Shown: positions 1 through 64,000 of the stretch, piece by piece
Numbering within the stretch: the first letter of the stretch is position 1
How the letters are laid out: each line of letters begins with the position of its first letter
DNA from: Actinomycetota bacterium
Lineage (GTDB): Bacteria; Actinomycetota; Acidimicrobiia; Acidimicrobiales; Ilumatobacteraceae
Direction: 5' to 3'
Length of the DNA stretch: 64,000 nucleotides
Assembly: GCA_009701715.1 (NCBI GenBank)
Contig: WLJO01000003.1
Span: 1 to 64,000 of the forward strand
Translations under genes and position numbers: made by a program
The notes under the pieces: generated by a model
The model's input: the letters and a program-made list of their open reading frames with translations, nothing else
Databases searched by the model: none
What the model was told of the DNA's origin: nothing

Positions 1-2
1 AC

Positions 3-75
3 GGGGCTGTAGCTCAGTTGGCAGAGCGCTTCGTTCGCAATGAAGAGGTCAGGGGTTCAATTCCCCTCAGCTCCA
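3..75 (+). tRNA. tRNA-Ala (anticodon CGC)
   Basis: Full cloverleaf. The acceptor stem pairs 3-9 with 68-74 and contains one G-T pair. The D arm is GCTC/GAGC with the AGTTGGCA loop. The anticodon stem CTTCG/TGAAG holds loop TTCGCAA, giving anticodon CGC, and the T arm is AGGGG-TTCAATT-CCCCT. The anticodon reads GCG alanine codons. The discriminator base is A75, and no separate CCA is encoded. Confidence 0.93.
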
Positions 76-91
76 CGTACAGGACCAAAAG

Positions 92-123
92 TGGGCCCCC
101 ACCGGTATTCCGGTGGGGGCCCA
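92..123 (+). terminator. strong hairpin downstream of tRNA-Ala
   Basis: Perfect 14-bp stem (92-105 with 110-123) closed by a TATT loop. There is no T-run behind it, so it is either an intrinsic-type terminator without a U-tract or an RNA-processing structure. It lies directly behind the tRNA. Confidence 0.7.
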
Positions 124-219
124 TCGCATTGAGCGGAGTTGACCGGCGCGACTCGCGGCGTCGGCCCTGTGAGCGCAACGGTGCGGGGCTCGCGCCCCTC
201 CCGAGTGCGTCCCCGCCGG

Positions 220-762
220 TCAGGTCCTGACGGCCTGGATGTCGAGCGTGATCTTGATCTTCTCGCCGATCACGACACCGCCGGTCTCGAGGACTGCGTT
301 GTACTCCAGGCCCCAGTCCTTGCGGTTGATCTCAGCGCTCGCGGTGAAGCCCGCCTTGGTGTTGCCCCACATATCTTTGCTGACGCCCTCGAACTCAAGG
401 TTGAAGCTGACGGGTTTGGTGACGCCCTTGATCGTGAGGTCGGCGGCCATCAGGTACTCGCCACCGTTCGCCGTGATGCCGGTGCTCTTCAGCGTCATCG
501 TCGGGAACCGATCAGCCTCGAAGAAGTCGCCGGTACGCAGGTGATTGTCGCGGCCGTCGTCGCCGGTGTGGACGGACACCATCTCGACCGTTGCCTCGAC
601 CGACGACTTGAGCGGGTCGGTGCCCACCGTGATCGTGCCGGAGAACGTCTTGAACGTTCCGTGAACCTTGGTGATCATCAGGTGACGTGCCGTGAATCCG
701 ACGGTGGAGTGCGACGGGTCGATGTTCCAGGTGCCGGCGGTGAGGGCGGTGAGATCGGACAT
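220..762 (-). CDS. YceI family protein
   Basis: 180 aa. The YceI/lipocalin-like fold begins at once with W-N-I-D-P-S-H-S near residue 13. It has the family segment RDNHLRTGDFF-ADRFP near residue 70. Family members bind isoprenoid-type lipids in a beta-barrel. No signal peptide is seen, so this copy is probably cytosolic. I chose ATG at 762 rather than the longer frame to 855 because a GAAAGG ribosome binding site precedes it and homology starts there. It is divergent from a MarR regulator, an arrangement suggesting local control by that regulator. The exact ligand is unknown. Confidence 0.9.
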   Translation of the reverse strand: MSDLTALTAGTWNIDPSHSTVGFTARHLMITKVHGTFKTFSGTITVGTDPLKSSVEATVEMVSVHTGDDGRDNHLRTGDFFEADRFPTMTLKSTGITANGGEYLMAADLTIKGVTKPVSFNLEFEGVSKDMWGNTKAGFTASAEINRKDWGLEYNAVLETGGVVIGEKIKITLDIQAVRT

Positions 763-856
763 GGTGCTGCCTTTCGGAGGGGATGGGGCAGAGTCAATCG
801 GATAGTCCTTGTGCACGCAACAATTGCGGAAAGAAATTCTTGCTAGAGTCGTCATC
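763..856. promoter_or_regulatory. divergent YceI/MarR promoter region with inverted repeat
   Basis: This 94-bp gap between divergent genes carries an inverted repeat CGCAA-N3-TTGCG (816-828), a candidate operator for the adjacent MarR protein. A -10-like TAGAGT (844-849) lies 7 bases before the GTG start of marR, which fits a leaderless mRNA. The inverted repeat is seen directly; its use as an operator is inference. Confidence 0.5.
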
Positions 857-1330
857 GTGACCGAATGGCTTGACGACGAGGAAATGGCGGCCTGGCGTGG
901 GCTCGTTGAGACGTTTGCGGACCTGACTGCAACCCTCGAGGCCGAACTGCTGGCGGAGCATCAGATCTCCATGCCGGAGTACGCCACCATGGTCCGCCTG
1001 TCCGAGGCCGAGGGCAGGCGCCTGCGGATGTGCGATCTCGCCACGCGCCTCCATGTGTCCGCGAGCGGCCTGACCCGCCGTGTGGAGGATCTGGTGCGTC
1101 GGGGCTGGGTCCGGCGCGAACCGGACGCCTCGGACCGCCGGGTGATCAATGTGGTGCTCACCGACGAGGGCTTCGCCCGCCTCGAGAGGGCGGCACCCAC
1201 GCATGTCGACGGTGTCCGGCGCCACCTGTTCGATCACCTCAGCCGGACTCAGGTCCGTCAGCTGGCAAGCATTCTCCGAATGCTGCAGGCGCCCGCCGAT
1301 TCCTCGCCGGCGCCCGCACCTGCCCGCTGA
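857..1330 (+). CDS. MarR family transcriptional regulator
   Basis: 157 aa winged-helix repressor. The helix-turn-helix covers roughly residues 60-85 (LCDLATRLHVSASGLTRRVE-like), followed by the wing with the D-x-S-D-R-R-V family motif. N- and C-terminal helices would form the dimer interface. Start GTG at 857 is preferred because TAGAGT sits 7 bases upstream (leaderless), although the frame is open further back. It is divergent from YceI, so it probably represses YceI and itself through the inverted repeat between them. The effector is unknown, typically a small phenolic or lipophilic compound. The C-terminus is Ala/Pro-rich. Confidence 0.88.
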   Translation: MTEWLDDEEMAAWRGLVETFADLTATLEAELLAEHQISMPEYATMVRLSEAEGRRLRMCDLATRLHVSASGLTRRVEDLVRRGWVRREPDASDRRVINVVLTDEGFARLERAAPTHVDGVRRHLFDHLSRTQVRQLASILRMLQAPADSSPAPAPAR

Positions 1331-1350
1331 GCGTGGCCTAACCTCGCCAC

Positions 1351-2031
1351 ATGGCACTGCACCCGAACGGCGTTCATCACCTCGCCATCAGCACCACCGA
1401 CATCAAGGTGCAGATTGAGTTTTTCACCGACGTGCTCGGGGGCGAGCTGAAAGCGCTCTACTGGATGCACGGTGTGCCCGACACCTTTCACGGCTTCGTC
1501 GAGCTGAGCCCCGAGTGCTACATCGCGTTCGTCCAGCACCCGGCGAACAGCACCCAGCGCGAACTCGGGGTCACGCACGCCGGCAACGCCGGTGGGCCGA
1601 TGCCTGGCGGGACGATGCAGCACGTGGCGCTCAACGTCGACTCGCTCGACAGGCTGCTCGAGATGCGGGATCGCATCCGCAGCCGGGGCATCGTGGTGAT
1701 GGGTCCGATCGACCACGGCATGTGCAAGTCGATGTACTTCGCCGGCCCCGAGGGGTTGTGCCTCGAGATCGCTACCGGTGGCGGCATCGACGAACGGGCG
1801 TGGATCGATCCCGAGGTCCAGCAGCTCGCCCGCATCAGCAACGACGACCTGCAGCGCTACCTCGCACCGCCGGCGTACGAGCGACCCGCGGCACCCGTCC
1901 GCCAGCCCCAGCCCGATTCGGCCAAGCCGAACCTCGACTACCCGCCGGCCCTGTATGCGCGCATCGTCGCCACACCCGACGAGGCCTTCTGGAACTCGGT
2001 CGAGAACCAGCCGCCGGTGAAGGTGTCATGA
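1351..2031 (+). CDS. VOC family protein (glyoxalase/extradiol dioxygenase-like)
   Basis: 226 aa. Two beta-alpha-beta-beta-beta modules are visible: residues 8-65 (HHLAISTTDIKVQIEFFTDV) and about 90-145 (MQHVALNVDSLDRLLEMRD through GPEGLCLEIAT). Candidate metal ligands are His10 or His9, Glu in FVELSPE, His in MQHVALN and Glu in CLEIA. Such proteins bind a divalent metal and act on dioxygen, glutathione or lyase substrates; the substrate cannot be read from sequence. TAACCT (1339-1344) lies 6 bases before ATG, so the mRNA is probably leaderless. It overlaps the next gene by ATGA, implying co-translation. Confidence 0.85.
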   Translation: MALHPNGVHHLAISTTDIKVQIEFFTDVLGGELKALYWMHGVPDTFHGFVELSPECYIAFVQHPANSTQRELGVTHAGNAGGPMPGGTMQHVALNVDSLDRLLEMRDRIRSRGIVVMGPIDHGMCKSMYFAGPEGLCLEIATGGGIDERAWIDPEVQQLARISNDDLQRYLAPPAYERPAAPVRQPQPDSAKPNLDYPPALYARIVATPDEAFWNSVENQPPVKVS

Positions 2032-2681
2032 GCGTCGAGGAACCGGCACCGCGTTCGCGCCTCGTACTGGTGCGTCATGGGGAGTCCGTGGCCACCGCAG
2101 AGCGGTATATCGGCGGCCACCGGACCTGTCGTGGTCTCACCGAGCACGGCAGGCATCAGGCAGAGGCATTGCGAGATCGTTGGATGAGGCGTCTCGACAT
2201 CTCGCCCGACGTCATCGTGTCGAGTCACTTCCCGAGGGCGATCGAGACCGCCGAGATCATTGCTCCCGCCCTAGGGGGCCAGCAGATCCACATCGAGCCG
2301 GGTGTGGGCGAGCACGACCCCGGCCCGAGCTGTGACGGAATGACGTACGACGCATACGTCGAGCGGTACGGCGCGGGTCTCAACTGGGACGATCCATTCC
2401 ACAACGTGTTCGAGGACGGCGAGACGATGTCGACGTTCCACCACCGGGCGGCGAGCGCGCTCTACGCGCTGGCGAACACCTACGCCGGCAAGACCGTGGT
2501 GGTGTTCTGCCACGGCGGTGTGGTGGATGTGGCGTTCCGGTCGCTGCTCCGACTGCCGATAGCGGGCGGCTTCGCGCTGCACACGCTCAACACATCGATC
2601 TCGTCGTTCGAGCGGGTCAACCCGACGAAGTGGGTGCTCGAGCGGTACAACGACGCTGCCCACCTCGCGGATATCTCCTGA
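2028..2681 (+). CDS. histidine phosphatase family protein
   Basis: 217 aa. The phosphohistidine motif R-H-G-E-S is at residues 16-20. The second catalytic His lies in VVVFCHGGVVD near residue 165. This is the phosphoglycerate-mutase/acid-phosphatase superfamily, cytosolic, with unknown substrate. The start ATG overlaps the stop of the VOC gene (ATGA), so the two form an operon, possibly acting on the same small-molecule pathway. Confidence 0.88.
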   Translation: MSVEEPAPRSRLVLVRHGESVATAERYIGGHRTCRGLTEHGRHQAEALRDRWMRRLDISPDVIVSSHFPRAIETAEIIAPALGGQQIHIEPGVGEHDPGPSCDGMTYDAYVERYGAGLNWDDPFHNVFEDGETMSTFHHRAASALYALANTYAGKTVVVFCHGGVVDVAFRSLLRLPIAGGFALHTLNTSISSFERVNPTKWVLERYNDAAHLADIS

Positions 2682-2700
2682 CGCCGGGCCGCGCGAAGTG

Positions 2701-4041
2701 ATGTACGACTTCGTGATCGTCGGTGCCGGTTCTGCCGGAGCGGTCCTTGCGGCGCGACTCAGCGAGAATCCGGGGACGCAGGTGTTGCTCCTCGAGGCCG
2801 GTCCGGACCACGCTGTGCATGACACTCCTGCCGGGATCTCGGGCGCCAACTTCTTCTCTGCGCTCGAGGAGCCGGGCCGTCGCTGGCCGGGTTTGCTGGC
2901 CAGTCGGACACCCGGGCAGGAGCGCGTGCAGTACCAGCGAGGGCGCGGAGTGGGTGGTTCGTCAGCAGTGAACGCCATGGTCGCGATCCCCGGTATCCCG
3001 GATGACTACGACCGCTGGGCAGGGCTCGGCGCAACTGGCTGGGACTGGGCGTCGCTCGCCCCCTGGTTCGCCCGCACGTCGCTCGTGCTCAACCGGGCGG
3101 CCGCGAGCGAGGTGGGCCCCGTGAGCCGCGCCGTGCTCGAAGCACTGCCCAAACAGGCATCGGCGGTGCCGTTAACCCGTAGCGCGCTGGGCAGACGGGT
3201 CTCCACGAACGACTGCTACCTCCAACCCGCCCGGCAACGCCCGAACCTGCACATCCGCGGGAGTGCCGAGGTGGACCGCGTCCTGTTTCGTGGTCGCGCG
3301 GCCGTCGGGGTTCGCCTCGTGGACGGCACAGAGTTCGAGGCCGGCGAGGTGATCGTGTGCGCGGGCACCATCCATTCCCCGGTCCTGCTGTTGCGCAGCG
3401 GGGTGGATACCCCCGGTGTCGGGGACGGCCTCAAGGACCACGCGGCGTTCCCCGTGTCGATCGCGCTCGACCCACAGGTTGCGTGGGACCCGGCGGCGCT
3501 GCCGATCTCGGTCCTGGCGAGGCTGAGCTCCGGTGAGTCCCCGGCGGACCTCCAACTGTTGCCGATGGACAACCTCGGCCCGTCGGTGCCGAACACCGGA
3601 CTCGTGATGGTGGCGCTCATGGAGGTGCGCTCCACCGGCAGCGTCCGCCCGGGCGTGGACCCGTTAGGGGACCCGATCATCGACTTCAACCTGCTTGCCG
3701 ACCCGGTGGACGAGCGCCGCCTCCTCAGCGGTGTCCGTCAGCTTGAGCGGCTGCTCGGCCACCCGGCGCTCCGGGCGCTCGGGCTGGCGGTAATCCCTCC
3801 GACGGACCCGGCCGGTGTCCGCGCGAATCTGGGCGATTACGTGCACGCCTCCGGTACCTGTGCCATCGGGCGTGTGCTTGACCCCCAGTGCCGGGTAATC
3901 GGCTATGAGGGTCTGCGCGTGTGCGACGCCAGTGTGATGCCCGACCTTCCCCGTGCGAATACGCACCTCACCACGGTGGTGATCGCCGAGCGTGTCGCGG
4001 CGTTCGTCAGTGGGCAGCCGAGGCGGCTCGCTCGGCCTTGA
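2701..4041 (+). CDS. GMC family FAD-dependent oxidoreductase
   Basis: 446 aa. The FAD-binding GAGSAG is at residues 8-13, and the acidic ribose-binding Glu is in LLLEAG near 32. GMC signature 1 (GRGVGGSSAVNAM) is at 81-93. The C-terminal active site carries H-A-S-G-T-C near 382 and N-T-H near 420-422. The family oxidises alcohols to carbonyls (choline, glucose, alcohol oxidases and dehydrogenases). It is about 80-100 residues shorter than choline dehydrogenases, so the substrate domain is compact. GTG at 2698 directly precedes ATG 2701; either could serve. It follows the phosphatase by 19 bp and its 3' end overlaps surf1 by 35 bp, tail to tail. Confidence 0.9.
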   Translation: MYDFVIVGAGSAGAVLAARLSENPGTQVLLLEAGPDHAVHDTPAGISGANFFSALEEPGRRWPGLLASRTPGQERVQYQRGRGVGGSSAVNAMVAIPGIPDDYDRWAGLGATGWDWASLAPWFARTSLVLNRAAASEVGPVSRAVLEALPKQASAVPLTRSALGRRVSTNDCYLQPARQRPNLHIRGSAEVDRVLFRGRAAVGVRLVDGTEFEAGEVIVCAGTIHSPVLLLRSGVDTPGVGDGLKDHAAFPVSIALDPQVAWDPAALPISVLARLSSGESPADLQLLPMDNLGPSVPNTGLVMVALMEVRSTGSVRPGVDPLGDPIIDFNLLADPVDERRLLSGVRQLERLLGHPALRALGLAVIPPTDPAGVRANLGDYVHASGTCAIGRVLDPQCRVIGYEGLRVCDASVMPDLPRANTHLTTVVIAERVAAFVSGQPRRLARP

Positions 4042-4771
4042 GCTTCGCCTTGCGCTCGTCGGCGATGTGCTTGCGGACGACGAGCGCCCAGCCGGCCATC
4101 GCAGCGAGCGTAAAGAGGAACCACTGCACGGTGTACGACAGGTGCGAACCGTTGGACAGCTCCGGCGCGGGGATTGCCGCAACCGACTCGTCGATCGGGT
4201 TGCTGCCCACGACGTCCACATACATCGGCAATGCGTCGCCCTCTACCTGCTGGTCAAGGCGGGCGATATCGACGCGGTCCATCTTCTCGAGGACACCCTC
4301 GGCCGGGTCCTGCTTCTCCCACGAATGACGCCGGACCTGGGTTGCCCGCAGCCGACCGGTGAGCGAAACGGTGCCGGCGGGAGCGGGCGGCGCGGCAGTG
4401 GTATCGCCCGGCACCCACCCACGGGTCACCGCGAGAAAGCGGCCGTCCTCGAGCCGGAGCGGCGTAACCACGTTGAAACCGGCCGTTGCATTCAGCGAGC
4501 GGTCCCGGATGAGCACCTGACCGGCCGGCTCATAGGTGCCGGTCACCTTCACCTGCCTCCACTCGAGGCCCTGGCCCTGCGAGCCGTCAGCCAATACGTT
4601 CCCGATCGGCTCGGGTGCCATCGCAAGCTGTGTGCGGACCTCGCGGTTGAACGCCGTCCGCTCGTTGAGACGCCGCAACTGCCAGAGCGCAAGGTTGACC
4701 ATCGTGACGGCGAGAGCAAGCACGACGACGTGCAGCACGATCCACTTCGGCCGGAGGAGGAACCGGTACAT
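4007..4771 (-). CDS. SURF1 family cytochrome oxidase biogenesis protein
   Basis: 254 aa. The topology is typical: an N-terminal membrane helix (about 10-30, IVLHVVVLALAVTMVNLALW), a periplasmic SURF1 domain with VTGTYEPAGQVLIRDR and AVTRGWVP, and a C-terminal membrane helix (about 210-232). SURF1 assists heme a insertion in cytochrome c oxidase assembly. TACGTT lies 7 bases before the ATG, so it is probably leaderless. The 3' end overlaps the convergent GMC gene by 35 bp. Confidence 0.92.
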   Translation of the reverse strand: MYRFLLRPKWIVLHVVVLALAVTMVNLALWQLRRLNERTAFNREVRTQLAMAPEPIGNVLADGSQGQGLEWRQVKVTGTYEPAGQVLIRDRSLNATAGFNVVTPLRLEDGRFLAVTRGWVPGDTTAAPPAPAGTVSLTGRLRATQVRRHSWEKQDPAEGVLEKMDRVDIARLDQQVEGDALPMYVDVVGSNPIDESVAAIPAPELSNGSHLSYTVQWFLFTLAAMAGWALVVRKHIADERKAKLKAERAASAAH

Positions 4772-4824
4772 CGCCCCGAACGTACCTGCCCGGGGTGGCC
4801 GTTCGTGCGCCAGAATGGGTATCG

Positions 4825-5307
4825 GTGAACGATCTTCCTGACTTCCGTATCCCCCACGCCGAGAAGATCGAGTGGATGATCGAGACCAAGGGGTATGCGA
4901 TCGAGCCGGTGGCTGCCCGGGCCGACACCGAGCCGCCGATGCCTGGCTACTGCTACACGATCGGCCTTGCCGAACTAGCCGGGTTCCCGGACATCGTGGT
5001 GTTCGGCCTCACGCCCGTGGCTGCGAGCGGGTTGATCGGCATGGTTGTCGACTTCCTCGTGGGCGGCACACAGATCCCGATCGGGGTGGAGATCACCGGT
5101 CTGTACGACTCCGGACTGCGGGCGGTCTTCGCGGAGGTTGATGTGGAGCAGTGGGGCGCGTTGTTCATGACCGGTATCGCCTGGCGACGCGGGGACGCCT
5201 TCGATCTCGTGCAGTTGATCTGGCCGGACCGCAACGGGTTCTTGCCGTACGAGGCCGGCTTCGACCAGCGTGTACAGCACGCGCAGCCGGTGATCGGCAC
5301 CTTCTAG
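4825..5307 (+). CDS. DUF4262 domain-containing protein
   Basis: 160 aa. The DUF4262 fold covers nearly the whole length. It opens with a helix (EKIEWMIETKGYAIEPV), followed by the conserved P-x-x-x-Y-C-Y-T-I-G-L segment and F-P-D-I-V-V-F-G-L. The C-terminus contains LVQLIWPDRNG-LPYEAGF. Function is unknown; some members are plasmid- or toxin-associated but nothing here supports that. The frame is open to GTG 4795. I prefer GTG 4825, since homology begins soon after and CAGAAT lies 8 bases before it. It is divergent from surf1. Confidence 0.8.
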   Translation: MNDLPDFRIPHAEKIEWMIETKGYAIEPVAARADTEPPMPGYCYTIGLAELAGFPDIVVFGLTPVAASGLIGMVVDFLVGGTQIPIGVEITGLYDSGLRAVFAEVDVEQWGALFMTGIAWRRGDAFDLVQLIWPDRNGFLPYEAGFDQRVQHAQPVIGTF

Positions 5308-5537
5308 AGAGACCTCTGCTCGTTGAGTTCCCGGAGCAGGTCGTCGAGGGTGGCCTGGTCGAGGCGGAGCAGGGCCTGTCGGCGCTCGCTGCCGAGCGGG
5401 GCGGCAGCAATGAGATCGGCCCACGGCTCGACCGGTCGGTCGAGGACCTTGGCGAGGGCGCGGGAGAGCGCAGCGATCGGGTCACGGTCGTAGTCGTCGA
5501 GGAGTGCCTCGACATCGAACTTGTTCAACCGCGGCAC
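5304..5537 (-). CDS. small conserved-looking helical protein, unknown
   Basis: 77 aa, acidic and helical, rich in Leu, Ala and Asp, with a DLL-RELNEQ tail. I do not recognise a family. It is probably real: TAGGCT stands 6 bases before its GTG start, matching the leaderless promoter pattern of the neighbourhood, and it overlaps the convergent DUF4262 gene by just 4 bp. There are no cysteines, membrane segments or signal peptide. Confidence 0.65.
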   Translation of the reverse strand: MPRLNKFDVEALLDDYDRDPIAALSRALAKVLDRPVEPWADLIAAAPLGSERRQALLRLDQATLDDLLRELNEQRSL

Positions 5538-5594
5538 GGTACGAGCCTAGGCAAACTCGTCCTAGCCAACGGCGGGTCGGTACCGGTAACGTCT

Positions 5595-5673
5595 CGGTCA
5601 GACATCACGAGCGATCCGGGTAACCGGATCCGGCAACCTGGGTGCGCCCCAAGGTGCCTGCCAGCAAGGACCG
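5595..5673 (+). promoter_or_regulatory. SAM riboswitch (SAM-I/SAM-IV clan) upstream of metX
   Basis: P1 pairs CGGTC (5595-5599) with GACCG (5669-5673). It is followed by CACGAGCG, a hairpin ATCCGG-GTAA-CCGGAT (5614-5629), then the clan core CCGGCAACC and AAGGTGCC flanking a short third hairpin. The paired core elements GCAACC and GGTGCC bind S-adenosylmethionine in SAM-I and SAM-IV. The lack of a SAM-I kink-turn and the ACGAGCG entry favour SAM-IV or the SAM-I/IV variant. It lies 126 bp before metX in the leader. A further stem (5706-5712 with 5733-5739) could be part of the expression platform. Confidence 0.85.
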
Positions 5674-5799
5674 GTCTACCGGCAGCCGAACTGGGATGTG
5701 GTCGAGCGGAGCGGCTCGGCAACGAATGCGCTGCTCCGCCCGGTCCACACCGTGGGGTCGTCCGTACCCGTACCGTCGATCGATGCAGAGGAGGAACCG

Positions 5800-6987
5800 A
5801 TGCCGCTATCCGAACCGCTCCCTGTAACGGGCGCGTGGATGCCCGGAACCCCCGTGGGCCACCGTCGGTTCTTCCAACTTCCTGCTGAGCGAACCATCGC
5901 GCTCGACGGCGGGGGGCAGCTGCGCGGCGTCACGATCGCCTATGAGACGTGGGGCGAGCTGAACGACGCGCGGTCGAACGCGATCCTCGTCTGCCACGCC
6001 TGGACCGGCGACGCGCACGCGGAGGGACCCCAGGTTGCGGGGCAGCCGACCCTGGGCTGGTGGAACGGTGTCATCGGCCCGGGCTGCGCGATCGACACGG
6101 ACCGCTACTTCGTGGTGTGCAGCAACGTGCTCGGAGGCTGTCAGGGTTCAACCGGACCGGCCTCGCTGCATCCGGATGACGGCAAGCCCTACGGCTCGCG
6201 CTTCCCGGTACTGACGATCAGGGACATGGTGCGTGCCCAGGCCCGTCTGGCCGACCACCTCGGGATCGGCTCGTGGGCCTCGGTGATCGGGGGCTCGATG
6301 GGCGGGATGCAGGCTCTCGAGTGGGCGGTCACGTTCCCCGACCGTGTCCGTTCGCTGGTGCCGATCGCCACGTGTGCCTATGCGACGGCGCAACAGATTG
6401 CGTGGGGGGCCATCGGGCGTCGGGCAATCCGACTCGACCCGAAGTGGCGCGGCGGCGACTACTACGACGCAGCGCCGGGCGACGGCCCGGCCGAGGGGCT
6501 CTCGATCGCGCGCATGGTCGCGCAGGTCACGTTCCGCAGCGACAACGTGTTCACCGAGAAGTTCGGCCGGGAGCTCGCCGCGGGCGATCCGCATCCGGAA
6601 GCGGGCTTCGACCTCTGGCAACGGTTCGAGGTGGAGCGTTATCTCGACTACCACGGCGACCAGCTCGCCAAGCGCTTCGACACGAACTCCTACATCGTCA
6701 TCGGCAAGGCGATGGACCTCCACGACGTGGGCCGCAATCGCAACGGTGTCGAGGCCGCGATGTCGCGCGTTCGGGTACCGACGCTGTCGATGGGGATCTG
6801 GAGCGACATCTTGTACCCGTCGTACCAGCAGAAAGAGATCCGTGAGGTGCTGGTGTCCCAGGGGACGCCGTGCGACTACGTGGAGATCGACTCGCCCCAC
6901 GGGCACGACGCGTTCCTGCTCAGCAAGGACCAGGTGGGCGCAGCCATCGGACCATTCCTCGATGGCGTGGTGCGGGGCGCCCGCTGA
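5800..6987 (+). CDS. metX: homoserine O-acetyltransferase
   Basis: 395 aa alpha/beta-hydrolase-fold acyltransferase that makes O-acetylhomoserine from homoserine and acetyl-CoA, the first committed step of methionine synthesis in many Actinobacteria. The nucleophile elbow G-G-S-M-G-G-M-Q has Ser166; Asp336 (SDILYPSYQQ) and His369 (GHDAFL) complete the triad. The family lid region lies between. ATG 5800 is chosen because GGAGGAACCG precedes it, although the frame is open from 5698. Expression should fall when SAM is abundant through the riboswitch in the leader. Some members use succinyl-CoA; the sequence alone does not settle this. Confidence 0.94.
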   Translation: MPLSEPLPVTGAWMPGTPVGHRRFFQLPAERTIALDGGGQLRGVTIAYETWGELNDARSNAILVCHAWTGDAHAEGPQVAGQPTLGWWNGVIGPGCAIDTDRYFVVCSNVLGGCQGSTGPASLHPDDGKPYGSRFPVLTIRDMVRAQARLADHLGIGSWASVIGGSMGGMQALEWAVTFPDRVRSLVPIATCAYATAQQIAWGAIGRRAIRLDPKWRGGDYYDAAPGDGPAEGLSIARMVAQVTFRSDNVFTEKFGRELAAGDPHPEAGFDLWQRFEVERYLDYHGDQLAKRFDTNSYIVIGKAMDLHDVGRNRNGVEAAMSRVRVPTLSMGIWSDILYPSYQQKEIREVLVSQGTPCDYVEIDSPHGHDAFLLSKDQVGAAIGPFLDGVVRGAR

Positions 6988-7383
6988 TCAGCGGCCGACC
7001 AGCGCGTCCACGTGGGTGACGGCCCGCGACTTCGCGGGGATGCGCATGACGCACAGCCCAGCGCTCCCTGTCGCGTCGGTGTTGAGGAGGTAGGTGACCC
7101 TGCCCCGCGGCGGGTCCTCGCCCTGCTTCAGGACCGAGAAGTGTGTGGGGGTGCGGGGGCGTCGGGTGGCTGAACCCCGCGGTTTCACGACGAGGAAGCC
7201 GTTGTCCAGGTAGGCCTTGGCCTCGCGCCATCTGCCCTCGGGCAGCAGGTTGGCGTTCAGGTACTGCAGGCGGCACGTGAAGGCCTGACCGTCCTTGGAG
7301 ACCCAGTGGGGTTCGGCGGCGAATGCGTACCAGGAAAGGAGCACGAGGCCGGCGGCGATGACGATCATCCAGAGGACGTCCAT
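6988..7383 (-). CDS. small membrane-anchored protein, unknown
   Basis: 131 aa. It has one N-terminal membrane helix (MDVLWMIVIAAGLVLLSWYA) and an extracytoplasmic domain with many aromatic and basic residues and two cysteines. The end contains LCVMRIPAKSRAVTH. I do not recognise the family. A longer frame to 7569 exists, but its extra 62 residues are low-complexity and overlap the divergent gene, so I start at ATG 7383. The stop abuts metX tail to tail with no gap. Confidence 0.65.
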   Translation of the reverse strand: MDVLWMIVIAAGLVLLSWYAFAAEPHWVSKDGQAFTCRLQYLNANLLPEGRWREAKAYLDNGFLVVKPRGSATRRPRTPTHFSVLKQGEDPPRGRVTYLLNTDATGSAGLCVMRIPAKSRAVTHVDALVGR

Positions 7384-7471
7384 TGGGGTACAGCATCGCT
7401 CATCGGTATGGCCGGCGTGAATCGGGTGGGTAGCCGCTGTGGGGCAGGGGGTATCTGCGAGACTCGTGCCG

Positions 7472-7903
7472 ATGTTCTTGCAGGGTTCCACCACGGTGCC
7501 GGTCACCGCCGCTGCGTCGAAGTCCTCCTCGGTGGGGGATGCGGGTTCCACGAGGCTCGTGTACTTCATCGTGGTGTTGCTCGTGCTGCTCGGTGGGTCC
7601 CTCGCGTACTTTGCCTACGCGTACTGGCGCCGGACCCGCCCCGATGCGCCGGGCCCGGGGGAGCGGGACCAGCAGTCCCCCCGCCGCGACCTGTACTCGA
7701 GCCGCAACCCGTACCCCGAGCAGTTGGCGCCCCGCGCCCCGCAGCAGCGCCGTGAAACGGCCCCCGCAGCAGGCGGCGCGTGGTGGGATCAGCACGAGTC
7801 CGACGGCCGACCCGCCACCCGCGCCCCGCAACAGGCTCCCCAGCCCGGTGCGCAGCGCCCGCGGCAACAACCCCCGTCCACATCACGAGACCCGCTGCTC
7901 TAG
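7472..7903 (+). CDS. single-pass membrane protein with Pro/Arg/Gln-rich tail, unknown
   Basis: 143 aa. One membrane helix lies near residues 30-50 (LVYFIVVLLVLLGGSLAYFA). It is followed by a basic cytoplasmic stretch (YWRRTRP) and about 90 disordered residues rich in Pro, Gln, Arg and Ala. No domain is recognised. ATG 7472 is preferred over GTG 7439. It is followed 15 bp later by another small gene. Confidence 0.6.
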   Translation: MFLQGSTTVPVTAAASKSSSVGDAGSTRLVYFIVVLLVLLGGSLAYFAYAYWRRTRPDAPGPGERDQQSPRRDLYSSRNPYPEQLAPRAPQQRRETAPAAGGAWWDQHESDGRPATRAPQQAPQPGAQRPRQQPPSTSRDPLL

Positions 7904-7918
7904 GTACCCTCCATCGCC

Positions 7919-8149
7919 ATGGCCGAATCCCTCGACATCGACGCAATGATCGCCCGCTTCCGTGAGCGCGCTGCAGCCGTGAAGAAGCGCAACCTGCCGC
8001 CCGTAGCGGGGGAGGAGCGCCAGCGCTTTCTCAAGCAGGCCCAGGAGGACTTCATGGACTTCGCGATCATCGCGGACTCCCAGGTGTCACTCGAGGACGG
8101 CGTCCTGACCCTGCGGATCGACCTGCGACCTGCTGACCAGCGCGGCTGA
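7919..8149 (+). CDS. small soluble protein, unknown
   Basis: 76 aa. An amphipathic helical first half (IDAMIARFRERAAAVKKR) and a short beta-like end (SLEDGVLTLRIDL). No family is recognised. TACCCT (7905-7910) sits 8 bases before ATG, indicating its own leaderless promoter. It is separated from the EamA gene by 7 bp and so is probably co-transcribed with it. Confidence 0.65.
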   Translation: MAESLDIDAMIARFRERAAAVKKRNLPPVAGEERQRFLKQAQEDFMDFAIIADSQVSLEDGVLTLRIDLRPADQRG

Positions 8150-8156
8150 CGACCGC

Positions 8157-9119
8157 ATGCATCAGGGCGGCGACGAAACCCAGCGAGCGCTCGGGGCCGC
8201 AACGATCGCCGTGCTGTTCTGGGGTATCGGCCCCCTCATGGTGCGGGGGATCGACGCGTCGGCAGCAACCATCGTGTTCTGGAGGTTCGCCCTCGCGCAG
8301 CCGGTGATGATCGGTGCGAGTTACTACTTCGGCAAGGGACTCTCGCTGCGCCTCATCCGCCGGGCACTCCTGCCGGGTGCGTTGTTCGCCGTCTCGATGC
8401 TCGCGGCATTCACCTCGTTCCAGAAGACCTCCATCGTGAACGCATCGCTGATCCAGGCAATGCAGCCGGCGCTGCTGCTCGTCGTCGCCCCCTTCGTGTT
8501 CAAGAAACGGACCACCCTGCGCCAGTTCGCGTTCGGCGGCGTGGCACTGCTCGGTGTGGCAACACTCGTGCTCGGCGGTGGCAGCACGGAGGGTTCGGCG
8601 CTGTCGGGAGACCTCTGGGCGGCGTTCAACCTCGTGCTCTGGACCGTCTATTTCGTGCTCGTGCAGCGCATTCGCCAGGACGGGGAGGACGCCACCTCCA
8701 TCCTCGCCGCAGTGTTCTTCGTGTCGTTCGTAGTGGCGACACCGATCACCCTCGGCATGGCGGGCAGCGTGGGCGAGATCGTGAACATCGGCTGGAAGGG
8801 GTACCTGCTCGAGGTGCTCATGGTGCTCGGGCCGGGGTTGGTCGGTCACGGGATGATGATGTGGTCCCAGCGTCACCTCGACATCCGGGTGGCATCGTTG
8901 ATGGGCCTCGGGAGTCCGGTGCTGTCCACGCTCGGGGCGTGGATGATCTACTCGCAGTCGCTCGGATTCCTGCAGGTGATCGGTGGGGCAATCGTGCTCG
9001 TCGGGCTGACCGGCATCATGCTGGAGCACCGTGGAAACCGGGCCCGGCCAGCGGTTTCGCCCACGCTCCCGGTAGCGGAGCCTGACTTGTCGGAAGTGCA
9101 GGGACGGCTGATATCCTGA
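8157..9119 (+). CDS. EamA family (drug/metabolite superfamily) transporter
   Basis: 320 aa, ten predicted membrane helices formed by two EamA repeats (about 10-140 and 155-290). The first repeat has the typical VLFWGIGPLMVRG and FWRFALAQP, and the conserved ASLIQAMQPALLLVVAPF at the end. The family exports or imports metabolites or amino acids; the substrate is unknown. A soluble C-terminal tail of about 30 residues follows. It ends 9 bp before tRNA-Gly. Confidence 0.88.
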   Translation: MHQGGDETQRALGAATIAVLFWGIGPLMVRGIDASAATIVFWRFALAQPVMIGASYYFGKGLSLRLIRRALLPGALFAVSMLAAFTSFQKTSIVNASLIQAMQPALLLVVAPFVFKKRTTLRQFAFGGVALLGVATLVLGGGSTEGSALSGDLWAAFNLVLWTVYFVLVQRIRQDGEDATSILAAVFFVSFVVATPITLGMAGSVGEIVNIGWKGYLLEVLMVLGPGLVGHGMMMWSQRHLDIRVASLMGLGSPVLSTLGAWMIYSQSLGFLQVIGGAIVLVGLTGIMLEHRGNRARPAVSPTLPVAEPDLSEVQGRLIS

Positions 9120-9128
9120 GCGTCCCAT

Positions 9129-9201
9129 GCGGACGTGGCTCAGCTGGTAGAGCATCACCTTGCCAAGGTGAGGGTCGCGAGTTCGAATCTCGTCGTCCGC
9201 T
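9129..9201 (+). tRNA. tRNA-Gly (anticodon GCC)
   Basis: The acceptor stem GCGGACG (9129-9135) pairs with CGTCCGC (9194-9200). The anticodon stem TCACC/GGTGA holds loop TTGCCAA, giving anticodon GCC. The T arm is GCGAG-TTCGAAT-CTCGT. The discriminator is T9201 and CCA is encoded at 9202-9204. Confidence 0.95.
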
Positions 9202-9211
9202 CCATGTGAAT

Positions 9212-9246
9212 AAGGCCCGGGGTTGATCCCCCGGGCCTTTTCGTTT
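9212..9246 (+). terminator. intrinsic terminator after tRNA-Gly
   Basis: An 11-bp perfect stem (9212-9222 with 9229-9239), a 6-base loop, then a T-rich run TTTTCGTTTTT. This is a classic Rho-independent terminator. The following stretch to 9390 carries no gene. Confidence 0.93.
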
Positions 9247-9390
9247 TTCGGGGTGTGGTCGAGATTCGGTCGCTGCCTCTGCGGCCGACATCAGGGCCGA
9301 CCGGCCCGAAGCACGGTGGATTGCAGCGATGTAGGGTCGAATTGTTGCCCTTTGGGGAGGGCGACAGGTGTGAGCGCCCCGGGGGGAACC

Positions 9391-9756
9391 ATGCGCACAG
9401 ATCTGGCCAAGCAGAACGCCATCACGCTGGAGACCAAGCGCCACATGTGGCGCGAGCGGATTGCGCCGCTGATCACCGACGAACTGATCGAGGAGCACCG
9501 CCGTAACCCGATCGGGCTCCACAGCGCTGCCCTCGACGCGGTGCTCTACTTCGTGCGCTCCGATCCGACCCCGCATCTTCTGCGTCTCGTCGTCATCATC
9601 GTGACCCCGGCGCAGGAGTGGGCGATCGGTGAGCACAGTCGCCAGAAGGGCGTACCGATCCTCGTGCGCCCGGCGATCTACACATCGATCGAGGAGATTG
9701 AACACGCCATCTTCCTCGAACGCCTGCGGATCGTCCGCCAGGAATTCGGCTCGTAG
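9391..9756 (+). CDS. N,N-dimethylformamidase small (alpha) subunit-like protein
   Basis: 121 aa, mostly helical, no signal peptide. Two segments resemble, from memory, the small subunit of bacterial dimethylformamidase: EEHRRNP-G in the middle (EEHAANP-G in the known protein) and the C-terminal A-I-F-L-E-R-L-R-I-V-R-Q-E-F (A-V-F-L-R-R-I-E-D-V-R-A-E-L). The decisive support is position: it precedes the large-subunit homologue by 30 bp in the same direction, the known gene order. The published subunit is about 132 aa. ATG 9391 follows a GGGGGG ribosome binding site; the frame is open upstream through the tRNA terminator and is not used. Confidence 0.72.
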   Translation: MRTDLAKQNAITLETKRHMWRERIAPLITDELIEEHRRNPIGLHSAALDAVLYFVRSDPTPHLLRLVVIIVTPAQEWAIGEHSRQKGVPILVRPAIYTSIEEIEHAIFLERLRIVRQEFGS

Positions 9757-9786
9757 GCAGAGCACAGAGCAGCGGAGGGAACAGTC

Positions 9787-12120
9787 ATGGGTCGAATCGT
9801 TATCAACTCCTCGCAGTACGAGCCCAAGCCGATCGTGGGGTACGCCGATCAGGTGAGCGTTGCCCCCGGCGAGTCGGTGCAGTTCATGGTGAGCCTGGAT
9901 GGGGCGTCGGCGTTCGACGCTCAACTCGTCCGTCTTATACACGGCGACCTCCATGGCGCCGGGCCGGGTTTCAAGGAGGAGGAGATCGAGGCATCCGGTA
10001 CGAACGGGACGTACGCGGGTTTCAAGCAGGACACCTATCCGGGCTCGTGCGTGGAGATCGATGCAGCGCCGAAACTTGACGCGCTCTCGAGCCTCACCGC
10101 GCAGGTGTTGGTCTGGCCGACCCTGCCGGACCTCGAGCGCGAGCAGGTGCTCATGTCCAAGTGGGACGACGACCGGGGCGCTGGGTGGTCCCTGTTTCTG
10201 ACGGGTTCCGGTGAACTCGCCTTCCGCGTGAAGCATGCAGATCGCGATGCCGAGGAGGTAGTGCTCGCCGGTGGTCTCACCGCCACGGTGTGGTACCTCG
10301 CGTCGGTCAGTTTCGATGCCAAGTCGATGACGGTCCGCCTCGCGACCAGGGCAATCCGTGGCAGCTACAGCTCGCGGATTCTCTATACCGAACCGGGTGG
10401 CCGCAACGAGAACCAGACCACCAAGATGTTGCAGCGCGGACTGCCCGACACTGCGGGCATACCGACGTTCCTCGCAGCGCGCAACCGCATCACACTCGCC
10501 GGCGGCCGCCACGTGCCGACGGCACACTTCAACGGCAAGCTGGACCGGCCCCGCATTGCCGGACGCGCGCTCACCGATGAGGAGATAACCCGCGGGGTGC
10601 TCGACCCGAACAGCGTTCCGGGAATGCTCGCTGCGTGGGCGTTTGAGAACAACCTGACGTCGGTTGGCGTAAAGGACATCACGCGTGTCTGGGACGTGAC
10701 GGTGAACCGCGTCCACGGCACGACACACAACATGCCGGTGCGCGCCATGACGGGGTTCAACTGGGATGGCACCGAGTACAGCTTCCGACACGCTGTGGAT
10801 CAGTACGGCGCGATCCACTTCCACGACGACGACATCTCCGACTGCAAATGGCAGCCCACCACGTCGTGGACCGTCCCGGCTGGGACCCGAAGCGGCGTGT
10901 ATGCGCTGCGGGTGAATGCTCTCGTTGACGAGACGATGGAAGAGGACTATCTCGTTTTCTTCGTGCGCCAGACCACCGGCACCCGCAACTCCCGCATCCT
11001 CTACATCGCACCGACGGCGAGCTATCTCGCGTACGCGAACGACCAGTTCGCCGCAGATTCCCCGTTCCTCGAGACGCTCGCCGGCGCAGTGCCGCACATG
11101 GGCGAGATGGACCTCGCGCGTCATCAGCACCGAGAGTTCGGCATGTCGTGCTACGACGTGCACAGCGACGGCTCGGGTGTGTGCTACTCCACGTGGCTCC
11201 GGCCGATCCTCACCGTGCGCCCGAAGTACCGCCACTCGATAACGAGGGTCTGGCAGTTCAACGCCGACATGCACCTGATCGACTGGTTCGACCGCATGGG
11301 CTACCAGGTGGACGTGATCACTGATCACGATCTCCACCGGGAGGGGCACGCACTGCTGGATGGCTACCACCTGGCGGTCACCGGCACGCATCCCGAGTAC
11401 TACAGCGGCGGCATGCTCGATGCGCTGCAGTCGTTCGTGGAGGACGACGGTGGCCGGGTCATGTACCTCGGCGGCAACGGCTTCTACTGGGTGACCGGGT
11501 TCAACCCCGAGGACCCGAGGATCATCGAGGTCCGCCGGGCGAATGGCACCGAGGCATGGTCCGGTGAACCCGGCCAGCAACACCTCAGCTTCACCGGCGA
11601 GATGGGCGGTATCTGGAGGCATCGCGGCCGGGCGCCCCAGAAACTGGTTGGCACTGGCTTCATCGCGCAGGGCCTGGACCGCTCGTCGTACTACCGCCGC
11701 AACCCCGATTCGTTCGACCCGGCCGCGAGCTGGATCATGGAAGGTGTCGGCGAGACCGAGCGGATCGGTGACTTCGGCCTTGAGCAGGGGGGCGCCGCCG
11801 GGCTTGAGCTCGACTGGTACGACCCGAAACTGGGCTCACCCGCGTGGGCCCACGTGGTTGCCACCTCCGAGGGGCACTCGCGCCTGATGCTCGAGGTGCG
11901 CGAGAACGTGTCGCTGACGCTTCCGTACATGGGCGGGGACCTCGACCCGAACGTCCGTGCGGACATCGTCTACTTCAAGACCGCGTCCGACGGTGCCGTG
12001 TTCTCGACCAGCTCGATCGCGTGGTGCGGGAGCCTCTCGTACAACGACTACGACAACAACGTGTCGAGGATCATGAAGAATGTTGTCGACCGCTTCGTCG
12101 GTGATGTTCCGCTTCCGTGA
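9787..12120 (+). CDS. N,N-dimethylformamidase large (beta) subunit-like amidohydrolase
   Basis: 777 aa, close to the roughly 762 aa of the known large subunit. Residues 1-90 form a beta-rich entry domain. About 95-280 is a LamG/concanavalin-like domain (SLFLTGSGELAFRVKHAD, LDRPRIAGRALTDEEI). From about 330 on lies the amidohydrolase part. The known enzyme hydrolyses dimethylformamide to formate and dimethylamine at a mononuclear iron held by two Tyr and one Glu (Tyr399, Tyr440, Glu521 as I recall). Here Tyr416 (SYLAYAN), Tyr456 (CYDVHSDG) and Glu537 (THPEYYSGG) fit, and the last two keep the exact 81-residue spacing. The real substrate may be another small amide. Confidence 0.82.
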   Translation: MGRIVINSSQYEPKPIVGYADQVSVAPGESVQFMVSLDGASAFDAQLVRLIHGDLHGAGPGFKEEEIEASGTNGTYAGFKQDTYPGSCVEIDAAPKLDALSSLTAQVLVWPTLPDLEREQVLMSKWDDDRGAGWSLFLTGSGELAFRVKHADRDAEEVVLAGGLTATVWYLASVSFDAKSMTVRLATRAIRGSYSSRILYTEPGGRNENQTTKMLQRGLPDTAGIPTFLAARNRITLAGGRHVPTAHFNGKLDRPRIAGRALTDEEITRGVLDPNSVPGMLAAWAFENNLTSVGVKDITRVWDVTVNRVHGTTHNMPVRAMTGFNWDGTEYSFRHAVDQYGAIHFHDDDISDCKWQPTTSWTVPAGTRSGVYALRVNALVDETMEEDYLVFFVRQTTGTRNSRILYIAPTASYLAYANDQFAADSPFLETLAGAVPHMGEMDLARHQHREFGMSCYDVHSDGSGVCYSTWLRPILTVRPKYRHSITRVWQFNADMHLIDWFDRMGYQVDVITDHDLHREGHALLDGYHLAVTGTHPEYYSGGMLDALQSFVEDDGGRVMYLGGNGFYWVTGFNPEDPRIIEVRRANGTEAWSGEPGQQHLSFTGEMGGIWRHRGRAPQKLVGTGFIAQGLDRSSYYRRNPDSFDPAASWIMEGVGETERIGDFGLEQGGAAGLELDWYDPKLGSPAWAHVVATSEGHSRLMLEVRENVSLTLPYMGGDLDPNVRADIVYFKTASDGAVFSTSSIAWCGSLSYNDYDNNVSRIMKNVVDRFVGDVPLP

Positions 12121-12127
12121 GGCGCGT

Positions 12128-12145
12128 CTGCCGGTTTGCCGGCGG
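12128..12145. terminator. hairpin between convergent genes
   Basis: A 7-bp stem CTGCCGG/CCGGCGG (one G-T pair) with a TTTG loop fills the 27-bp gap between the convergent dimethylformamidase and rimI genes. It could act as a weak bidirectional terminator. There is no T-run. Confidence 0.4.
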
Positions 12146-12147
12146 GC

Positions 12148-12582
12148 TCAGAGGTTGAGGCTCATGATGAGTGCGTCGTCGTCCCCGTAGTACCGCGGAC
12201 GCAGACCGATCATCGAAAAGCCGTACGCGTCGTACAGTCGGCGTGCTGATCGGTTTGCCGAGCGAACCTCGAGCCGCATGTAGGACGCACCTCGGGCCCT
12301 GCACTCGGCAACGAGCGCGTCCAGCAACTGGGTGGCGAGGCCTGAGCCGCGTCGGGCAGGGAAAACAGCGATCGACAGCAGTTGCGACATTCCCAACGAG
12401 GTGAGCCCGAGGGCGTAGCCGATGATCCCCGGTTCGTCGACGAGCACGAGGCAGACGGCAGAAGGATTGGCGAGGAACGAGCGGAACGTCGCCTCGTCCC
12501 ATGGTTCCGGGTACGACACGGACTCGATGACGAGGAGCGCCGCAAGGTCGTCGGCGTCCGCACGGCGCAGGTGCATCCCCAT
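12148..12582 (-). CDS. rimI: ribosomal protein alanine N-acetyltransferase
   Basis: 144 aa GNAT acetyltransferase. The acetyl-CoA loop motif A is S-I-A-V-F-P-A-R-R-G-S-G-L-A. The RimI-type segment LRLEVRSAN-ARRLYDAYGF follows, with RPRYYGDDDALIM at the end. RimI acetylates the N-terminal Ala of ribosomal protein bS18 and other substrates. TAGGAT lies 8 bases before the start. It is a stand-alone gene; the tsaB/tsaD genes that often accompany rimI are not present here. Confidence 0.88.
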   Translation of the reverse strand: MGMHLRRADADDLAALLVIESVSYPEPWDEATFRSFLANPSAVCLVLVDEPGIIGYALGLTSLGMSQLLSIAVFPARRGSGLATQLLDALVAECRARGASYMRLEVRSANRSARRLYDAYGFSMIGLRPRYYGDDDALIMSLNL

Positions 12583-12631
12583 CGCACGGGATCCTACGCG
12601 GGCGGCATCAGGTGCGCCCGCGGTCGGCTCG

Positions 12632-13963
12632 TCAGGACAGGCCGAGGAGCACAGGGAGCGCGTTTCGCTTCAGCTTTCCCGTAGCCGTGTGAGGGAGTTC
12701 GTCGACGAAGTGGTACTCCTTGGGCCGCTTGTGCCCGGCGAGTTTCTCGCGAGCGAACGCCTCAAGTGCTGTCCCGGTTGTCCTGCCAACCACTGCGGCA
12801 CACACGCGCTGGCCCCACTGCTCGTCGTCCACGCCGAACACGGCGATCTGGCGCACACCGGGCGCGTCGGCGAGCACGCTCTCGATCTCTGCGGGGTACA
12901 CGTTGACGCCCCCCGTGATGATGAGGTCGTCCCGCCTGCCGTCGAGGTACAGATAGCCGTCGCTGTCGAGGCGACCGAGGTCCTTCACCGTGAACGCGCC
13001 GTAGGAATCCCCGGATGTGGCAGGGTGCCAGGCCTGAGCAGTGCGCTCCGGGTCTCGCCAGTACTCCCAGCGCGCCCAGGTAGGAACGTCACACCAGATC
13101 GTGCCGTCGTCGTCCACACTCAGGTGTCGCCCGGGGCGTGCTCGACCCACGGTGCCGGGGTGCTCGAGCCAGTCGCTCGACGAACACGCCGTGAACTGAC
13201 CCTCGGTGGAGCCGTAGAACTCCCACACAGCGTCCTCGCCGAATGCGGTGATGGCCTGGCGCTTGACCGGATCGGGACAGGCGGCACCTGCATGTGCGAC
13301 GAGTCGGAAGCCGTCGAGTGGCGGGAGCGATTCGCCCAGTGCGAAGAGTCGCTGCAGATGGGACGGCACCATGAACGTGGTGTTCGGGCGATACCTAGCG
13401 ATGGCATCTGCGACACCGGCGGCATCGAACGGACCGGGGAGGATGACCGTGCCACCTGCAGCGAGCGTGGCGGCCGAGAAGCGGATGGACACTGAGTGGT
13501 ATTGCGGCGAGCACACGAGGTGTCGGTCGCCGGCGTTGAATCCCCAGAGGTTGAGTTCCTCCTGCAGCAGGGCTGCTGCGTCCCGCTCATCGAGGATTCC
13601 GCTCCACACGCCCTTGGCGCGTCCAGTGGTGCCCGAGGTGAAGTGCATGGGGCGGGCCAATGGCCAGGGTGCGAGGTCGATGGGTGCCGACTCCGTCAGT
13701 GCTACGAGTGCCTGGTCGTCCACGACCAGTGCGGGGTCGGCGTCGTCGAGCAGAAGGGCTCGCTCGGCGGGCAGTAGGCCAGCGTGCGTGAGCACAGGGA
13801 CGATTCCCGTTCGCAGCGCAGCGAGGATGGCGCAGAGCATGTTTCGCCCCGACGTCGTGACGAGCGCAACCCGGTCGCCGGCAACCAGACCTGTTCGTTT
13901 CAGGCCACCCGCAATACGCCGCTCGAGGTCGTCTGCCTCGACGCTCGTGAGGATCTCGGTCAC
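12632..13963 (-). CDS. AMP-dependent acyl-CoA synthetase/ligase
   Basis: 443 aa ANL-superfamily enzyme that activates a carboxylic acid as acyl-AMP and then acyl-CoA. The P-loop T-S-G-T-T-G-R-A-K-G is at 109-118, E-F-Y-G-S-T-E-G is near 250, DLGRLDSDGYLYLDGR near 335, and the catalytic C-terminal Lys is in T-A-T-G-K-L-K near 433. It is about 60-100 residues shorter than most medium/long-chain ligases, mainly at the N-terminus. The acid substrate is unknown. The GTG start has CACACT 6 bases upstream, a one-base variant of the local leaderless -10. Confidence 0.9.
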   Translation of the reverse strand: MTEILTSVEADDLERRIAGGLKRTGLVAGDRVALVTTSGRNMLCAILAALRTGIVPVLTHAGLLPAERALLLDDADPALVVDDQALVALTESAPIDLAPWPLARPMHFTSGTTGRAKGVWSGILDERDAAALLQEELNLWGFNAGDRHLVCSPQYHSVSIRFSAATLAAGGTVILPGPFDAAGVADAIARYRPNTTFMVPSHLQRLFALGESLPPLDGFRLVAHAGAACPDPVKRQAITAFGEDAVWEFYGSTEGQFTACSSSDWLEHPGTVGRARPGRHLSVDDDGTIWCDVPTWARWEYWRDPERTAQAWHPATSGDSYGAFTVKDLGRLDSDGYLYLDGRRDDLIITGGVNVYPAEIESVLADAPGVRQIAVFGVDDEQWGQRVCAAVVGRTTGTALEAFAREKLAGHKRPKEYHFVDELPHTATGKLKRNALPVLLGLS

Positions 13964-14072
13964 CCTCCCAGTGTGGCAGTGTGCCCGGCCGCGACCACCC
14001 CCAGAGGGTGCCGCAGTATTCTGATCGCCGATGCCCGGCTTCCCTGCCCTCGAGCAACACAGGGAAACCCAG

Positions 14073-14585
14073 ATGAACCTCGGTCACCGAGCACACTCGA
14101 CAGCGGCCAGGCTGTCCCTCGCGCTATCTGTTGGCATCATTGTCTCGACCACGCTGGTGGTCCTGCCCGCTGGGGGTGCCGCACCCGTACCCGTTGCTCC
14201 CACTTCGGCAGGTGCGGCCGCCATCTACTTCAGGACCACCGAGAGTTTCCTCGTCGTGAAGCGGCGTCACGCAGGGCGGTACAACTGGACCGATGACGGC
14301 TGTTCGGTCCCGCCGACGCTCAAGGTGTCGGTACCCGCGCTGCAGTTCGCCGCAACAACGTTCGCCGCGCAGTGCGCCCAGCACGACTTCGCGTACCGGA
14401 ACTTTGGTGGCTCCTTGCACCTGGACCGTTCGGAGGCAAGGCGTGCCTCGGTGGACCGTTTCTTCCACCGCCAGATGCGCGCCCGATGCGAGCAACCCGA
14501 TGTTGTGCGTGCCCGCCGCAAGACGGTCTGCCGCCTGTCCGCCCGGGCGTTCTACCTCGCTGTGCGGTCCTTCGGTCGGCTGTAG
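14073..14585 (+). CDS. secreted prokaryotic phospholipase A2
   Basis: 170 aa. A signal peptide covers about 1-37 (basic start, hydrophobic LSLALSVGIIVSTTLVVLPA, then A-G-G-A-A). The mature part has the family core: W72-T-D-D-G-C77-S, then C101-x-x-H-D-F-A-Y-R-N with the His104-Asp105 catalytic dyad. Four cysteines (77, 101, 139, 153) fit the two disulfides of Streptomyces phospholipase A2. It would release fatty acid from the sn-2 position of phospholipids outside the cell using calcium. ATG 14073 follows an AGGGAA ribosome binding site. An in-frame ATG 14031 with TATTCT 8 bases upstream could give a leaderless, longer form. Confidence 0.85.
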   Translation: MNLGHRAHSTAARLSLALSVGIIVSTTLVVLPAGGAAPVPVAPTSAGAAAIYFRTTESFLVVKRRHAGRYNWTDDGCSVPPTLKVSVPALQFAATTFAAQCAQHDFAYRNFGGSLHLDRSEARRASVDRFFHRQMRARCEQPDVVRARRKTVCRLSARAFYLAVRSFGRL

Positions 14586-14598
14586 GCGCGCACGTCGC

Positions 14599-15399
14599 CT
14601 ACGCAGGCGTCGCGAGGAACTCGATGAGTTCCGGGAACGCACGGTGGTCCTGCGCGATGAAGAGGTGTCCGCCCTCGTACACCCGGAGTTCCGATCCGGT
14701 GATCCGGCTGGCGATTCGTTCGGAGTTCTCCACCGGGGCCAGCCCGTCGTAGCGTCCGGCAGCCACGAGGGTGGGACACGAGATGCGGTGAAGCCGCTCC
14801 CACACGTCGTGGCCCCTGCGGGCCTCGAGCTGTAGGTGCTCACCGCGGAGTTGTTGTGGGGTCTTCTCCGTGAGGTTTGCGGCGTTCAGCTGTTCGACGA
14901 TCAACCGATCACCGGGATGCGCGGCGAGCCAGTCCGGGGTGAATCTCGTGTCCATGATCCTGGCGGCTGTCTCCGAGCGCACCGACGGCGGCAGCGCCGC
15001 GAGTTGGTGCAACGGATACGACGCGCCCCCGTCACCACCGGCGGAGGTGCACAGCAGTGCGAGCCGTTCGATACGCGCGGGCACGGTGACGGCCAGTTCC
15101 TGCGCGACCATCCCGCCAAAGCTGATCCCCCACACCCGGCACGTGTCCCAGCCGAGGTGATCCATCAAGGCGATCGCATCGCCGGCGTGGTCCGCCATCG
15201 TCCACGGTGTGGTGGGGACCTCGGTGAGCCCAAGCCCGCGCTGGTCGTGGGCGGCGAGGTCGAAGTGCGGACGGAGCATGTCGATCGTCGGCTTGGCGCG
15301 CTCGAGCGTGGAGCCGGAGCCGTTGATGAAGAGCAGGCGCGGGCCGGTGCCGCTGCGCTCGAAATAGATGTCGTTGCCGTTGAGGCGTTCGGAGGGCAC
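14599..15399 (-). CDS. alpha/beta-fold hydrolase
   Basis: 266 aa. Oxyanion region FINGSGST near 24-31, nucleophile elbow G-I-S-F-G-G with Ser93, catalytic Asp in GRYDGLAP and His in YEGGHLFI. A cap domain lies at about 120-190. This is the family of esterases, lipases, haloperoxidases and C-C hydrolases; substrate unknown. I start at GTG 15399 instead of the ORF limit 15444 because TACGAT sits 6 bases before that GTG and homology begins immediately. It is convergent with the phospholipase gene and divergent from the subtilase. Confidence 0.85.
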   Translation of the reverse strand: MPSERLNGNDIYFERSGTGPRLLFINGSGSTLERAKPTIDMLRPHFDLAAHDQRGLGLTEVPTTPWTMADHAGDAIALMDHLGWDTCRVWGISFGGMVAQELAVTVPARIERLALLCTSAGGDGGASYPLHQLAALPPSVRSETAARIMDTRFTPDWLAAHPGDRLIVEQLNAANLTEKTPQQLRGEHLQLEARRGHDVWERLHRISCPTLVAAGRYDGLAPVENSERIASRITGSELRVYEGGHLFIAQDHRAFPELIEFLATPA

Positions 15400-15488
15400 G
15401 GTGCAATCGTAAACGGGTGGCTCCGCCCGACCCGGCCCGAGCACTAGCCTCGTTCCGCGGCCCTCAGGGCCCGAGATGGAGGGTGATC

Positions 15489-18400
15489 ATGCGCCGACGG
15501 GTGGGAATACTCGGTGTCCTTGCTGTCCTGGGTGCGGTGGGAACGGGGTTGGGCACGTCTGCTGCGTCCGGCACGGGAGTGGCGTCGCTGAGCGAATCGT
15601 CTGCACGGGCCATGGCCCGTTTCGAGCGACTGCCCCTTGAGCGCGGCCAAAAGCCGAGGATCACCCCCGGGTACCTTCGTCGGGATCGCACGATTACTGC
15701 GACGCTGTTGCTCTCCGGCTCGTCGGTGGCCGAACAGGTTGCTGTTGAGCGCGAGTCGGGCCGCGATCTCAGCAAGGCGCAGCGGGCGGTGCGCCGCACG
15801 TCCGTCGCCCGGGGCCAGAGTGCGGTCGTGGACGCAGTACGCGCCTCGGGAGTCCAGGTGCTCCACACCATGCAGGACGCCGTCAACGGTCTGGTGGTGA
15901 TCGGCAAGGCCTCCGCGATCGAGCGGTTGTCCTCGGTGCCGGGTGTGCTCGCCGTTGAGCCGTCGCGCAGGCTCACGCGCAACAACTCGAACTCCAACGC
16001 GTTCACGGGGGTTGCATCGGTGTGGGAGGACCTCGGGTTCACCGGGATGGGCCAGACCATTGCGGTGATCGATACCGGCGTCGACTACTTTCACGCAGGT
16101 CTTGGTGGCAGCGGCTTGACGACAGACTTTGAGAACAACGACCCGACAGTTGTGGAGCCCGGAACCTTCCCGACCGCAAAGGTGGTGGGTGGCTACGACT
16201 TCGTGGGCGACACTTACGACGCCGAATCGGACGTGATCGACAATCTCATCCCCCGGCCGGATGCCGACCCGGTTGACTGCGAGGGGCACGGTTCCCACGT
16301 TGCGGCCACCGCCGCCGGGTCCGGTGTCAACGCAGACGGATCCACCTTCGCAGGCCCGTATACCGCTGTCGCTGTTGCCGGCCTGAGGATTGGTCCTGGC
16401 GCGGCGCCGGGAGCGAGCCTGCTTGCGTACAAGGTCTTCGGCTGTGTGGGAAAGGTTGACGACGCGATCGTGGTTGCAGCAATCAACCGTGCGGTACGCG
16501 ATGGCGCCACGGTGATCAACCTGTCCCTGGGCTCCGACTACGGCGCAAAGGCTGGGATTCAGGAGCGCGCGGTCAACCAGGCGTCGCGCGCCGGGGTGCT
16601 CGTCGTTGCGGCAGCCGGGAACGCTGGCACCTCGCCCTACGTCGTCTCGTCGCCCTCCACGGCGGACCGTGCCCTAAGCGTGGCCGCGCTCGATGCGCAG
16701 CCGACGCTGCCCGGGGTGGTCATCTCGCTCACGCCAACCGGCACGGTGAGTGGCCAGAACTCGAACGAGTCGACGGAGTTGCCCGTGACTGCGGTACTGC
16801 TCGTGGTTCCCGACGGTGCAGGGGGAATCGGTTCCGGATGCAATCCCGTCTCCATCCCGGGTTCGCTCGACGGTGCGATCGTGGTGGTGAGGCGTGGTGA
16901 GTGCACCAGGGTGGAGAAAGCGATGAATGCGCAGGCAAATGGGGCAGGCGCCGTGATCATGGTGAACGACACCTCGTTCCTGCCCCCGTTCGAGGGACCG
17001 GTGGACGGTCTCACGATCCCGTTCGTCGGCGTCGTTGCGGACGACGGAGCCGCCCTGCTGGCGGCCGATGGGAACCCGGCAACCGTGACCGTCGCCGCTC
17101 CGGTCACGAACCTGCTCTTCGGCCAAACGGCCACCTACTCGTCCGGTGGGCCGAGGCTCGGCGACAGCGCCTTCAAACCCGATGTGACCGCGCCCGGGGT
17201 AGCCGTGTTCTCGGTAGCGGCCGGTAGCGGTTCGGCAGGCGAGTACGGATCGGGGACGTCGACGTCCTCGCCGCACGCAGCGGGTGTGGCCGCACTCGTC
17301 CGTTCCGCGCACCCGGACTGGACCGTCAATCAGGTGAAGGCGGCGATCATGAACACCGCCGTCTCCGACACCATGGGCGGGTTCGACCCCCGGGTGGCGG
17401 GCACCGGTGTGATCTCGGCGGGGGCCGCTGTGCGCACGGGGGCGGTAGCGCTGACCGACGACGGCACCAATTCGCTCTCTTTCGGGTACCGACCGGAGAA
17501 CCACCAGTTCGCGGCGGAGCGCAAGTTCCGGATCCAGAACCTGTCGTCGATACCCGTGACCTACGTCCTGACAACTGAGTTGAAGGGCGTAGATCGCGGG
17601 GTCAGCGTGTCGGTCTCCCCGGCAACCGTCACCGTCGCCCCCGGCCAGCGACGTGACGTAACGGTGAGGCTCTCGATGTCCCGCGCCTCGCTAGTAGCGC
17701 TTCCGGGCGTGTCGTTCGCCGACATCGGCGATGGCGCGCTGCTTTCCGCACAAGGATTCATCGTGGCGCAGCCGCTCGAGCTCGACCGCCCCACCCGGAC
17801 ACATCCATCGGTGGGATATGGCCCGTTGCGCATGCCGTGGTTGCTCGTGCCGCGTGGTGAGTCCAGGGTGGAGATGGGTGAGCTCCGCAGGACGGGTGCC
17901 CGTCGTCCAGGTGGCGACTCCTGGACGGCGAAGGTCTCCAACAAGGGTCTACACGACGGGTACATGAATCTGTTCGCCTGGCAGCTCAGCGACCGGGCGG
18001 GGGACGCAGCGCGAGAGGCAGACGTCGTATCGGTTGGTGTCCAGTCGTTCGCTGACCTCACCGATCCGCTCATCGTGTTCGGCGTGAACTTCTCTGGGAC
18101 GCGCTCCACCGCCGCCAGCAAGGAGATCGACATCCTGCTCGATACGAACAACGACAACACCCCGGACTTCGCGCTCGTTGTTCTCGACTCTGGCCTCGTG
18201 ACGTTCGGAGCCCCGGATGGGAAGGTTGCCGCATTCCTGATCGACATGCAGTCCGGTCAACTGCTTGCTGCATACCCGGTGGATGCCCCGATGAACGGCT
18301 CGACGGTGGAGGTGCCGGTGTTCGCCGCCGATATCGGGCTCTCGTCCGCTTCCCCTGCGTTCCGGTACACGGTCTCCTCCCTGGACCCTCTCAGTGGCTC

Positions 18401-18617
18401 GGTGGACGAGGTAAGTGGCACGGGTTCCTGGGATGCCTGGAACCCACCGGTGCCGACCGGGGGAGAGATCGTTCCGGCAGGGTCAACGCGAACCATCGTC
18501 CTGGCGGGCATCGTTCCGCAAGTGGCCAAGGACGCTGGTGTGAAGGGGTACCTCGTGGTGACACTCGATGACCCCAACGGCACCGAACAGGCCGACCGGG
18601 TGAAGTTGCCCCGGTGA
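15489..18617 (+). CDS. secreted S8 (subtilisin-like) serine peptidase with PA domain
   Basis: 1042 aa. Signal peptide about 1-25 (MRRRVGILGVLAVLGAVGTG). A propeptide inhibitor region reaches about 165. The catalytic domain has Asp195 (AVIDTGVDYF), His267 (GHGSHVA) and Ser591 (GTSTSSPHAAG). A protease-associated (PA) domain is inserted at about 400-520 between His and Ser (IVVVRRGECTRVEKAMNAQANGAGAVI). The long C-terminal half is beta-sandwich-like. Such proteases degrade proteins outside the cell. ATG 15489 follows a GGAGG site. The stop overlaps the start of the next gene. Confidence 0.92.
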   Translation: MRRRVGILGVLAVLGAVGTGLGTSAASGTGVASLSESSARAMARFERLPLERGQKPRITPGYLRRDRTITATLLLSGSSVAEQVAVERESGRDLSKAQRAVRRTSVARGQSAVVDAVRASGVQVLHTMQDAVNGLVVIGKASAIERLSSVPGVLAVEPSRRLTRNNSNSNAFTGVASVWEDLGFTGMGQTIAVIDTGVDYFHAGLGGSGLTTDFENNDPTVVEPGTFPTAKVVGGYDFVGDTYDAESDVIDNLIPRPDADPVDCEGHGSHVAATAAGSGVNADGSTFAGPYTAVAVAGLRIGPGAAPGASLLAYKVFGCVGKVDDAIVVAAINRAVRDGATVINLSLGSDYGAKAGIQERAVNQASRAGVLVVAAAGNAGTSPYVVSSPSTADRALSVAALDAQPTLPGVVISLTPTGTVSGQNSNESTELPVTAVLLVVPDGAGGIGSGCNPVSIPGSLDGAIVVVRRGECTRVEKAMNAQANGAGAVIMVNDTSFLPPFEGPVDGLTIPFVGVVADDGAALLAADGNPATVTVAAPVTNLLFGQTATYSSGGPRLGDSAFKPDVTAPGVAVFSVAAGSGSAGEYGSGTSTSSPHAAGVAALVRSAHPDWTVNQVKAAIMNTAVSDTMGGFDPRVAGTGVISAGAAVRTGAVALTDDGTNSLSFGYRPENHQFAAERKFRIQNLSSIPVTYVLTTELKGVDRGVSVSVSPATVTVAPGQRRDVTVRLSMSRASLVALPGVSFADIGDGALLSAQGFIVAQPLELDRPTRTHPSVGYGPLRMPWLLVPRGESRVEMGELRRTGARRPGGDSWTAKVSNKGLHDGYMNLFAWQLSDRAGDAAREADVVSVGVQSFADLTDPLIVFGVNFSGTRSTAASKEIDILLDTNNDNTPDFALVVLDSGLVTFGAPDGKVAAFLIDMQSGQLLAAYPVDAPMNGSTVEVPVFAADIGLSSASPAFRYTVSSLDPLSGSVDEVSGTGSWDAWNPPVPTGGEIVPAGSTRTIVLAGIVPQVAKDAGVKGYLVVTLDDPNGTEQADRVKLPR

Positions 18618-19453
18618 GCAGTGGAGCGATCGTGGGTTATCACGTCGTGGCGGTGGTGGTGACGTTCGAGGCACCGGAACGGCTGCGTGCCTGCCTCGGG
18701 GCGTTGGCCTCACAGACCCGCCCGCCCGATCGGATGGTGGTCGTGAACAACGGTGCACCGCTCGCTGGCCGTCTCGCCGTGCCCGACAGTGTCGTCGTGC
18801 CCGACAGTGTCGTTCTGATCGACAGCGAGACGAACACCGGGCCCGCCGGTGGGTACCACCTGGGGATCGAGCGGGCGCTCGACATGGGCGCGACCTGGCT
18901 GTGGCTGATGGACGATGACATCGACGTTCCCCACCGCTGCCTCGAGGACCTGCTCACCCTCGGTGTCGCCGGTGGGGTAGAGCCACAGATGCTCTGGCCG
19001 ACCCAAGTAAATCCGGCGGGCGAGACCGAGAACTACCCGGGATGGTACGCAGTACTCGTCAGCAGGTCCGCGGTGCTGCTGGGAGGACTGCCACGGGCGG
19101 ACCTGGTGTGGTGGATCGAGGACACGGAGTACCTGCAGTGGAGACTGCCCCGCAGCGGGGTGGTAGAGCGCCGCGCACCGCACGTCCGCGTCGTGCACGG
19201 TGATGCGCGCCCGGACGCGCGCCGCCCGGCATGGAAGACCTATTACGAGACGCGCAACACGGTCTGGTACCGCACCCGGGTCTCCCGAGGCATGTGGCCC
19301 GGCGGTCTGGTGCGGGTGCTCGCTGTTCTCGCGCTCCAGAGCGCTCGCGGACCGGACCGTCGTCGACGGTGCGGCGCCTTCGCGAAGGGTGTGATCGACG
19401 GTCTGCTCGGCCGTCTCGGACCAAGGTGGCCGCTGCCGCAGCCCAAGCGGTAA
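18614..19453 (+). CDS. glycosyltransferase family 2 protein
   Basis: 279 aa GT-A fold. N-terminal VVAVVVTFEAPERLRACLGAL, sugar-nucleotide region VVVNNG, N-T-G-P-A-G-G-Y, and metal-binding D-D-D in WLMDDDID. The acceptor region WWIEDTEYLQWRLP and the basic C-terminus (YYETRN-VWY) recall galactofuranosyl/rhamnosyl transferases. It would extend a surface glycan. The GTG start overlaps the stop of the subtilase gene by 4 bases. A nearly exact 18-bp tandem repeat at 18779-18814 encodes VPDSVV twice. Confidence 0.86.
   Translation: MSSGAIVGYHVVAVVVTFEAPERLRACLGALASQTRPPDRMVVVNNGAPLAGRLAVPDSVVVPDSVVLIDSETNTGPAGGYHLGIERALDMGATWLWLMDDDIDVPHRCLEDLLTLGVAGGVEPQMLWPTQVNPAGETENYPGWYAVLVSRSAVLLGGLPRADLVWWIEDTEYLQWRLPRSGVVERRAPHVRVVHGDARPDARRPAWKTYYETRNTVWYRTRVSRGMWPGGLVRVLAVLALQSARGPDRRRRCGAFAKGVIDGLLGRLGPRWPLPQPKR
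18779..18814 (+). repeat. 18-bp tandem duplication inside the GT2 gene
   Basis: GTGCCCGACAGTGTCGTC is followed immediately by a second copy differing only in the last base. The duplication is in frame and adds six residues (VPDSVV), probably a recent slippage event. Confidence 0.9.
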
Positions 19454-19467
19454 CACTGGGGGCCGTT

Positions 19468-21657
19468 ATGGAGAGACCGAAGCCGGGAGCCAGTGGGCCG
19501 TTGCTGCCGGAGATCGAGGGCCTGCGGGCTCTCGCTGTCCTGAGCGTGCTGCTCTACCACGCGCACCTCGGGTTCAGCGGCGGGTACGTCGGGGTGGACG
19601 TGTTCTTCGTGGTGTCCGGCTTCCTGATCACCGGTCTGCTGCAGCGCGAGTTCGCGGGCACCGGGCGGATCTCGCTACGTGAGTTCTACGCGCGCCGGGC
19701 CCGCCGTCTGCTACCCGCCGCAACACTCGTGCTCGTCGTGACGCTCGTGCTGTCGAACTGGTTGCTCGATCCGATCCGGTCGCACCGGAACGCCGTGGAC
19801 ACGATCTTCGCAGCGGGGTTCGTCGCCAACTTCCGCTTCGCCGCGACGGGGGCAGACTATTTCCAGCAGGCGTTGTCGCCCTCGACGCTTCAGCACTGGT
19901 GGTCGCTCGCGGTCGAGGAACAGTTCTATCTCGTGTGGCCCGGGCTACTCGCCGGCGTGTGGGCCCTCGTGGCGCGGGGCCGACGCCCGTGGGCAGCGCG
20001 GGCGAGCGCGCTCGCCCTGGTCGGCTTGCTCGGGGCCGTGAGCTTTGTCGTGAGCTGGCGGCTGACCGGCAGCAATCCTTCGTGGGGGTACTTCGCGACG
20101 TGGAGCCGCATCTGGGAACTCTCTGTCGGTGCCGGGATCGCGTTCGTCTGGTCCTTCCGCGAACGCATCGGCCCGGCGCTCCCGCGCGCGCTGCTCGGGT
20201 GGGCGGGTCTGTTGCTCATCGCGTACGCAGCGCTGCGCTTCGACGGCCGTACGGCATTCCCCGGAACGGCAGCGTGGGTACCCGTTGCGGGAACGGTGCT
20301 CGTGCTCGGCTCGATCGGCACGCGGGCGGGGCCGGGGGCGCTGCTCTCGGTGCGCCCGATGCAGTGGGTCGGTGGCCGTTCCTACGGGCTGTACCTCTGG
20401 CACTGGCCGCTGTTGGTTCTCCTCGAGGCGAGGGTGACGTCCCCGGGGCCCTGGGCACGTATCGGCGCTCTGGCGGCTGCCACTCTGGCCGCGGCAGCGA
20501 GCTATCGCTTTGTGGAGAACCCCGTTCGGCACCGTCCGTCGCTCGTGCGGTCGCCGTGGCGGTCCGTGTCGCTCGGGATCACGTTGAGCGGTCTCGCCGT
20601 TGCGGCCGGGGCGGTCGGGTTGCGCGTGAGCGACAGTGTCGGCGACGAGACGGGCTACGTCGCCCCCGCGCTCACGACGGTTCCCGTGCCGGCGGCTCCG
20701 GCAACCGTGCCGACGTCGACGTCCGCCGGGGGCGCCACGAGCCCGGGCGCTGCAACACTGCCGACCACGACGGAGGCAACGACGACCACGACGCTCGCCC
20801 CACGTGACGAGCTCGAGCGCCGAGTCCGCGAGGAACTGCAGCCGTTCATCGAGGCCTCGAGCCGCAATGACCTCATGCCGGACAATCTGAGGCCGCCGCT
20901 GCGCGAGATCCCCGAGGACAAGACCCTGCTCTTCAGCAATGGGTGCATGGCCAAGTTCTCGGCCCTCGACAATCCGACGTGCGAGTTCGGCGACACCGCC
21001 GGCTCGACGACGATCGTGCTCTTCGGCGACAGCCACGTGGCGCAGTGGTTCCCCGGTCTCGACACGGCGGGGGAGCGCAACAACTGGAAAATCCTCGCGT
21101 TGACCAAAATGGGGTGCCCGTCCGCGGAGATCACTGTGGGTCGCTACGACGGCTCGGCATACACGGCGTGCAACACGTGGAGGAAGGCAACGATCCGCCG
21201 GATCGTGGAATCCAAGCCGGCGCTCGTGGTCCTGACGAACTTCCGCTACTCGGGGGTGGACGGGCGTATCCCGATGGACATCTGGAAACGGGGGCTGCGA
21301 CGCACGGTCGCCCAACTGGTCGATGCCGGGCTGAAGGTGCTCCTGCTGTCGGACTCACCGAGCACGTGGGAGGAGCAGTCCGTCTGCATCGCGCGCCATC
21401 GCAAGAGCCTGAGCCGCTGCAACGTTCCCCGCAACGAGGCCAGGCGGCCGGCGTACATCGAGGTGGACCGAGTGGTGGCCGAGGAGTTCGGCGCGATGGC
21501 GTATGAGGTAACCGATTGGATGTGCACGTCGGTGTGCCCGGCCGTGATCGGAGATGTCGCCGTGTACCTCGACAGGAACCACATCACCAATACCTATGGC
21601 GAGTTCCTCAGCCCGTACCTCGAACTGGTGGTGAGGGCAGCACTCGCCGGGGCGTAA
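19468..21657 (+). CDS. OafA/YrhL-type acyltransferase 3 with C-terminal SGNH domain
   Basis: 729 aa. Residues 1-360 form the acyltransferase-3 membrane domain of about ten helices (LPEIEGLRALAVLSVLLYH; GVDVFFVVSGFLITGLL; SLAVEEQFYLVWP). A Thr/Ala/Pro-rich linker follows at about 405-450. The SGNH domain carries GDSHVAQW (Ser522) and D-R-N-H-I-T (Asp702, His705). Such two-domain enzymes move acyl groups across the membrane onto surface polysaccharides or peptidoglycan-linked sugars. ATG 19468 is 14 bp after the glycosyltransferase, implying one operon. Confidence 0.92.
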   Translation: MERPKPGASGPLLPEIEGLRALAVLSVLLYHAHLGFSGGYVGVDVFFVVSGFLITGLLQREFAGTGRISLREFYARRARRLLPAATLVLVVTLVLSNWLLDPIRSHRNAVDTIFAAGFVANFRFAATGADYFQQALSPSTLQHWWSLAVEEQFYLVWPGLLAGVWALVARGRRPWAARASALALVGLLGAVSFVVSWRLTGSNPSWGYFATWSRIWELSVGAGIAFVWSFRERIGPALPRALLGWAGLLLIAYAALRFDGRTAFPGTAAWVPVAGTVLVLGSIGTRAGPGALLSVRPMQWVGGRSYGLYLWHWPLLVLLEARVTSPGPWARIGALAAATLAAAASYRFVENPVRHRPSLVRSPWRSVSLGITLSGLAVAAGAVGLRVSDSVGDETGYVAPALTTVPVPAAPATVPTSTSAGGATSPGAATLPTTTEATTTTTLAPRDELERRVREELQPFIEASSRNDLMPDNLRPPLREIPEDKTLLFSNGCMAKFSALDNPTCEFGDTAGSTTIVLFGDSHVAQWFPGLDTAGERNNWKILALTKMGCPSAEITVGRYDGSAYTACNTWRKATIRRIVESKPALVVLTNFRYSGVDGRIPMDIWKRGLRRTVAQLVDAGLKVLLLSDSPSTWEEQSVCIARHRKSLSRCNVPRNEARRPAYIEVDRVVAEEFGAMAYEVTDWMCTSVCPAVIGDVAVYLDRNHITNTYGEFLSPYLELVVRAALAGA

Positions 21658-21666
21658 CCTGCGCCC

Positions 21667-22188
21667 ATGACGGACACACACGTTCACGAAACCGGGTCGT
21701 GCCCGGCGTGTCAATTGATCGACGGCATCGACGGGCTGCAGGACGGCAAGATGTTCAAGCTCGGCCACTGGCGGGTCGCGGACGAGCACGTGCGCTTCGA
21801 ACGGATGCGGGCGGTGCAGGATCGGACCGCTGACCGGATCACCGGGTTCGCGGGGTCGCTTCGATTCGTCTACATCCACCTTGTGTGGTTCGGTCTCTGG
21901 ATCGCAGTGAATGTGGGGCTCATCGGGGCTTCACTACGGTTCGACAGGTTCCCGTTCGGCCTCCTCACGATGGTCGTGAGCCTCGAGGCAATCTTCCTGG
22001 CCACCTTCGTGATGGTGAGCCAGAACCGCCAGGCGCTGCGCTCCGAGATCCGGGCACAGGTGGACTTCGAGTCCAACCTGCAGTCGCTCATCTGGAGCGT
22101 CCACATCGGCCAGAAACTGGGCCTCGACATCAACCACATCGAGGAACTGTGTCGGGATGTGGTCTCGGAGTCGCGAGAGACGCGATGA
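21667..22188 (+). CDS. DUF1003 domain-containing membrane protein
   Basis: 173 aa. A short N-terminal segment with CPAC precedes two membrane helices (about 68-88 and 98-120) of DUF1003, with the typical GSLRFVYIHLVWFGLWIAVN and LEAIFLATFVMVSQNRQ. It ends in a helical tail. Function is unknown. TAACCT (21655-21660) lies 6 bases before ATG and reuses the TAA stop of the preceding gene. It overlaps the next gene by ATGA. Confidence 0.9.
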   Translation: MTDTHVHETGSCPACQLIDGIDGLQDGKMFKLGHWRVADEHVRFERMRAVQDRTADRITGFAGSLRFVYIHLVWFGLWIAVNVGLIGASLRFDRFPFGLLTMVVSLEAIFLATFVMVSQNRQALRSEIRAQVDFESNLQSLIWSVHIGQKLGLDINHIEELCRDVVSESRETR

Positions 22189-23381
22189 GCGGCCGCAGGA
22201 TCCTCGTCGTCGAGGAGAACGCGCACCGCGCCGAGGGTCACCTGCCGGAGCTCTTCGCAGACCTCGCATTGAGCCTCGTGGAAGCAGGCTGTGACGTGAC
22301 GGTTCTCACGCGGTTCGGGTGGCTCCACGAGAACCCCGCCCAGCCAGCCCAATCGTTCCGATTGGTTCGGCCGGGCCGGATCGCAGTTGCCGTCACGCGA
22401 CTGGGGTTGGTGCTTGCGCTCGTCAGCCCCCGCCCGCTCGGCAGGCGCCTGCGTATACACCTCGGTGATCTCGCGTTCACGCTCAGCGCGCGTCGTCTGG
22501 CCCACCGCTTGGGGGCCGAGGTGATCGTGGTGTCGGTCCGTCGGCAGTCCTACCTCATGCTCTCGCTCGCCGGTGCAGGGCGGTGGATCGTCTATCAGTT
22601 CGGTGGCCCACGGCCGATCGGTCTGCCTCGGGTGCAGCGGATGATGGTTCGCGTCATCCGGTCCGCAGAACGCTCGCGGCGTTCGAACGGGGGCGGAATG
22701 GTGATCGCGTGCAACAGCGAGGCGATCCGCCGGGCGTGGGAGGACTCGGGCCTCGGGCTCGAATCGGTGAGGATCAATTTCGCGAGCAGTCGGCAGCAGC
22801 GAGTAATTCCCGATGCGCGCGAACAACTGGGCCTCCGCCCGGACTGGAAGATCGCTCTCGTCTTCGGCACCGAACACGAGGGCAAGAGTCCCGAGGTGGT
22901 GTTCGACACCTTTGCAGAACTGGAGCGGACGGGGGTTCTGCCCGAATGGCACCTGCTGGTTGTCGGGAAGGTCGCCGGTCGCCTCGAGCGGTGGAGGCAG
23001 GGAGCCGGCGCCGGAACGGAACGGATCCATGTACTGCCGGGGTACCAGAGCGAGGAGATGCGCGACCTCGTGCACGCCGCGGTTGACGTTCAGGTGCTCA
23101 GTTTCGCCCAGGGGTGGGATCTTGATTCCGGCGTGCTCGGTGATGCGATCGCGTGGGCACTCCCGGTGCTCTGCTCATCCGGCAACCAGACCGCAGCGGA
23201 GGTCGAGCGACTCGGTGTGGGTCGCCTCTTCGAACGGGGCAACGCCACGTCGTTGCGCTCTGCCCTGGCGACTTTGCCCGAGACGTTCGGTGCGGAGGTC
23301 TGGGATGCCGCGCGTGCAGAGTGGGGCTTCGCGGCGAATGCAGCGCGCCACCTCGCGCTCCTTGATTCGCCCGGGTCGTAA
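22185..23381 (+). CDS. GT-B type glycosyltransferase (GT4-like)
   Basis: 398 aa. The N-terminal Rossmann half starts ILVVEENAHRAEGHLPELFADLALSL-like. The C-terminal half has the donor-binding pattern ALVFGTEHEGKSPEVV, LLVVGKVAG and HVLPGYQSEEMRDLVHAADV-like segments, consistent with glycosyltransferase group 1. The glutamate-rich EX7E motif is weak, so assignment to GT4 is tentative. ATG 22185 overlaps the DUF1003 stop. Its context beside a GT2 and an acyltransferase suggests cell-surface glycan assembly. Confidence 0.75.
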   Translation: MSGRRILVVEENAHRAEGHLPELFADLALSLVEAGCDVTVLTRFGWLHENPAQPAQSFRLVRPGRIAVAVTRLGLVLALVSPRPLGRRLRIHLGDLAFTLSARRLAHRLGAEVIVVSVRRQSYLMLSLAGAGRWIVYQFGGPRPIGLPRVQRMMVRVIRSAERSRRSNGGGMVIACNSEAIRRAWEDSGLGLESVRINFASSRQQRVIPDAREQLGLRPDWKIALVFGTEHEGKSPEVVFDTFAELERTGVLPEWHLLVVGKVAGRLERWRQGAGAGTERIHVLPGYQSEEMRDLVHAAVDVQVLSFAQGWDLDSGVLGDAIAWALPVLCSSGNQTAAEVERLGVGRLFERGNATSLRSALATLPETFGAEVWDAARAEWGFAANAARHLALLDSPGS

Positions 23382-23391
23382 TCTGAGCGTT

Positions 23392-24447
23392 ATGAGCGAC
23401 GCGCTGTTGGAGACCTTCTCGCTGGGAGCACCTCCCTGGCCGACGGTGGACCCCTTCCTGTTCTGTGTGCATCACCTTGACCACTACCCGGCGGGTGACG
23501 GACGCTTTGCCCCAGCAGCGTCGCTCGAGGGTCGCAACATCGGGAGCGACTTCTCCAACACGGATGGATGGAGCATGTATCACGGCCAGATCGCCCCCGG
23601 GTTTCCCCAGCACCCCCATCGTGGGTTCGAGACGGTGACGTTCGTGCGGCGTGGCCTGATCGACCACTCCGACTCGCTCGGCGCCTCAGCGCGCTACGGC
23701 AACGGCGACGTTCAGTGGATGACCGCAGGCGCGGGGATCGTGCATGCCGAGATGTTCCCCCTGCTCAACCACGAGGGTTCGAACACCGCAGAGTTTTTCC
23801 AGATCTGGGTGAACCTCCGGGCAACCGAGAAGTTCGCGACACCCCACTTCTTGATGTTGTGGGGTGAGGACATCCCGATCGTCACGTTCCGCGACGGCTC
23901 CGGTCGCGCTACCGAAGTGACGGTTGCTGCAGGTTCGCTAGACGGCAACGCCGCGCCTACCCCGCCCCCGGCCTCGTGGGCAACCAAGCCCAATTCCGAC
24001 GTGGCGATCTGGCGGATAGCGATGGATCCGGGTGCAACGTGGACACTTCCGGCGTCGCAGGGCACCGAAACGCTACGGATTCTCTACGTCTTCGAGGGCA
24101 ACGGGTTGACGGTCCAGGACGAGCAACTCGGCGGCGGGCGCGGCGCGCTCTTGCGCGGTCCGCAGGACGTCACGCTTGTTGCCGGCGACACCGAGGTACA
24201 GATGCTGATGCTGCAGGGAGCGCCGATCGGCGAGCCGGTGGTGCAGTACGGGCCATTCGTGATGAATGACCGTGCGGGGATCGAGCAGGCCTTCGCCGAC
24301 TATCGCCGGACCGGTTTCGGGGGCTGGCCGTGGCCGGTCGACGACCCGGTGCACGGGTACGAGGGTCGGTTCGCCCGGCGTGCGGACGGGACGGTTGAGC
24401 GCCCTCCATCGGCGTTCTCGGTACCGCTACCGCCGCTTCGCCCGTAA
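23392..24447 (+). CDS. pirin family protein (bicupin)
   Basis: 351 aa, slightly longer than usual pirins (about 290-320). The four metal ligands of the N-terminal cupin are present: His74, His76 (PQHPHRGFETV), His118 and Glu120 (IVHAEMF). The C-terminal cupin is less conserved. Bacterial pirins bind iron; some have quercetinase-like activity or modulate metabolic enzymes. TAATCT (23379-23384), which contains the TAA stop of the previous gene, lies 7 bases before ATG, giving this gene its own leaderless transcript. Confidence 0.92.
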   Translation: MSDALLETFSLGAPPWPTVDPFLFCVHHLDHYPAGDGRFAPAASLEGRNIGSDFSNTDGWSMYHGQIAPGFPQHPHRGFETVTFVRRGLIDHSDSLGASARYGNGDVQWMTAGAGIVHAEMFPLLNHEGSNTAEFFQIWVNLRATEKFATPHFLMLWGEDIPIVTFRDGSGRATEVTVAAGSLDGNAAPTPPPASWATKPNSDVAIWRIAMDPGATWTLPASQGTETLRILYVFEGNGLTVQDEQLGGGRGALLRGPQDVTLVAGDTEVQMLMLQGAPIGEPVVQYGPFVMNDRAGIEQAFADYRRTGFGGWPWPVDDPVHGYEGRFARRADGTVERPPSAFSVPLPPLRP

Positions 24448-24472
24448 CGTTTCGGTACGGAGAATGGTGGGT

Positions 24473-26908
24473 TTAGCGGGGGAAGCGGGCCTTGGCGGGT
24501 TCGCTCCACAGTGTGGCGGCGGCGGCGAGTCCGGTGATGAGAAGCCAAGCGAGTGGCGATGGTGGGGAGATCGTCAGGAGCCTGGCGATCGGTCCGATGT
24601 ATGCAATCGAGACGATCGCGACGGCGAACAGCGCGAGCACCCACCACAACGTGCGAGTTGGCGCTGGCCCCCGCCAGAGTGGCCGTTCGGGCGAACGTTC
24701 GACGGCCAGCAAGAACATCTGGCCGACGAGCAGCAAGCAGAAGGCTGTGCCCCGAGCCTCCTGCTCAGGCCAATGCCGCGTGATGGTCCCGAGGTAGACA
24801 CCGAGGGTTGCGCCCGTGAGCGTGAGTCCGAGAAGGAGCGGCCGCCAGAGCGAGCGGTCGATAAAGGTTGTTGCGGGCGGTCGCGGTGGTCGCTGCATGG
24901 TGTCGCGGGCGGCGACGTCTGCCTCAAAGACGAGCGAGACAGCTGGGTGCAGCACGATCTCGAGAAGCACGAGATGGATGGGGAGGAGCAACAAGGGTTT
25001 CCCGATGAACGGGATGAGAAGTGCGGACAACAACAGCGGTATGTGGAATGCAATTAGGTACGAGAACGCCCGCCGCAGGTTGTCGAAAATGCGCCTCCCG
25101 TCTCGCACTGCGGTGACAATGGTGGCGAAGTTGTCATCGAGCAGCACGAGCATTGCAGATTCCCGGGCCACCGCAGTGCCGCGCATGCCCATCGCGACGC
25201 CAATGTCTGCCTCCCTCAGGGCGGGTGCGTCATTGATGCCGTCACCTGTCATCGCCACCACCTCGTGGTGGGCGCGGAGCGCACGCACCAGTCGATGCTT
25301 CTGCTCAGGCCGGATCCTTGCGAACACGTTTGCCCGTGACACCGCGAGGTCGAAAGCGACATCATCGGCGGCATCCAGATCCGAACCAGTGACGATGATG
25401 TCGTCGCCGTCGGCCGAGGTGTGTGGAAGATGCAGGCCCTCGGCAACCGCATGAGCAGTGACGGGATGATCGCCCGTGATCATTACCACGCGGATTCCGG
25501 CAGTGCGGCACTCGGCCAGTGCCTCGAACACGCCGAGCCGTACTGTGTCACTGAAGGCAACGAGGCCGAGGTATCGGAGGTCCGCCTCGTGCGCAGCACG
25601 GTTCGCGAGGTGCTCCCAGTTGTTCACGCCAGACGCTATGGCGATGACGCGCATCCCGGCGGTCGCGAATGCTGCGTTCTCGGCGAGTGCGGCCGTCCGC
25701 TGCGACTCGGGGAGGCTGGAGTGAGCGAGGATGCCCTCCACGGCGCCCTTGGCCGCCACCACACGGCTTCCATCTGCAAGGACCCACAGGTGTGTGAGGT
25801 ACTTGTCCACGGGGTCGAACGGGTGGTCCGCCTCCATGCGATTGCTGAGCAGGGCATCGGTGTCGATTCCGATGCTGTGGGCGTAGGCAACGATGGCGAC
25901 GTCGAGCGGGTCGTAGGGATCGGGTTCGCAGGCGAGTACCGCTGCCCGGAGCAGTTCGACCTCGGTGTTCGAGGACGCGAACGCGGTTGCGGCCACCTCG
26001 AGTCGACCATGCGTGAGGGTGCCGGTCTTGTCCGTACAGATCACTGTGGTGCTCCCGAGGGTCTCCACGCCCGGCAGGTTCCGCACGAGTGCGCGCTCTC
26101 TCGATAGCCGTCGCGCGCCGAGTGCGAGGTAGAGCGTGTACACCATCGGGAACTCCTCTGGCACCGCCGCAATCGCGAGGCTCACCCCCGCGATGAGCGC
26201 GCTTGCCCAGCCGCGGCCGCGAGCGACTTCCACGATGATCACGATCGCGCAGAACACGACTGCGACCGCGCCAAACACGAGCACGAGGCGGCGAACCGCC
26301 CGCTGGAGCGGAGTGGTGGGCGCGCTCGCCCGCGCGATCAGCGAGCCGACCTCGCCGTAGCGCGTTCGGGGGCCGGTCGCGAACACCGTTGCAGTTGCCC
26401 TGCCCGAGAGCACGGTGGTGCCGGCGAGGAGCACGTCGCCAGCAGACTTGGCCACGGGCAGCGACTCACCGGTGAGGGCGGACTCATCGACGTGCAGTTG
26501 TGTGACCTCTCCGACGGTGGCATCGGCGGGCACGATGTCGCCCTCGTGAACGCCGAGCAGGTCGCCGACGACGACCGACTCGGCCGTCACCTCCGTCTCG
26601 ATCCCGTCCCGGGTGACACGCGCCATCGGTGCCGTGAGGCGGCGTAGCTGTTCCAATGACTTCTCGGCCCGGCGCTCGAGCACCCAGCTGACCGCAGCGA
26701 TCGGGACGAGTGCAGCGACGGTGACGACACCGTCGGAGGTGTGGCCGATCGCGAAGTACGTCGGCGCCGCCACGAGCAGAAGGATCACCATCGGGTCGAG
26801 CAGCGGCTCGAGCAGTTTGCGGATGCGCGAACCACGACGATCGGGCACCAGTCGGTTCGGGCCGTCCGTAGCCAACAGCGCTGCTGCCTCGGCGGTGCTC
26901 AGTGCCAT
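24473..26908 (-). CDS. cation-transporting P-type ATPase (P2-like)
   Basis: 811 aa. Actuator motif L-T-G-E-S near 141-145; phosphorylation motif C-T-D-K-T-G-T-L-T with Asp293; hinge M-T-G-D-G-I-N-D-A-P-A-L-R near 555. The fourth membrane helix carries A-A-V-P-E-E-F-P, the P2A (calcium/manganese-type) signature. Eight to ten membrane helices are expected, and the C-terminal ones are present. Calcium or another divalent cation efflux is likely but unproven. The N-terminal cation-ATPase domain is short. CACACT lies 6 bases before ATG. It is convergent with pirin. Confidence 0.92.
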   Translation of the reverse strand: MALSTAEAAALLATDGPNRLVPDRRGSRIRKLLEPLLDPMVILLLVAAPTYFAIGHTSDGVVTVAALVPIAAVSWVLERRAEKSLEQLRRLTAPMARVTRDGIETEVTAESVVVGDLLGVHEGDIVPADATVGEVTQLHVDESALTGESLPVAKSAGDVLLAGTTVLSGRATATVFATGPRTRYGEVGSLIARASAPTTPLQRAVRRLVLVFGAVAVVFCAIVIIVEVARGRGWASALIAGVSLAIAAVPEEFPMVYTLYLALGARRLSRERALVRNLPGVETLGSTTVICTDKTGTLTHGRLEVAATAFASSNTEVELLRAAVLACEPDPYDPLDVAIVAYAHSIGIDTDALLSNRMEADHPFDPVDKYLTHLWVLADGSRVVAAKGAVEGILAHSSLPESQRTAALAENAAFATAGMRVIAIASGVNNWEHLANRAAHEADLRYLGLVAFSDTVRLGVFEALAECRTAGIRVVMITGDHPVTAHAVAEGLHLPHTSADGDDIIVTGSDLDAADDVAFDLAVSRANVFARIRPEQKHRLVRALRAHHEVVAMTGDGINDAPALREADIGVAMGMRGTAVARESAMLVLLDDNFATIVTAVRDGRRIFDNLRRAFSYLIAFHIPLLLSALLIPFIGKPLLLLPIHLVLLEIVLHPAVSLVFEADVAARDTMQRPPRPPATTFIDRSLWRPLLLGLTLTGATLGVYLGTITRHWPEQEARGTAFCLLLVGQMFLLAVERSPERPLWRGPAPTRTLWWVLALFAVAIVSIAYIGPIARLLTISPPSPLAWLLITGLAAAATLWSEPAKARFPR

Positions 26909-26962
26909 GGCGTCAGTGTGCTGGCCCCAGCGTCACCCGGTCAGGGCCGGACGGCCGCTTAC

Positions 26963-28153
26963 TCAGAGGCCGAACAGCGAGCGGGCGTTGCCCCCGATGA
27001 ACTTGCGGCGGTCCTCGGGCCGGAACATCGACACGAGCTCGTTCAGGTCGTGCACGTACTCGGGCGTGTGATCTGCGTGAGGGAAGTCCGAGGCCCAGAG
27101 GAACCGGTCAACTCCATAGCGATCAGCGAGCGCAGGGATTGTGCGTTCATCAGGGTCGCAACTGATCCAGCACTGCGTGCGGAAGTAGTGGCTCGGGGGA
27201 TTCTTGAGTGGCACCGCCCCGCCGATGAACGTGTGGGAGTACACGGCGTCCATACGATCGAGCCAGTAGCCAATCCAGCCGGCGCCCGACTCGAGCACGA
27301 GGATCTTCAGCTCCGGGAACTGGTCGAAGACGCCGTAGTCGAACAGCGTCGTGAACTGGTGGCGCACGCCGTCGGCGCCCTGGACGGACGCAAGGAGGCG
27401 CAACTGCTTGACGTTCTCCCACGAGCCCATCCGTGTGCCCTTGGTCCACTGCGGCTCGAACGTCGGGTGGATGGCGAGTGGCACGCCGAGGTCCTGCGCA
27501 GCAGCGAACACGGGGCTGTTGTCCGGGTGACCGAGGGGCCTGCCGTCGTGGGTGAACGGGGCGACATAGCCACCCTTCGCTCCTGCCCGGACGGCGCGTC
27601 GCAGTTCGCGGGCGGCCGCCTCGGGATCGGAGAGGGACAGGTGAGCTGTTGCCACGAGCCGGTCCGACCCGGAGCAGAACTCGCAGATCCAGCGGTTGTA
27701 TGCGGTGGTGTACGCCTGCGAAAGCGCAGGGTCCACAATCTCGGCCTCCCAGAGCAGGCCGACGGTGGTGTACAGGATGGCGATGTCAATGTTCTCTGCA
27801 TCGAGCACATCGAGCCGTTGGCCTGGGTCCATCGAGCCGTACGGGGCCTCGGTGAGGTACGTGCGATCGGGGTCCTTCATGATGTCCATGAAGTCTGGTG
27901 CGCCCATCGAGCCGAGGGTGGACACGAAGCCCCGGCGGCTCATCTGCGAGCGCACGCCGTTGAGTTGCAGTTCCTCGAGACCTTGCTCGTCGGGAACGAT
28001 GCGCAGTGCTCGGTCCCGGTACTGCGGATCGATGTAGTCCACCCAGAGGTCCGGCGGCTCGAGGATGTGCCCGTCGGCGTCGACTGCGCCGTCCACCTCG
28101 ACTCGGTGTGCGGTGTGCATCGGCTTCTGCGCCGGTATCGCTACGGTCGGCAT
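26963..28153 (-). CDS. amidohydrolase family 2 protein (TIM-barrel hydrolase/decarboxylase)
   Basis: 396 aa. The N-terminal strand has VDADGHILEPPDLWVDYID. Further family marks are ATAHLSLSDPEAAARELRRA, PLAIHPTFEPQ (metal His), FPELKILVLESGAGWIGYWLDRMD and the C-terminal FLWASDFPHADH (metal Asp, His). These zinc enzymes hydrolyse or decarboxylate small aromatic or carboxylic substrates. ATG 28153 follows a GAGGGGG ribosome binding site; TAGGGT further upstream (28195-28200) is a likely -10. It is divergent from the carotenoid oxygenase gene. Confidence 0.88.
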   Translation of the reverse strand: MPTVAIPAQKPMHTAHRVEVDGAVDADGHILEPPDLWVDYIDPQYRDRALRIVPDEQGLEELQLNGVRSQMSRRGFVSTLGSMGAPDFMDIMKDPDRTYLTEAPYGSMDPGQRLDVLDAENIDIAILYTTVGLLWEAEIVDPALSQAYTTAYNRWICEFCSGSDRLVATAHLSLSDPEAAARELRRAVRAGAKGGYVAPFTHDGRPLGHPDNSPVFAAAQDLGVPLAIHPTFEPQWTKGTRMGSWENVKQLRLLASVQGADGVRHQFTTLFDYGVFDQFPELKILVLESGAGWIGYWLDRMDAVYSHTFIGGAVPLKNPPSHYFRTQCWISCDPDERTIPALADRYGVDRFLWASDFPHADHTPEYVHDLNELVSMFRPEDRRKFIGGNARSLFGL

Positions 28154-28277
28154 TGCTCAACCCCCTCGCTCCAACGTCCCCAACGTTGCTCCCCGGACCC
28201 TAGCCTCCGTCGGCACGCGGTCCCATGGGTAGAGTTCGGGCACGAGACCGGTTGGTCCTGGAGTGGGGGTTCTGGAC

Positions 28278-29621
28278 ATGGCCATGACGGATGACATGCC
28301 GATGCACCTGCGGGGGAATGGCTCGCCGACCTCCGAGGAGCACACACTGCTCGATCTGGAGGTGCAGGGAGCGCTCCCTGCCGAACTCGACGGTCGGTAC
28401 CTCCGCAACGGGGCGAACCCGATCACGGGGATGAGCCAGCACCCGTTCTTCGGCGACGGGATGGTGCACGGCATCCGCGTGCGCGACGGCCGGGCCGAGT
28501 GGTACCGGAACCGTTTCGTGCGCACACCGTTCTTCGAGAACCATGGGCTGAACATCATGGACCCGGCAGTGATGCTTGACATGAGGTGTTCCAAAGCCAA
28601 CACCCACGTGGTGGGCCACGCCGGGAAGTTCTACGCGCTCGAGGAGGGACACTTCCCGTACGTGCTCGACGGCAACCTCGACACCGTCGGTGCGACCGAC
28701 TTCGGCGGCCGGCTCAAGGGTTCATTCACGGCTCACCCGAAGGTGTGCCCGACCACGGGGGAGATGGTGGCCTTCGGCTATTCGTTCCTCGAGCCGTACC
28801 TCACCTACCTCCGGGTGTCGGCAACCGGCGAACTCGCTCAGGTGGAGAACATCACCGTCGGCGCGCCAACGATGATGCACGACTTCAACGTCACGCAGAA
28901 CCACGTGGTGTTCATGGACCTCCCTGCGGTGTTCAGCCTCGAGGCGGCGATGAAGGGTGACATGCCCATCCGGTGGGACGAGAACTATCCGGCGCGTCTC
29001 GGGGTGATGCCGCGGACGGGCACCGATGCTGACGTGAAATGGTACGACATCAACCCCTGCTACGTGTTCCACCCGATGAACTCCTACGAGGACGGTGACC
29101 GGATCATCCTTGATGTTGCCCGCTTTCCGTACATGTGGAAGTCGAGCGGCGTCGACTTCCCCAAGCCGTACCTCTGGCGCTTCACCATCGACACGGTCAG
29201 CGGCAGGGTGCACGAGGAGCAGGTGGACGACCGCAGCGCGGAGTTCCCCCGTGTGGCAGACGCGAGCATTGCGAGGCCGTACCGCTACGGCTACATGATG
29301 TCGGCATCGGGCCGCCCGGACCACCCCGAGGAACAGGCCGGCGCGATCCTGAAGTACGACCGCCAGTCGGGCACGCGCACGTCGATCGAGTTTGGTCGCG
29401 GCCGCGTTGGCGGCGAGCCGGTGTTCGCCCCCGCTGCGAATGCCAAGCACGAGGATGACGGCTATCTCATGACGTTCGTGTACGACGCAGCGACGGACTC
29501 GAGCGAGTACGTCGTGTACGACGCCGCCTCGATGGACAACGAGCCCCGCGCACGGGTAGCCCTGCCGCGCGTGCCGTCCGGCTTCCACGGCAGCTGGGTC
29601 CCGTCGTCGGTCGCCGACTGA
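28278..29621 (+). CDS. carotenoid oxygenase (RPE65/CCD family)
   Basis: 447 aa. The four iron-binding histidines of the seven-bladed propeller are visible: His153 (TAHPKVCP), His201 (MMHDFNVTQNH), His265 (FHPMNSYEDGD) and His437 (GFHGSWVP). The family cleaves carotenoids, apocarotenoids or stilbenes at a double bond with O2. ATG 28278 is 8 bases behind a GGGGG site; a second ATG lies 6 bases later. TAGAGT (28230-28235) is a possible -10. It is followed after 6 bp by a sulfatase. Confidence 0.92.
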   Translation: MAMTDDMPMHLRGNGSPTSEEHTLLDLEVQGALPAELDGRYLRNGANPITGMSQHPFFGDGMVHGIRVRDGRAEWYRNRFVRTPFFENHGLNIMDPAVMLDMRCSKANTHVVGHAGKFYALEEGHFPYVLDGNLDTVGATDFGGRLKGSFTAHPKVCPTTGEMVAFGYSFLEPYLTYLRVSATGELAQVENITVGAPTMMHDFNVTQNHVVFMDLPAVFSLEAAMKGDMPIRWDENYPARLGVMPRTGTDADVKWYDINPCYVFHPMNSYEDGDRIILDVARFPYMWKSSGVDFPKPYLWRFTIDTVSGRVHEEQVDDRSAEFPRVADASIARPYRYGYMMSASGRPDHPEEQAGAILKYDRQSGTRTSIEFGRGRVGGEPVFAPAANAKHEDDGYLMTFVYDAATDSSEYVVYDAASMDNEPRARVALPRVPSGFHGSWVPSSVAD

Positions 29622-29627
29622 ACCCGG

Positions 29628-31091
29628 ATGCCTGCTGACGCTACGGGTAGGCGCCCGAACGTCCTGCTCATCACCCTCGACCAGTTCCGGTCGGATTCGA
29701 TGTCCTGTGCCGGCCACCCGCTGGTGCGCACCCCGAACCTGGACCATCTGGCGGCGTCGGGCGTCCGTTTCGCGCAGCACTACGCCCAGGCGGCACCGTG
29801 CTCACCCGGGCGTGCCTCGTTGTACACGGGCATGTACCAGATGAACCACCGCGTGGTCGCGAACGGCACCCCACTCGACGCGCGGTTCGACAACGTGGCG
29901 CTCATGGCCCGTCGCGCCGGCTATGCCCCCGTGCTGTTCGGATACACGGACCAGGGGGTCGACCCGCGCATAACCGTCGACAGCAATGACCCGCGGCTCT
30001 CGACGTTCGAGGGGGTACTGCCCGGATTCGACGTGGGCACGCTGCTCATCACGGACCACGAGCCGTGGATGGTCTGGCTGCGCTCCCTCGGCCATGACGT
30101 CGAGGACCCGATGGAGGCGCTGCGCACGGAGAACGAGCGGCCCTCGACCCACTCGCTCTCCACGTTCACGACCGACCGCTTCCTCGCGTGGGTGGATGAG
30201 TGCGGCTCCGTCGACCCGTGGTTTGCGCATCTGTCGTACCTCCGCCCGCACCCCCCGTTCTCCGCGGCCGGGGAGTACAGCACGATGTACGACCCCGATG
30301 CGTGCGCAGATCCGTTCCCGATCCCCGGCGACCCGCACCCGCTCCACGCGCTCGTGCTCGCGGACCCGCGGGCAGCCGCACCGACGGATCCGATGGAGAT
30401 GCGCAGGCTCCGGGCTCAGTACTACGGGATGATCTCCGAGGTCGACGCCCAACTCGGTCGGATCTGGGATCGCCTGCTCGCCGATGGTTCGTGGGACAAC
30501 ACGGTTGTCGTCGTCACGGCGGACCACGCGGAGCAACTCGGCGATCAGGGGCTCCTCGGCAAACTCGGCTTCTTCGAGTCGAGCTATCACATCCTCGGGA
30601 TCGTGAGGGACCCGAGCCGAACGGCCACCCACGGAACGGTGGTGGACTCCTTCACCGAGAACGTTGATGTGCTCCCCACGCTGTGTGGGTTGCTCGGCGA
30701 GCCCGTGCCGGCGCAGGTGGACGGGCACTCGCTCGTCCCGTTCCTCGACGGTGGGGAGCCCGACGGGTGGCGCAGCGCCGCGCACTACGAATTCGACTGG
30801 AGCGACGTGTTCATCCGCTCCGACCCCGCGAGATGGCCATGGGACCGCCGTTTGGCGGAGTGCAACCTTGCCGTTCGACGGTCCGCGGACCTCGCCTACG
30901 TCCAGTTCGGCGACGGGTCATGGCGCTGTTTCGACGTCGCAGCCGACGCGGGTTGGGCGACGACCGTTGTCGATCCTTCGGTCGTGCTCGCGGTGGCCCA
31001 GCAGATGCTCCTCTGGCGGTCCCGGCACACCGACCGCACGCTCACCGGGATGCTGCTCGAGGACGGTGGGATCGGACGACACCCCTCCTGA
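29628..31091 (+). CDS. type I sulfatase / phosphonate monoester hydrolase-like
   Basis: 487 aa. The alkaline-phosphatase-fold sulfatase starts RPNVLLITLDQFRSDSMSC with metal-binding Asp. The formylglycine motif C58-S-P-G-R (PCSPGRASLYTGMY) lies in the usual place and would be converted to formylglycine. The second metal site is T-A-D-H-A-E-Q-L-G-D. No signal peptide, so it is cytosolic. It hydrolyses sulfate or phosphonate esters; the substrate is unknown. The formylglycine-generating enzyme is not in this window. It probably forms an operon with the carotenoid oxygenase. Confidence 0.9.
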   Translation: MPADATGRRPNVLLITLDQFRSDSMSCAGHPLVRTPNLDHLAASGVRFAQHYAQAAPCSPGRASLYTGMYQMNHRVVANGTPLDARFDNVALMARRAGYAPVLFGYTDQGVDPRITVDSNDPRLSTFEGVLPGFDVGTLLITDHEPWMVWLRSLGHDVEDPMEALRTENERPSTHSLSTFTTDRFLAWVDECGSVDPWFAHLSYLRPHPPFSAAGEYSTMYDPDACADPFPIPGDPHPLHALVLADPRAAAPTDPMEMRRLRAQYYGMISEVDAQLGRIWDRLLADGSWDNTVVVVTADHAEQLGDQGLLGKLGFFESSYHILGIVRDPSRTATHGTVVDSFTENVDVLPTLCGLLGEPVPAQVDGHSLVPFLDGGEPDGWRSAAHYEFDWSDVFIRSDPARWPWDRRLAECNLAVRRSADLAYVQFGDGSWRCFDVAADAGWATTVVDPSVVLAVAQQMLLWRSRHTDRTLTGMLLEDGGIGRHPS

Positions 31092-31163
31092 CCGGGTGTC
31101 GGGCGGGCTGGGCCCCGGGCGATAGCGTTGCGGGGTCCGACCCCCGAGCTTTGGGAGAGCGCC

Positions 31164-32540
31164 ATGAGCACTGCCCGCCGCGCCGTTTGTGTGCTGTTGA
31201 TCTCCGCCGTCGCCGGCGCCGCATGTGGAGGCTCCGAGAAGCAAGCCGCTCCGACAACGGCGGCCGCCCCGACCGAGTCGACGGCCGCGCCGGACCCGGG
31301 CACGACCCCGGTGGCCGCTGGCAACTTCGGTGACCTCGTCGGCGTGTGCGGACCCGGCTCGGCCAAGGGCGCCACGGCCCAGGGTGTGACCGACACCCAG
31401 ATCGAGGTGGGCACCGTCTCGGACCCGGGTAACTCCATCATCCCGGGCCTCAACCAGGAACTGTTCGACGCGGCCGATGCCTTTGTCGGCTGGTGCAACG
31501 GTGCGGGCGGCATCCTCGGCCGAACGATCAAGCTGAACAAGCGTGATGCCAAGCTGATGGAGGCCGGACCGCGGACGGTCGAGGCCTGCCAGACCGACTT
31601 CATGCTCGTCGGCAATGGTGCGGCGCTGGACGACACGACGGTCAAGCCCCGTACTGAGTGCGGCCTTGCGGAGATCGCGGCATACACCGTGTCCACCCGC
31701 GCCGGGCGTGCTGCGGACTCGATCCTCGCGATCGTCAACACCGACTACCAGAGCCACCTCACGGGGATCTACCGGCAGATCCTTGCCAAGGACCCGGCCG
31801 CTGTAGCGTTCTTCGGGGAGCTCAACAGCCAGCTACCGGCACTCAATACCTCGGGTAAGCGCAACGCCCAGGCAGCCGTCGATCTCGGGTTCACGCAGGT
31901 GTATTACGAGGAGACGCCCATGGCGGTGGACAACTGGCGCACCTACGCCGAGAACATCAAGAAGGCCGGCGTGCAGGTCCTCGCGATGGAGGACACCCCG
32001 GAGAACACCGCGTCGTTGCTCCGGGCCTTCTCCGACACCGGGTACTTCCCGAAGTACCTCGTGATGGAGGCCAACCACTACAACGCCAAGTTCGTCGACG
32101 AGGCAGGGGCGGTGCTCGACCAGACGGTCGTACTCATCAACACCGGTCAGGTGCCGTTTGAGCTCTCGGGGCCGGATTACCCCTCCACACAGCAATTGAT
32201 TGGCCTGCTCGAGCAGTATGCACAGGCCGAGCCTCAGGCCTTGGCGATCAACGCGTTCTCGGCGTGGTTGCTTTGGGCGGTTTCGGCCAAGGCGTGTGGT
32301 GACAACCTCACCCGGGCCTGCGTCATGGGCAAGGCCGCGTCGACGACGATCTGGACGGCTGGCGGGCTCCACGCCCCGGAGACTCCCGGTAACGGTGGCG
32401 GCACGGACAGTGCTTGTTTCCTCGCCTTGCAGGCCACGAGCAAGGGATTCGTCGTGAACTCGGAGTTCACCAATGCCACCGAGGGGTTGTTCAACTGCGA
32501 CCCGAAGAACGTCACCACGGTCACCGGGTTTGCTCCCTGA
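31164..32540 (+). CDS. ABC transporter substrate-binding lipoprotein (branched-chain amino acid type)
   Basis: 458 aa. Lipoprotein signal with cleavage before Cys21 (AVAGAACGG), then a Thr/Ala/Pro linker and a periplasmic-binding-protein type I fold (TDTQIEVGTVSDPGNSIIPGL onward). It would deliver a small amide, amino acid or carboxylate ligand to the permease encoded directly downstream. GGGAG precedes ATG 31164, and TAGCGT (31122-31127) is a likely -10. The first gene of a four-gene uptake operon. Confidence 0.9.
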   Translation: MSTARRAVCVLLISAVAGAACGGSEKQAAPTTAAAPTESTAAPDPGTTPVAAGNFGDLVGVCGPGSAKGATAQGVTDTQIEVGTVSDPGNSIIPGLNQELFDAADAFVGWCNGAGGILGRTIKLNKRDAKLMEAGPRTVEACQTDFMLVGNGAALDDTTVKPRTECGLAEIAAYTVSTRAGRAADSILAIVNTDYQSHLTGIYRQILAKDPAAVAFFGELNSQLPALNTSGKRNAQAAVDLGFTQVYYEETPMAVDNWRTYAENIKKAGVQVLAMEDTPENTASLLRAFSDTGYFPKYLVMEANHYNAKFVDEAGAVLDQTVVLINTGQVPFELSGPDYPSTQQLIGLLEQYAQAEPQALAINAFSAWLLWAVSAKACGDNLTRACVMGKAASTTIWTAGGLHAPETPGNGGGTDSACFLALQATSKGFVVNSEFTNATEGLFNCDPKNVTTVTGFAP

Positions 32541-32569
32541 CGTGCGAGAATGCTGGCCGGGAGTAGCCG

Positions 32570-34717
32570 GTGCAGCAATTCTTCAGTTACACGGTAAGCG
32601 GAATGGGCACGGCGGCGATCTATGCCATCGCCGCTGCCGGCCTCGTGCTGACGTATACCACCACCGGCGTCTTTAACTTCGCTCACGGCGCAACGAGCAT
32701 GCTCGGCGCATTCACCTACTGGCAGATGCGCTTCGCCTGGCACCTCCCGGCACCGGTTGCGCTCGTCCTGTGTCTCGGTGTGCTTGCGCCACTGTTCGGC
32801 ATGCTGCTCGAGCGCGGTGTGATGCGATATCTCGACGGCACGAGTGAGACCACCAAGGTGGTCACCACGATCAGCCTGATGCTCGGTCTGCTCGGGCTGT
32901 CGCTGTGGATCTGGAACCCGTCTGCATCGAGACCGTTCCCGCGCTTCTGGGAGGGCGAGGTCCTCACCGTCGGCGGCGTGCGCATCCCGTACCACGTCGT
33001 TGCGACGCTCGCGATCACCGGGTTCGTGGCGATCGTCCTCTGGCTCATGCTCAAGCGCACTCGGTTCGGCGTCTCGATGCGCGCCGTGGTCGACGACCGG
33101 TCGCTGGTGGCACTGAACGGCGCACGCCCTCACGTCATCTCGATGGCCTCGTGGTCGGTCGGTACGGTGCTCGCCGCGATGGCCGGGGTGCTGATCGCGC
33201 CCTCGCTCAAACTGTCTGCCCTCCCGCTCACGCTGCTCGTGGTGAACGCGTACGCCGCGGCGGTCATGGGGAAGCTGAAGAGCCTTCCGCTCACGTTCGT
33301 CGGCGCGCTGGTGCTCGGACTCGGCACCGAGTACCTACGTGGGTACCAGGGCTCGCTGCGCATCTCGCAGAAGCTCATGCCAGGATTCCTCGCGTCGGTC
33401 CCCGTAGTGATTCTGCTCGTCGTGCTCGTGGTAGGGCGCTCGCCCCTCCGGGGCCAGACCATCACCCGCGTTCGCGAAACCGTGCAGCGCCCCACCTGGG
33501 CGGGCTCGACCGGCATGGGTGCCGGGATCGTGCTCATTGCCGCACTGCTCAGCGACGTGCTTCCCCGCACGGACCTGTTCACGCTTGGGCGCATCTGGGG
33601 CCTCGGCATCATCGCGCTGTCCCTCATCCCGGTCGTCGGTTTCGGCGGGCACCTGTCCCTCTGCCAGATGAGTTTCGCCGGTGTGGGCATGGTGATGATC
33701 CAGCACCTCGGCGGTCGTGGGAGCCCGCTCGCGCTGATCGCTGCTGCTGCGGTGCCCGCCGTGCTCGGGATGATCGTGGCGATCCCGTCGTTCCGTCTCT
33801 CGGGGATCTACTTCGCGCTGTCGACCGCTGCGTTCGCGGTGCTCATGGACCGCTGGATCTTTCTGCTGCCGCGGTTCCGGTTCCTCGGCATGGACTGGGA
33901 CATCTTCAACGGCGGGAGCCTCGATCTTCGGCGCACGCGCTTCTTCGGGCTCTCCACGGAGGGGAACCGCGCATTCTTCGTCTACGGGGCAGTGGCCTTT
34001 GCGCTCGTCAGCGTTGCGGTCGTGGCAATCCGCCGCAGCAACTACGGCCAGCGGCTCATTGCGCTGAAGGACAGCCCCGCGGCATGTGCAACCCTCGGCA
34101 TGAACATCAAGGTCGCGAAGCTCGGTGTGTTCGCCGTGTCGGCAGGGCTGGCCGGGCTCGGTGGCGCGCTCTACGGCCAGGGTATGCAGTCCGCCACCAC
34201 CGAATCGGTGCAATTTCTCAGCAGCCTCACGCTGCTCATGGTGATGGTCGTTGCCGGCCTGAACTCCCCGGGCGCGGCGCTGTTCGCGGGTGTGTTCCTC
34301 GGATTCGGGCTGAACAACGTGATCTTTGGCAAGCTTGCCGATCTCGTCCCGGACCGCCTCGGGTGGGCGCAGGGCTTCTTCGACAAGTTGGGTACGAACA
34401 CCCTCATCGTTGTGGGGCTCGCCGGCCTGTCGCTCGGGCGTCACCCCGACGGATTCGTGGCAACTCGGCTCCGGCCCCGCTGGGACCAGATCCTCGCCCG
34501 TCCGCACGCGCTGCTGGGTATCGGCGGCACGCTCGGCGTGGCGTACACAGCGCGTGTTGCCGGTCTCATCGGCAACTGGCCGTTCGCGATCGTGACACTC
34601 GTCGTGCTCGTGTTCGTGCCTCGCGTCATCATCCCGAAGGGTCCCGGCGCGAACGCCGAAGACCTCTCGGGCGATCCCGAGGAGGTGATGATCCGTGCGA
34701 GTGCTCGAGGCCATTGA
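32570..34717 (+). CDS. fused LivH-LivM branched-chain-amino-acid-type ABC permease
   Basis: 715 aa, both permease subunits in one chain. Residues 1-290 are LivH-like (VFNFAHGATSMLGA; FGVSMRAVVDDRSLVALNG). Residues 320-650 are LivM-like (GFGGHLSLCQMSFAGVG; RLIALKDSPAACATLGMN), followed by a C-terminal membrane extension. Separate genes are the usual arrangement, but fusions occur in Actinobacteria. GTG 32570 lies behind GGGAG. It overlaps the ATP-binding gene by 23 bp. Confidence 0.92.
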   Translation: MQQFFSYTVSGMGTAAIYAIAAAGLVLTYTTTGVFNFAHGATSMLGAFTYWQMRFAWHLPAPVALVLCLGVLAPLFGMLLERGVMRYLDGTSETTKVVTTISLMLGLLGLSLWIWNPSASRPFPRFWEGEVLTVGGVRIPYHVVATLAITGFVAIVLWLMLKRTRFGVSMRAVVDDRSLVALNGARPHVISMASWSVGTVLAAMAGVLIAPSLKLSALPLTLLVVNAYAAAVMGKLKSLPLTFVGALVLGLGTEYLRGYQGSLRISQKLMPGFLASVPVVILLVVLVVGRSPLRGQTITRVRETVQRPTWAGSTGMGAGIVLIAALLSDVLPRTDLFTLGRIWGLGIIALSLIPVVGFGGHLSLCQMSFAGVGMVMIQHLGGRGSPLALIAAAAVPAVLGMIVAIPSFRLSGIYFALSTAAFAVLMDRWIFLLPRFRFLGMDWDIFNGGSLDLRRTRFFGLSTEGNRAFFVYGAVAFALVSVAVVAIRRSNYGQRLIALKDSPAACATLGMNIKVAKLGVFAVSAGLAGLGGALYGQGMQSATTESVQFLSSLTLLMVMVVAGLNSPGAALFAGVFLGFGLNNVIFGKLADLVPDRLGWAQGFFDKLGTNTLIVVGLAGLSLGRHPDGFVATRLRPRWDQILARPHALLGIGGTLGVAYTARVAGLIGNWPFAIVTLVVLVFVPRVIIPKGPGANAEDLSGDPEEVMIRASARGH

Positions 34718-35429
34718 CATCAGCGTTCGCTTCGGTGGGATCACCGCGCTCGATGGTGCGTCGCTCGCAGTGGAGTCCGGCGGGATCACCGGGCTCATCG
34801 GCCCGAACGGGGCCGGCAAGACCACGATGTTCGACGTGCTCACCGGGCTCACACCGGTGGATTCGGGCAGGGTGATGGTCGACGGCCGCAATGTCACACG
34901 GGTTGCGCCGCACCGCCGTGCACGGCTCGGGGTCGCGCGCACCTTCCAGCGCCTCGAGCTGTTCGGTGGGCTCACTGTGCTCGAGAACGTCGAATGTGCG
35001 GCGGGGATGGCGCTCGGGGTCCGTGGGCGGGCTGCCGCGGCCCGACGGGTTGCCGGTCCGCTCGTGGCACGTGTTGGCCTCGGGCCCGTCGCCCACGTTC
35101 GCGCCGGGCTCCTGCCCACCGGGCAGGCCCGTCTGGTGGAGGTCGCACGCGCGCTCGCTACCCATCCGAAGGTGCTCCTGCTTGACGAACCCGCATCGGG
35201 ACAGAGCGAGACCGAGCGCGAGCAGTTCGCCCGGCTCCTTCGGGAGCTCGCCCAGGACGGCCTCGGCATCCTGCTCGTCGAGCACGACATGGACCTCGTG
35301 ATGTCGGTGTGCGAGTACTTGGTCGTGCTGAACTTCGGCAGGGTGATCGCTGCCGGGAGCCCGGCCGATGTGCGTCGCGACCCTTCAGTCATGTCTGCCT
35401 ATCTCGGGAGCAGGGTGTCTCATGGGTGA
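34695..35429 (+). CDS. ABC transporter ATP-binding protein (LivG-like)
   Basis: 244 aa. Walker A G-P-N-G-A-G-K-T-T, Q-loop in FQRLELFGGLTVLENV, Walker B LLLDEPASG, H-loop LLVEHDMD. The signature is L-P-T-G-Q instead of LSGGQ, a tolerated variation. It energises import through the fused permease. The GTG start lies inside the end of the permease gene (23-bp overlap), implying translational coupling. Confidence 0.92.
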   Translation: MRVLEAIDISVRFGGITALDGASLAVESGGITGLIGPNGAGKTTMFDVLTGLTPVDSGRVMVDGRNVTRVAPHRRARLGVARTFQRLELFGGLTVLENVECAAGMALGVRGRAAAARRVAGPLVARVGLGPVAHVRAGLLPTGQARLVEVARALATHPKVLLLDEPASGQSETEREQFARLLRELAQDGLGILLVEHDMDLVMSVCEYLVVLNFGRVIAAGSPADVRRDPSVMSAYLGSRVSHG

Positions 35430-36123
35430 AATGGCGCTGGAGCTGAACGGTGTGCGCGCAAGGTACGGCTCCGTCGAGGTTCTCCACGAGGTGGATCTCT
35501 CGCTGCGGCGTGGATCGGTCCTCGCTGTCCTCGGCTCGAACGGCGCCGGGAAGTCCACCCTGCTCAAGGTGACGGCTGGTCTGCACCCGATCGCGAGCGG
35601 ATCGATCCGCCTCGACGGGCGCAACGTCGTCGGTTGGTCGCCGGACCGGCTCGCCCGTCGCGGCGTGTGTCTCATCCCCGAGGGCCGCGGCGTGTTCCCC
35701 CACCTCACCGTGCGGGAGAACCTCTGGATGGCAACGCACCTCGGTGTGACCCGCAAGGATGCCGAGGCAATGGCGTTCGAACGTTTTGCCCGGTTGGGCG
35801 ATCGGCCGAACCAGCTTGCCGGAACGCTGTCCGGTGGGGAGCAGCAGATGCTTGCGCTTGCCCGTGCGGTGATCACCAAGCCATCGGTGCTGATGGTGGA
35901 CGAGCTTTCGATGGGACTCGCCCCGCGGTTGGCCGACTCGCTGTACGAATCCGTCCGCCAGATCGCTGCCGACGGAGTGTCGGTGTTGCTCGTGGAACAG
36001 TTCGCAAGGACGGTGCTCGGTATGGCCGATCGTGCCGCGATCATGGTGTCCGGGCGTGTGGTGATTCAGGGCACACCGGCTGACGTGGAGGCACACCTTT
36101 CCTCGGCCTATCTCGGCGGTTGA
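35422..36123 (+). CDS. ABC transporter ATP-binding protein (LivF-like)
   Basis: 233 aa. Walker A G-S-N-G-A-G-K-S-T, LivF-type C-L-I-P-E-G-R-G-V-F-P-H-L-T-V, signature L-S-G-G-E-Q-Q-M, Walker B VLMVDELSMGLAP, H-loop changed to VLLVEQFA as is normal in LivF. It pairs with LivG. ATG 35422 overlaps the livG-like stop by 8 bp. Last gene of the uptake operon. Confidence 0.92.
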   Translation: MGEMALELNGVRARYGSVEVLHEVDLSLRRGSVLAVLGSNGAGKSTLLKVTAGLHPIASGSIRLDGRNVVGWSPDRLARRGVCLIPEGRGVFPHLTVRENLWMATHLGVTRKDAEAMAFERFARLGDRPNQLAGTLSGGEQQMLALARAVITKPSVLMVDELSMGLAPRLADSLYESVRQIAADGVSVLLVEQFARTVLGMADRAAIMVSGRVVIQGTPADVEAHLSSAYLGG

Positions 36124-36141
36124 TCGCCCTACAGTGAGGGC

Positions 36142-37293
36142 ATGGACTTTCGTGAAACCGACGAAATCGGACTGCTCCGCGAGGCCGTGGCGGGCATTGC
36201 TGGCAAGTACGGGCACTCGTACTACGTGCAGCAGTCACGGGCCAAGGAGCCGACCACCGCGCTCTGGGACGAGCTCTCCGCCGGCGGTTTCATGGGGGTC
36301 AACCTCCCCGAGGCATTCGGCGGTGGCGGGGGAGGCATGACTGAGCTCGCTGTGGTGTGCGAGGAGGTTGCTGCAGTCGGCTGCCCGATGCTGCTCATGC
36401 TCGTGTCACCGGCAATCTGCGGGTCGATCATCGCCAAGTTCGGCACCACCGAGCAGCAACAGCGCTGGCTGCCTGGCCTGTCCGCCGGCCGCAAGATGGT
36501 GTTCGCCATCACCGAACCCGATGCCGGTTCGAACAGCCACAGCATCAGTACAACGGCCACCCGTCACGGAGGCGGGTACCGGATCAACGGGCAGAAGTAC
36601 TACATCTCGGGTGTGGACGAGGCAGATGCTGTCCTCGTCGTCACCCGCACCGGGATCGACGAGCGCACCGGCCGCGGCCAGATGAGCCTGTTCGTCGTGG
36701 ACACCGATGCACCCGGTCTCACTAAGGAGACCATCGACATGCAGATCCTCGAACCTGAGAAGCAGTTCACGGTGTACTTCGACAATGTAGAGGTCGGCCC
36801 GGACCGTCTCCTCGGTGTCGAGGGCGAGGGGCTCCGGCCATTGTTCGCCGGACTCAACCCCGAACGGATCCTCACAGCAGCGATCGTCAACGGCATCGCC
36901 CGGTATGCGCTCGACAAGGCAGCGGACTATGCACGCGAGCGCAACGTCTGGGGTGTGCCGATTGGCGCGCATCAGGGCCTCGCCCACCCGCTCGCCAAGG
37001 CCAAGGTTGATGTAGAGCTTGCACGGCTCATGACGGCTAGAGCCTGTTGGGAGTACGACAACGATCTGGACGCTGCGGAGTCCTCCAACATGGCCAAGCT
37101 CGCGGCAACCGATGCGAGCCTCGCTGCGCTCGACCAGGCCATCCAGATCCACGGCGGCAACGGGATGACCACCGACTATGGCCTCGCCACCCTGTGGGGC
37201 ATGACGCGGCTGCTGCGCATCGCGCCCGTCAGCCGCGAGATGATCCTCAACTTCGTGTCCCAGCACTCGCTCGGGCTGCCGCGCTCGTACTGA
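36142..37293 (+). CDS. acyl-CoA dehydrogenase family protein
   Basis: 383 aa. FAD- and acyl-CoA-binding marks: FAITEPDAGSNSHSISTTA, GQKYYISGVDEADAVLVV, and RNVWGVPIGAHQGLAHPLA. The C-terminal H-G-G-N-G-M-T-T-D-Y carries Asp345 where many members have the catalytic Glu. It would desaturate an acyl-CoA at the alpha-beta bond. TACAGT (36130-36135) is 6 bases before ATG, so it is leaderless and independent of the ABC operon ending 18 bp upstream. Confidence 0.92.
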   Translation: MDFRETDEIGLLREAVAGIAGKYGHSYYVQQSRAKEPTTALWDELSAGGFMGVNLPEAFGGGGGGMTELAVVCEEVAAVGCPMLLMLVSPAICGSIIAKFGTTEQQQRWLPGLSAGRKMVFAITEPDAGSNSHSISTTATRHGGGYRINGQKYYISGVDEADAVLVVTRTGIDERTGRGQMSLFVVDTDAPGLTKETIDMQILEPEKQFTVYFDNVEVGPDRLLGVEGEGLRPLFAGLNPERILTAAIVNGIARYALDKAADYARERNVWGVPIGAHQGLAHPLAKAKVDVELARLMTARACWEYDNDLDAAESSNMAKLAATDASLAALDQAIQIHGGNGMTTDYGLATLWGMTRLLRIAPVSREMILNFVSQHSLGLPRSY

Positions 37294-37316
37294 TCCTTCC
37301 CGTTCCCAACACCGAT

Positions 37317-37330
37317 CGAGGGGCCCCTCG
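37317..37330. promoter_or_regulatory. perfect palindrome over the ribosome binding site of the FMN reductase
   Basis: CGAGGGGCCCCTCG is a perfect 14-bp palindrome; its left arm GAGGGG is the likely Shine-Dalgarno of the gene starting at 37333. In RNA the arms could pair only with a very small loop, so its use as an operator is more likely than as an RNA hairpin. No protein partner can be named. Confidence 0.4.
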
Positions 37331-37332
37331 CC

Positions 37333-37884
37333 ATGCCGTTCCATGTCCTTGCACTGACCGGGAGCCTTCGCTCCGGATCGTCGAACACCGGCCTGATCAT
37401 GATGGCCCAGCGGCTCGCACCCGGTGGTCTGCAGGTGCAGTTCTATCCCGGCATCGCTCACCTGCCGTTTTACAACGCTGATCTCGACCAGCCGGGGGTG
37501 GAGCCCGAATCGGTGGTGGCGTTCCGCGCCGCCGTCCGCGAAACGGATGCGGTGCTTCTCGCGACCCCCGAGTACAACGGGCATCTTCCAGCGGTGCTGA
37601 AGAACGCGTTCGACTGGGTCTCCAAGCCCAACGGCGCGCACGCCCTCACCGGCAAGGTGATCACCTCGATGTCCTCGGCCGGTGGCGGCGGCGGTGGTGC
37701 CGTGCTCCAGTACCTCAACACGGTGCTGCCGTACTTCGGCAACACGGTCGTTGCCGAGCCGACGATCGAGTTACGCAAGGGGGCCGCGTACGTGACCGTC
37801 GAGGGGTTGAGCACCGATGTCAAGGTGGAGGCGCTGGTGGGTGAGCGCCTCGCCAACCTGTTAGCGGCGCTCGAAGCGCGGTAG
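37333..37884 (+). CDS. NADPH-dependent FMN reductase family protein
   Basis: 183 aa flavodoxin-like fold. FMN phosphate loop G-S-L-R-S-G-S-S-N (11-19), then ATPEYNGHLPAVLKNAFDWVS, the family signature near 80-100, and a glycine-rich SSAGGGGGG loop. It reduces FMN, quinones, azo dyes or chromate with NAD(P)H. It shares a 24-bp 3' overlap with the convergent crotonase gene. Confidence 0.9.
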   Translation: MPFHVLALTGSLRSGSSNTGLIMMAQRLAPGGLQVQFYPGIAHLPFYNADLDQPGVEPESVVAFRAAVRETDAVLLATPEYNGHLPAVLKNAFDWVSKPNGAHALTGKVITSMSSAGGGGGGAVLQYLNTVLPYFGNTVVAEPTIELRKGAAYVTVEGLSTDVKVEALVGERLANLLAALEAR

Positions 37885-38658
37885 TCGGCGCTCGCCCATC
37901 GCGCGCACGCCCTCGGCGAAGTCCGCAGTCTGGGTGAGCCGGTCCTGTTCGGCCTTCTCGCGGTCGGTTGCCGCACGGATGCGACCGGCGAGGTCACCGC
38001 GCATGGTCTGGCGGATCGATTCCACCGCCAGCGGAGCCGAGGATGCGATCTCGACGGCCAGTCGGTGTGCCTCGTCGTCCACCTCGACGAGCGGCACGAG
38101 CCGGTCGAGTAGGCCGATCCGCAGGGCTTCCTCGCCGCCGAGCCGTGCACCGGTGTACAGCATCTCGATGGAGTGCTGGTGGCCGATGACTTGTGGCAGC
38201 GTGACGCTCAGCCCGAAGCCCTGGTGGAACCCGAGCCGGGCGAAGTTGGCGGTCATCCGTGTCTCCGGGGAGCCGACGCGGAAGTCGGCCGACATGGCGA
38301 GCCCAAGACCGCCGCCCACGGCCGCGCCGCGTACGGCCGCTACGACCGGTGTGCGCGCCGCAAAGATGCGTACTGCCTCGTCGTACAGGTGTGTCGCCGG
38401 AGCAACCTCACCCGGCTCGGCCCGACGAGCGAGTGCGGCGCCTGCGCAGAAGTTCTTGCCCTCTGCTCCGAGGACGATGCATCGACACCGGGCATCGGCG
38501 TCGATGGCCTCGTACGCATCGGCGATCGACGCGATGAGCGCATGGTCGAAGTAGTTATCGGGCGGGCGGTGGACGGTGACTGTTGCAACGAAGTCCTCTC
38601 CCATCAGGACCGACACGTCCCCGTACCGGTCCTGCAGCGGTGAGGCGGATCCGCCCAT
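37861..38658 (-). CDS. enoyl-CoA hydratase/isomerase family protein (crotonase fold)
   Basis: 265 aa. Oxyanion hole segments KNFCAGAAL and RGAAVGGGLGLAMSADF. The usual two catalytic Glu positions are not clearly present (NFARLGFHQGFG), so it may catalyse another crotonase reaction such as isomerisation or hydrolysis. ATG 38658 lies 5 bp after the thiolase stop, so the two form an operon for acyl-CoA metabolism. Confidence 0.85.
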   Translation of the reverse strand: MGGSASPLQDRYGDVSVLMGEDFVATVTVHRPPDNYFDHALIASIADAYEAIDADARCRCIVLGAEGKNFCAGAALARRAEPGEVAPATHLYDEAVRIFAARTPVVAAVRGAAVGGGLGLAMSADFRVGSPETRMTANFARLGFHQGFGLSVTLPQVIGHQHSIEMLYTGARLGGEEALRIGLLDRLVPLVEVDDEAHRLAVEIASSAPLAVESIRQTMRGDLAGRIRAATDREKAEQDRLTQTADFAEGVRAMGERRLPRFERR

Positions 38659-38663
38659 GAGCG

Positions 38664-39890
38664 TCAGACCCGTTCGATGATGGTGGCAGTTGCCATACCG
38701 CCACCGGTGCACATCGTGATGAGTGCCGTCTGCTTGTCGCTCCGCTCAAGCTCGTCGACTGCGGTCCCGATGAGCATGCCACCGGTTGCGCCGATCGGGT
38801 GGCCGAGTGCGATTGCCCCACCGTTCGTGTTGCACTTGTTCCAGTCGGCGCCTGTGTCGCGGAGGAACCTCAGTACCACGGCGGCGAAGGCCTCGTTGAC
38901 CTCGATGTGGTCGATGTCGTCGATGGTCATGCCGGCCTTCTTCAGGCATCGCAGCGTTGCCGGTCCGGGGGCTGTGAGCATGATCACCGGGTCCGTGCCG
39001 GCCAGTGCCGTCATCGTGATCTTGGCCCGCGGCTTGAGGCCGTGTGCCTTGGCGTAATCGCTCGACACGACAAGCACGGCGGACGCGCCGTCGACGACAC
39101 CGGAGGAGTTTCCCGCATGGTGCACGTGACGCAGCTCGGCCACCTGCGGGTAGGTGAGGAGGGCGGTCTGGTCTACCGTGAGGTCGTTCTTGAACTTCTT
39201 GGCGCCCATCGCCTCGAACGAGGGGGTCAGCTTCGAGAGGCTCTCCAACGTCGTGCCGGCGCGGGGGAACTCCTCGTGATCGAGGGCGAGGGTGCCGTCG
39301 TCGTGGAGGATCGGCACGAGGCTGCGGTCGAAGCGGCCCTGCGCGATCGCAGCGGCCGCACGGGTCTGGCTGTCGAACGCGATGCCGTCGCACTCCTCAC
39401 GGCTGAAGCCCTCGACCGATGCGATGAGGTCGGCCGAGATCCCCTGCGCCACCATCGGGTACTGGTCGAAGAGGTGATCGTTGTTGGCAGTGAAGCCGTC
39501 GACGTGCAGCGGGGCGGGGCGTGACATCGACTCGATGCCGCCGGCCACGACGATGTCCTGGAAGCCGGAAAGCACACCCTGTGCAGCGAACATCACGGCC
39601 TGCTGGCCAGAGCCGCAGAAACGGTTGAGCGTGACGCCGGGGGCGTCGAGGGACCATCCGGCATCCAGCGCTGCCATGCGCGCGATGTCCATGGCGTGGT
39701 CGCCGCTGCCGGCGCCGCAACCCATGATGACGTCGTCGACCTCAGACGTGTCGAAGCCGACGCGGTCGCGCAGTGCATTGAGCACCTGGGCGAGGATCCG
39801 CTGGGGGTGAACGTTGTGCAGGGCACCGTTGTCCTTACCCTTGCCACGGGGCGAACGGACGGCGTCGATGATCCAGGCTTCACGAGTCAT
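38664..39890 (-). CDS. acetyl-CoA C-acyltransferase (thiolase)
   Basis: 408 aa. Active-site Cys92 in N-R-F-C-G-S-G-Q-Q, second triad in G-G-A-I-A-L-G-H-P-I-G-A-T-G and C-terminal M-C-T-G-G-G-M-A. It cleaves 3-ketoacyl-CoA to acetyl-CoA and a shortened acyl-CoA, or condenses in reverse. TAGGTT lies 6 bases before ATG (leaderless). It is divergent from the UGA-containing thioredoxin-like gene, with only 31 bp between the start codons. Confidence 0.93.
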   Translation of the reverse strand: MTREAWIIDAVRSPRGKGKDNGALHNVHPQRILAQVLNALRDRVGFDTSEVDDVIMGCGAGSGDHAMDIARMAALDAGWSLDAPGVTLNRFCGSGQQAVMFAAQGVLSGFQDIVVAGGIESMSRPAPLHVDGFTANNDHLFDQYPMVAQGISADLIASVEGFSREECDGIAFDSQTRAAAAIAQGRFDRSLVPILHDDGTLALDHEEFPRAGTTLESLSKLTPSFEAMGAKKFKNDLTVDQTALLTYPQVAELRHVHHAGNSSGVVDGASAVLVVSSDYAKAHGLKPRAKITMTALAGTDPVIMLTAPGPATLRCLKKAGMTIDDIDHIEVNEAFAAVVLRFLRDTGADWNKCNTNGGAIALGHPIGATGGMLIGTAVDELERSDKQTALITMCTGGGMATATIIERV

Positions 39891-39921
39891 GGGTGAAACC
39901 TACGCCGGTAGCGTCCACCGT
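39891..39921. promoter_or_regulatory. compact divergent leaderless promoter (thiolase / thioredoxin-like selenoprotein)
   Basis: Within 31 bp, the minus strand has TAGGTT (39902-39897) 6 bases before the thiolase ATG. The plus strand has TAGCGT (39909-39914) 7 bases before GTG 39922. The two -10 boxes are back to back, so each gene starts with a leaderless mRNA, and the -35 region of each lies inside the other gene. Confidence 0.65.
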
Positions 39922-40443
39922 GTGAAACGCAGGTTCGTTGGCTTGGCCGCCTCGACCATCCTCGCGATCAGCTGTTTGGCATCCGGTTGCGCCAGCGACT
40001 CCGGGTCGGGCGTGGCTGCGGCCCGTCCGGGCGGCGATCTGCCCGACGTCTCGGTGACAAACGTGGGCTCCGGGGAGTCGGTGGGCCTGCACTCGCTCCT
40101 GCCGGGTGATCGCCCCCTGCTTGTCTGGTTCTGGGCGCCCTATTGAACCGCGTGCCGGGCGGAGGCGCCTGGGGTCGAGCAGTTCGCCCGACAGCACGAA
40201 GGTTCTGTCACCGTGATCGGGCTCGGAACTCAGCAGAGACTCGAGGATGCACGGTCCTTCTCCGACAGTTTCGGCCCCTTCACGTTCCCGCTGCTCTGGG
40301 ATGCGAGCGGTGAGTCTTGGGCCCAGATCGGCATCACGGTCCAACCAGGAGTGGCGATCTACCGGGCCGACGGGACCCTGCTCGAGAAGTGGTATGGCGG
40401 CCTCGAGCGTGCCGACGTGCTGCTCGAGCAGTTGCGCGCCTAG
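39922..40443 (+). CDS. TlpA-like thioredoxin-fold lipoprotein, predicted selenoprotein (UGA = Sec75)
   Basis: 173 aa when TGA 40144-40146 is read through. Lipoprotein signal with lipobox L-A-S-G-C23. The thioredoxin fold opens with LLVWFWAPY, then TGA, then T-A-C78-R-A-E-A-P. TlpA/ResA proteins have W-A-P-x-C-x-x-C here, so the TGA falls exactly on the first redox cysteine. The frame stays open with normal codon use to a proper C-terminus containing WAQIGITVQPGVAIYRADG, which holds the cis-proline. It would reduce or exchange disulfides at the outer face of the membrane. A hairpin directly behind the TGA resembles a bacterial SECIS. The alternative is a nonsense-mutated pseudogene, but no other damage is seen. 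Confidence 0.8.
40144..40175 (+). promoter_or_regulatory. candidate bacterial SECIS element with UGA codon
   Basis: TGA is followed by a hairpin: CCGGGCG (40155-40161), tetraloop GAGG (40162-40165), CGCCTGG (40166-40172), a 7-bp stem with one G-T pair. ACC right after the TGA could also pair with GGT (40173-40175 region). The loop begins with G and lies 16 bases after the UGA, within or near the spacing known for bacterial SECIS elements. It must still encode protein, which it does. Confidence 0.62.
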
Positions 40444-41690
40444 TCCTTTGGCTGGTCGGTGTCCGGGTTGCCCCCCGGTTCGGTGCCGTCCAGATGGCCG
40501 TGCAGGATCGGATCGATGCGGATCGACTCCGTTGGTTCGCGCGGTGGTCGGAACTCGGGGCCGATGCGGAGCAGACGCTTCGCCTTGCGCAGTAGACCGG
40601 CACCCTGTGAGGTGCGCGCCGGAGCGCCGCCGAAGCGGAACTCGAGGTACAACTGCTTCACCGTGCCGATGAGTGGGGTGGCTACGAGTGCTCCGGGCAC
40701 CCCGGCGATAGCGCCGCCGAGAATGGCTGCGAGCATCGTCGTGGGCGGGGAGAGGTTGACGGCACCACCGACGATCGTGGGCTGGATCACATGGTTCTCC
40801 ACGTTCATATAGATGAGGAAGAGCACGAGCACGATGAGCGCCGTGGGCACGCTGTTGCTCACGGCGAGGATGACGAGGAACGATCCGCCAAGGAAGCCGC
40901 CGATCTGGGGGATCAGGCTCGTGAGCATCGCCCAGATCGCGGCGAGCGGAGCGAGCGGCACGTTGAAGATCAGCCCTACCGTGAGTACGAACAGACCCAT
41001 CAGCGCTGCGACCGTGAGCGATCCGCCGAAGTAGCGGCCGATCGTCCGGTGGAACACCCGCGCTATGCGGTCGGCGTCGTCCCGTGCCCGCAGTGGCAGC
41101 ATCCGTCTCCCGCGGTTGACGAGTCGCTCACCGTCGAGGAGTACGGCGAAGGTGGTGAACACCACGACCACCATGGCGAACACACCGCCGAGCAGTCGGT
41201 TGGCCGTGTCGGCGATGGCCTTGTCGCTGACGTTCGCCGGGAGGTCCCGGATCCACTGCTCGACCTTGCCCGCTGCGTCGCGGTCGCGCAGCGTGTCTCC
41301 CACGATGGGGAGGTCGTAGAACTGCTCGACCGTTTGGGGGATCTCCCTGCTGAACTCGCGGGCCTGGGAGACCGCCGGCGGGCCGAGCACGAGGAGGATG
41401 AACGCGGCCACTGCCAACAGGCTGACCCCGACGATCCCGACGGCGATGCTCCGGGTGAAACCGAAACGGTTCCGGAGTTTTTGCACCACACCGTCGAGCG
41501 CGAGGGCCAGCACGATGCCGATGACTACCCGGGTCAGCATCCCCTCGGTGTTTCGGGCGACGGCGAAAACGGCGAAACCAACGAGTAAGCCGAGTAGTAC
41601 CCAGACCGCGGTGCGGAAGTCGATCTGCACGACTGCCGACGCGGGCGCCGGTTCGGGTGCGGGCTGTGGATCGCTCATCGGGTCCGCCAC
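40440..41690 (-). CDS. AI-2E family transporter / membrane permease
   Basis: 416 aa, about eight membrane helices. Family features include an N-terminal helix pair, the FVLTVGLIFNVPLAPLAAIWAMLTSLIPQIGGFLGG region and LIVLVLFLIYMNVENHVIQP, with a long C-terminal cytoplasmic tail. Named after TqsA, but members also export other compounds. I choose GTG 41690 (VADPM...), since TAAGGT lies 7 bases upstream, rather than ATG 41678. The 3' end overlaps the selenoprotein gene by 4 bp, convergently. It is divergent from a second AI-2E family gene. Confidence 0.87.
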   Translation of the reverse strand: MADPMSDPQPAPEPAPASAVVQIDFRTAVWVLLGLLVGFAVFAVARNTEGMLTRVVIGIVLALALDGVVQKLRNRFGFTRSIAVGIVGVSLLAVAAFILLVLGPPAVSQAREFSREIPQTVEQFYDLPIVGDTLRDRDAAGKVEQWIRDLPANVSDKAIADTANRLLGGVFAMVVVVFTTFAVLLDGERLVNRGRRMLPLRARDDADRIARVFHRTIGRYFGGSLTVAALMGLFVLTVGLIFNVPLAPLAAIWAMLTSLIPQIGGFLGGSFLVILAVSNSVPTALIVLVLFLIYMNVENHVIQPTIVGGAVNLSPPTTMLAAILGGAIAGVPGALVATPLIGTVKQLYLEFRFGGAPARTSQGAGLLRKAKRLLRIGPEFRPPREPTESIRIDPILHGHLDGTEPGGNPDTDQPKD

Positions 41691-41708
41691 AGGCAGTACC
41701 TTACGTTC
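41691..41708. promoter_or_regulatory. symmetric bidirectional -10 element between two AI-2E genes
   Basis: The two GTG starts are only 18 bp apart. The 7-mer TACCTTA (41697-41703) reads TACCTT on the plus strand, 6 bases before GTG 41709, and TAAGGT on the minus strand, 7 bases before GTG 41690. One duplex element would serve both leaderless promoters. Confidence 0.65.
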
Positions 41709-42782
41709 GTGGCCGAGCCGAATGGTGCTCCCCGGGTTCCCCCGGGTTTCCGTCTGTTCCGTATCCGGGTCACGCCTGGTTCGGTGGCCCTCGTGCTCGG
41801 CGCCTCCGTCCTTGCGGTGCTGCTCCGCAATGCGTTCGTCGCAGCGCACCGCCAGATCGGCTGGGCGGTCGCCTGTGTCATCGTGGCGTCGCTGCTCGCG
41901 CCGCTCGCGGACCTGTTGGACAAGCGGATGCCGCGCTGGCTCGCGCTGCTTGTCACCATGCTGAGCCTCGCTGTCATGACCGTCGTGGTGTGGGGCGCGA
42001 TCATCGTGAACGTTCAGGACGGTCTGTCCACGCTGGGCAACGAGGCACCGCGCGCAGCCGCTAGCCTGGAGCGGCGGTCCGAGATGGCCAAAGACTTCCG
42101 TCTGGTGGAGCGGGTCAATTCGTTGATTGCCACCGTGAGGCGCCCATCGCAGGGCACTGCGGTGGGGCAGGCCGTCGGTGCGGCAGGCACGTACTTCGTC
42201 TGCGGCATCCTCACCCTGTTCTTCCTCATCTACGGACCGCGCATGCTGCGCAGCGCGTTCGCCCAGATCCGGGATCCGGGCCGCAGGACCCGGATCGAGC
42301 GCCGAACAGGGCTCGCGATGCAGAACGGCCGCCGCTACATCGTTGCTGCGATCGCCCAGACAGTCGTCGTTTCCGCAGGGATCGGCCTGGCATCGTGGGC
42401 CCTGTCGCTGCCCGCACCGTTTGTCCTCGGTGCGCTCGCCGGCACCGTCGGGCTCGTGCCCACGCTCGGTGTGCTCGTCGGCAGCCTGCCGGCACTGCTC
42501 CTAGCCGCCGGGCTGAACGGTTGGCGCGACGCGGTAATCGTCGTCGGTGCCGCCGTGGTGCTGCAGGCCGTCGAGGTGTTGGTGGTGCGCAAGCGCGTCG
42601 ACCGTGCGAGCGTCCACATCGGCCCTGCCCTGCCGGCAATCGTGGCGCTACTCGGTTACGAGTTGTACGGCATCGGTGGCGCGATGTACGGCGCGGCCGG
42701 GCTCGTTTTTCTGATCGCGTGGCTCGACGTGCTGGGGATCGACGACACACCGGCTCCTGACGTTGGTGATGTCAGGACCTGA
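41709..42782 (+). CDS. AI-2E family transporter / membrane permease
   Basis: 357 aa, about eight membrane helices, the same family as the divergent neighbour but only distantly similar. The central region holds LFFLIYGPRMLRSAFAQI, and the later helices have LAGTVGLVPTLGVLVGSLPALLLA and the VLQAVEVLVVRKRVD motif corresponding to the family N-x-x-x-P loop. Substrate unknown. Start GTG 41709 is set by the -10 TACCTT 6 bases upstream. The divergent pairing of two paralogues suggests they work together or as alternatives. Confidence 0.85.
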   Translation: MAEPNGAPRVPPGFRLFRIRVTPGSVALVLGASVLAVLLRNAFVAAHRQIGWAVACVIVASLLAPLADLLDKRMPRWLALLVTMLSLAVMTVVVWGAIIVNVQDGLSTLGNEAPRAAASLERRSEMAKDFRLVERVNSLIATVRRPSQGTAVGQAVGAAGTYFVCGILTLFFLIYGPRMLRSAFAQIRDPGRRTRIERRTGLAMQNGRRYIVAAIAQTVVVSAGIGLASWALSLPAPFVLGALAGTVGLVPTLGVLVGSLPALLLAAGLNGWRDAVIVVGAAVVLQAVEVLVVRKRVDRASVHIGPALPAIVALLGYELYGIGGAMYGAAGLVFLIAWLDVLGIDDTPAPDVGDVRT

Positions 42783-42796
42783 ACCAGACGGGTCGG

Positions 42797-43573
42797 TCAG
42801 CGACCCTTCCAGTTGGGCTTGCGCTTCTCGGAGAACGCCAGCGGTCCCTCGATGAGGTCCTCACTGCGGCGCATCGCATCGACGGCGGCGTACCGCGCCT
42901 CGGTGGCGGCACGGATGCCACCGTGCTCGAAGGACTCGTACACGACCTGCTTGGATGCACGGACCGACATCGGTGAGACCTCGAGGATCATCGCTGCCCA
43001 GCGCCGTGCGGCCTCGACTGCCTGGCCCTCGGGGACGACCTCGGTGACGAAGCCGAGTTCGTAGCCCTCTGCCGCCGGTACGTGGCGTCCGGTGAGGATC
43101 ATGCCCATCGCGCGCTTGGTACCGATGGTGCGGGGAAGGCGCAGGAGGCCGCCGGCGAGCGCCGCAAGACCGACACGCACCTCGGGGAGGGCGAACACGG
43201 CGTTCTCCGCCGCGATGATGAGGTCACACGCAAGCGCGATCTCGAAGCCGCCGCCCATCGCCACGCCGTTCACGGCGGCAATCACCGGTTTGTTGAGGTC
43301 CCAGCGGGCCGTGAGCCCGCCGAAGCCCGCCGCGGGCTGGCCGCTCATGTCGGCACCACTCGCCTGGTACTTCAGGTCGTTGCCCGCGCTGAACGCGCGG
43401 TCCCCGGCGCCGGTCACGATCGCCACCCAAAGCTCGGGGTCCGCCGCGAACTCGTCGAACACCTGAGCAAGCTCGGCATTGGCCGGCGGGTGGAGCGCGT
43501 TCATCCGCTCCGGCCGGTTGATGGTGACGATGAGGAGGTGTCCGTCTCGTTCGGTGGTGCAGTACTGACCCAT
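42797..43573 (-). CDS. enoyl-CoA hydratase-related protein
   Basis: 258 aa crotonase. Oxyanion segments AFSAGNDLKY and NGVAMGGGFEIALACDL, and the acid/base region LPEVRVGLAALAGGLLRLPR. The C-terminus has GPLAFSEKRKPNWKGR, typical of hydratases in actinobacterial degradation clusters. TACGGT lies 7 bases before ATG (leaderless). The larger open frame to 44668 is not used. Confidence 0.9.
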   Translation of the reverse strand: MGQYCTTERDGHLLIVTINRPERMNALHPPANAELAQVFDEFAADPELWVAIVTGAGDRAFSAGNDLKYQASGADMSGQPAAGFGGLTARWDLNKPVIAAVNGVAMGGGFEIALACDLIIAAENAVFALPEVRVGLAALAGGLLRLPRTIGTKRAMGMILTGRHVPAAEGYELGFVTEVVPEGQAVEAARRWAAMILEVSPMSVRASKQVVYESFEHGGIRAATEARYAAVDAMRRSEDLIEGPLAFSEKRKPNWKGR

Positions 43574-43605
43574 GTCATGGACCGTACCCGACCGGCACCG
43601 GTCTG

Positions 43606-44610
43606 TCAGAGGCCGCGCAGGCACATGAGGGTGTCGTACTCCAGCTCGGAGACACGCCGGCCGCTCGCCGCCATCACGATGGTGACGTACTCGCCCCGCA
43701 GGTGCTGGTGCGACTGCTTCGCGAGGCCGAGGCCCCAGCGCAGCGTGCCGAGCGTGAGCCACCAGCGCACCCGGTCGTCGTCCCACTCGCCCCCGGCTGC
43801 CTCGTAGGCGGCTCGGTAGGGGGCGATCGCAGAGAAGCCGCCCACCGGGAGGTGGTCGTTGCGGAACCTCCACATGCGCACCATCGGCCAGGCGACGTCC
43901 TCGGCCGGATCGCCGATTCGCGAGCCCTCCCAGTCGAGAATGGCGCGCAGCCCCTGCTCGCTGATGATGAGGTTCCCGTTCCGCACGTCGCTGTGGACGA
44001 TCGTGAGGTGCTCCGGCTCGGTGGGGCGGTTGCGCTCCAGCCAGCGCAGCCCGTATGAGAAGGTGGGCGACGGCTGCAGCAGTTCGCGCAACTGCGCCTC
44101 GGCACCGACGAGCGCCGCCTCGATCACATTGTCGTCCGGCGGGCGCATGAGCCCCTCGGGGGCGAGTGCCGGATCGATGTGGTGCAGGCGTGCGAAGGCC
44201 TCGCCGAGCTGGGTGGTCACCAGGGTGCCGATGCCGTGCTGCTCGACGAGGCGGAGCACCCGGCGGGGGATCGTCTCGCCGTCGATGCGCTCGCTGATAA
44301 AGAACGGACCACCGAGATAGGACTGGTCCTCGGTTGCACCGAGGATGCGTGGCGTGGGGACGCCGACCCCGTGGGCGAGCGTGCGAACCGCCGCCTCGAC
44401 GGTCATGGGCTGGATTTGGATATCCAGATTGGGGAGCGCAGTGAGTGCAAGGCGCTCGATGAGCGCTCCGCCTTCGTCGACGGCGTCGAACAGCACGTTG
44501 ATACGGCGCGCACCGGCAGTGACCCGCTCGAGGCCCGTCAGGTGTACTGGCCGCCCGTAGTGCTCGCCCAGCCAGCGGGCAAGGCCTGCTTCGAGATCGA
44601 TCTCGCTCAT
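43606..44610 (-). CDS. phosphotransferase family protein (aminoglycoside-phosphotransferase-like)
   Basis: 334 aa kinase fold. Catalytic loop H-S-D-V-R-N-G-N (HxDxxxxN) followed by I-L-D-W-E-G as the metal-binding part. N-lobe Lys region is near residue 60-70. In acyl-CoA clusters such kinases are found with acyl-CoA dehydrogenases (ACAD10/11-like pairs), so a hydroxyacyl-CoA or alcohol substrate is more likely than an antibiotic. It overlaps the DUF6285 gene by 4 bp, so both are translated together. Confidence 0.86.
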   Translation of the reverse strand: MSEIDLEAGLARWLGEHYGRPVHLTGLERVTAGARRINVLFDAVDEGGALIERLALTALPNLDIQIQPMTVEAAVRTLAHGVGVPTPRILGATEDQSYLGGPFFISERIDGETIPRRVLRLVEQHGIGTLVTTQLGEAFARLHHIDPALAPEGLMRPPDDNVIEAALVGAEAQLRELLQPSPTFSYGLRWLERNRPTEPEHLTIVHSDVRNGNLIISEQGLRAILDWEGSRIGDPAEDVAWPMVRMWRFRNDHLPVGGFSAIAPYRAAYEAAGGEWDDDRVRWWLTLGTLRWGLGLAKQSHQHLRGEYVTIVMAASGRRVSELEYDTLMCLRGL

Positions 44611-45002
44611 GACTGTCGTCCCCAGTCGTCGCCGGTCCAGCCGTCGTGACCGGGCTTGGAGATGGCAAGGTCGTCCTTAGCTATCTGCACCAGTGCGTTC
44701 CAGACCTCGTCGTCGTTGTGGCCCGGCAGGTCGCCGGCGCGGAGCGAGTCGGCGAGGCGGGCGCGAAGCTCGGCGAGCGGGGCCGGGTCGCCAGCAGGCA
44801 CGCCGAGGAGGCCCCGGGTGATCGCCAGTTCCCGGTCGGCGTTCGGGCCGGCCAGCGTGACCTCACGCTCGAGGATCTGAGCGATGTTGGCAGCGACACG
44901 AACCTTGTGCTGCACCGCGACACTGACCTGATCGAGTACCTCGTCGCTGAGCAGCGCCGAGATGTCGTGCAGCAGTTCCGCTGCAGTTGGACGGTATTGC
45001 AT
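44607..45002 (-). CDS. DUF6285 domain-containing protein
   Basis: 131 aa helical protein, MQYRPTAAELLHDISALLSDE onward, with VQHKVRVAANIAQILEREV, the family core. Function unknown; the family is regularly found just upstream of an aminoglycoside-phosphotransferase-like gene, as here (ATGA overlap). GGGAGG precedes ATG by 9 bases, so this gene has a leader and ribosome binding site. Confidence 0.8.
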   Translation of the reverse strand: MQYRPTAAELLHDISALLSDEVLDQVSVAVQHKVRVAANIAQILEREVTLAGPNADRELAITRGLLGVPAGDPAPLAELRARLADSLRAGDLPGHNDDEVWNALVQIAKDDLAISKPGHDGWTGDDWGRQS

Positions 45003-45056
45003 GGATGGATCCTCCCGGCTGGCAACACTACGGGACGGCCCTGCCGCCCGAAAAAG

Positions 45057-46271
45057 TCAGCGGTCGGCGGAACGGAGCACACCGGCCTCGGCCAGCGCTG
45101 AGATGGTGTCAGCGGCATAACCGAGTTCCCCGAGCACCTCAGCGTTGTGCTCTCCGAGCAGCGGGGCGACCTGCTCAAGGTCGAACGGGAACTCCGAGAA
45201 GCGCAACGGGTTCCCGGGGATGATGACCTCGCCGATGATGGGATCGTTGATCCGGCGGATGGCGCGACGCGACTCGAAGTACGGGTGCCCAATCGCATCG
45301 GCCGGGTCGAGCACCGGTGCGCACGGCACCCGGGCCTCCTCCAGCTTGGCGAGCACCTCGGCATCGGTGGTGTGGGTGGCGAGCCACTCCTCCACGATCG
45401 CGTTGAGCTCGCCACGGTTCTTGTGCCGACCCTTCAGGTCCGCGAACCGCTCGTCGTGCTCGAGCTCGGGCATCCCCATCGCCCGGCAGATCGACGGCCA
45501 CTGCGAGGGCATGACCTGCAGCACGATGTAGCCCTCGGGCGCCTTGTAGATGCCCTGCGGCGAGTTGAGGGCGGACTTGGAGCCGCTGCGCTTCTGGCGC
45601 CACTTGCCCTTGGTGATCGAGTGGCCTTGGATGGCCAGTTCATGCGCGTGGAACATCGAGTCCACCATGGAGATGTCGATGTGCTGGCCGCGTCCGGTGC
45701 GCTCGCGGTGGTACAGCGCGAGGCCGATGCCTGCCACGGTGTGGACACCGGACATGACATCGGCGATCGAGGTGCCGACCATCACGGGCGAGCGGTCGGG
45801 TTCACCCGTGATGTGGAGCATGCCGCTGTAGGCCATGGCGATGAGGTCGAAGGCCACCTTCTCCGAGTACGCGCTGTCCCGACCGAAGCCGGACACCGTG
45901 GCCACGATGAGCCGGGGATGCTTCGCGAGGAGGCTGTCGTGGTCGAGGCCCCTGCGTGCGAGCACACCCGGGCCGTAGTTCTCCACGAACACGTCTGCCT
46001 CGGCGATGAGCTTGTCGAGCACCTCGCGTCCGCGGGGGTCGTCGAAATCGATGCAGAGACTGCGCTTGCCGTGGTTCTGCTGGATGAAGTAGCCGGAGCG
46101 ACCGTCACTCACCACCGCGAGCGAGCGTGTCGGGTCGCCGTAGGGAGGCTGCTCAATCTTCACCACACTGGCGCCGGCCTCGGCGAGCAGACGGGTGACC
46201 GTGGGGCCCGCGAGGTATTGGGTCATGTCGACAACCTTGAGGCCGTCGAGGATCGGACGCGGTTCGGTCAT
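45057..46271 (-). CDS. CaiB/BaiF CoA-transferase family protein (family III)
   Basis: 404 aa. N-terminal LDGLKVVDMTQYLAGP, VVKIEQPPYGDPTR, and KRSLCIDFDDPRGREVL. The catalytic Asp is expected in the segment VAFDLIAMAYSGMLHITG. It moves CoA between carboxylic acids through an aspartyl-CoA thioester. TACGGT lies 7 bases before ATG 46271. The gap to DUF6285 is 54 bp, so it may lead the same transcript with the kinase. Confidence 0.9.
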   Translation of the reverse strand: MTEPRPILDGLKVVDMTQYLAGPTVTRLLAEAGASVVKIEQPPYGDPTRSLAVVSDGRSGYFIQQNHGKRSLCIDFDDPRGREVLDKLIAEADVFVENYGPGVLARRGLDHDSLLAKHPRLIVATVSGFGRDSAYSEKVAFDLIAMAYSGMLHITGEPDRSPVMVGTSIADVMSGVHTVAGIGLALYHRERTGRGQHIDISMVDSMFHAHELAIQGHSITKGKWRQKRSGSKSALNSPQGIYKAPEGYIVLQVMPSQWPSICRAMGMPELEHDERFADLKGRHKNRGELNAIVEEWLATHTTDAEVLAKLEEARVPCAPVLDPADAIGHPYFESRRAIRRINDPIIGEVIIPGNPLRFSEFPFDLEQVAPLLGEHNAEVLGELGYAADTISALAEAGVLRSADR

Positions 46272-46331
46272 GGTTCGAACCGTAGCCGGGATGCCCCGGA
46301 CGGGCGAAGGGCATCTGGGAAGATGTGCGTC

Positions 46332-47204
46332 GTGAGCCTGCGCCCCTTCGTCCTCGGTGCCGTTGCCTACGACCCGAAGGTGGTGACGATCTGGGAAGGC
46401 TTCAAGCAGTGGTTTGCGGACCAGGGCTTTGCCTTCGACTTCGTCCTCTACTCCGGATACGAGGCCCAGGCCGAGGCCCACCTTGCCGGACACGTGGACG
46501 TCACCTGGGACTCGCCCCTGTGCTGGGTGCGCACGCGGCGCCTCGCCGAGGCGGCGGGAACCCGCGCCCACGCCATCGTCATGCGGGACTCAGACCAGGA
46601 CCTCACCTCGCTCGTGCTGGTGCGTGCAGACAGCAACCTCACCGAGGTCTCGCAACTGCGTGGTCGCACGGTGGCTGTCGGTGCTGTGGACTCGCCGCAG
46701 GCGACACTGCTGCCCCTCGCTCACCTTGCCGGGCTCGGACTCGAACCCGGGTCAGACTTCACCGTGCGGCGCTTTGACGTGATGGTGAACAAGCACGGGG
46801 ACCATGTGGGCGGCGAGCGTGACGCCGTGAAGGCACTCGTAGCCGGCGAGGTGGACGCGGCCTGTGTGATCGACGGCAACCACCTCGTGTTCGCGAAGGA
46901 GGGCACCATTGCGGCGGGTGCGGTGCGGGTACTCACCCGAACCGCGCCGTTCGATCACTGCACCATGACGGTGCTCAACGGCGTCGACACCGCGACGACC
47001 GACCGGTTCGCCAAGTTGCTCCTCTCGATGTCGTACGACGACCCGGCGGTGCGCCCACTGCTCAGGCTTGAGGGGTTGAAGGAGTGGCGTGTCGGGCGGA
47101 CGACGGGCTATGCGCCGCTCGAGGCTGCCGTCGACCGACTCGGCTTCTACGGTGCCGACGGGTCGATCCTCAACGACGACTACCGACGCATCCTCGCGTC
47201 ATGA
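46332..47204 (+). CDS. PhnD/SsuA/transferrin-type substrate-binding protein without signal peptide
   Basis: 290 aa type II periplasmic-binding-protein fold: VLGAVAYDPKVVTIWEGFKQW, GHVDVTWDSPLCW, LRGRTVAVGAVDSPQATLLPL, and a second lobe with VDAACVIDGNHL. Such proteins normally bind phosphonates or sulfonates outside the cell, but no signal peptide or lipobox is present and no permease or ATPase is nearby. It may be a cytosolic ligand-binding protein or enzyme. GTG 46332 lies 9 bases behind GGGAAG; ATG 46323 is an alternative. ATGA overlap with the next gene. Confidence 0.78.
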   Translation: MSLRPFVLGAVAYDPKVVTIWEGFKQWFADQGFAFDFVLYSGYEAQAEAHLAGHVDVTWDSPLCWVRTRRLAEAAGTRAHAIVMRDSDQDLTSLVLVRADSNLTEVSQLRGRTVAVGAVDSPQATLLPLAHLAGLGLEPGSDFTVRRFDVMVNKHGDHVGGERDAVKALVAGEVDAACVIDGNHLVFAKEGTIAAGAVRVLTRTAPFDHCTMTVLNGVDTATTDRFAKLLLSMSYDDPAVRPLLRLEGLKEWRVGRTTGYAPLEAAVDRLGFYGADGSILNDDYRRILAS

Positions 47205-48403
47205 ACCTGCCGATCGTCGACCTCGGTGCCCTCGGTCTCGACGGGGGAGCGCATGTACTCGTCCGCCTCGCGCTCGACGACTGCCGGCCCGGGGAGGAGA
47301 TCGGGGTGCGCGGTTCGCACCCGGACCTCGTCGCAGATCTGGTCACCTGGTGCCGAACACAGGGACACCAGTGCGTACCCCGGGGCGACGGCGGCGCGGA
47401 TGCCGTTGTCCGGCGCGGTTCGGCATCGTGGGCGGCGTGGGTCGGCGCGGAGCGCAGTGGCCACCCGGACCCGCACACGGACAGCGCGATCGCTGCGCAC
47501 CCGCCGGCAGCGTGGGGACTGGCAGCGCGCGGTTCGGCCGTGGAGCCAGGTGGGCCCGAGCCGGTATTCCGGCTCGACGTGCGGGACGAGATCTGGACCG
47601 ACCGTGCCGGGTCGCTGTACGCGCAGGCAGTTGCCGGCCAGTGGAACCCTGCTTCCGCGATCGACTGGCTGGACCCCATCGTGCACGGGCGGGAGATCGA
47701 GCGCGCTGTCGTCCAGGTGATGACCTTCCTCGTCGAGAACGAGGAGGCGGCGCTCGTGGTGCCCGCCCGCTTCCTCGGCCAGGTGCACCCGCACTTCCGG
47801 GAGATCCAACAGATGCTTGCGGTGACCATCGCCGACGAGGCTCGGCACATTGAGGTGTTCACGCGTCGCGCCACGCTCACCGGGTCCGAACTGGCCCTCT
47901 CGACCGTGGGCGGCCGTGCATCGCTGCAGAGCCTCCTCGAAGAACCAGACTTCGCGATCGCGAGTTTCCTGCTGTCCGTGATGGGGGAGGGAACGTTCGT
48001 GTCGCTGCTCGGTTTCCTCGAGCGACACGCACCCGATCCGGTGACGCGACGCATCGCTCGGCTCACCCGTCAGGACGAGGCGCGTCACGTTGCGTTCTCC
48101 CTCGCTCACCTCGAGCGCCACGTACAGCACGAGCCGGGGCTCCGGGCGAGACTTGCGTCAGCGGTGGAGCGCCGCCACCGAGCGCTTCAGGGCACAGCTG
48201 GTCTCAACGACGATGTGTTCGACGCGCTCGTGCTGCTGTCGGGCGGCGCTGTCTCACCGGATGCGGTCGCGCTCGGCTGGCAGCGCGTCCAGCAGTTGCA
48301 GCGCGAGATGGCCGAGCACCGGCAGGCGCGCCTCGGGCGACTCGGCTTCAGCTCCGGCGAGGCAGAGACGCTTTCGTCGCTGCACACACGCAACTTCATG
48401 TGA
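47201..48403 (+). CDS. diiron ferritin-like protein with TusA-like N-terminal domain
   Basis: 400 aa. Residues 1-62 have a TusA-like beta-alpha-beta pattern (LVRLALDDCRPGEEIGVRGSHPDLVADLVTWC), although the usual N-terminal CPxP is absent. Residues 130-310 form a four-helix bundle with two diiron half-sites: Glu181/182 then E213-A-R-H216, and Glu263 then E293-A-R-H296. Redox or oxygenase chemistry on an unknown substrate is likely. Translationally coupled to the PhnD-like gene (4-bp overlap), so the two probably act on one compound. Confidence 0.78.
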   Translation: MNLPIVDLGALGLDGGAHVLVRLALDDCRPGEEIGVRGSHPDLVADLVTWCRTQGHQCVPRGDGGADAVVRRGSASWAAWVGAERSGHPDPHTDSAIAAHPPAAWGLAARGSAVEPGGPEPVFRLDVRDEIWTDRAGSLYAQAVAGQWNPASAIDWLDPIVHGREIERAVVQVMTFLVENEEAALVVPARFLGQVHPHFREIQQMLAVTIADEARHIEVFTRRATLTGSELALSTVGGRASLQSLLEEPDFAIASFLLSVMGEGTFVSLLGFLERHAPDPVTRRIARLTRQDEARHVAFSLAHLERHVQHEPGLRARLASAVERRHRALQGTAGLNDDVFDALVLLSGGAVSPDAVALGWQRVQQLQREMAEHRQARLGRLGFSSGEAETLSSLHTRNFM

Positions 48404-48430
48404 GCACCGCAACCGGCACCCCGTGTCGGG

Positions 48431-50170
48431 TCAGGAAACGGTCGCGGCGTCCACGAGGTTGTGGACTTCCTCGCTGCTCAGCTCGTCCCGGTCGCACAAC
48501 GCCTGCGCCAGCGTGATGAGCGTGAGGCGGTGCTCAATGAGCATGCATGCTGCGCGGTCGGCTGCTGCCTTCACCATCGCGTCGGCCTGCTCGCGCGACG
48601 GATCGTGACTGAGCACCTTGGCTACGAGGTTCCCAGCCCCCGGCATGATGGCGGCCTCGAGGCTGAGGAGGCTGTCGGCCGCCCCGAGGAGACCGACGAG
48701 CTGAGCGGCCATCGTGGTGGCAGCGGCGAGGTCCGATGCGATCCCGCTCGACGCCTCGCCGAACTCCTGGATCTCGGCGGCGCGACCGGCCATCGCGATC
48801 ACGATGAGGTCCTTCAACTCGCTCGGCGTCTTGAGGTGGCGTTCCTCAGCATCGTCGTGTGCAACAAGGCCCAGTGAAGCACCGCGGCGCAGGATGGACG
48901 CCACGCGAACCTCGCGCCCGAGCAGGGTGGCGATCAGGGCATGGCCCGCCTCGTGGGTGGCGACACGGCGGCGTTCGTCGGGGTGGTACCCCACCTCGTG
49001 AGCAAGCCCGACCTCGGTGATCAACTGTGCCTGGATGACGTCGTCGTAGGTCAAGGCGCGACGCCCGTCACGGACGGCAATGATCAGGGCCTCGTCCATG
49101 AGGCGCTCGATCCGCACCGGGCTGTAGCCGGCGGTGAGGTCCGCAACCTGGGCGCCGGTGATCGAGGCATCGTGTGACTTCTTGCCGAGGTAGTAGTCGG
49201 CGATCTCCACCCGGTCCGCGCGGGGCGGGAGGTCGAAGTGGATGATGCGGTCGAAACGGCCCGGGCGCACGAGCGCCGGATCGAGATCGGCAGCACGGTT
49301 GGTTGCTGCGACCACAAGGATGTTCGCGGTGGAGGGCTTGGGTCGCGGGATCGTGAGGTTGAGCGGCAGGAGCGAGTTGAGTGCGTCGATGAACTTCGTC
49401 TTGACCTTGTCCTTGCCGGTTGGCAGGTCGAAGGACTGCATCTGCACGAGCAGTTCGTTGACGATCCCGACGACGCCCTCGCGCATCGAACCGGAATTCA
49501 TGCCGCTGCGGGCGCCACCGATGGCATCGAACTCCTCGATGAACCCGATTGCACCGCCCTCAGCACGGGCAGCTTTGCGGAGCGCCTTGAAGTACGTGCG
49601 GATCTTGCGGTTCGTCTGGCCGTAGTACATCGACTGGAACGAGGATGCCGACACGAAGAGGAACGGCACGCCGGCCTCGGCAGCGAGTGCCTTGGCCAGG
49701 TACGTCTTGCCGGTACCGGGGGGGCCCTCGAACAGCACGCCCCGTCGCGGCGAGCCACCGAGCTCGTCGGCAAAGCTTTGGTGCTTGAGGAAGAAGTTGA
49801 GGGTGTCAACTGCCTCGCGCTTGGTGGCGCTTGCCCCCACCACGTCGGAGAGACTGACGTTGGAGTCCGACGGTCGCAGCAGCGTGTGCGGGGAGCGGCC
49901 GGCGCCCAGCAGCGGAATACCGATCAGCAGACAGAGGAAGAGCATCAGGCCGACCGAGATCCAGATCTCGGGGGACTCGGCCACGACGTCGGGAATACCG
50001 AACTTGATGGGGTTCCCGGTGAGGATCCGGTACCAGACCCAGGCGAGCGGCACCATGATGGCAACGAGGAGTCGACGGAGGCGGCGTCGACGCTGGCGCT
50101 CTCGCGTGGAAGTGGTATCGGCTTCGTTGCCGCGGACGACGTTTCCGTGACGCAACTGGGTGATGTCCAT
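48431..50170 (-). CDS. FtsH-like membrane AAA+ zinc metalloprotease, divergent
   Basis: 579 aa. Two membrane helices at about 32-50 and 68-90. Walker A G-P-P-G-T-G-K-T at 149-156. Walker B reads F-I-E-E-F-D, with Glu212 in place of the usual Asp. The second region of homology is ATNRAADLDPALVRPGRFDR (289-308). Zinc site H406-E-A-G-H410 with Asp480 as third ligand. A 25-residue insertion (about 250-280) lies between Walker B and the SRH. It would degrade membrane proteins, but the Walker B change marks it as a side branch and not the housekeeping copy. TAGTGT lies 6 bases before ATG. Confidence 0.88.
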   Translation of the reverse strand: MDITQLRHGNVVRGNEADTTSTRERQRRRRLRRLLVAIMVPLAWVWYRILTGNPIKFGIPDVVAESPEIWISVGLMLFLCLLIGIPLLGAGRSPHTLLRPSDSNVSLSDVVGASATKREAVDTLNFFLKHQSFADELGGSPRRGVLFEGPPGTGKTYLAKALAAEAGVPFLFVSASSFQSMYYGQTNRKIRTYFKALRKAARAEGGAIGFIEEFDAIGGARSGMNSGSMREGVVGIVNELLVQMQSFDLPTGKDKVKTKFIDALNSLLPLNLTIPRPKPSTANILVVAATNRAADLDPALVRPGRFDRIIHFDLPPRADRVEIADYYLGKKSHDASITGAQVADLTAGYSPVRIERLMDEALIIAVRDGRRALTYDDVIQAQLITEVGLAHEVGYHPDERRRVATHEAGHALIATLLGREVRVASILRRGASLGLVAHDDAEERHLKTPSELKDLIVIAMAGRAAEIQEFGEASSGIASDLAAATTMAAQLVGLLGAADSLLSLEAAIMPGAGNLVAKVLSHDPSREQADAMVKAAADRAACMLIEHRLTLITLAQALCDRDELSSEEVHNLVDAATVS

Positions 50171-50402
50171 CTGCGCACACTAACCGAATTACGCTGAGAG
50201 TGGCAAGGGGCCACTTTCTGTATATAAATCGGCACTATCTAGACATTCTTACCTTACTCTTACTTGAGTAATTGCTGCATAGGGCGGTATTCTGAGGTAA
50301 ATAACTACCTTGAGTGAACATTCCAATACTCCCTGCGGTGGGGCTCGAATTCCTCTGAGTAGCCGGGTACATCGTGCTCCTGTGAACAACAATGGCGGAG
50401 CA
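50171..50402. promoter_or_regulatory. AT-rich divergent intergenic region with two operator-like inverted repeats
   Basis: 232 bp, far richer in A+T than its surroundings. It holds a hairpin AGTGGC-AAGGG-GCCACT (50199-50215) and a palindrome TTACTC-N6-GAGTAA (50254-50271) containing TTACT-TG-AGTAA. It also holds AGGTA-N6-TACCT (50295-50310). The last two are centred 40 bp apart. TATAAA (50223-50228) resembles a -10. These look like regulator sites for the patatin gene; the regulator is unknown. Confidence 0.5.
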
Positions 50403-51182
50403 ATGACAACGACTCGGCCGCTGGCGGTGTGCTTCGGTGGGGGTGGCCTGTTCGGGATCGCGTACCTACTGGGAGTGTCGGAGGCCCTCGTGGACGGCGG
50501 CATCGACTTGGGCACTGCGCCCTCTATCGCCACTTCGGCAGGCACCTGGGCGGCAGGCGCATTGGCACTCGGTCTTCGTTGGGAGCAGACGATCGCGGTA
50601 ATCGGCGCCGACGTACCGAGGCTGCCAGACCCGCGGCCTGGTCGTCTGCGAAAGGTTGCTGCGGAGATCTTCGGAGAGCAACGTGCGCCGACGATGCGCG
50701 CCGTCGTCTGTTCGCTGCCCGGACTGCGTCGCGACGTGCTGAGCGGTGCCGACTACCCGATCGCCGACCTCGTTGCTGCATCCTCAGCGGTGCCGGGACT
50801 GCTGTCGCCGCACCGCGTCGGGAACACCTGGTACGTCGACGGCGGGTTGCGCTCGATGGCGTCGCCTGACCGTGCCGACACCGCCGAGAACCTCCTCGTG
50901 CTCGCCCCAATCGCGGGCCCGATGTTCGGCCCGGCCGGACGGATCGCTGAGCGCGTCCTACGTCGCGAGGTGGGCCACTGGCAGCGGGCGAACCCGATGG
51001 GCGCGTTCTGGCTCATCCGGCCCAACCGTGCCATCGCCTCACTGGCGCGTCTGCCCAACAATCTGTTCGACCTCGATCGCGCCAAGCGTTGTTACGAGCT
51101 CGCCTACGCGCAGGGCACCGGAATTCTGCATCGCTGGCGAGAGTCGCGCCCGCCTACTCCGACGGGTCGAGCAACACCTTGA
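50403..51182 (+). CDS. patatin-like phospholipase family protein
   Basis: 259 aa. Oxyanion loop C-F-G-G-G-G-L-F-G-I-A near residue 10-20, nucleophile elbow A-T-S45-A-G (first Gly of GxSxG replaced by Ala), and catalytic Asp146 in VDGG. No signal peptide. It would hydrolyse acyl esters of lipids. GTG 50382 is an alternative start; GGAG lies only 2 bases from ATG 50403, so the longer form is plausible. The 3' end overlaps the convergent alcohol dehydrogenase by 29 bp. Confidence 0.85.
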   Translation: MTTTRPLAVCFGGGGLFGIAYLLGVSEALVDGGIDLGTAPSIATSAGTWAAGALALGLRWEQTIAVIGADVPRLPDPRPGRLRKVAAEIFGEQRAPTMRAVVCSLPGLRRDVLSGADYPIADLVAASSAVPGLLSPHRVGNTWYVDGGLRSMASPDRADTAENLLVLAPIAGPMFGPAGRIAERVLRREVGHWQRANPMGAFWLIRPNRAIASLARLPNNLFDLDRAKRCYELAYAQGTGILHRWRESRPPTPTGRATP

Positions 51183-52197
51183 GCACACCGTCTTCACGTT
51201 TGTCGAAAATCCGGTAGCCATCGGCTGCCTGCGACAGCGGGAGACGATGCGTGAACACTTCCTCGGGCTGCAGTTTGCCGTTCGCAATGAGTGGTACGAG
51301 GTGGTCCCAGGTGGCCGGAACCGATACGAGCGCCGCTTTGAGCGTCAGTCGCTTCATGAACGCGAGGGGCATCGGGTACGGGAACTCCATGTTCATGTTC
51401 ACGCCGATGACCGAGATGGTGCCACCGGCCGCGACGCTGAGAATGGCGTCGGTAATGGTGGCGTCTGCTCCGACGGCTTCGATGGCCGAATCCACGCCGC
51501 GTCCCTTCGTGGCGTCGAGAATCCTTGCCACCGCCTGACCGTCCGATGCATCGATGGGTTCCGCGCCGAGCGCTGCGGCCCGGGCAAGACGTTCCGGAAC
51601 GCGGTCAATGGCAAGAATGCGCGACGGGCCGTACAGCATTGCGGTTTGCAGCGCAAACACACCGACAGGACCGAGACCGAACACGGCAACGGTGGAGCCG
51701 GGCTTGATATTGGCGTTCATTGCGCCGGTGTATCCGGTGGGAAGGATGTCGGTGAGCAGCACCGACTGCTCGAGACTGACGTTGTCCGGAATGGCGAGGC
51801 AACACGAATCGGCGGCCGGTACCGCACAGAACTCCGCCTGACCGCCGTGGAACTCGAGTGTCGTGCCGAAGACCCTCGGGCCGCCACCGGTGCACAGTAC
51901 GGGATCGCGCGCCAGACAGGGATCGCAATGGCCGCAGCCGACGACTGCCGACACGAGGACTCGGTCGCCCTTCTTGACCCGCCGCACGTCGGGGCCGGTC
52001 TCGACGATCGTGCCGACGAATTCGTGGCCGAGGTGTATTCCCTGCCCGCCGATCTCACCGTGATACAGGTGCAGATCGCTGCCGCAGATAGCAGTCCGCT
52101 CGACGGCGATGATGGCACTGTCGGCACCGAGGAGTGTCGGGTCAGGCACGTTCTCGACCGACACGAAACGGGGGCCTTGAAGGACTACTGCTCGCAC
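51154..52197 (-). CDS. zinc-dependent alcohol dehydrogenase (MDR superfamily)
   Basis: 347 aa. Catalytic zinc ligands Cys38, His58 and Glu59 (GHEF), structural zinc Cys88, Cys91, Cys94, Cys102, and the NAD motif GLGPVG. It oxidises alcohols or polyols with NAD(P)+. GTG 52197 has TAGCGT 6 bases upstream (leaderless). It is divergent from the crotonase at 52289. Confidence 0.93.
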   Translation of the reverse strand: MRAVVLQGPRFVSVENVPDPTLLGADSAIIAVERTAICGSDLHLYHGEIGGQGIHLGHEFVGTIVETGPDVRRVKKGDRVLVSAVVGCGHCDPCLARDPVLCTGGGPRVFGTTLEFHGGQAEFCAVPAADSCCLAIPDNVSLEQSVLLTDILPTGYTGAMNANIKPGSTVAVFGLGPVGVFALQTAMLYGPSRILAIDRVPERLARAAALGAEPIDASDGQAVARILDATKGRGVDSAIEAVGADATITDAILSVAAGGTISVIGVNMNMEFPYPMPLAFMKRLTLKAALVSVPATWDHLVPLIANGKLQPEEVFTHRLPLSQAADGYRIFDKREDGVLKVLLDPSE

Positions 52198-52288
52198 GGC
52201 CGAACGCTAGCGTGCCTGCGTCGGCCGTGCGGCCGGCCCATCCAGCCCCGGGTCTCCAGCGGAGCCCGCACAGAACGAGGAGAACGTC

Positions 52289-53056
52289 ATGAGTGACGCG
52301 ACCGAGAACGATGCAGTCCTGACCGAGCAGCGCGGACGGGTTCTGCTGATCACCCTCAACCGCCCGGATGCCATGAATGCGATCAACGGTGCGCTCTCCA
52401 ACGGCCTCTGGGCAGCGGTCCAGCGACTCGACTCGGATCCGGGACTCACTGCCGGTGTGCTCACCGGTGCTGGTCGCGGGTTCTGCGCCGGTATGGACCT
52501 CAAGGCGTTCGCGCGCGGCGAGGACATTGGGCCGATGATGACATTCATCCAGAACGGTTCCAAGAAGCCCCTGATCGGTGCGATTGAGGGCTTCGCTCTC
52601 GCCGGTGGGCTCGAGCTCGCGTTGTCGTGCGACCTGCTGGTTGCTGCCAGGGGCGCCAAGCTCGGTATACCCGAGGTGGCGGTCGGTCTGTTCGCGGCCG
52701 GCGGCGGCCTGCTGCGCCTCCCTTCGCGAGTGGGCTTTGGCCGCGCGATGGAGATGGCGATCACGGGGGACCCGATCCTCGCCGAGGAAGCCAACCAGCT
52801 CGGTCTCGTCTCACGCCTCGCCGACAAGGGTGGCGCGGTGGACGTGGCACTTGAACTTGCTCAACGCGTTGCGAAGAATGCGCCGCTTGCTGTCGCAGCA
52901 TCGAAGCAACTGGTGCGCGCGACGCAGGGTGTCACCGAGGACGAGTTCTGGGCGATCCAGAATCCGCTCCAGGCGGTGGTGTTCAAGTCGAACGATGCCA
53001 AGGAGGGCCCGAAGGCCTTCGCCGAGAAGCGCGCACCAGAGTGGACGGGCTCCTGA
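52289..53056 (+). CDS. enoyl-CoA hydratase family protein
   Basis: 255 aa crotonase. Oxyanion segments RGFCAGMDLKAF and EGFALAGGLELALSCDL; the active-site region is IPEVAVGLFAAGGGLLRLPSR. C-terminal GPKAFAEKRAPEWTGS is similar to the crotonase at 42797. GAGGAG lies 7 bases before ATG 52289. Probably a fatty acid or xenobiotic acyl-CoA hydratase. Confidence 0.92.
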   Translation: MSDATENDAVLTEQRGRVLLITLNRPDAMNAINGALSNGLWAAVQRLDSDPGLTAGVLTGAGRGFCAGMDLKAFARGEDIGPMMTFIQNGSKKPLIGAIEGFALAGGLELALSCDLLVAARGAKLGIPEVAVGLFAAGGGLLRLPSRVGFGRAMEMAITGDPILAEEANQLGLVSRLADKGGAVDVALELAQRVAKNAPLAVAASKQLVRATQGVTEDEFWAIQNPLQAVVFKSNDAKEGPKAFAEKRAPEWTGS

Positions 53057-53060
53057 CCGG

Positions 53061-55730
53061 TCAGGCCTGAGGCGTGGCGGTGCGAGGGACACTCGGTGAG
53101 CCCGCACCCGCTGCGTTGATTGCCGACACCCGGAACCGGTACGCCAGACCGTTGGTCAGCCCGGTAACCGTGTACGCCCGGTCGCTCGGATCGGTAGTGG
53201 TCGCCGCAAGCGTCCAGTTCGTGCCGTCTGTGGACCACAGCACCCGGTAACCGGAGAGGTCATCGCCGCCGTCGCTCAGGGGGGTGTTCCAGGTGAGCGC
53301 CACCTCGCCGTTCCCGGCGACAGCGGCTAGGCCCAGCGGGGCGGAGGGCGTTGTCCGCGGCCGTACCGAGAACGGCACCGACCAGGGGCCGCGTCCGAGT
53401 GCATTCTTGGCGGCAACGCGGAACAGGTAGTCACGTGCGTTCGCGAGGTAGCGGACGGACTGCGTGGTGCTCAGTGATGTGCCACGCAAGAGGGTTGTCC
53501 AACTGAGACCGCCGTTCCCCGAGCGCTGGACGACATAGCGGGTGACGCGGGTGCCGCCCGTGGTGATCGGCGCCGTCCAGGAGAGCGCAGCCGAACGGTC
53601 GCCGGGAGCGCCGTTCAGGTTGCCCGGCGCGCCGGGCACGGACAGCGGGGTAGCCGACACGGAGGACGACCACGCGCCGTTGCCGGCGCGATTGGCCGCC
53701 GACACGCGGAACCGGTAACGGACGCCGTTGGTGAGGCCGCTGATCGCGACAGACCTCGCCGCGCCGCTGAGTTCTGCCAGTTGGTTCCACTGCACGCCGT
53801 CGGTGGATGCCTCGACGTAGTAGCGCTCCACCGCGGCCCCACCGGTTGTCGACGGTCGTGTCCACGACAGCGAGACGCGTTGATCGCCACGTCGCGTGCG
53901 TAATGCTCGGGTTCGGCCAGGTGTGGTGGCCGGTGTGGCTGCGGCAGGGGTGGACCATGCCCCGATGGTCACGCGGTTCACGGCGGCAACCCGGAACGTG
54001 TACGTCGTGCCGTTCGTCAGCCCGGTGATCGTCGAAGTTGTGGCATCGGAGACGCTGTCGTTGACGGTGGTCCAGGAAAGGCCACCGTTGGTGGAGCGCT
54101 GCAGGCGATAGTCCACGACGTCGGTGCCACCGTCGTCGGCGGGGGCAACCCAGGTAAGCACCACGCGACCGGGCCCGGAGACGGCCCCCAGCGCAGTGGG
54201 CTCGCCAGGGGGGCGCAGGTTGCCCGCGCTGACGAGCGCGCCCTGTATGTCCAGCACCCCGGCGCCGCAGAGCGTTGCACAGGTGCCGAAGGCATCACTG
54301 GACGGGAAGGAGTGTGCGGTGGAGACGAGGACGGAACGGACCTGCGCGGGGGTGAGCGTCGGCGCGATCGACAAGATCAGCGACACGGCGCCGGCAACGT
54401 GGGGTGCCGCCATGCTCGTACCCTCGAGGTTCTTGTACGTGTCCGCGAGTGGGGTGGTGTCGCCCGCATCGACAGTGGAGCGGATCCCCCAGTCGAAGTC
54501 GCGCCCACCCGGGGCTGCGAGCGTGACGGCCGAGCCGAAGTTGCTGTAGGGCGCCATCTCGCCGTACCTGCCGGTCGCGGCGACGTTGATGACCCCGACA
54601 CAGTTGCCCGGCTCGTTGCTCGACGCGAGGTCCGAGTCGTTCCCCGCTGCAGTAACCACGACGGCACCCGCCGCAATGACGTCGGTAATGGCCTGTTGCA
54701 TGGCGATACCGCACGAACCACTGTTGCCACCGAGGCTGATGTTGATCACGCGGGCGGGATGAGCGTTGTGCGGCACCCCGGCCACGTCGATACCGGCAGC
54801 CCATCGCATTGCATCGATGACGTCGTCGTTGTCGCCCCCGCACTTGCCGAGTGCGCGTATGGGCACGACGGGCGAGACCCAGTTGATCCCGGCGATCCCG
54901 GTGCCGTTGTCGCCGGTGGCTCCGATGATGCCGGCGACGTGTGTGCCGTGCCACGAGCTCTTCGACACCCGGCATCCGGTGAACGCTCCGCCGGGGGAGG
55001 CGTCGTCGCTCGAGATCCAGTCGCCCGGGTCGTGGGCATCCGCATCCCGGCCGTCGCCGTCATTGGCGGTGTCCACGTCCGAGATGAAGTCATAACCGGG
55101 CAGGAGACGGCCGGCGAGGTCGGCATGGTCGGTGAAGCCGGTGTCGATCACGGCGATCACGACGCCGGCGGACCCTGTCGTGATGTCCCATGCGGCCGCG
55201 GCATTGGTCCCGTAGTTCGACGTGCTGACGGAACGCAGGTTCCACTGGTCCGAGTAGTACGGGTCATCGGGCACGAAGGACGGGTACATCCGTCGAACCG
55301 GTTCGACCGACAGGACGCCGGGTTCGGAGCGCACAGCGTCCACGGCAGCAGCGAGTGCCTCGCCGTCGAGGCGTTCGGGCAGCGTGAGCACGTAGGTCGA
55401 GTTGCGGCCGAGGACCCGAGCGGAGTCCACGTCGAGACCTACCGACCGGGCGGCACCGACCGCACGTGACACTGATCCGTCGGCGGATTTCGCGAGACGG
55501 ACAATGAGACGATTGCTGCCGACGAGCCGATTGCTGCCGGCGAGACGGTGTGCGGCGGCACGGGCAGGGGCCGCCTCGGTCTCGGGAGGCTGGGAGGCCG
55601 TTGCAGGGGCGCCCGGGAGCAGGCCGATCGCGCCGCCGCACAGCGCGAAGGCACCCAGCAGTCCAACCCGGACACGGGGTCCCCGGCTGGATCGCTCATC
55701 GTTGGCTCGGCACCCACCATGCGTGCGCAC
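53061..55730 (-). CDS. secreted S8 serine peptidase with four fibronectin type III domains
   Basis: 889 aa. Hydrophobic signal at about 19-46 (RVRVGLLGAFALCGGAIGLL). An I9-like propeptide reaches about 150. Catalytic Asp196 (AVIDTGFTDH), His261 (HGTHVAG) and Ser439 (GTSMAAPHVAG) are all present. Residues about 500-889 are four FN3 repeats of about 95 residues, each starting P-x-x-P/R-x-x-L and holding an S-W or T-W. It is a surface or secreted protease whose FN3 domains probably bind polymers. GTG 55730 is supported by TAAGGT 6 bases upstream. An 18-bp imperfect repeat (55510-55545) encodes GSNRL twice. Confidence 0.92.
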   Translation of the reverse strand: MRTHGGCRANDERSSRGPRVRVGLLGAFALCGGAIGLLPGAPATASQPPETEAAPARAAAHRLAGSNRLVGSNRLIVRLAKSADGSVSRAVGAARSVGLDVDSARVLGRNSTYVLTLPERLDGEALAAAVDAVRSEPGVLSVEPVRRMYPSFVPDDPYYSDQWNLRSVSTSNYGTNAAAAWDITTGSAGVVIAVIDTGFTDHADLAGRLLPGYDFISDVDTANDGDGRDADAHDPGDWISSDDASPGGAFTGCRVSKSSWHGTHVAGIIGATGDNGTGIAGINWVSPVVPIRALGKCGGDNDDVIDAMRWAAGIDVAGVPHNAHPARVINISLGGNSGSCGIAMQQAITDVIAAGAVVVTAAGNDSDLASSNEPGNCVGVINVAATGRYGEMAPYSNFGSAVTLAAPGGRDFDWGIRSTVDAGDTTPLADTYKNLEGTSMAAPHVAGAVSLILSIAPTLTPAQVRSVLVSTAHSFPSSDAFGTCATLCGAGVLDIQGALVSAGNLRPPGEPTALGAVSGPGRVVLTWVAPADDGGTDVVDYRLQRSTNGGLSWTTVNDSVSDATTSTITGLTNGTTYTFRVAAVNRVTIGAWSTPAAATPATTPGRTRALRTRRGDQRVSLSWTRPSTTGGAAVERYYVEASTDGVQWNQLAELSGAARSVAISGLTNGVRYRFRVSAANRAGNGAWSSSVSATPLSVPGAPGNLNGAPGDRSAALSWTAPITTGGTRVTRYVVQRSGNGGLSWTTLLRGTSLSTTQSVRYLANARDYLFRVAAKNALGRGPWSVPFSVRPRTTPSAPLGLAAVAGNGEVALTWNTPLSDGGDDLSGYRVLWSTDGTNWTLAATTTDPSDRAYTVTGLTNGLAYRFRVSAINAAGAGSPSVPRTATPQA

Positions 55731-55810
55731 ATCAACACCTTACGTGGTTTGCTGCCCGAGCGGTCGACTCGCCCGGGAATCCTCGGGTCCTGTCCGGCTA
55801 CGTTGCCCGC

Positions 55811-56539
55811 ATGGCCGACCGGGAGATCACGATCACGACCGATGAGGGCCCGATGGGGACCTTCGTCGTGCACCCCGACGACGGTGAGCGACACCCGGTC
55901 GTGGTGTTCTTGATGGACGCGCCGGGCAAGCGCCCGCTGCTCCATGACATGGCGAGTCGCATCGCGAGCCACGGCTACTACGTGATGCTGCCGAACCTGT
56001 ACTACCGCACCACCCCGTCCTTCCGGCTCGACTGGAGCAGCGACGAGTCACTGGCCCGCATGGGTGAGCTGATGCGCAACGTCGGCAACCGGATGGTGGC
56101 GCGCGACGTCGGCGCGCTGCTTGCGCACGCCGAGGGTGATGCGCGTGCGAACGCCGAGCGCGTCGGGATTGTCGGCTACTGCATGAGCGGACCGTTCGCT
56201 CTGTGGGCCGCAGCGGAACACTCGGCGTGCGTCCGTGCTGTTGCGTCCTTCTACGGCGTGCGCCTTCACGTGGACAGGGCGGACTCGCCCCACCACCGGC
56301 TTGCCGGGATCACGGGCGAGATCTACGTCGGTGCGGCGGAGCACGACGACTGGGTGCCCCTCGACATGGTGGACCGCTTCGAGCATGCACTGCAGCGCGC
56401 GGGCGCGCGTGGCCGCGTCGAGCGGTACTGGGGAACTCATCACGGCTTCGCCTTCGACGACCGCCCGGCCTACGACCCCGCCGCCGACCGTCGTCACTGG
56501 CGGGAGTTGCTCGGCCTCCTCGACCGGAACCTCCACTGA
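55811..56539 (+). CDS. dienelactone hydrolase family protein
   Basis: 242 aa alpha/beta hydrolase with a Cys nucleophile: G-Y-C124-M-S-G. Catalytic Asp is in GAAEHDDWVP and His in THHGFAF. The family opens dienelactone in chloroaromatic breakdown but many members have other esters as substrates. TACGTT (55799-55804) lies 6 bases before ATG 55811, which fixes the start although the frame is open earlier. Confidence 0.9.
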   Translation: MADREITITTDEGPMGTFVVHPDDGERHPVVVFLMDAPGKRPLLHDMASRIASHGYYVMLPNLYYRTTPSFRLDWSSDESLARMGELMRNVGNRMVARDVGALLAHAEGDARANAERVGIVGYCMSGPFALWAAAEHSACVRAVASFYGVRLHVDRADSPHHRLAGITGEIYVGAAEHDDWVPLDMVDRFEHALQRAGARGRVERYWGTHHGFAFDDRPAYDPAADRRHWRELLGLLDRNLH

Positions 56540-56549
56540 GCAGTTCGGT

Positions 56550-59348
56550 TCAGTTGCCAAAGAGCGAATCGAGAACGCCGGAGTCGCGGACGCGCGACCG
56601 GTTCGCCCCTGCGACGCGGTAAACCGTCGCCCCTGCCGGATCGACCGACAGGCTGATGCTTCCGCTGCCGAGCAACGCGGTGAGCGTAGCGTCGACGTCG
56701 ATCCTGTCCGCAAGTGAGGCTAGGTCCTCTCTCGATGCCGAGCCGTGGCGAGTGAGCCAGCGGTACAGCGTGCGCTCGGCCTCTGGACGATCGAGGATGC
56801 CAGCGACACCGCTCGAGATCGCCAGTCGGTGGAGGCTGCGCACGACCACTGTGGAGCGGGCCCGTGCGGTCATCGTCCTCGTGCCGGGGGTGGCGGTGTC
56901 GAAATCGCCGAAGTGGAACCCGGGATGGATGCTTGCGATGCGCCGATCGCCGGAGACGAGGTCCACCACGCCATCCACCACGAGGTAGAGATGGTTGGCA
57001 GGTTCGTGCTCGGCGAAGATGATCTCGTCGGACTCGAAGCGCTCCGTGAGTAGTCGCTTGCCGAGCGATCGCAGCGTGGTCGGGGACAGTTGTGCCAGCG
57101 AGGGCACAGCGGCGAACTCGTCGATCGGGTCCCCTCCCTCAACGAGCCGGGTCCAGAGGGCAGCGAACGGGCCATTGGCTGTGAGGAGATCGGAACGGGT
57201 TCCCTGCTCGACGACCGATCCGTTGCGGAGGCACAGCACGGTGTCGGTGTCGGACACGAGATCGAGGCGGTCCGTGGTCACCAGAACGATCCGCCCGGTG
57301 AGGTGCGAGCGCAGCGTCGCCCACAGATCCTCGGCCACCTCTCGGTCTACGAGCCGACTCGGGTCGGTGATGACGACGATGGGAGCATTGCTGAGGAGCA
57401 CTCGACCGAGCGCAATGCGAACGCGTACCTCGGCAGCAATCCGGGTTCGTGCCCTCCCGATCACCGTGTGCACGCCGTCGCTCTGTTCGGCGATCCAAGC
57501 ATCGAGGCCGCACGCGTCGGTTGCGGCGGCGAGCGACGCAGGGTCGGCGTCCGGTCGACCCCACGACAGGTTCTCCGCGATGGTCCCCTCGAACACGGTG
57601 GGATTCTCCGGGATCACCGCAATACCGCGGCGCAGGTGTTCGGTGTCGACGTTGGAGAGATCGACGCCATCGACGACCACACGGCCGCGCTGCGGGATCT
57701 CCAGTCCGGCGGCAATGCTCATCACGCTCGGGATGCCGCTGCCGGCAAGACCGACCAGCACGGTCCAGGCATTCGGCGTTGCGCGGAGTCTCACATCGGA
57801 ACAGCCGGGGGACCCGTCGGGGTATACGGCTGACACGGAGTCGAGCGCCAGCACCCCGGGGGCATCGGGCAGCGGCACGGAGCTCTCTGGGGAGGGGCGC
57901 AGGAGCGGAGCGGCCAGCACACGACGGAGACGTCGCATGTAGGGCGCCGCCTCCTGGAGATCGACGATCATCGGCGGGAGGGCCTCGAGAGCAGCCGCAA
58001 CCTCTCGGACGTACAGGATGATTGCAGCCGCCTCCGCAAGGGTCAGTTCGTTGCGCGCGAATCCGACGATTGCGATCGCGGCGAGCACGCCGAGCTGGCC
58101 GATTCCGAATGCCGAGAGGCGGAAGGACTCGCCGAACACCTCAACGCGGCGAACCTGGCGGATCACAGCGTCGGCCTTCGCCGTGAACCTCCGCCGCTCG
58201 GTCGCCTCGGCGCGGATCGATCGTGTCCCCACGGCGGACGCGATTGCGTCGTCGACCACCTCGCTCATAGCGGTGTTGAGGTCGAGGCGTTCGTGCGCCA
58301 AGCGTGACCAGCGATTAGCGATCGCCCTGCGGAGGATCTCGAAGAAGGCAATGACCCCGAGCATCAGGAGCCCGATGCCCAGGTCGATGTACAGCAGCAG
58401 CGAGGTGGACAGCAGCAGCGCTGCTACCGCCGGCACCCCACTTGTCTGCGCCTTGAACAGCGCCTCGGTCACCTTCTCCACGTAAGAGGTGCACCTGCTG
58501 ACCATGCTCGGGCGCGCAAGGGCACCCGCCTCGACCAGAGCGGTGTCGTGGATCCGGACGAACAAGGCGTCCTGGAGCCTGCGAGCGCTGGCGAGTGTGG
58601 CGCGCTGGGCGAGGAAGAGCGCAGCGGCGCGGAGCACAAAGATGGCCAGCAGCACGATTGCGAACCGAATCAGCTCGAATCGGAAGCGGTCACGCTGCCA
58701 AGCAACCCGTTGCTCGAGTGCCGTCGGGTCCTTGAGCAGTACCCCGATGACGTGGTTGAACGCCTTGCCCGTCGCAAGGTCTGGGTTGTCGAGCGCCCGT
58801 GCGCGCAGCTCGTCGAGTTCGCTCCGGCGGATCGTCGGTGCCTCGAGCAGTCCGTCGGCGATCGACTCCCAGCCCGGCTCGGGATCGTCGATTGTCGGGA
58901 ATCGCTCAGTTCGGTATGTCAGGTCGCCCGGGAACAGCGCGTCGAGCACCTCGTCAGCGCCGGTCACGCGCAGGCGGTCCTCCGCAGCCCGGACAGCCTT
59001 TCCCGCTGCGATGCGCTCCGCCGGTTTCGACAGCACCGGGGCAAGCATCGTCTGGGTGGCCTTCTGCAGCGCGATCGGGTCAACAACGAATTGTTTGATG
59101 GCGCTGGCCGATCCCGAGGAACTGAGTGCTGCCTGGAGCAGGTTGCCGACCTGGAGCGGGATCAGTGCCGTGCCGGTAAAGAACGCGATCGAAACGACGA
59201 TCTGGACGGTGACGAGGAGGCGCCTGCCGCGGGTGAACGGCCAGAACGCCCGGATCATCTCCCAGACTCGTGCCTCACCCGCAAAGCGCGGGTGGAGCCG
59301 TTCGAGGTGTTCGGACGATTCCCCGTCCTCGATCACAACGTCTACCAC
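56550..59348 (-). CDS. ABC-transporter-like protein with degenerate ATPase domain and C-terminal cNMP-binding-like domain
   Basis: 932 aa. The transmembrane domain has its first helices at about 45-70, then a roughly 140-residue extracytoplasmic-type insertion, further helices at 225-250, 305-340 and 415-450. The nucleotide-binding domain (500-735) has lost its catalytic motifs: Walker A G-L-A-G-S-G-I-P-S (Lys to Ile539), Q-loop P-E-N-P (Glu581), signature I-A-A-E-V, Walker B V-I-T-D-P (Glu to Pro663), and switch His to Asp693. Residues 750-870 form a cNMP-binding-like beta roll (SDEIIFAEHEPANHLYLVVDG). It probably cannot hydrolyse ATP, so it may be a sensor or membrane scaffold. TAGGTT is 8 bases before GTG 59348. 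Confidence 0.85.
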   Translation of the reverse strand: MVDVVIEDGESSEHLERLHPRFAGEARVWEMIRAFWPFTRGRRLLVTVQIVVSIAFFTGTALIPLQVGNLLQAALSSSGSASAIKQFVVDPIALQKATQTMLAPVLSKPAERIAAGKAVRAAEDRLRVTGADEVLDALFPGDLTYRTERFPTIDDPEPGWESIADGLLEAPTIRRSELDELRARALDNPDLATGKAFNHVIGVLLKDPTALEQRVAWQRDRFRFELIRFAIVLLAIFVLRAAALFLAQRATLASARRLQDALFVRIHDTALVEAGALARPSMVSRCTSYVEKVTEALFKAQTSGVPAVAALLLSTSLLLYIDLGIGLLMLGVIAFFEILRRAIANRWSRLAHERLDLNTAMSEVVDDAIASAVGTRSIRAEATERRRFTAKADAVIRQVRRVEVFGESFRLSAFGIGQLGVLAAIAIVGFARNELTLAEAAAIILYVREVAAALEALPPMIVDLQEAAPYMRRLRRVLAAPLLRPSPESSVPLPDAPGVLALDSVSAVYPDGSPGCSDVRLRATPNAWTVLVGLAGSGIPSVMSIAAGLEIPQRGRVVVDGVDLSNVDTEHLRRGIAVIPENPTVFEGTIAENLSWGRPDADPASLAAATDACGLDAWIAEQSDGVHTVIGRARTRIAAEVRVRIALGRVLLSNAPIVVITDPSRLVDREVAEDLWATLRSHLTGRIVLVTTDRLDLVSDTDTVLCLRNGSVVEQGTRSDLLTANGPFAALWTRLVEGGDPIDEFAAVPSLAQLSPTTLRSLGKRLLTERFESDEIIFAEHEPANHLYLVVDGVVDLVSGDRRIASIHPGFHFGDFDTATPGTRTMTARARSTVVVRSLHRLAISSGVAGILDRPEAERTLYRWLTRHGSASREDLASLADRIDVDATLTALLGSGSISLSVDPAGATVYRVAGANRSRVRDSGVLDSLFGN

Positions 59349-59429
59349 GGTGCTCCAACCTAGTGCTGGCTACGTGACTGCCCGGTAGACGGAGAGGTAA
59401 CGAGTGGCCAAACTATCGAGGCCTAACGT

Positions 59430-59481
59430 GAACAGCGCCCGTTGCATCGAGTCCGCAGACACGACACAACGGGCGCTGTTC
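59430..59481. terminator. large inverted repeat, terminator-like
   Basis: A perfect 15-bp stem GAACAGCGCCCGTTG (59430-59444) with CAACGGGCGCTGTTC (59467-59481) and a 22-base loop. It lies 12 bp behind the monooxygenase-esterase stop and upstream of the ABC-like gene, both on the minus strand. It may end the first transcript. No T-run is present. The rest of the 145-bp gap holds only the next promoter. Confidence 0.55.
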
Positions 59482-59493
59482 GAGGCTCGAGGA

Positions 59494-62082
59494 CTAGGCG
59501 GTAACCGTGGCGCCGAAGAAACCGCGGATCGCGGTGGCCATCTCCGCACGCACCGACGCGCCCGAGGGCAGGACGTCCACCATCGAGATGGAGGTGTGCA
59601 GGTGGCCGCGGCACTGCAGGTGCTTCACCTTCACCCCGGCCTTGGTGAGTGCCTCGGCATAGGCGTTGCCCTCGTCGCGGAGCGGATCGAACTCGGCGGT
59701 GACCACCATGGCGGGCGGCAGGCCGGCGAGGCTCTTCGCGAGGAGCGGTGATGCCTTCGGGTCGAGGCGCTCCTCCTTCGTGGCGTAGTGATCCCAGAAC
59801 CAGTCCATGAGGTTCTGGGTGAGGATGAACCCCTCGCCATTGCCCGTGTAGGACGGCCACTTCTTGCTGCCGTCGGTGACAGGCGTGAGCAACAACTGGC
59901 CGGAGAGTGCCGGACCGGCACTGTCCCGTGCGAGCTGACTGACGACTGCGGCGAGGTTGGCCCCAGCGCTCCAACCGGCAACCGCAAGCTTGCCCGGGAT
60001 TCCGCCGAGTTCGGTGACGTGATCGGCAACCCACTTGAGCGCAGCAAAGGCGTCGTCTGCGGCCGCCGGGAAACGGTCCTCGGGAGCATGTCGGTAGTTC
60101 ACCGACACGATGAGGGCATCCGAGCGGTCACAGAGGTCGCGGACCATCGGGTCGTCCGAGGTTGCACTGCCGAGCACCCAACCACCACCGTGGTAGTACA
60201 CGACTACCGGGTGCGGTCCCTTGCTCTTCGGGCGGAACAGACGGTACTCGAGGGTGTTGCCGGCGGCGCCGGGCAGCGTTCCGTCGGCGATCTCGCCCAC
60301 CTCGGGGCCAGCGGGCCGTCCGGCGCTCATCATGTCGCCGAAGGCACGTGCCTCCACGGCAGACATGCTCTCGAAGAGCGGGATCTCCATGGTGGACATC
60401 GCCTGGAGCAGCAGTTCAACGTCGGGCATCAACTGCTTGATCTTCCCGTCGTTCACCGCAGTGCCCTTGGGGCCCTTGCGCTCGAACCCGAGGTAGCCAC
60501 GGCGGACCACCTCGTCGCAGGTGGTGCGGTACGAACCAACACCACCGGCGTACGGCATGAACACGCGCGGCTTGCCGGGCACGTTGGCGCCGACGTACCA
60601 GGAGTTCGCCTTGAGCATCAGGGAGATGTCGCCGTAGTCATTGGTGTGCTGCACCCACGAGTCCTGAGCGGTCTGGGTCGGCTCGATGGTGGTGAAGCCC
60701 TCGCCGCGGAGGTTGACGATGCAGTCCGTGATCCAGTCGACGTGCTGCTCGATCGAGATGATCATGTTGGAGAGCACCGACGGGCTCTGCGGCCCGGTGA
60801 CCATGAACAGGTTCGGGAAGTCCTTGGCCATGAGGCCGAGGTACGTGTGGGGACCGGCTTCCCACGCCTTCTTCAGCGTGTTGCCGTTCCTGCCCTCGAT
60901 GTCCACACTCACCATGGCACCCGTCATCGCGTCGAAGCCGGTGGCGAACACGATGGCATCGAACTCGAACGACTCGTCCTGGGTGTCGATGCCGGTCTCG
61001 GTGATCGTCTTGAGCGAGTTCTTGCGGATGTTGACGAGGCGCACGTGCTCCAGGTTGTAGGTGGCGTAATAGTTCGTGTCCACGCACAGGCGCTTGGTGC
61101 CGATGGGGTACGTCTTCGGGCAGAGGTCCTCGGCCGTCTCCGGGTTCTTCACGGTGGCGCGGATCTTGTTGCGCACGAACTCGGCGAGGTACTCGTTTGC
61201 GATGGGGTTGATCATGTGGTCCGAGAAGCAGCCGAGGAACTCGACGAGGCCACTCTTGGCCCACGCTTCTTCGTAGATGCGGTTGCGCTCCTCGTCGCTC
61301 ACGCTCAACGCGCTCACGGTGGTGGGCGTGTGCTTCACACCGCCAGCGGATTCGCGCTGGGCCTGGCGGAAGCCGTCACGGTCGGACCAGTACTCGTCGA
61401 GAACGGTTTCGGGAACGGGTCCGTTGTACGCGGGGATCGAGAAACTGGGCGTGCGCTGGAACACGGTGAGCGATTTGGCCTGCGACGCAATGATCGGGAT
61501 GGACTGGATGGCCGACGACCCGGTACCGATGACCGCGACGCGCTTGCCGGTGAAGTCCACGCCCTCGTGCGGCCAGCGACTCGTGAGGTAGGTGGCCCCC
61601 TTGAAGCGGTTCTTGCCCTCGATGTCTACATCCTTGGGCACCGACAGCGTGCCGGAGGCCATGACGTAGTACTTGGCCGTGATGGTGTCGCCCGTGGAGG
61701 TGTGGATCGTCCAGCGCTCGGTCTTGTCGTCCCACTTGGCGGACTCCACCTTGGTGGTGAACTCGATGTCCTTGCGGAGGTCGTAGCGCTCTGAGATGTG
61801 CTGGGCGTACTTGAGTAGTTCGGGCTGGGGCGAGTACTTCTCGGTCCACTTCCAGTCCTTCTCGAGCTGGGGGTCGAACGTCATCGAGTACTCGACACTC
61901 TGGATATCTACGCGTGCGCCCGGGTAGCGGTTCCAGAACCAGGTTCCGCCCACATCTGTGCCGGCCTCAAGCACCTTGACGGAGAAGCCGAGGGGGCGAA
62001 GTTTGTAAAGCAGGTACATGCCGGAAAAGCCCGCACCCACCACCACGACGTCCAGTTCCCGCTGCGATCCACTGTTCGACAT
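59494..62082 (-). CDS. Baeyer-Villiger monooxygenase fused to an acetyl-esterase/lipase domain
   Basis: 862 aa. Residues 1-540 are a flavin monooxygenase with FAD motif G-A-G-F-S-G (16-21), G-G-T-W-F-W-N-R-Y-P-G (45-55) and NADPH motif G-T-G-S-S-A (186-191). The Baeyer-Villiger fingerprint is F160-K-G-A-T-Y-L166-T-S-R-W-P171, where the usual His is Leu166. Residues 560-862 are a hormone-sensitive-lipase-type esterase with H631-G-G-G-W, G-W-S705-A-G and FDPLRDEG. A ketone would be converted to an ester and then hydrolysed by the same protein. GAGGGG precedes ATG 62082. No signal peptide. Confidence 0.9.
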   Translation of the reverse strand: MSNSGSQRELDVVVVGAGFSGMYLLYKLRPLGFSVKVLEAGTDVGGTWFWNRYPGARVDIQSVEYSMTFDPQLEKDWKWTEKYSPQPELLKYAQHISERYDLRKDIEFTTKVESAKWDDKTERWTIHTSTGDTITAKYYVMASGTLSVPKDVDIEGKNRFKGATYLTSRWPHEGVDFTGKRVAVIGTGSSAIQSIPIIASQAKSLTVFQRTPSFSIPAYNGPVPETVLDEYWSDRDGFRQAQRESAGGVKHTPTTVSALSVSDEERNRIYEEAWAKSGLVEFLGCFSDHMINPIANEYLAEFVRNKIRATVKNPETAEDLCPKTYPIGTKRLCVDTNYYATYNLEHVRLVNIRKNSLKTITETGIDTQDESFEFDAIVFATGFDAMTGAMVSVDIEGRNGNTLKKAWEAGPHTYLGLMAKDFPNLFMVTGPQSPSVLSNMIISIEQHVDWITDCIVNLRGEGFTTIEPTQTAQDSWVQHTNDYGDISLMLKANSWYVGANVPGKPRVFMPYAGGVGSYRTTCDEVVRRGYLGFERKGPKGTAVNDGKIKQLMPDVELLLQAMSTMEIPLFESMSAVEARAFGDMMSAGRPAGPEVGEIADGTLPGAAGNTLEYRLFRPKSKGPHPVVVYYHGGGWVLGSATSDDPMVRDLCDRSDALIVSVNYRHAPEDRFPAAADDAFAALKWVADHVTELGGIPGKLAVAGWSAGANLAAVVSQLARDSAGPALSGQLLLTPVTDGSKKWPSYTGNGEGFILTQNLMDWFWDHYATKEERLDPKASPLLAKSLAGLPPAMVVTAEFDPLRDEGNAYAEALTKAGVKVKHLQCRGHLHTSISMVDVLPSGASVRAEMATAIRGFFGATVTA

Positions 62083-62212
62083 CCGAAATCCCCTCGTTCC
62101 CGGTCGGCCCATCCCGCGGTCGACAACACGAGGATTCTCGCACAGGGACCCCCGCTCCTTACCAGTCGCCCCCAGAGAACGCCGGCGTCTGGGACGGGAT
62201 TTTCCGGAGGTG

Positions 62213-63064
62213 TCAGGCGCCGGAAGCCGCCGGGTAGGTGAGACAGTCGACCGCCCGGTTCTCGAGCGGGTTCTCCTCGGCAGCGAGTTTCCAGCCGATG
62301 CAGGGCGGGATCGGGTTCGTCGGGCCGTCGTTGCCGTCGAAGCCGAGGTTCTTCCAGGTGCCGTAGAACTCGGCGACGGTCTCCTTGCTGAAGATCGCCG
62401 GTGCCATGAATGTGCCGGTTGCGCCATTGATGAGCCCGAAGTGGATGTGAGCTTCCTCGCTTCCCTTGGGCAGGAACATATAGCCGATCACGTCGCCCCT
62501 GCTGACGCGATCGCCCTCCTTGACCGCGATGAAGGTGCGGTAGAAACCGGGCGACGGTTCCTTGACCATCGGTTCGATGCTGTACTCGAAGTCGATGACG
62601 GACGTGCCGTCGGTGGCGATGGAGAGATTGATCCCATACCGATCGTTCTCCCCGACCACAAGGGTGTCGGTGACCCTGCTCACGATCCCGTCGGCCACTG
62701 CGTAGATCGGCGGGTAGTCGGTTGGGCCCGTGCCGCCCTGGGGCCACTCCTCGAAGCCCGTCCCGAACACGATGTGGGCACCCGGGTGCGGGGACACAGC
62801 GTTCTTGCCCTTGAACGGGAAGCCGGAGCGAATGAGCACGGTATCCACGGGCAGACGATTGCTCGGGATCTCCCGGAACAAATTGATGCTCGGCAGGCCC
62901 TGCGCGGCCGTCGTACCGCTGGTGGACTCGCTGGCGGGCGCTGCGGTGGTGGTGAGCGCCGCAGGATCGGGCGACGACGTTCCGCACGACGCGAGGGCGA
63001 TGGCGGCCGTGACGGCGACAACGATCGGGCGGGCGCAACGTCGAGCGGTAGGAGCAGCGGGCAC
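62213..63064 (-). CDS. lipoprotein with M23/LytM peptidase-like domain
   Basis: 283 aa. Lipobox A-L-A-S-C27, then a Thr/Ala-rich linker. The C-terminal fold resembles M23 (lysostaphin/LytM): IYAVADGIVSRV, DRVSRGDVIGYM and the H-I-H-F-G-L pair. The first zinc ligand set (H-x-x-x-D) is not clear (PHPGAHIVFG), so it may be a non-enzymatic relative or have a shifted site. TACAGT 6 bases before GTG 63064 supports this start. The gap to the monooxygenase is 130 bp and holds only its leader. Confidence 0.72.
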   Translation of the reverse strand: MPAAPTARRCARPIVVAVTAAIALASCGTSSPDPAALTTTAAPASESTSGTTAAQGLPSINLFREIPSNRLPVDTVLIRSGFPFKGKNAVSPHPGAHIVFGTGFEEWPQGGTGPTDYPPIYAVADGIVSRVTDTLVVGENDRYGINLSIATDGTSVIDFEYSIEPMVKEPSPGFYRTFIAVKEGDRVSRGDVIGYMFLPKGSEEAHIHFGLINGATGTFMAPAIFSKETVAEFYGTWKNLGFDGNDGPTNPIPPCIGWKLAAEENPLENRAVDCLTYPAASGA

Positions 63065-63077
63065 GGCGCCACTGTAA

Positions 63078-64000
63078 TCAGCGGCGAAGGCCCTGCAGGA
63101 TCGGCAGCAGGCCGTCCGCTAATCGCATGGCGCCGGCGTAGGTGACGTGGTCCGTGTCGAGGTACACCAGCTCGCCGTCGACCCATTGCGAGCAGTCGGT
63201 GGTGCACAGCAAGGGGATGGGGTCGACGACAATCAGGTGCTCGGTGGTTGCGGCGACCCTGCGCTCCGTGGCGAGGAGTTCGGCAGTATCTGCTCGTGCA
63301 GCCCCCAGACTTTGGTGGGCGTTGGTTGGTCGAACACGGTCACGCAGAACCGCCAGCAGGGAAGTCTTGCCGAAGGGACTCGTGGAGTAATCCGGCACTG
63401 AAGACATGAGGATGACTTGGGTGCCCACTCGGTTGAGGGCCTCCACCACGTTTCGCAATCCTCGTTCGTACAGGCCAAACGCCTCGGCGCTTGTCTGTGC
63501 GCGTCGCCCGTTCTCATCGAAGATGAAGAACCAAGACGTGTATCCATGCTTTCGACCGCTGAGCCGCCCACCGACATAGCCAGCTAGAACAACGGCGTTC
63601 GGTGGATGTGCGAGCAACTTGTTCAGGGTTGATGCTTGCCATGTTGCGCAGGCCGCTGGATCGGCGCTCGGACCGCTCAGGAAGTTGCACCCGTTTCTGT
63701 ACAGCAGTTCGAGTTCGAACCCCTGGGGGGCGAAACGATCACCGAATGCCTTCGTCACTCCGCGGGCATGCGAATCCCCGACGATGACAACCCGCGGTGC
63801 GCTTGCTGCACGAGGGCCAGTCGGGGTGAAGTGCACCTGAAGGCGTCCGCCATTGGCGGCCACCGTCGGTTCGCCTGCGGGGAGGTCTGGATGTGGACCC
63901 ATTGAGTAAGCCCGCAGGTTCTGCCTCCACCGTGACTCGTTTGAGTGCGCTACCTGCCGCGCCACCGAAGACGGCACGATTACGCAAGTCACGATGAGCA
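63078..64000 (-). CDS. SGNH-domain protein, probably C-terminal part of an acyltransferase (truncated by window edge)
   Basis: At least 304 aa; the frame stays open to the window edge. It has V-I-V-G-D-S-H-A-R-G as block I and D-T-D-H-V-T-Y-A-G at the end (Asp/His), the arrangement of the C-terminal SGNH domains of OafA-type acyltransferases. The hydrophobic fragment at the visible N-terminus could be the end of a membrane helix. The similar full-length gene is at 19468. Whether an acyltransferase-3 domain precedes it cannot be seen. Confidence 0.75.
   Translation of the reverse strand, partial: LIVTCVIVPSSVARQVAHSNESRWRQNLRAYSMGPHPDLPAGEPTVAANGGRLQVHFTPTGPRAASAPRVVIVGDSHARGVTKAFGDRFAPQGFELELLYRNGCNFLSGPSADPAACATWQASTLNKLLAHPPNAVVLAGYVGGRLSGRKHGYTSWFFIFDENGRRAQTSAEAFGLYERGLRNVVEALNRVGTQVILMSSVPDYSTSPFGKTSLLAVLRDRVRPTNAHQSLGAARADTAELLATERRVAATTEHLIVVDPIPLLCTTDCSQWVDGELVYLDTDHVTYAGAMRLADGLLPILQGLRR

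Follow-up and report, generated by a model that had tools for sequence, protein, structure and literature searches.

The window, meaning the whole 64,000-nt stretch of DNA that was analysed, holds a gene at 39922..40443 on the plus strand that opens with a GTG at 39922, closes with a TAG at 40441-40443 and comprises 174 codons including that stop and an in-frame UGA. On translation, the TGA at 40144-40146 (+) is the only internal TGA of the frame. The read-through product is VKRRFVGLAASTILAISCLASGC...LLVWFWAPY-U-TACRAEAPGVEQFARQ...VQPGVAIYRADGT...QLRA-stop. The UGA, a candidate selenocysteine (Sec) codon, encodes the first residue of a UxxC motif within VWFWAPY-U-TACRAEAP, and the translations place the resolving cysteine of this U-T-A-C motif at the TGC at 40153..40155 (+); VQPGVAI follows later, ahead of the C-terminal QLRA. 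An earlier note on this DNA had read the frame in exactly this way, from 39922 through a UGA at the first cysteine of a thioredoxin motif (40144-40146) to a normal stop ending at 40443. It had also anticipated that automatic annotation would split the gene, and mechanical ORF calling does cut it into 39814-40146 and 40213-40443, with the second ORF beginning at a GTG at 40213 within the domain.

The N-terminal stretch (39922..39990, +) resembles a signal peptide when the translations are inspected by eye. Because it ends in the lipobox-like LASGC, the read-through product is likely a lipoprotein carrying a lipid anchor. The corresponding stretches of relatives end in comparable lipobox-like sequences (LVSC, FAAC, AAAC).

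The gene stands alone between a divergent thiolase gene upstream (38664..39890, minus strand; Pfam Thiolase_N/C) and a convergent AI-2E family transporter gene downstream (40440..41849, minus strand; Pfam AI-2E_transport), the latter overlapping its stop by 4 nt. These neighbours are given as context; the start region of the divergent thiolase lies upstream of the gene in both congeners too. The transporter ORF and a second AI-2E family ORF (41709-42782, plus strand) are arranged back to back and overlap at their predicted 5' ends, so one start codon or both probably lie further in. A scan of the window for UxxC and CxxU in read-through frames returned nine other matches, all of which looked non-coding by eye.

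Fold and relatives of the read-through product

The best Pfam match of the read-through product was AhpC-TSA (PF00578; 37 bits, cut-off 26), and Redoxin (PF08534; 34.9 bits, cut-off 26.6) and Thioredoxin (30.1 bits, cut-off 23.5) also scored above threshold. The nearest solved structures were Mycobacterium tuberculosis MPT53/DsbE (1LU4, E 1.6e-15) and DsbF (3IOS, E 5.9e-15). Both alignments extend over about 90 residues and span the redox motif and the QP segment, as expected of a thioredoxin fold with a WCxxC-type motif and a cis-proline. The cis-Pro segment that had been claimed from the letters is borne out by the same alignments, in which the QP of VQPG (approximately 40342..40353, +) falls on that of 1LU4 and 3IOS; judging from the fold, this proline would adopt the cis conformation. 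The curated NCBIfam cut-offs for dsbE (35.4 bits against 123.15), ResA (29.9 against 170) and TlpA (20.9 against 230) were not reached by the read-through product. Judged by these scores, the window protein is related to the curated dsbE, resA and TlpA subfamilies and is not a member of them. The earlier description "TlpA-like" consequently stands at the level of the superfamily, the closest characterised relatives being the mycobacterial DsbE and DsbF.

M. tuberculosis DsbE (MPT53, Rv2878c) and DsbF (Rv1677) share with the window protein the thioredoxin fold, a WFW(A/T)P-x-(U/C)-xxC motif followed by EAP, and QP at the cis-Pro position, and they are exported actinobacterial proteins, as the window protein is predicted to be. 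They differ in that both are Cys-type CxxC proteins, whereas the window protein has a predicted Sec and a probable lipid anchor, and the sequence similarity is moderate only. DsbE and DsbF of M. tuberculosis fold hirudin oxidatively, and neither reduces insulin (PMC3853704). The expected role of the window protein, by homology, is disulfide exchange outside the cell.

Conservation of the UGA and the selenocysteine machinery

Protein searches of 61 relatives, and then of 248 genomes of the same order, recovered many homologues with exactly one internal TGA. A close homologue was present in 71 of the 248 sampled genomes of the order, mostly with the UGA, and among 120 same-order homologues with a recognisable motif the codon at this position was TGA in 100 and Cys in 20. 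Both congeners (59% and 57% protein identity) share the start region and carry TGA at the same codon. The retention of the TGA across the order, both congeners included, indicates that it is neither a lone mutation nor a sequencing error. A maximum-likelihood tree of 119 proteins required at least seven changes between Sec and Cys, with short alignments leaving some forks unresolved. The clade of the window gene in this tree (clade A) comprised 82 rows, 80 of them Sec. The frame downstream of the UGA was intact in all 80 clade A sequences, each of which ended at a later ordinary stop. In 45 of the 80 genes the final stop was itself TGA, which argues that UGA has not been reassigned genome-wide.

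The Sec form of the protein was accompanied by selA in all 16 genomes tested; where genomes were tested through Cys-form copies, selA was found in 3 of 12 and not found in the other 9. One further genome, about 90% complete, had a weak TGA-bearing match (G008:C44:95574-95885, E 2e-11) and no detected selA; here either selA is missing from the assembly or the TGA-bearing homologue is not a selenoprotein. Several genomes had two neighbouring copies of the selenoprotein gene a few hundred bases apart, both with UGA (G272:C1:2390013-2391015, G231:C30:204590-205580, G238:C64:31406-32576 and G127:C63:52138-53559, among others).

The assembly of the window genome (2.8 Mb, 96 contigs, 97% complete) contained selA (332 bits; G000:C34:95194-96225), followed immediately on that contig by selB (271 bits, match from 96303), and also selD (349 bits; G000:C34:18945-19889, locus L018). 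The selD gene has one in-frame TGA, in the motif HGAG-U-ACK, and is itself a selenoprotein gene. The earlier prediction of a UxxC selenoprotein is thus supported by TGA in 100 and Cys in 20 of the 120 homologues together with selA, selB and selD in the same genome. Its proposed search for the Sec machinery succeeded for these genes and failed for tRNA-Sec: none reached the Rfam cut-off in the 96-contig assembly. Candidates checked in the window genome were ordinary tRNA-Cys, tRNA-Ser and tRNA-Leu.

All 15 relatives searched, both congeners included, had a tRNA-Sec above the cut-off, and the anticodon was UCA in each of the six checked with ARAGORN. In the congener G002, tRNA-Sec sits immediately upstream of a gene for a CpaF-like ATPase, an arrangement partly kept in G003. 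Contig C62 of the window genome breaks off within its counterpart of this CpaF-like gene, 171 nt beyond the match, and does not reach the site expected for tRNA-Sec from the G002 arrangement. Because the contig stops short of this site, an assembly gap is the likely but unproven explanation for the missing tRNA-Sec. This synteny is suggestive only, as the neighbours of tRNA-Sec in the congener G001 differ from those in G002. The two congeneric tRNA-Sec genes were found at L056 577-672 and L064 1501-1595, one flanked by acetyltransferase-like and Dyp-peroxidase-like genes and the other by the CpaF-like ATPase and a dioxygenase-like gene; tRNA-Sec therefore seems to have moved within the genus.

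RNA structure downstream of the UGA

The 7-bp hairpin with a GAGG loop noticed earlier, 8 nt after the UGA, is real (hairpin 1; 40155..40172, +; CCGGGCG-GAGG-CGCCTGG; −12.5 kcal/mol). Its identification as a bacterial SECIS holds in part. In the 80 clade A sequences, the region +7..+28 was more stable than a control that permuted synonymous codons between sequences sharing the residue at that site (mean −10.88 against −7.18, z −15.5), which indicates that structure in the hairpin 1 region is selected. Hairpin 1 nonetheless probably does not make up the entire SECIS. The distance from the UGA to its loop is 15 nt, which falls one short of the 16-37 nt in the published bacterial SECIS model (PMC13188914), and its register and loop sequence vary among relatives. 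In a fixed register, its excess pairing was weak (0.553 against 0.533 in the control).

A second, more strongly conserved hairpin, missed when a single hairpin was named, lies immediately downstream of hairpin 1 at 40175..40191 (+) (hairpin 2; TCGAGC-AGTTC-GCCCGA, with the RNA loop AGUUC 34 nt after the UGA). Across 80 distinct clade A relatives its positions were paired in 95.2% of cases, compared with 89.1% (sd 0.45) in synonymous permutations, none of 1000 of which reached this level; the corresponding site in Cys homologues was 31.6% paired. An independent count on 30 sequences gave 97.2% pairing against 85.7% when shuffled, and 18 double-sided compensatory cells against 3.3, the compensatory pairs being CG/UA/AU and AU/CG/UA/GC. 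RNAalifold predicted exactly this helix. The loop was AGUUN, at one fixed position, in 73 of the 80 clade A sequences, and leucine at the loop codon was encoded by UUR in 12 of 12 cases, although UUR makes up 13% of the downstream leucine codons of the same genes. At the fourth pair (40178/40188), the window copy has an A·C mismatch that no other sequence in the set of 80 shows. This mismatch divides the stem into 4+2 bp and weakens it: the 17-nt core has an energy of −3.2 kcal/mol, or −7.6 with the flanking G-C pair, which lies only just within the energies asked of a SECIS; the congener hairpin has −8.0 kcal/mol.

Hairpin 2 is the best-supported SECIS core, as judged from this pairing and loop conservation. 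It agrees with the bSECIS consensus (Fig. 2A of PMC13188914) in having a 5-nt loop with G at position 2 followed by U, and its distance of 34 nt from the UGA falls inside the 16-37 nt range. The published model consists of one hairpin, whereas here a strong separate hairpin 1 precedes hairpin 2. Searching the window genome with a covariance model of the SECIS region gave one confident match, this gene (59 bits; next match 21.5 bits). The weaker matches (21.5 bits or less) lay in frames that did not resemble selenoprotein genes.

Two adjacent hairpins recur with the same spacing in selD of the window genome and 22 relatives: the first spans about +8..+24, and the second (+26..+42) exposes G-U in its loop. 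Hairpin 2 of selD was paired in 90.9% of cases against 85.5% in the synonymous control (0/1000, z 5.7). Pairing of selD hairpin 1 did not exceed the synonymous control (247/1000), and the whole +1..+48 region had little excess stability (z −1.7), so the two-hairpin claim in selD rests on hairpin 2 and the conserved placement. The congeners' selD hairpin 2 share a bulged U on the 3' side (CUG-U-CGCC). Clade B of the oxidoreductase family (loci L031, L038, L041, L042, L044, L045, L048, L049, L172 and L177-L181) had only one hairpin, CCUC-GGUC-GAGG, whose loop lies 26 nt beyond the UGA and whose stem shows a compensatory CUUC/GAAG in two members. The RNA signal thus differs between branches of one protein family. 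The two clades are partly co-resident: one genome (G014) has L023 and L104 of clade A together with L177 of clade B.

These observations raise the possibility, which we put forward tentatively and hold as somewhat less than probable, that the Sec signal of this order is a two-hairpin element in which a variable G+C-rich hairpin at about +8..+26 is followed by a hairpin at about +26..+45 with a G-U loop 33-35 nt after the UGA, used by unrelated genes (the oxidoreductase and selD), with clade B using a single GGUC hairpin at +26. If true, the use of two hairpins in some genes and one in others implies that SelB tolerates different spacing.

A predicted exported selenocysteine oxidoreductase

The locus is best explained, with high confidence, as a gene for an exported, probably lipid-anchored thioredoxin-fold oxidoreductase with a Sec nucleophile at the UGA. 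The stem-loop region directly after the UGA would recruit SelB with Sec-tRNA; the G-U loop of hairpin 2 is the most likely contact, and hairpin 1 may be an accessory helix or act as a spacer. Sec would then be inserted at the UGA and translation would run on to the TAG. Once exported, the protein would use its U-T-A-C motif for thiol/disulfide exchange with secreted proteins, in the manner of its mycobacterial relatives DsbE and DsbF. The computation itself shows the frame, the conserved UGA, its pairing with Cys in homologues, the genes for SelA, SelB and SelD and the selection acting on RNA structure; Sec insertion, the hairpin that SelB binds, lipidation, the substrates and whether the enzyme oxidises or reduces them are inferred. 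Sec as the attacking residue usually speeds thiol/disulfide exchange.

That the UGA might instead have arisen by mutation or miscall of TGC or TGT in a Cys-type protein draws on the single base separating these codons from TGA, on the existence of Cys homologues and on the mismatched hairpin 2 of the window copy. A pseudogene or sequencing error is refuted for the family by the TGA that both congeners and 100 of 120 homologues carry at this codon, and the intact frame past the UGA in all 80 clade A sequences and the selection on RNA structure after the UGA beyond protein constraint make it very improbable here. It is scarcely credible that the UGA is a genuine stop, giving either a truncated exported peptide of 74 residues or two separate genes. 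Mechanical ORF calling does yield two ORFs, but the first would be missing the whole redox motif along with most of the fold, the second (GTG 40213) starts inside the domain, and both halves align to one thioredoxin-fold protein and are joined in one frame in the Cys homologues. If readthrough or a variant code placed an amino acid other than Sec at the UGA, for example Cys or Trp, this would accord with the failure to find tRNA-Sec in the assembly of the window genome, and some bacteria are known to have variant tRNAs that decode UGA as Cys. Against this stand the ordinary use of UGA as a stop (45 of 80 clade A genes end in TGA), the presence of selA, selB and selD, the conserved SECIS-like structure and the tRNA-Sec with a UCA anticodon in relatives, and we consider such recoding improbable to a high degree.

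Within the Sec reading, it is unlikely, though far from negligible, that hairpin 1 and not hairpin 2 is the SelB-binding SECIS of this organism. Hairpin 1 is the stronger of the two in the window copy (−12.5 kcal/mol), has G first in its loop and lies in a region whose structure is also selected (z −15.5), and the window hairpin 2 is mismatched. Its loop and register are variable, however, and its 15-nt spacing falls just outside 16-37 nt, whereas hairpin 2 has a near-invariant AGUU loop, a fixed position and strong covariation, and in selD the pairing of hairpin 2 exceeds its synonymous control (0/1000) where that of hairpin 1 does not (247/1000). Hairpin 2 is accordingly the SECIS core that we favour.

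The gene belongs to an already known kind, the UxxC selenoproteins of the TlpA/redoxin type. UxxC selenoproteins on TlpA-like (cd02966), redoxin (PF08534) and Prx-like (PF00578) scaffolds were catalogued in a 2026 review (PMC13188914), and a "thiol-disulfide isomerase-like protein" selenoprotein with cd02966 and UxxC dates from the 2005 Sargasso Sea set (PMC1088965). The cd02966 selenoprotein (reference MGB1650493.1; PMC1088965, PMC13188914) and the window protein share a TlpA/ResA-like thioredoxin fold with Sec first in UxxC, and, compared by description, both have Cys homologues and a downstream bacterial SECIS. The "Redoxin family protein" selenoprotein (HEU0032618.1; Table 1 of PMC13188914) has PF08534 and UxxC in common with the window protein and, again by description, is possibly the same family under another label. 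PF00578 and UxxC are likewise shared with the Prx-like thiol:disulfide oxidoreductase selenoprotein (UxxC/UxxU; Table 1 of PMC13188914), but PF00578 and PF08534 are broad, and the nearest solved structures of the window protein are of the Dsb type, not peroxiredoxins. A literature search that excluded most subscription journals found nothing on selenoproteins in this order, taken to be Acidimicrobiales (Acidimicrobiia), or on paired-hairpin bacterial SECIS elements, and the paired-hairpin layout is a possible new SECIS variant.

Taken together, these data document widespread exported Sec oxidoreductases, as predicted here, in an actinobacterial order, where automatic annotation cuts them at the UGA. 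The covariation data yield a SECIS model that can be tested in these bacteria, and the closely related pairs of Sec and Cys proteins allow selenium and sulfur chemistry to be compared in Dsb-type enzymes.
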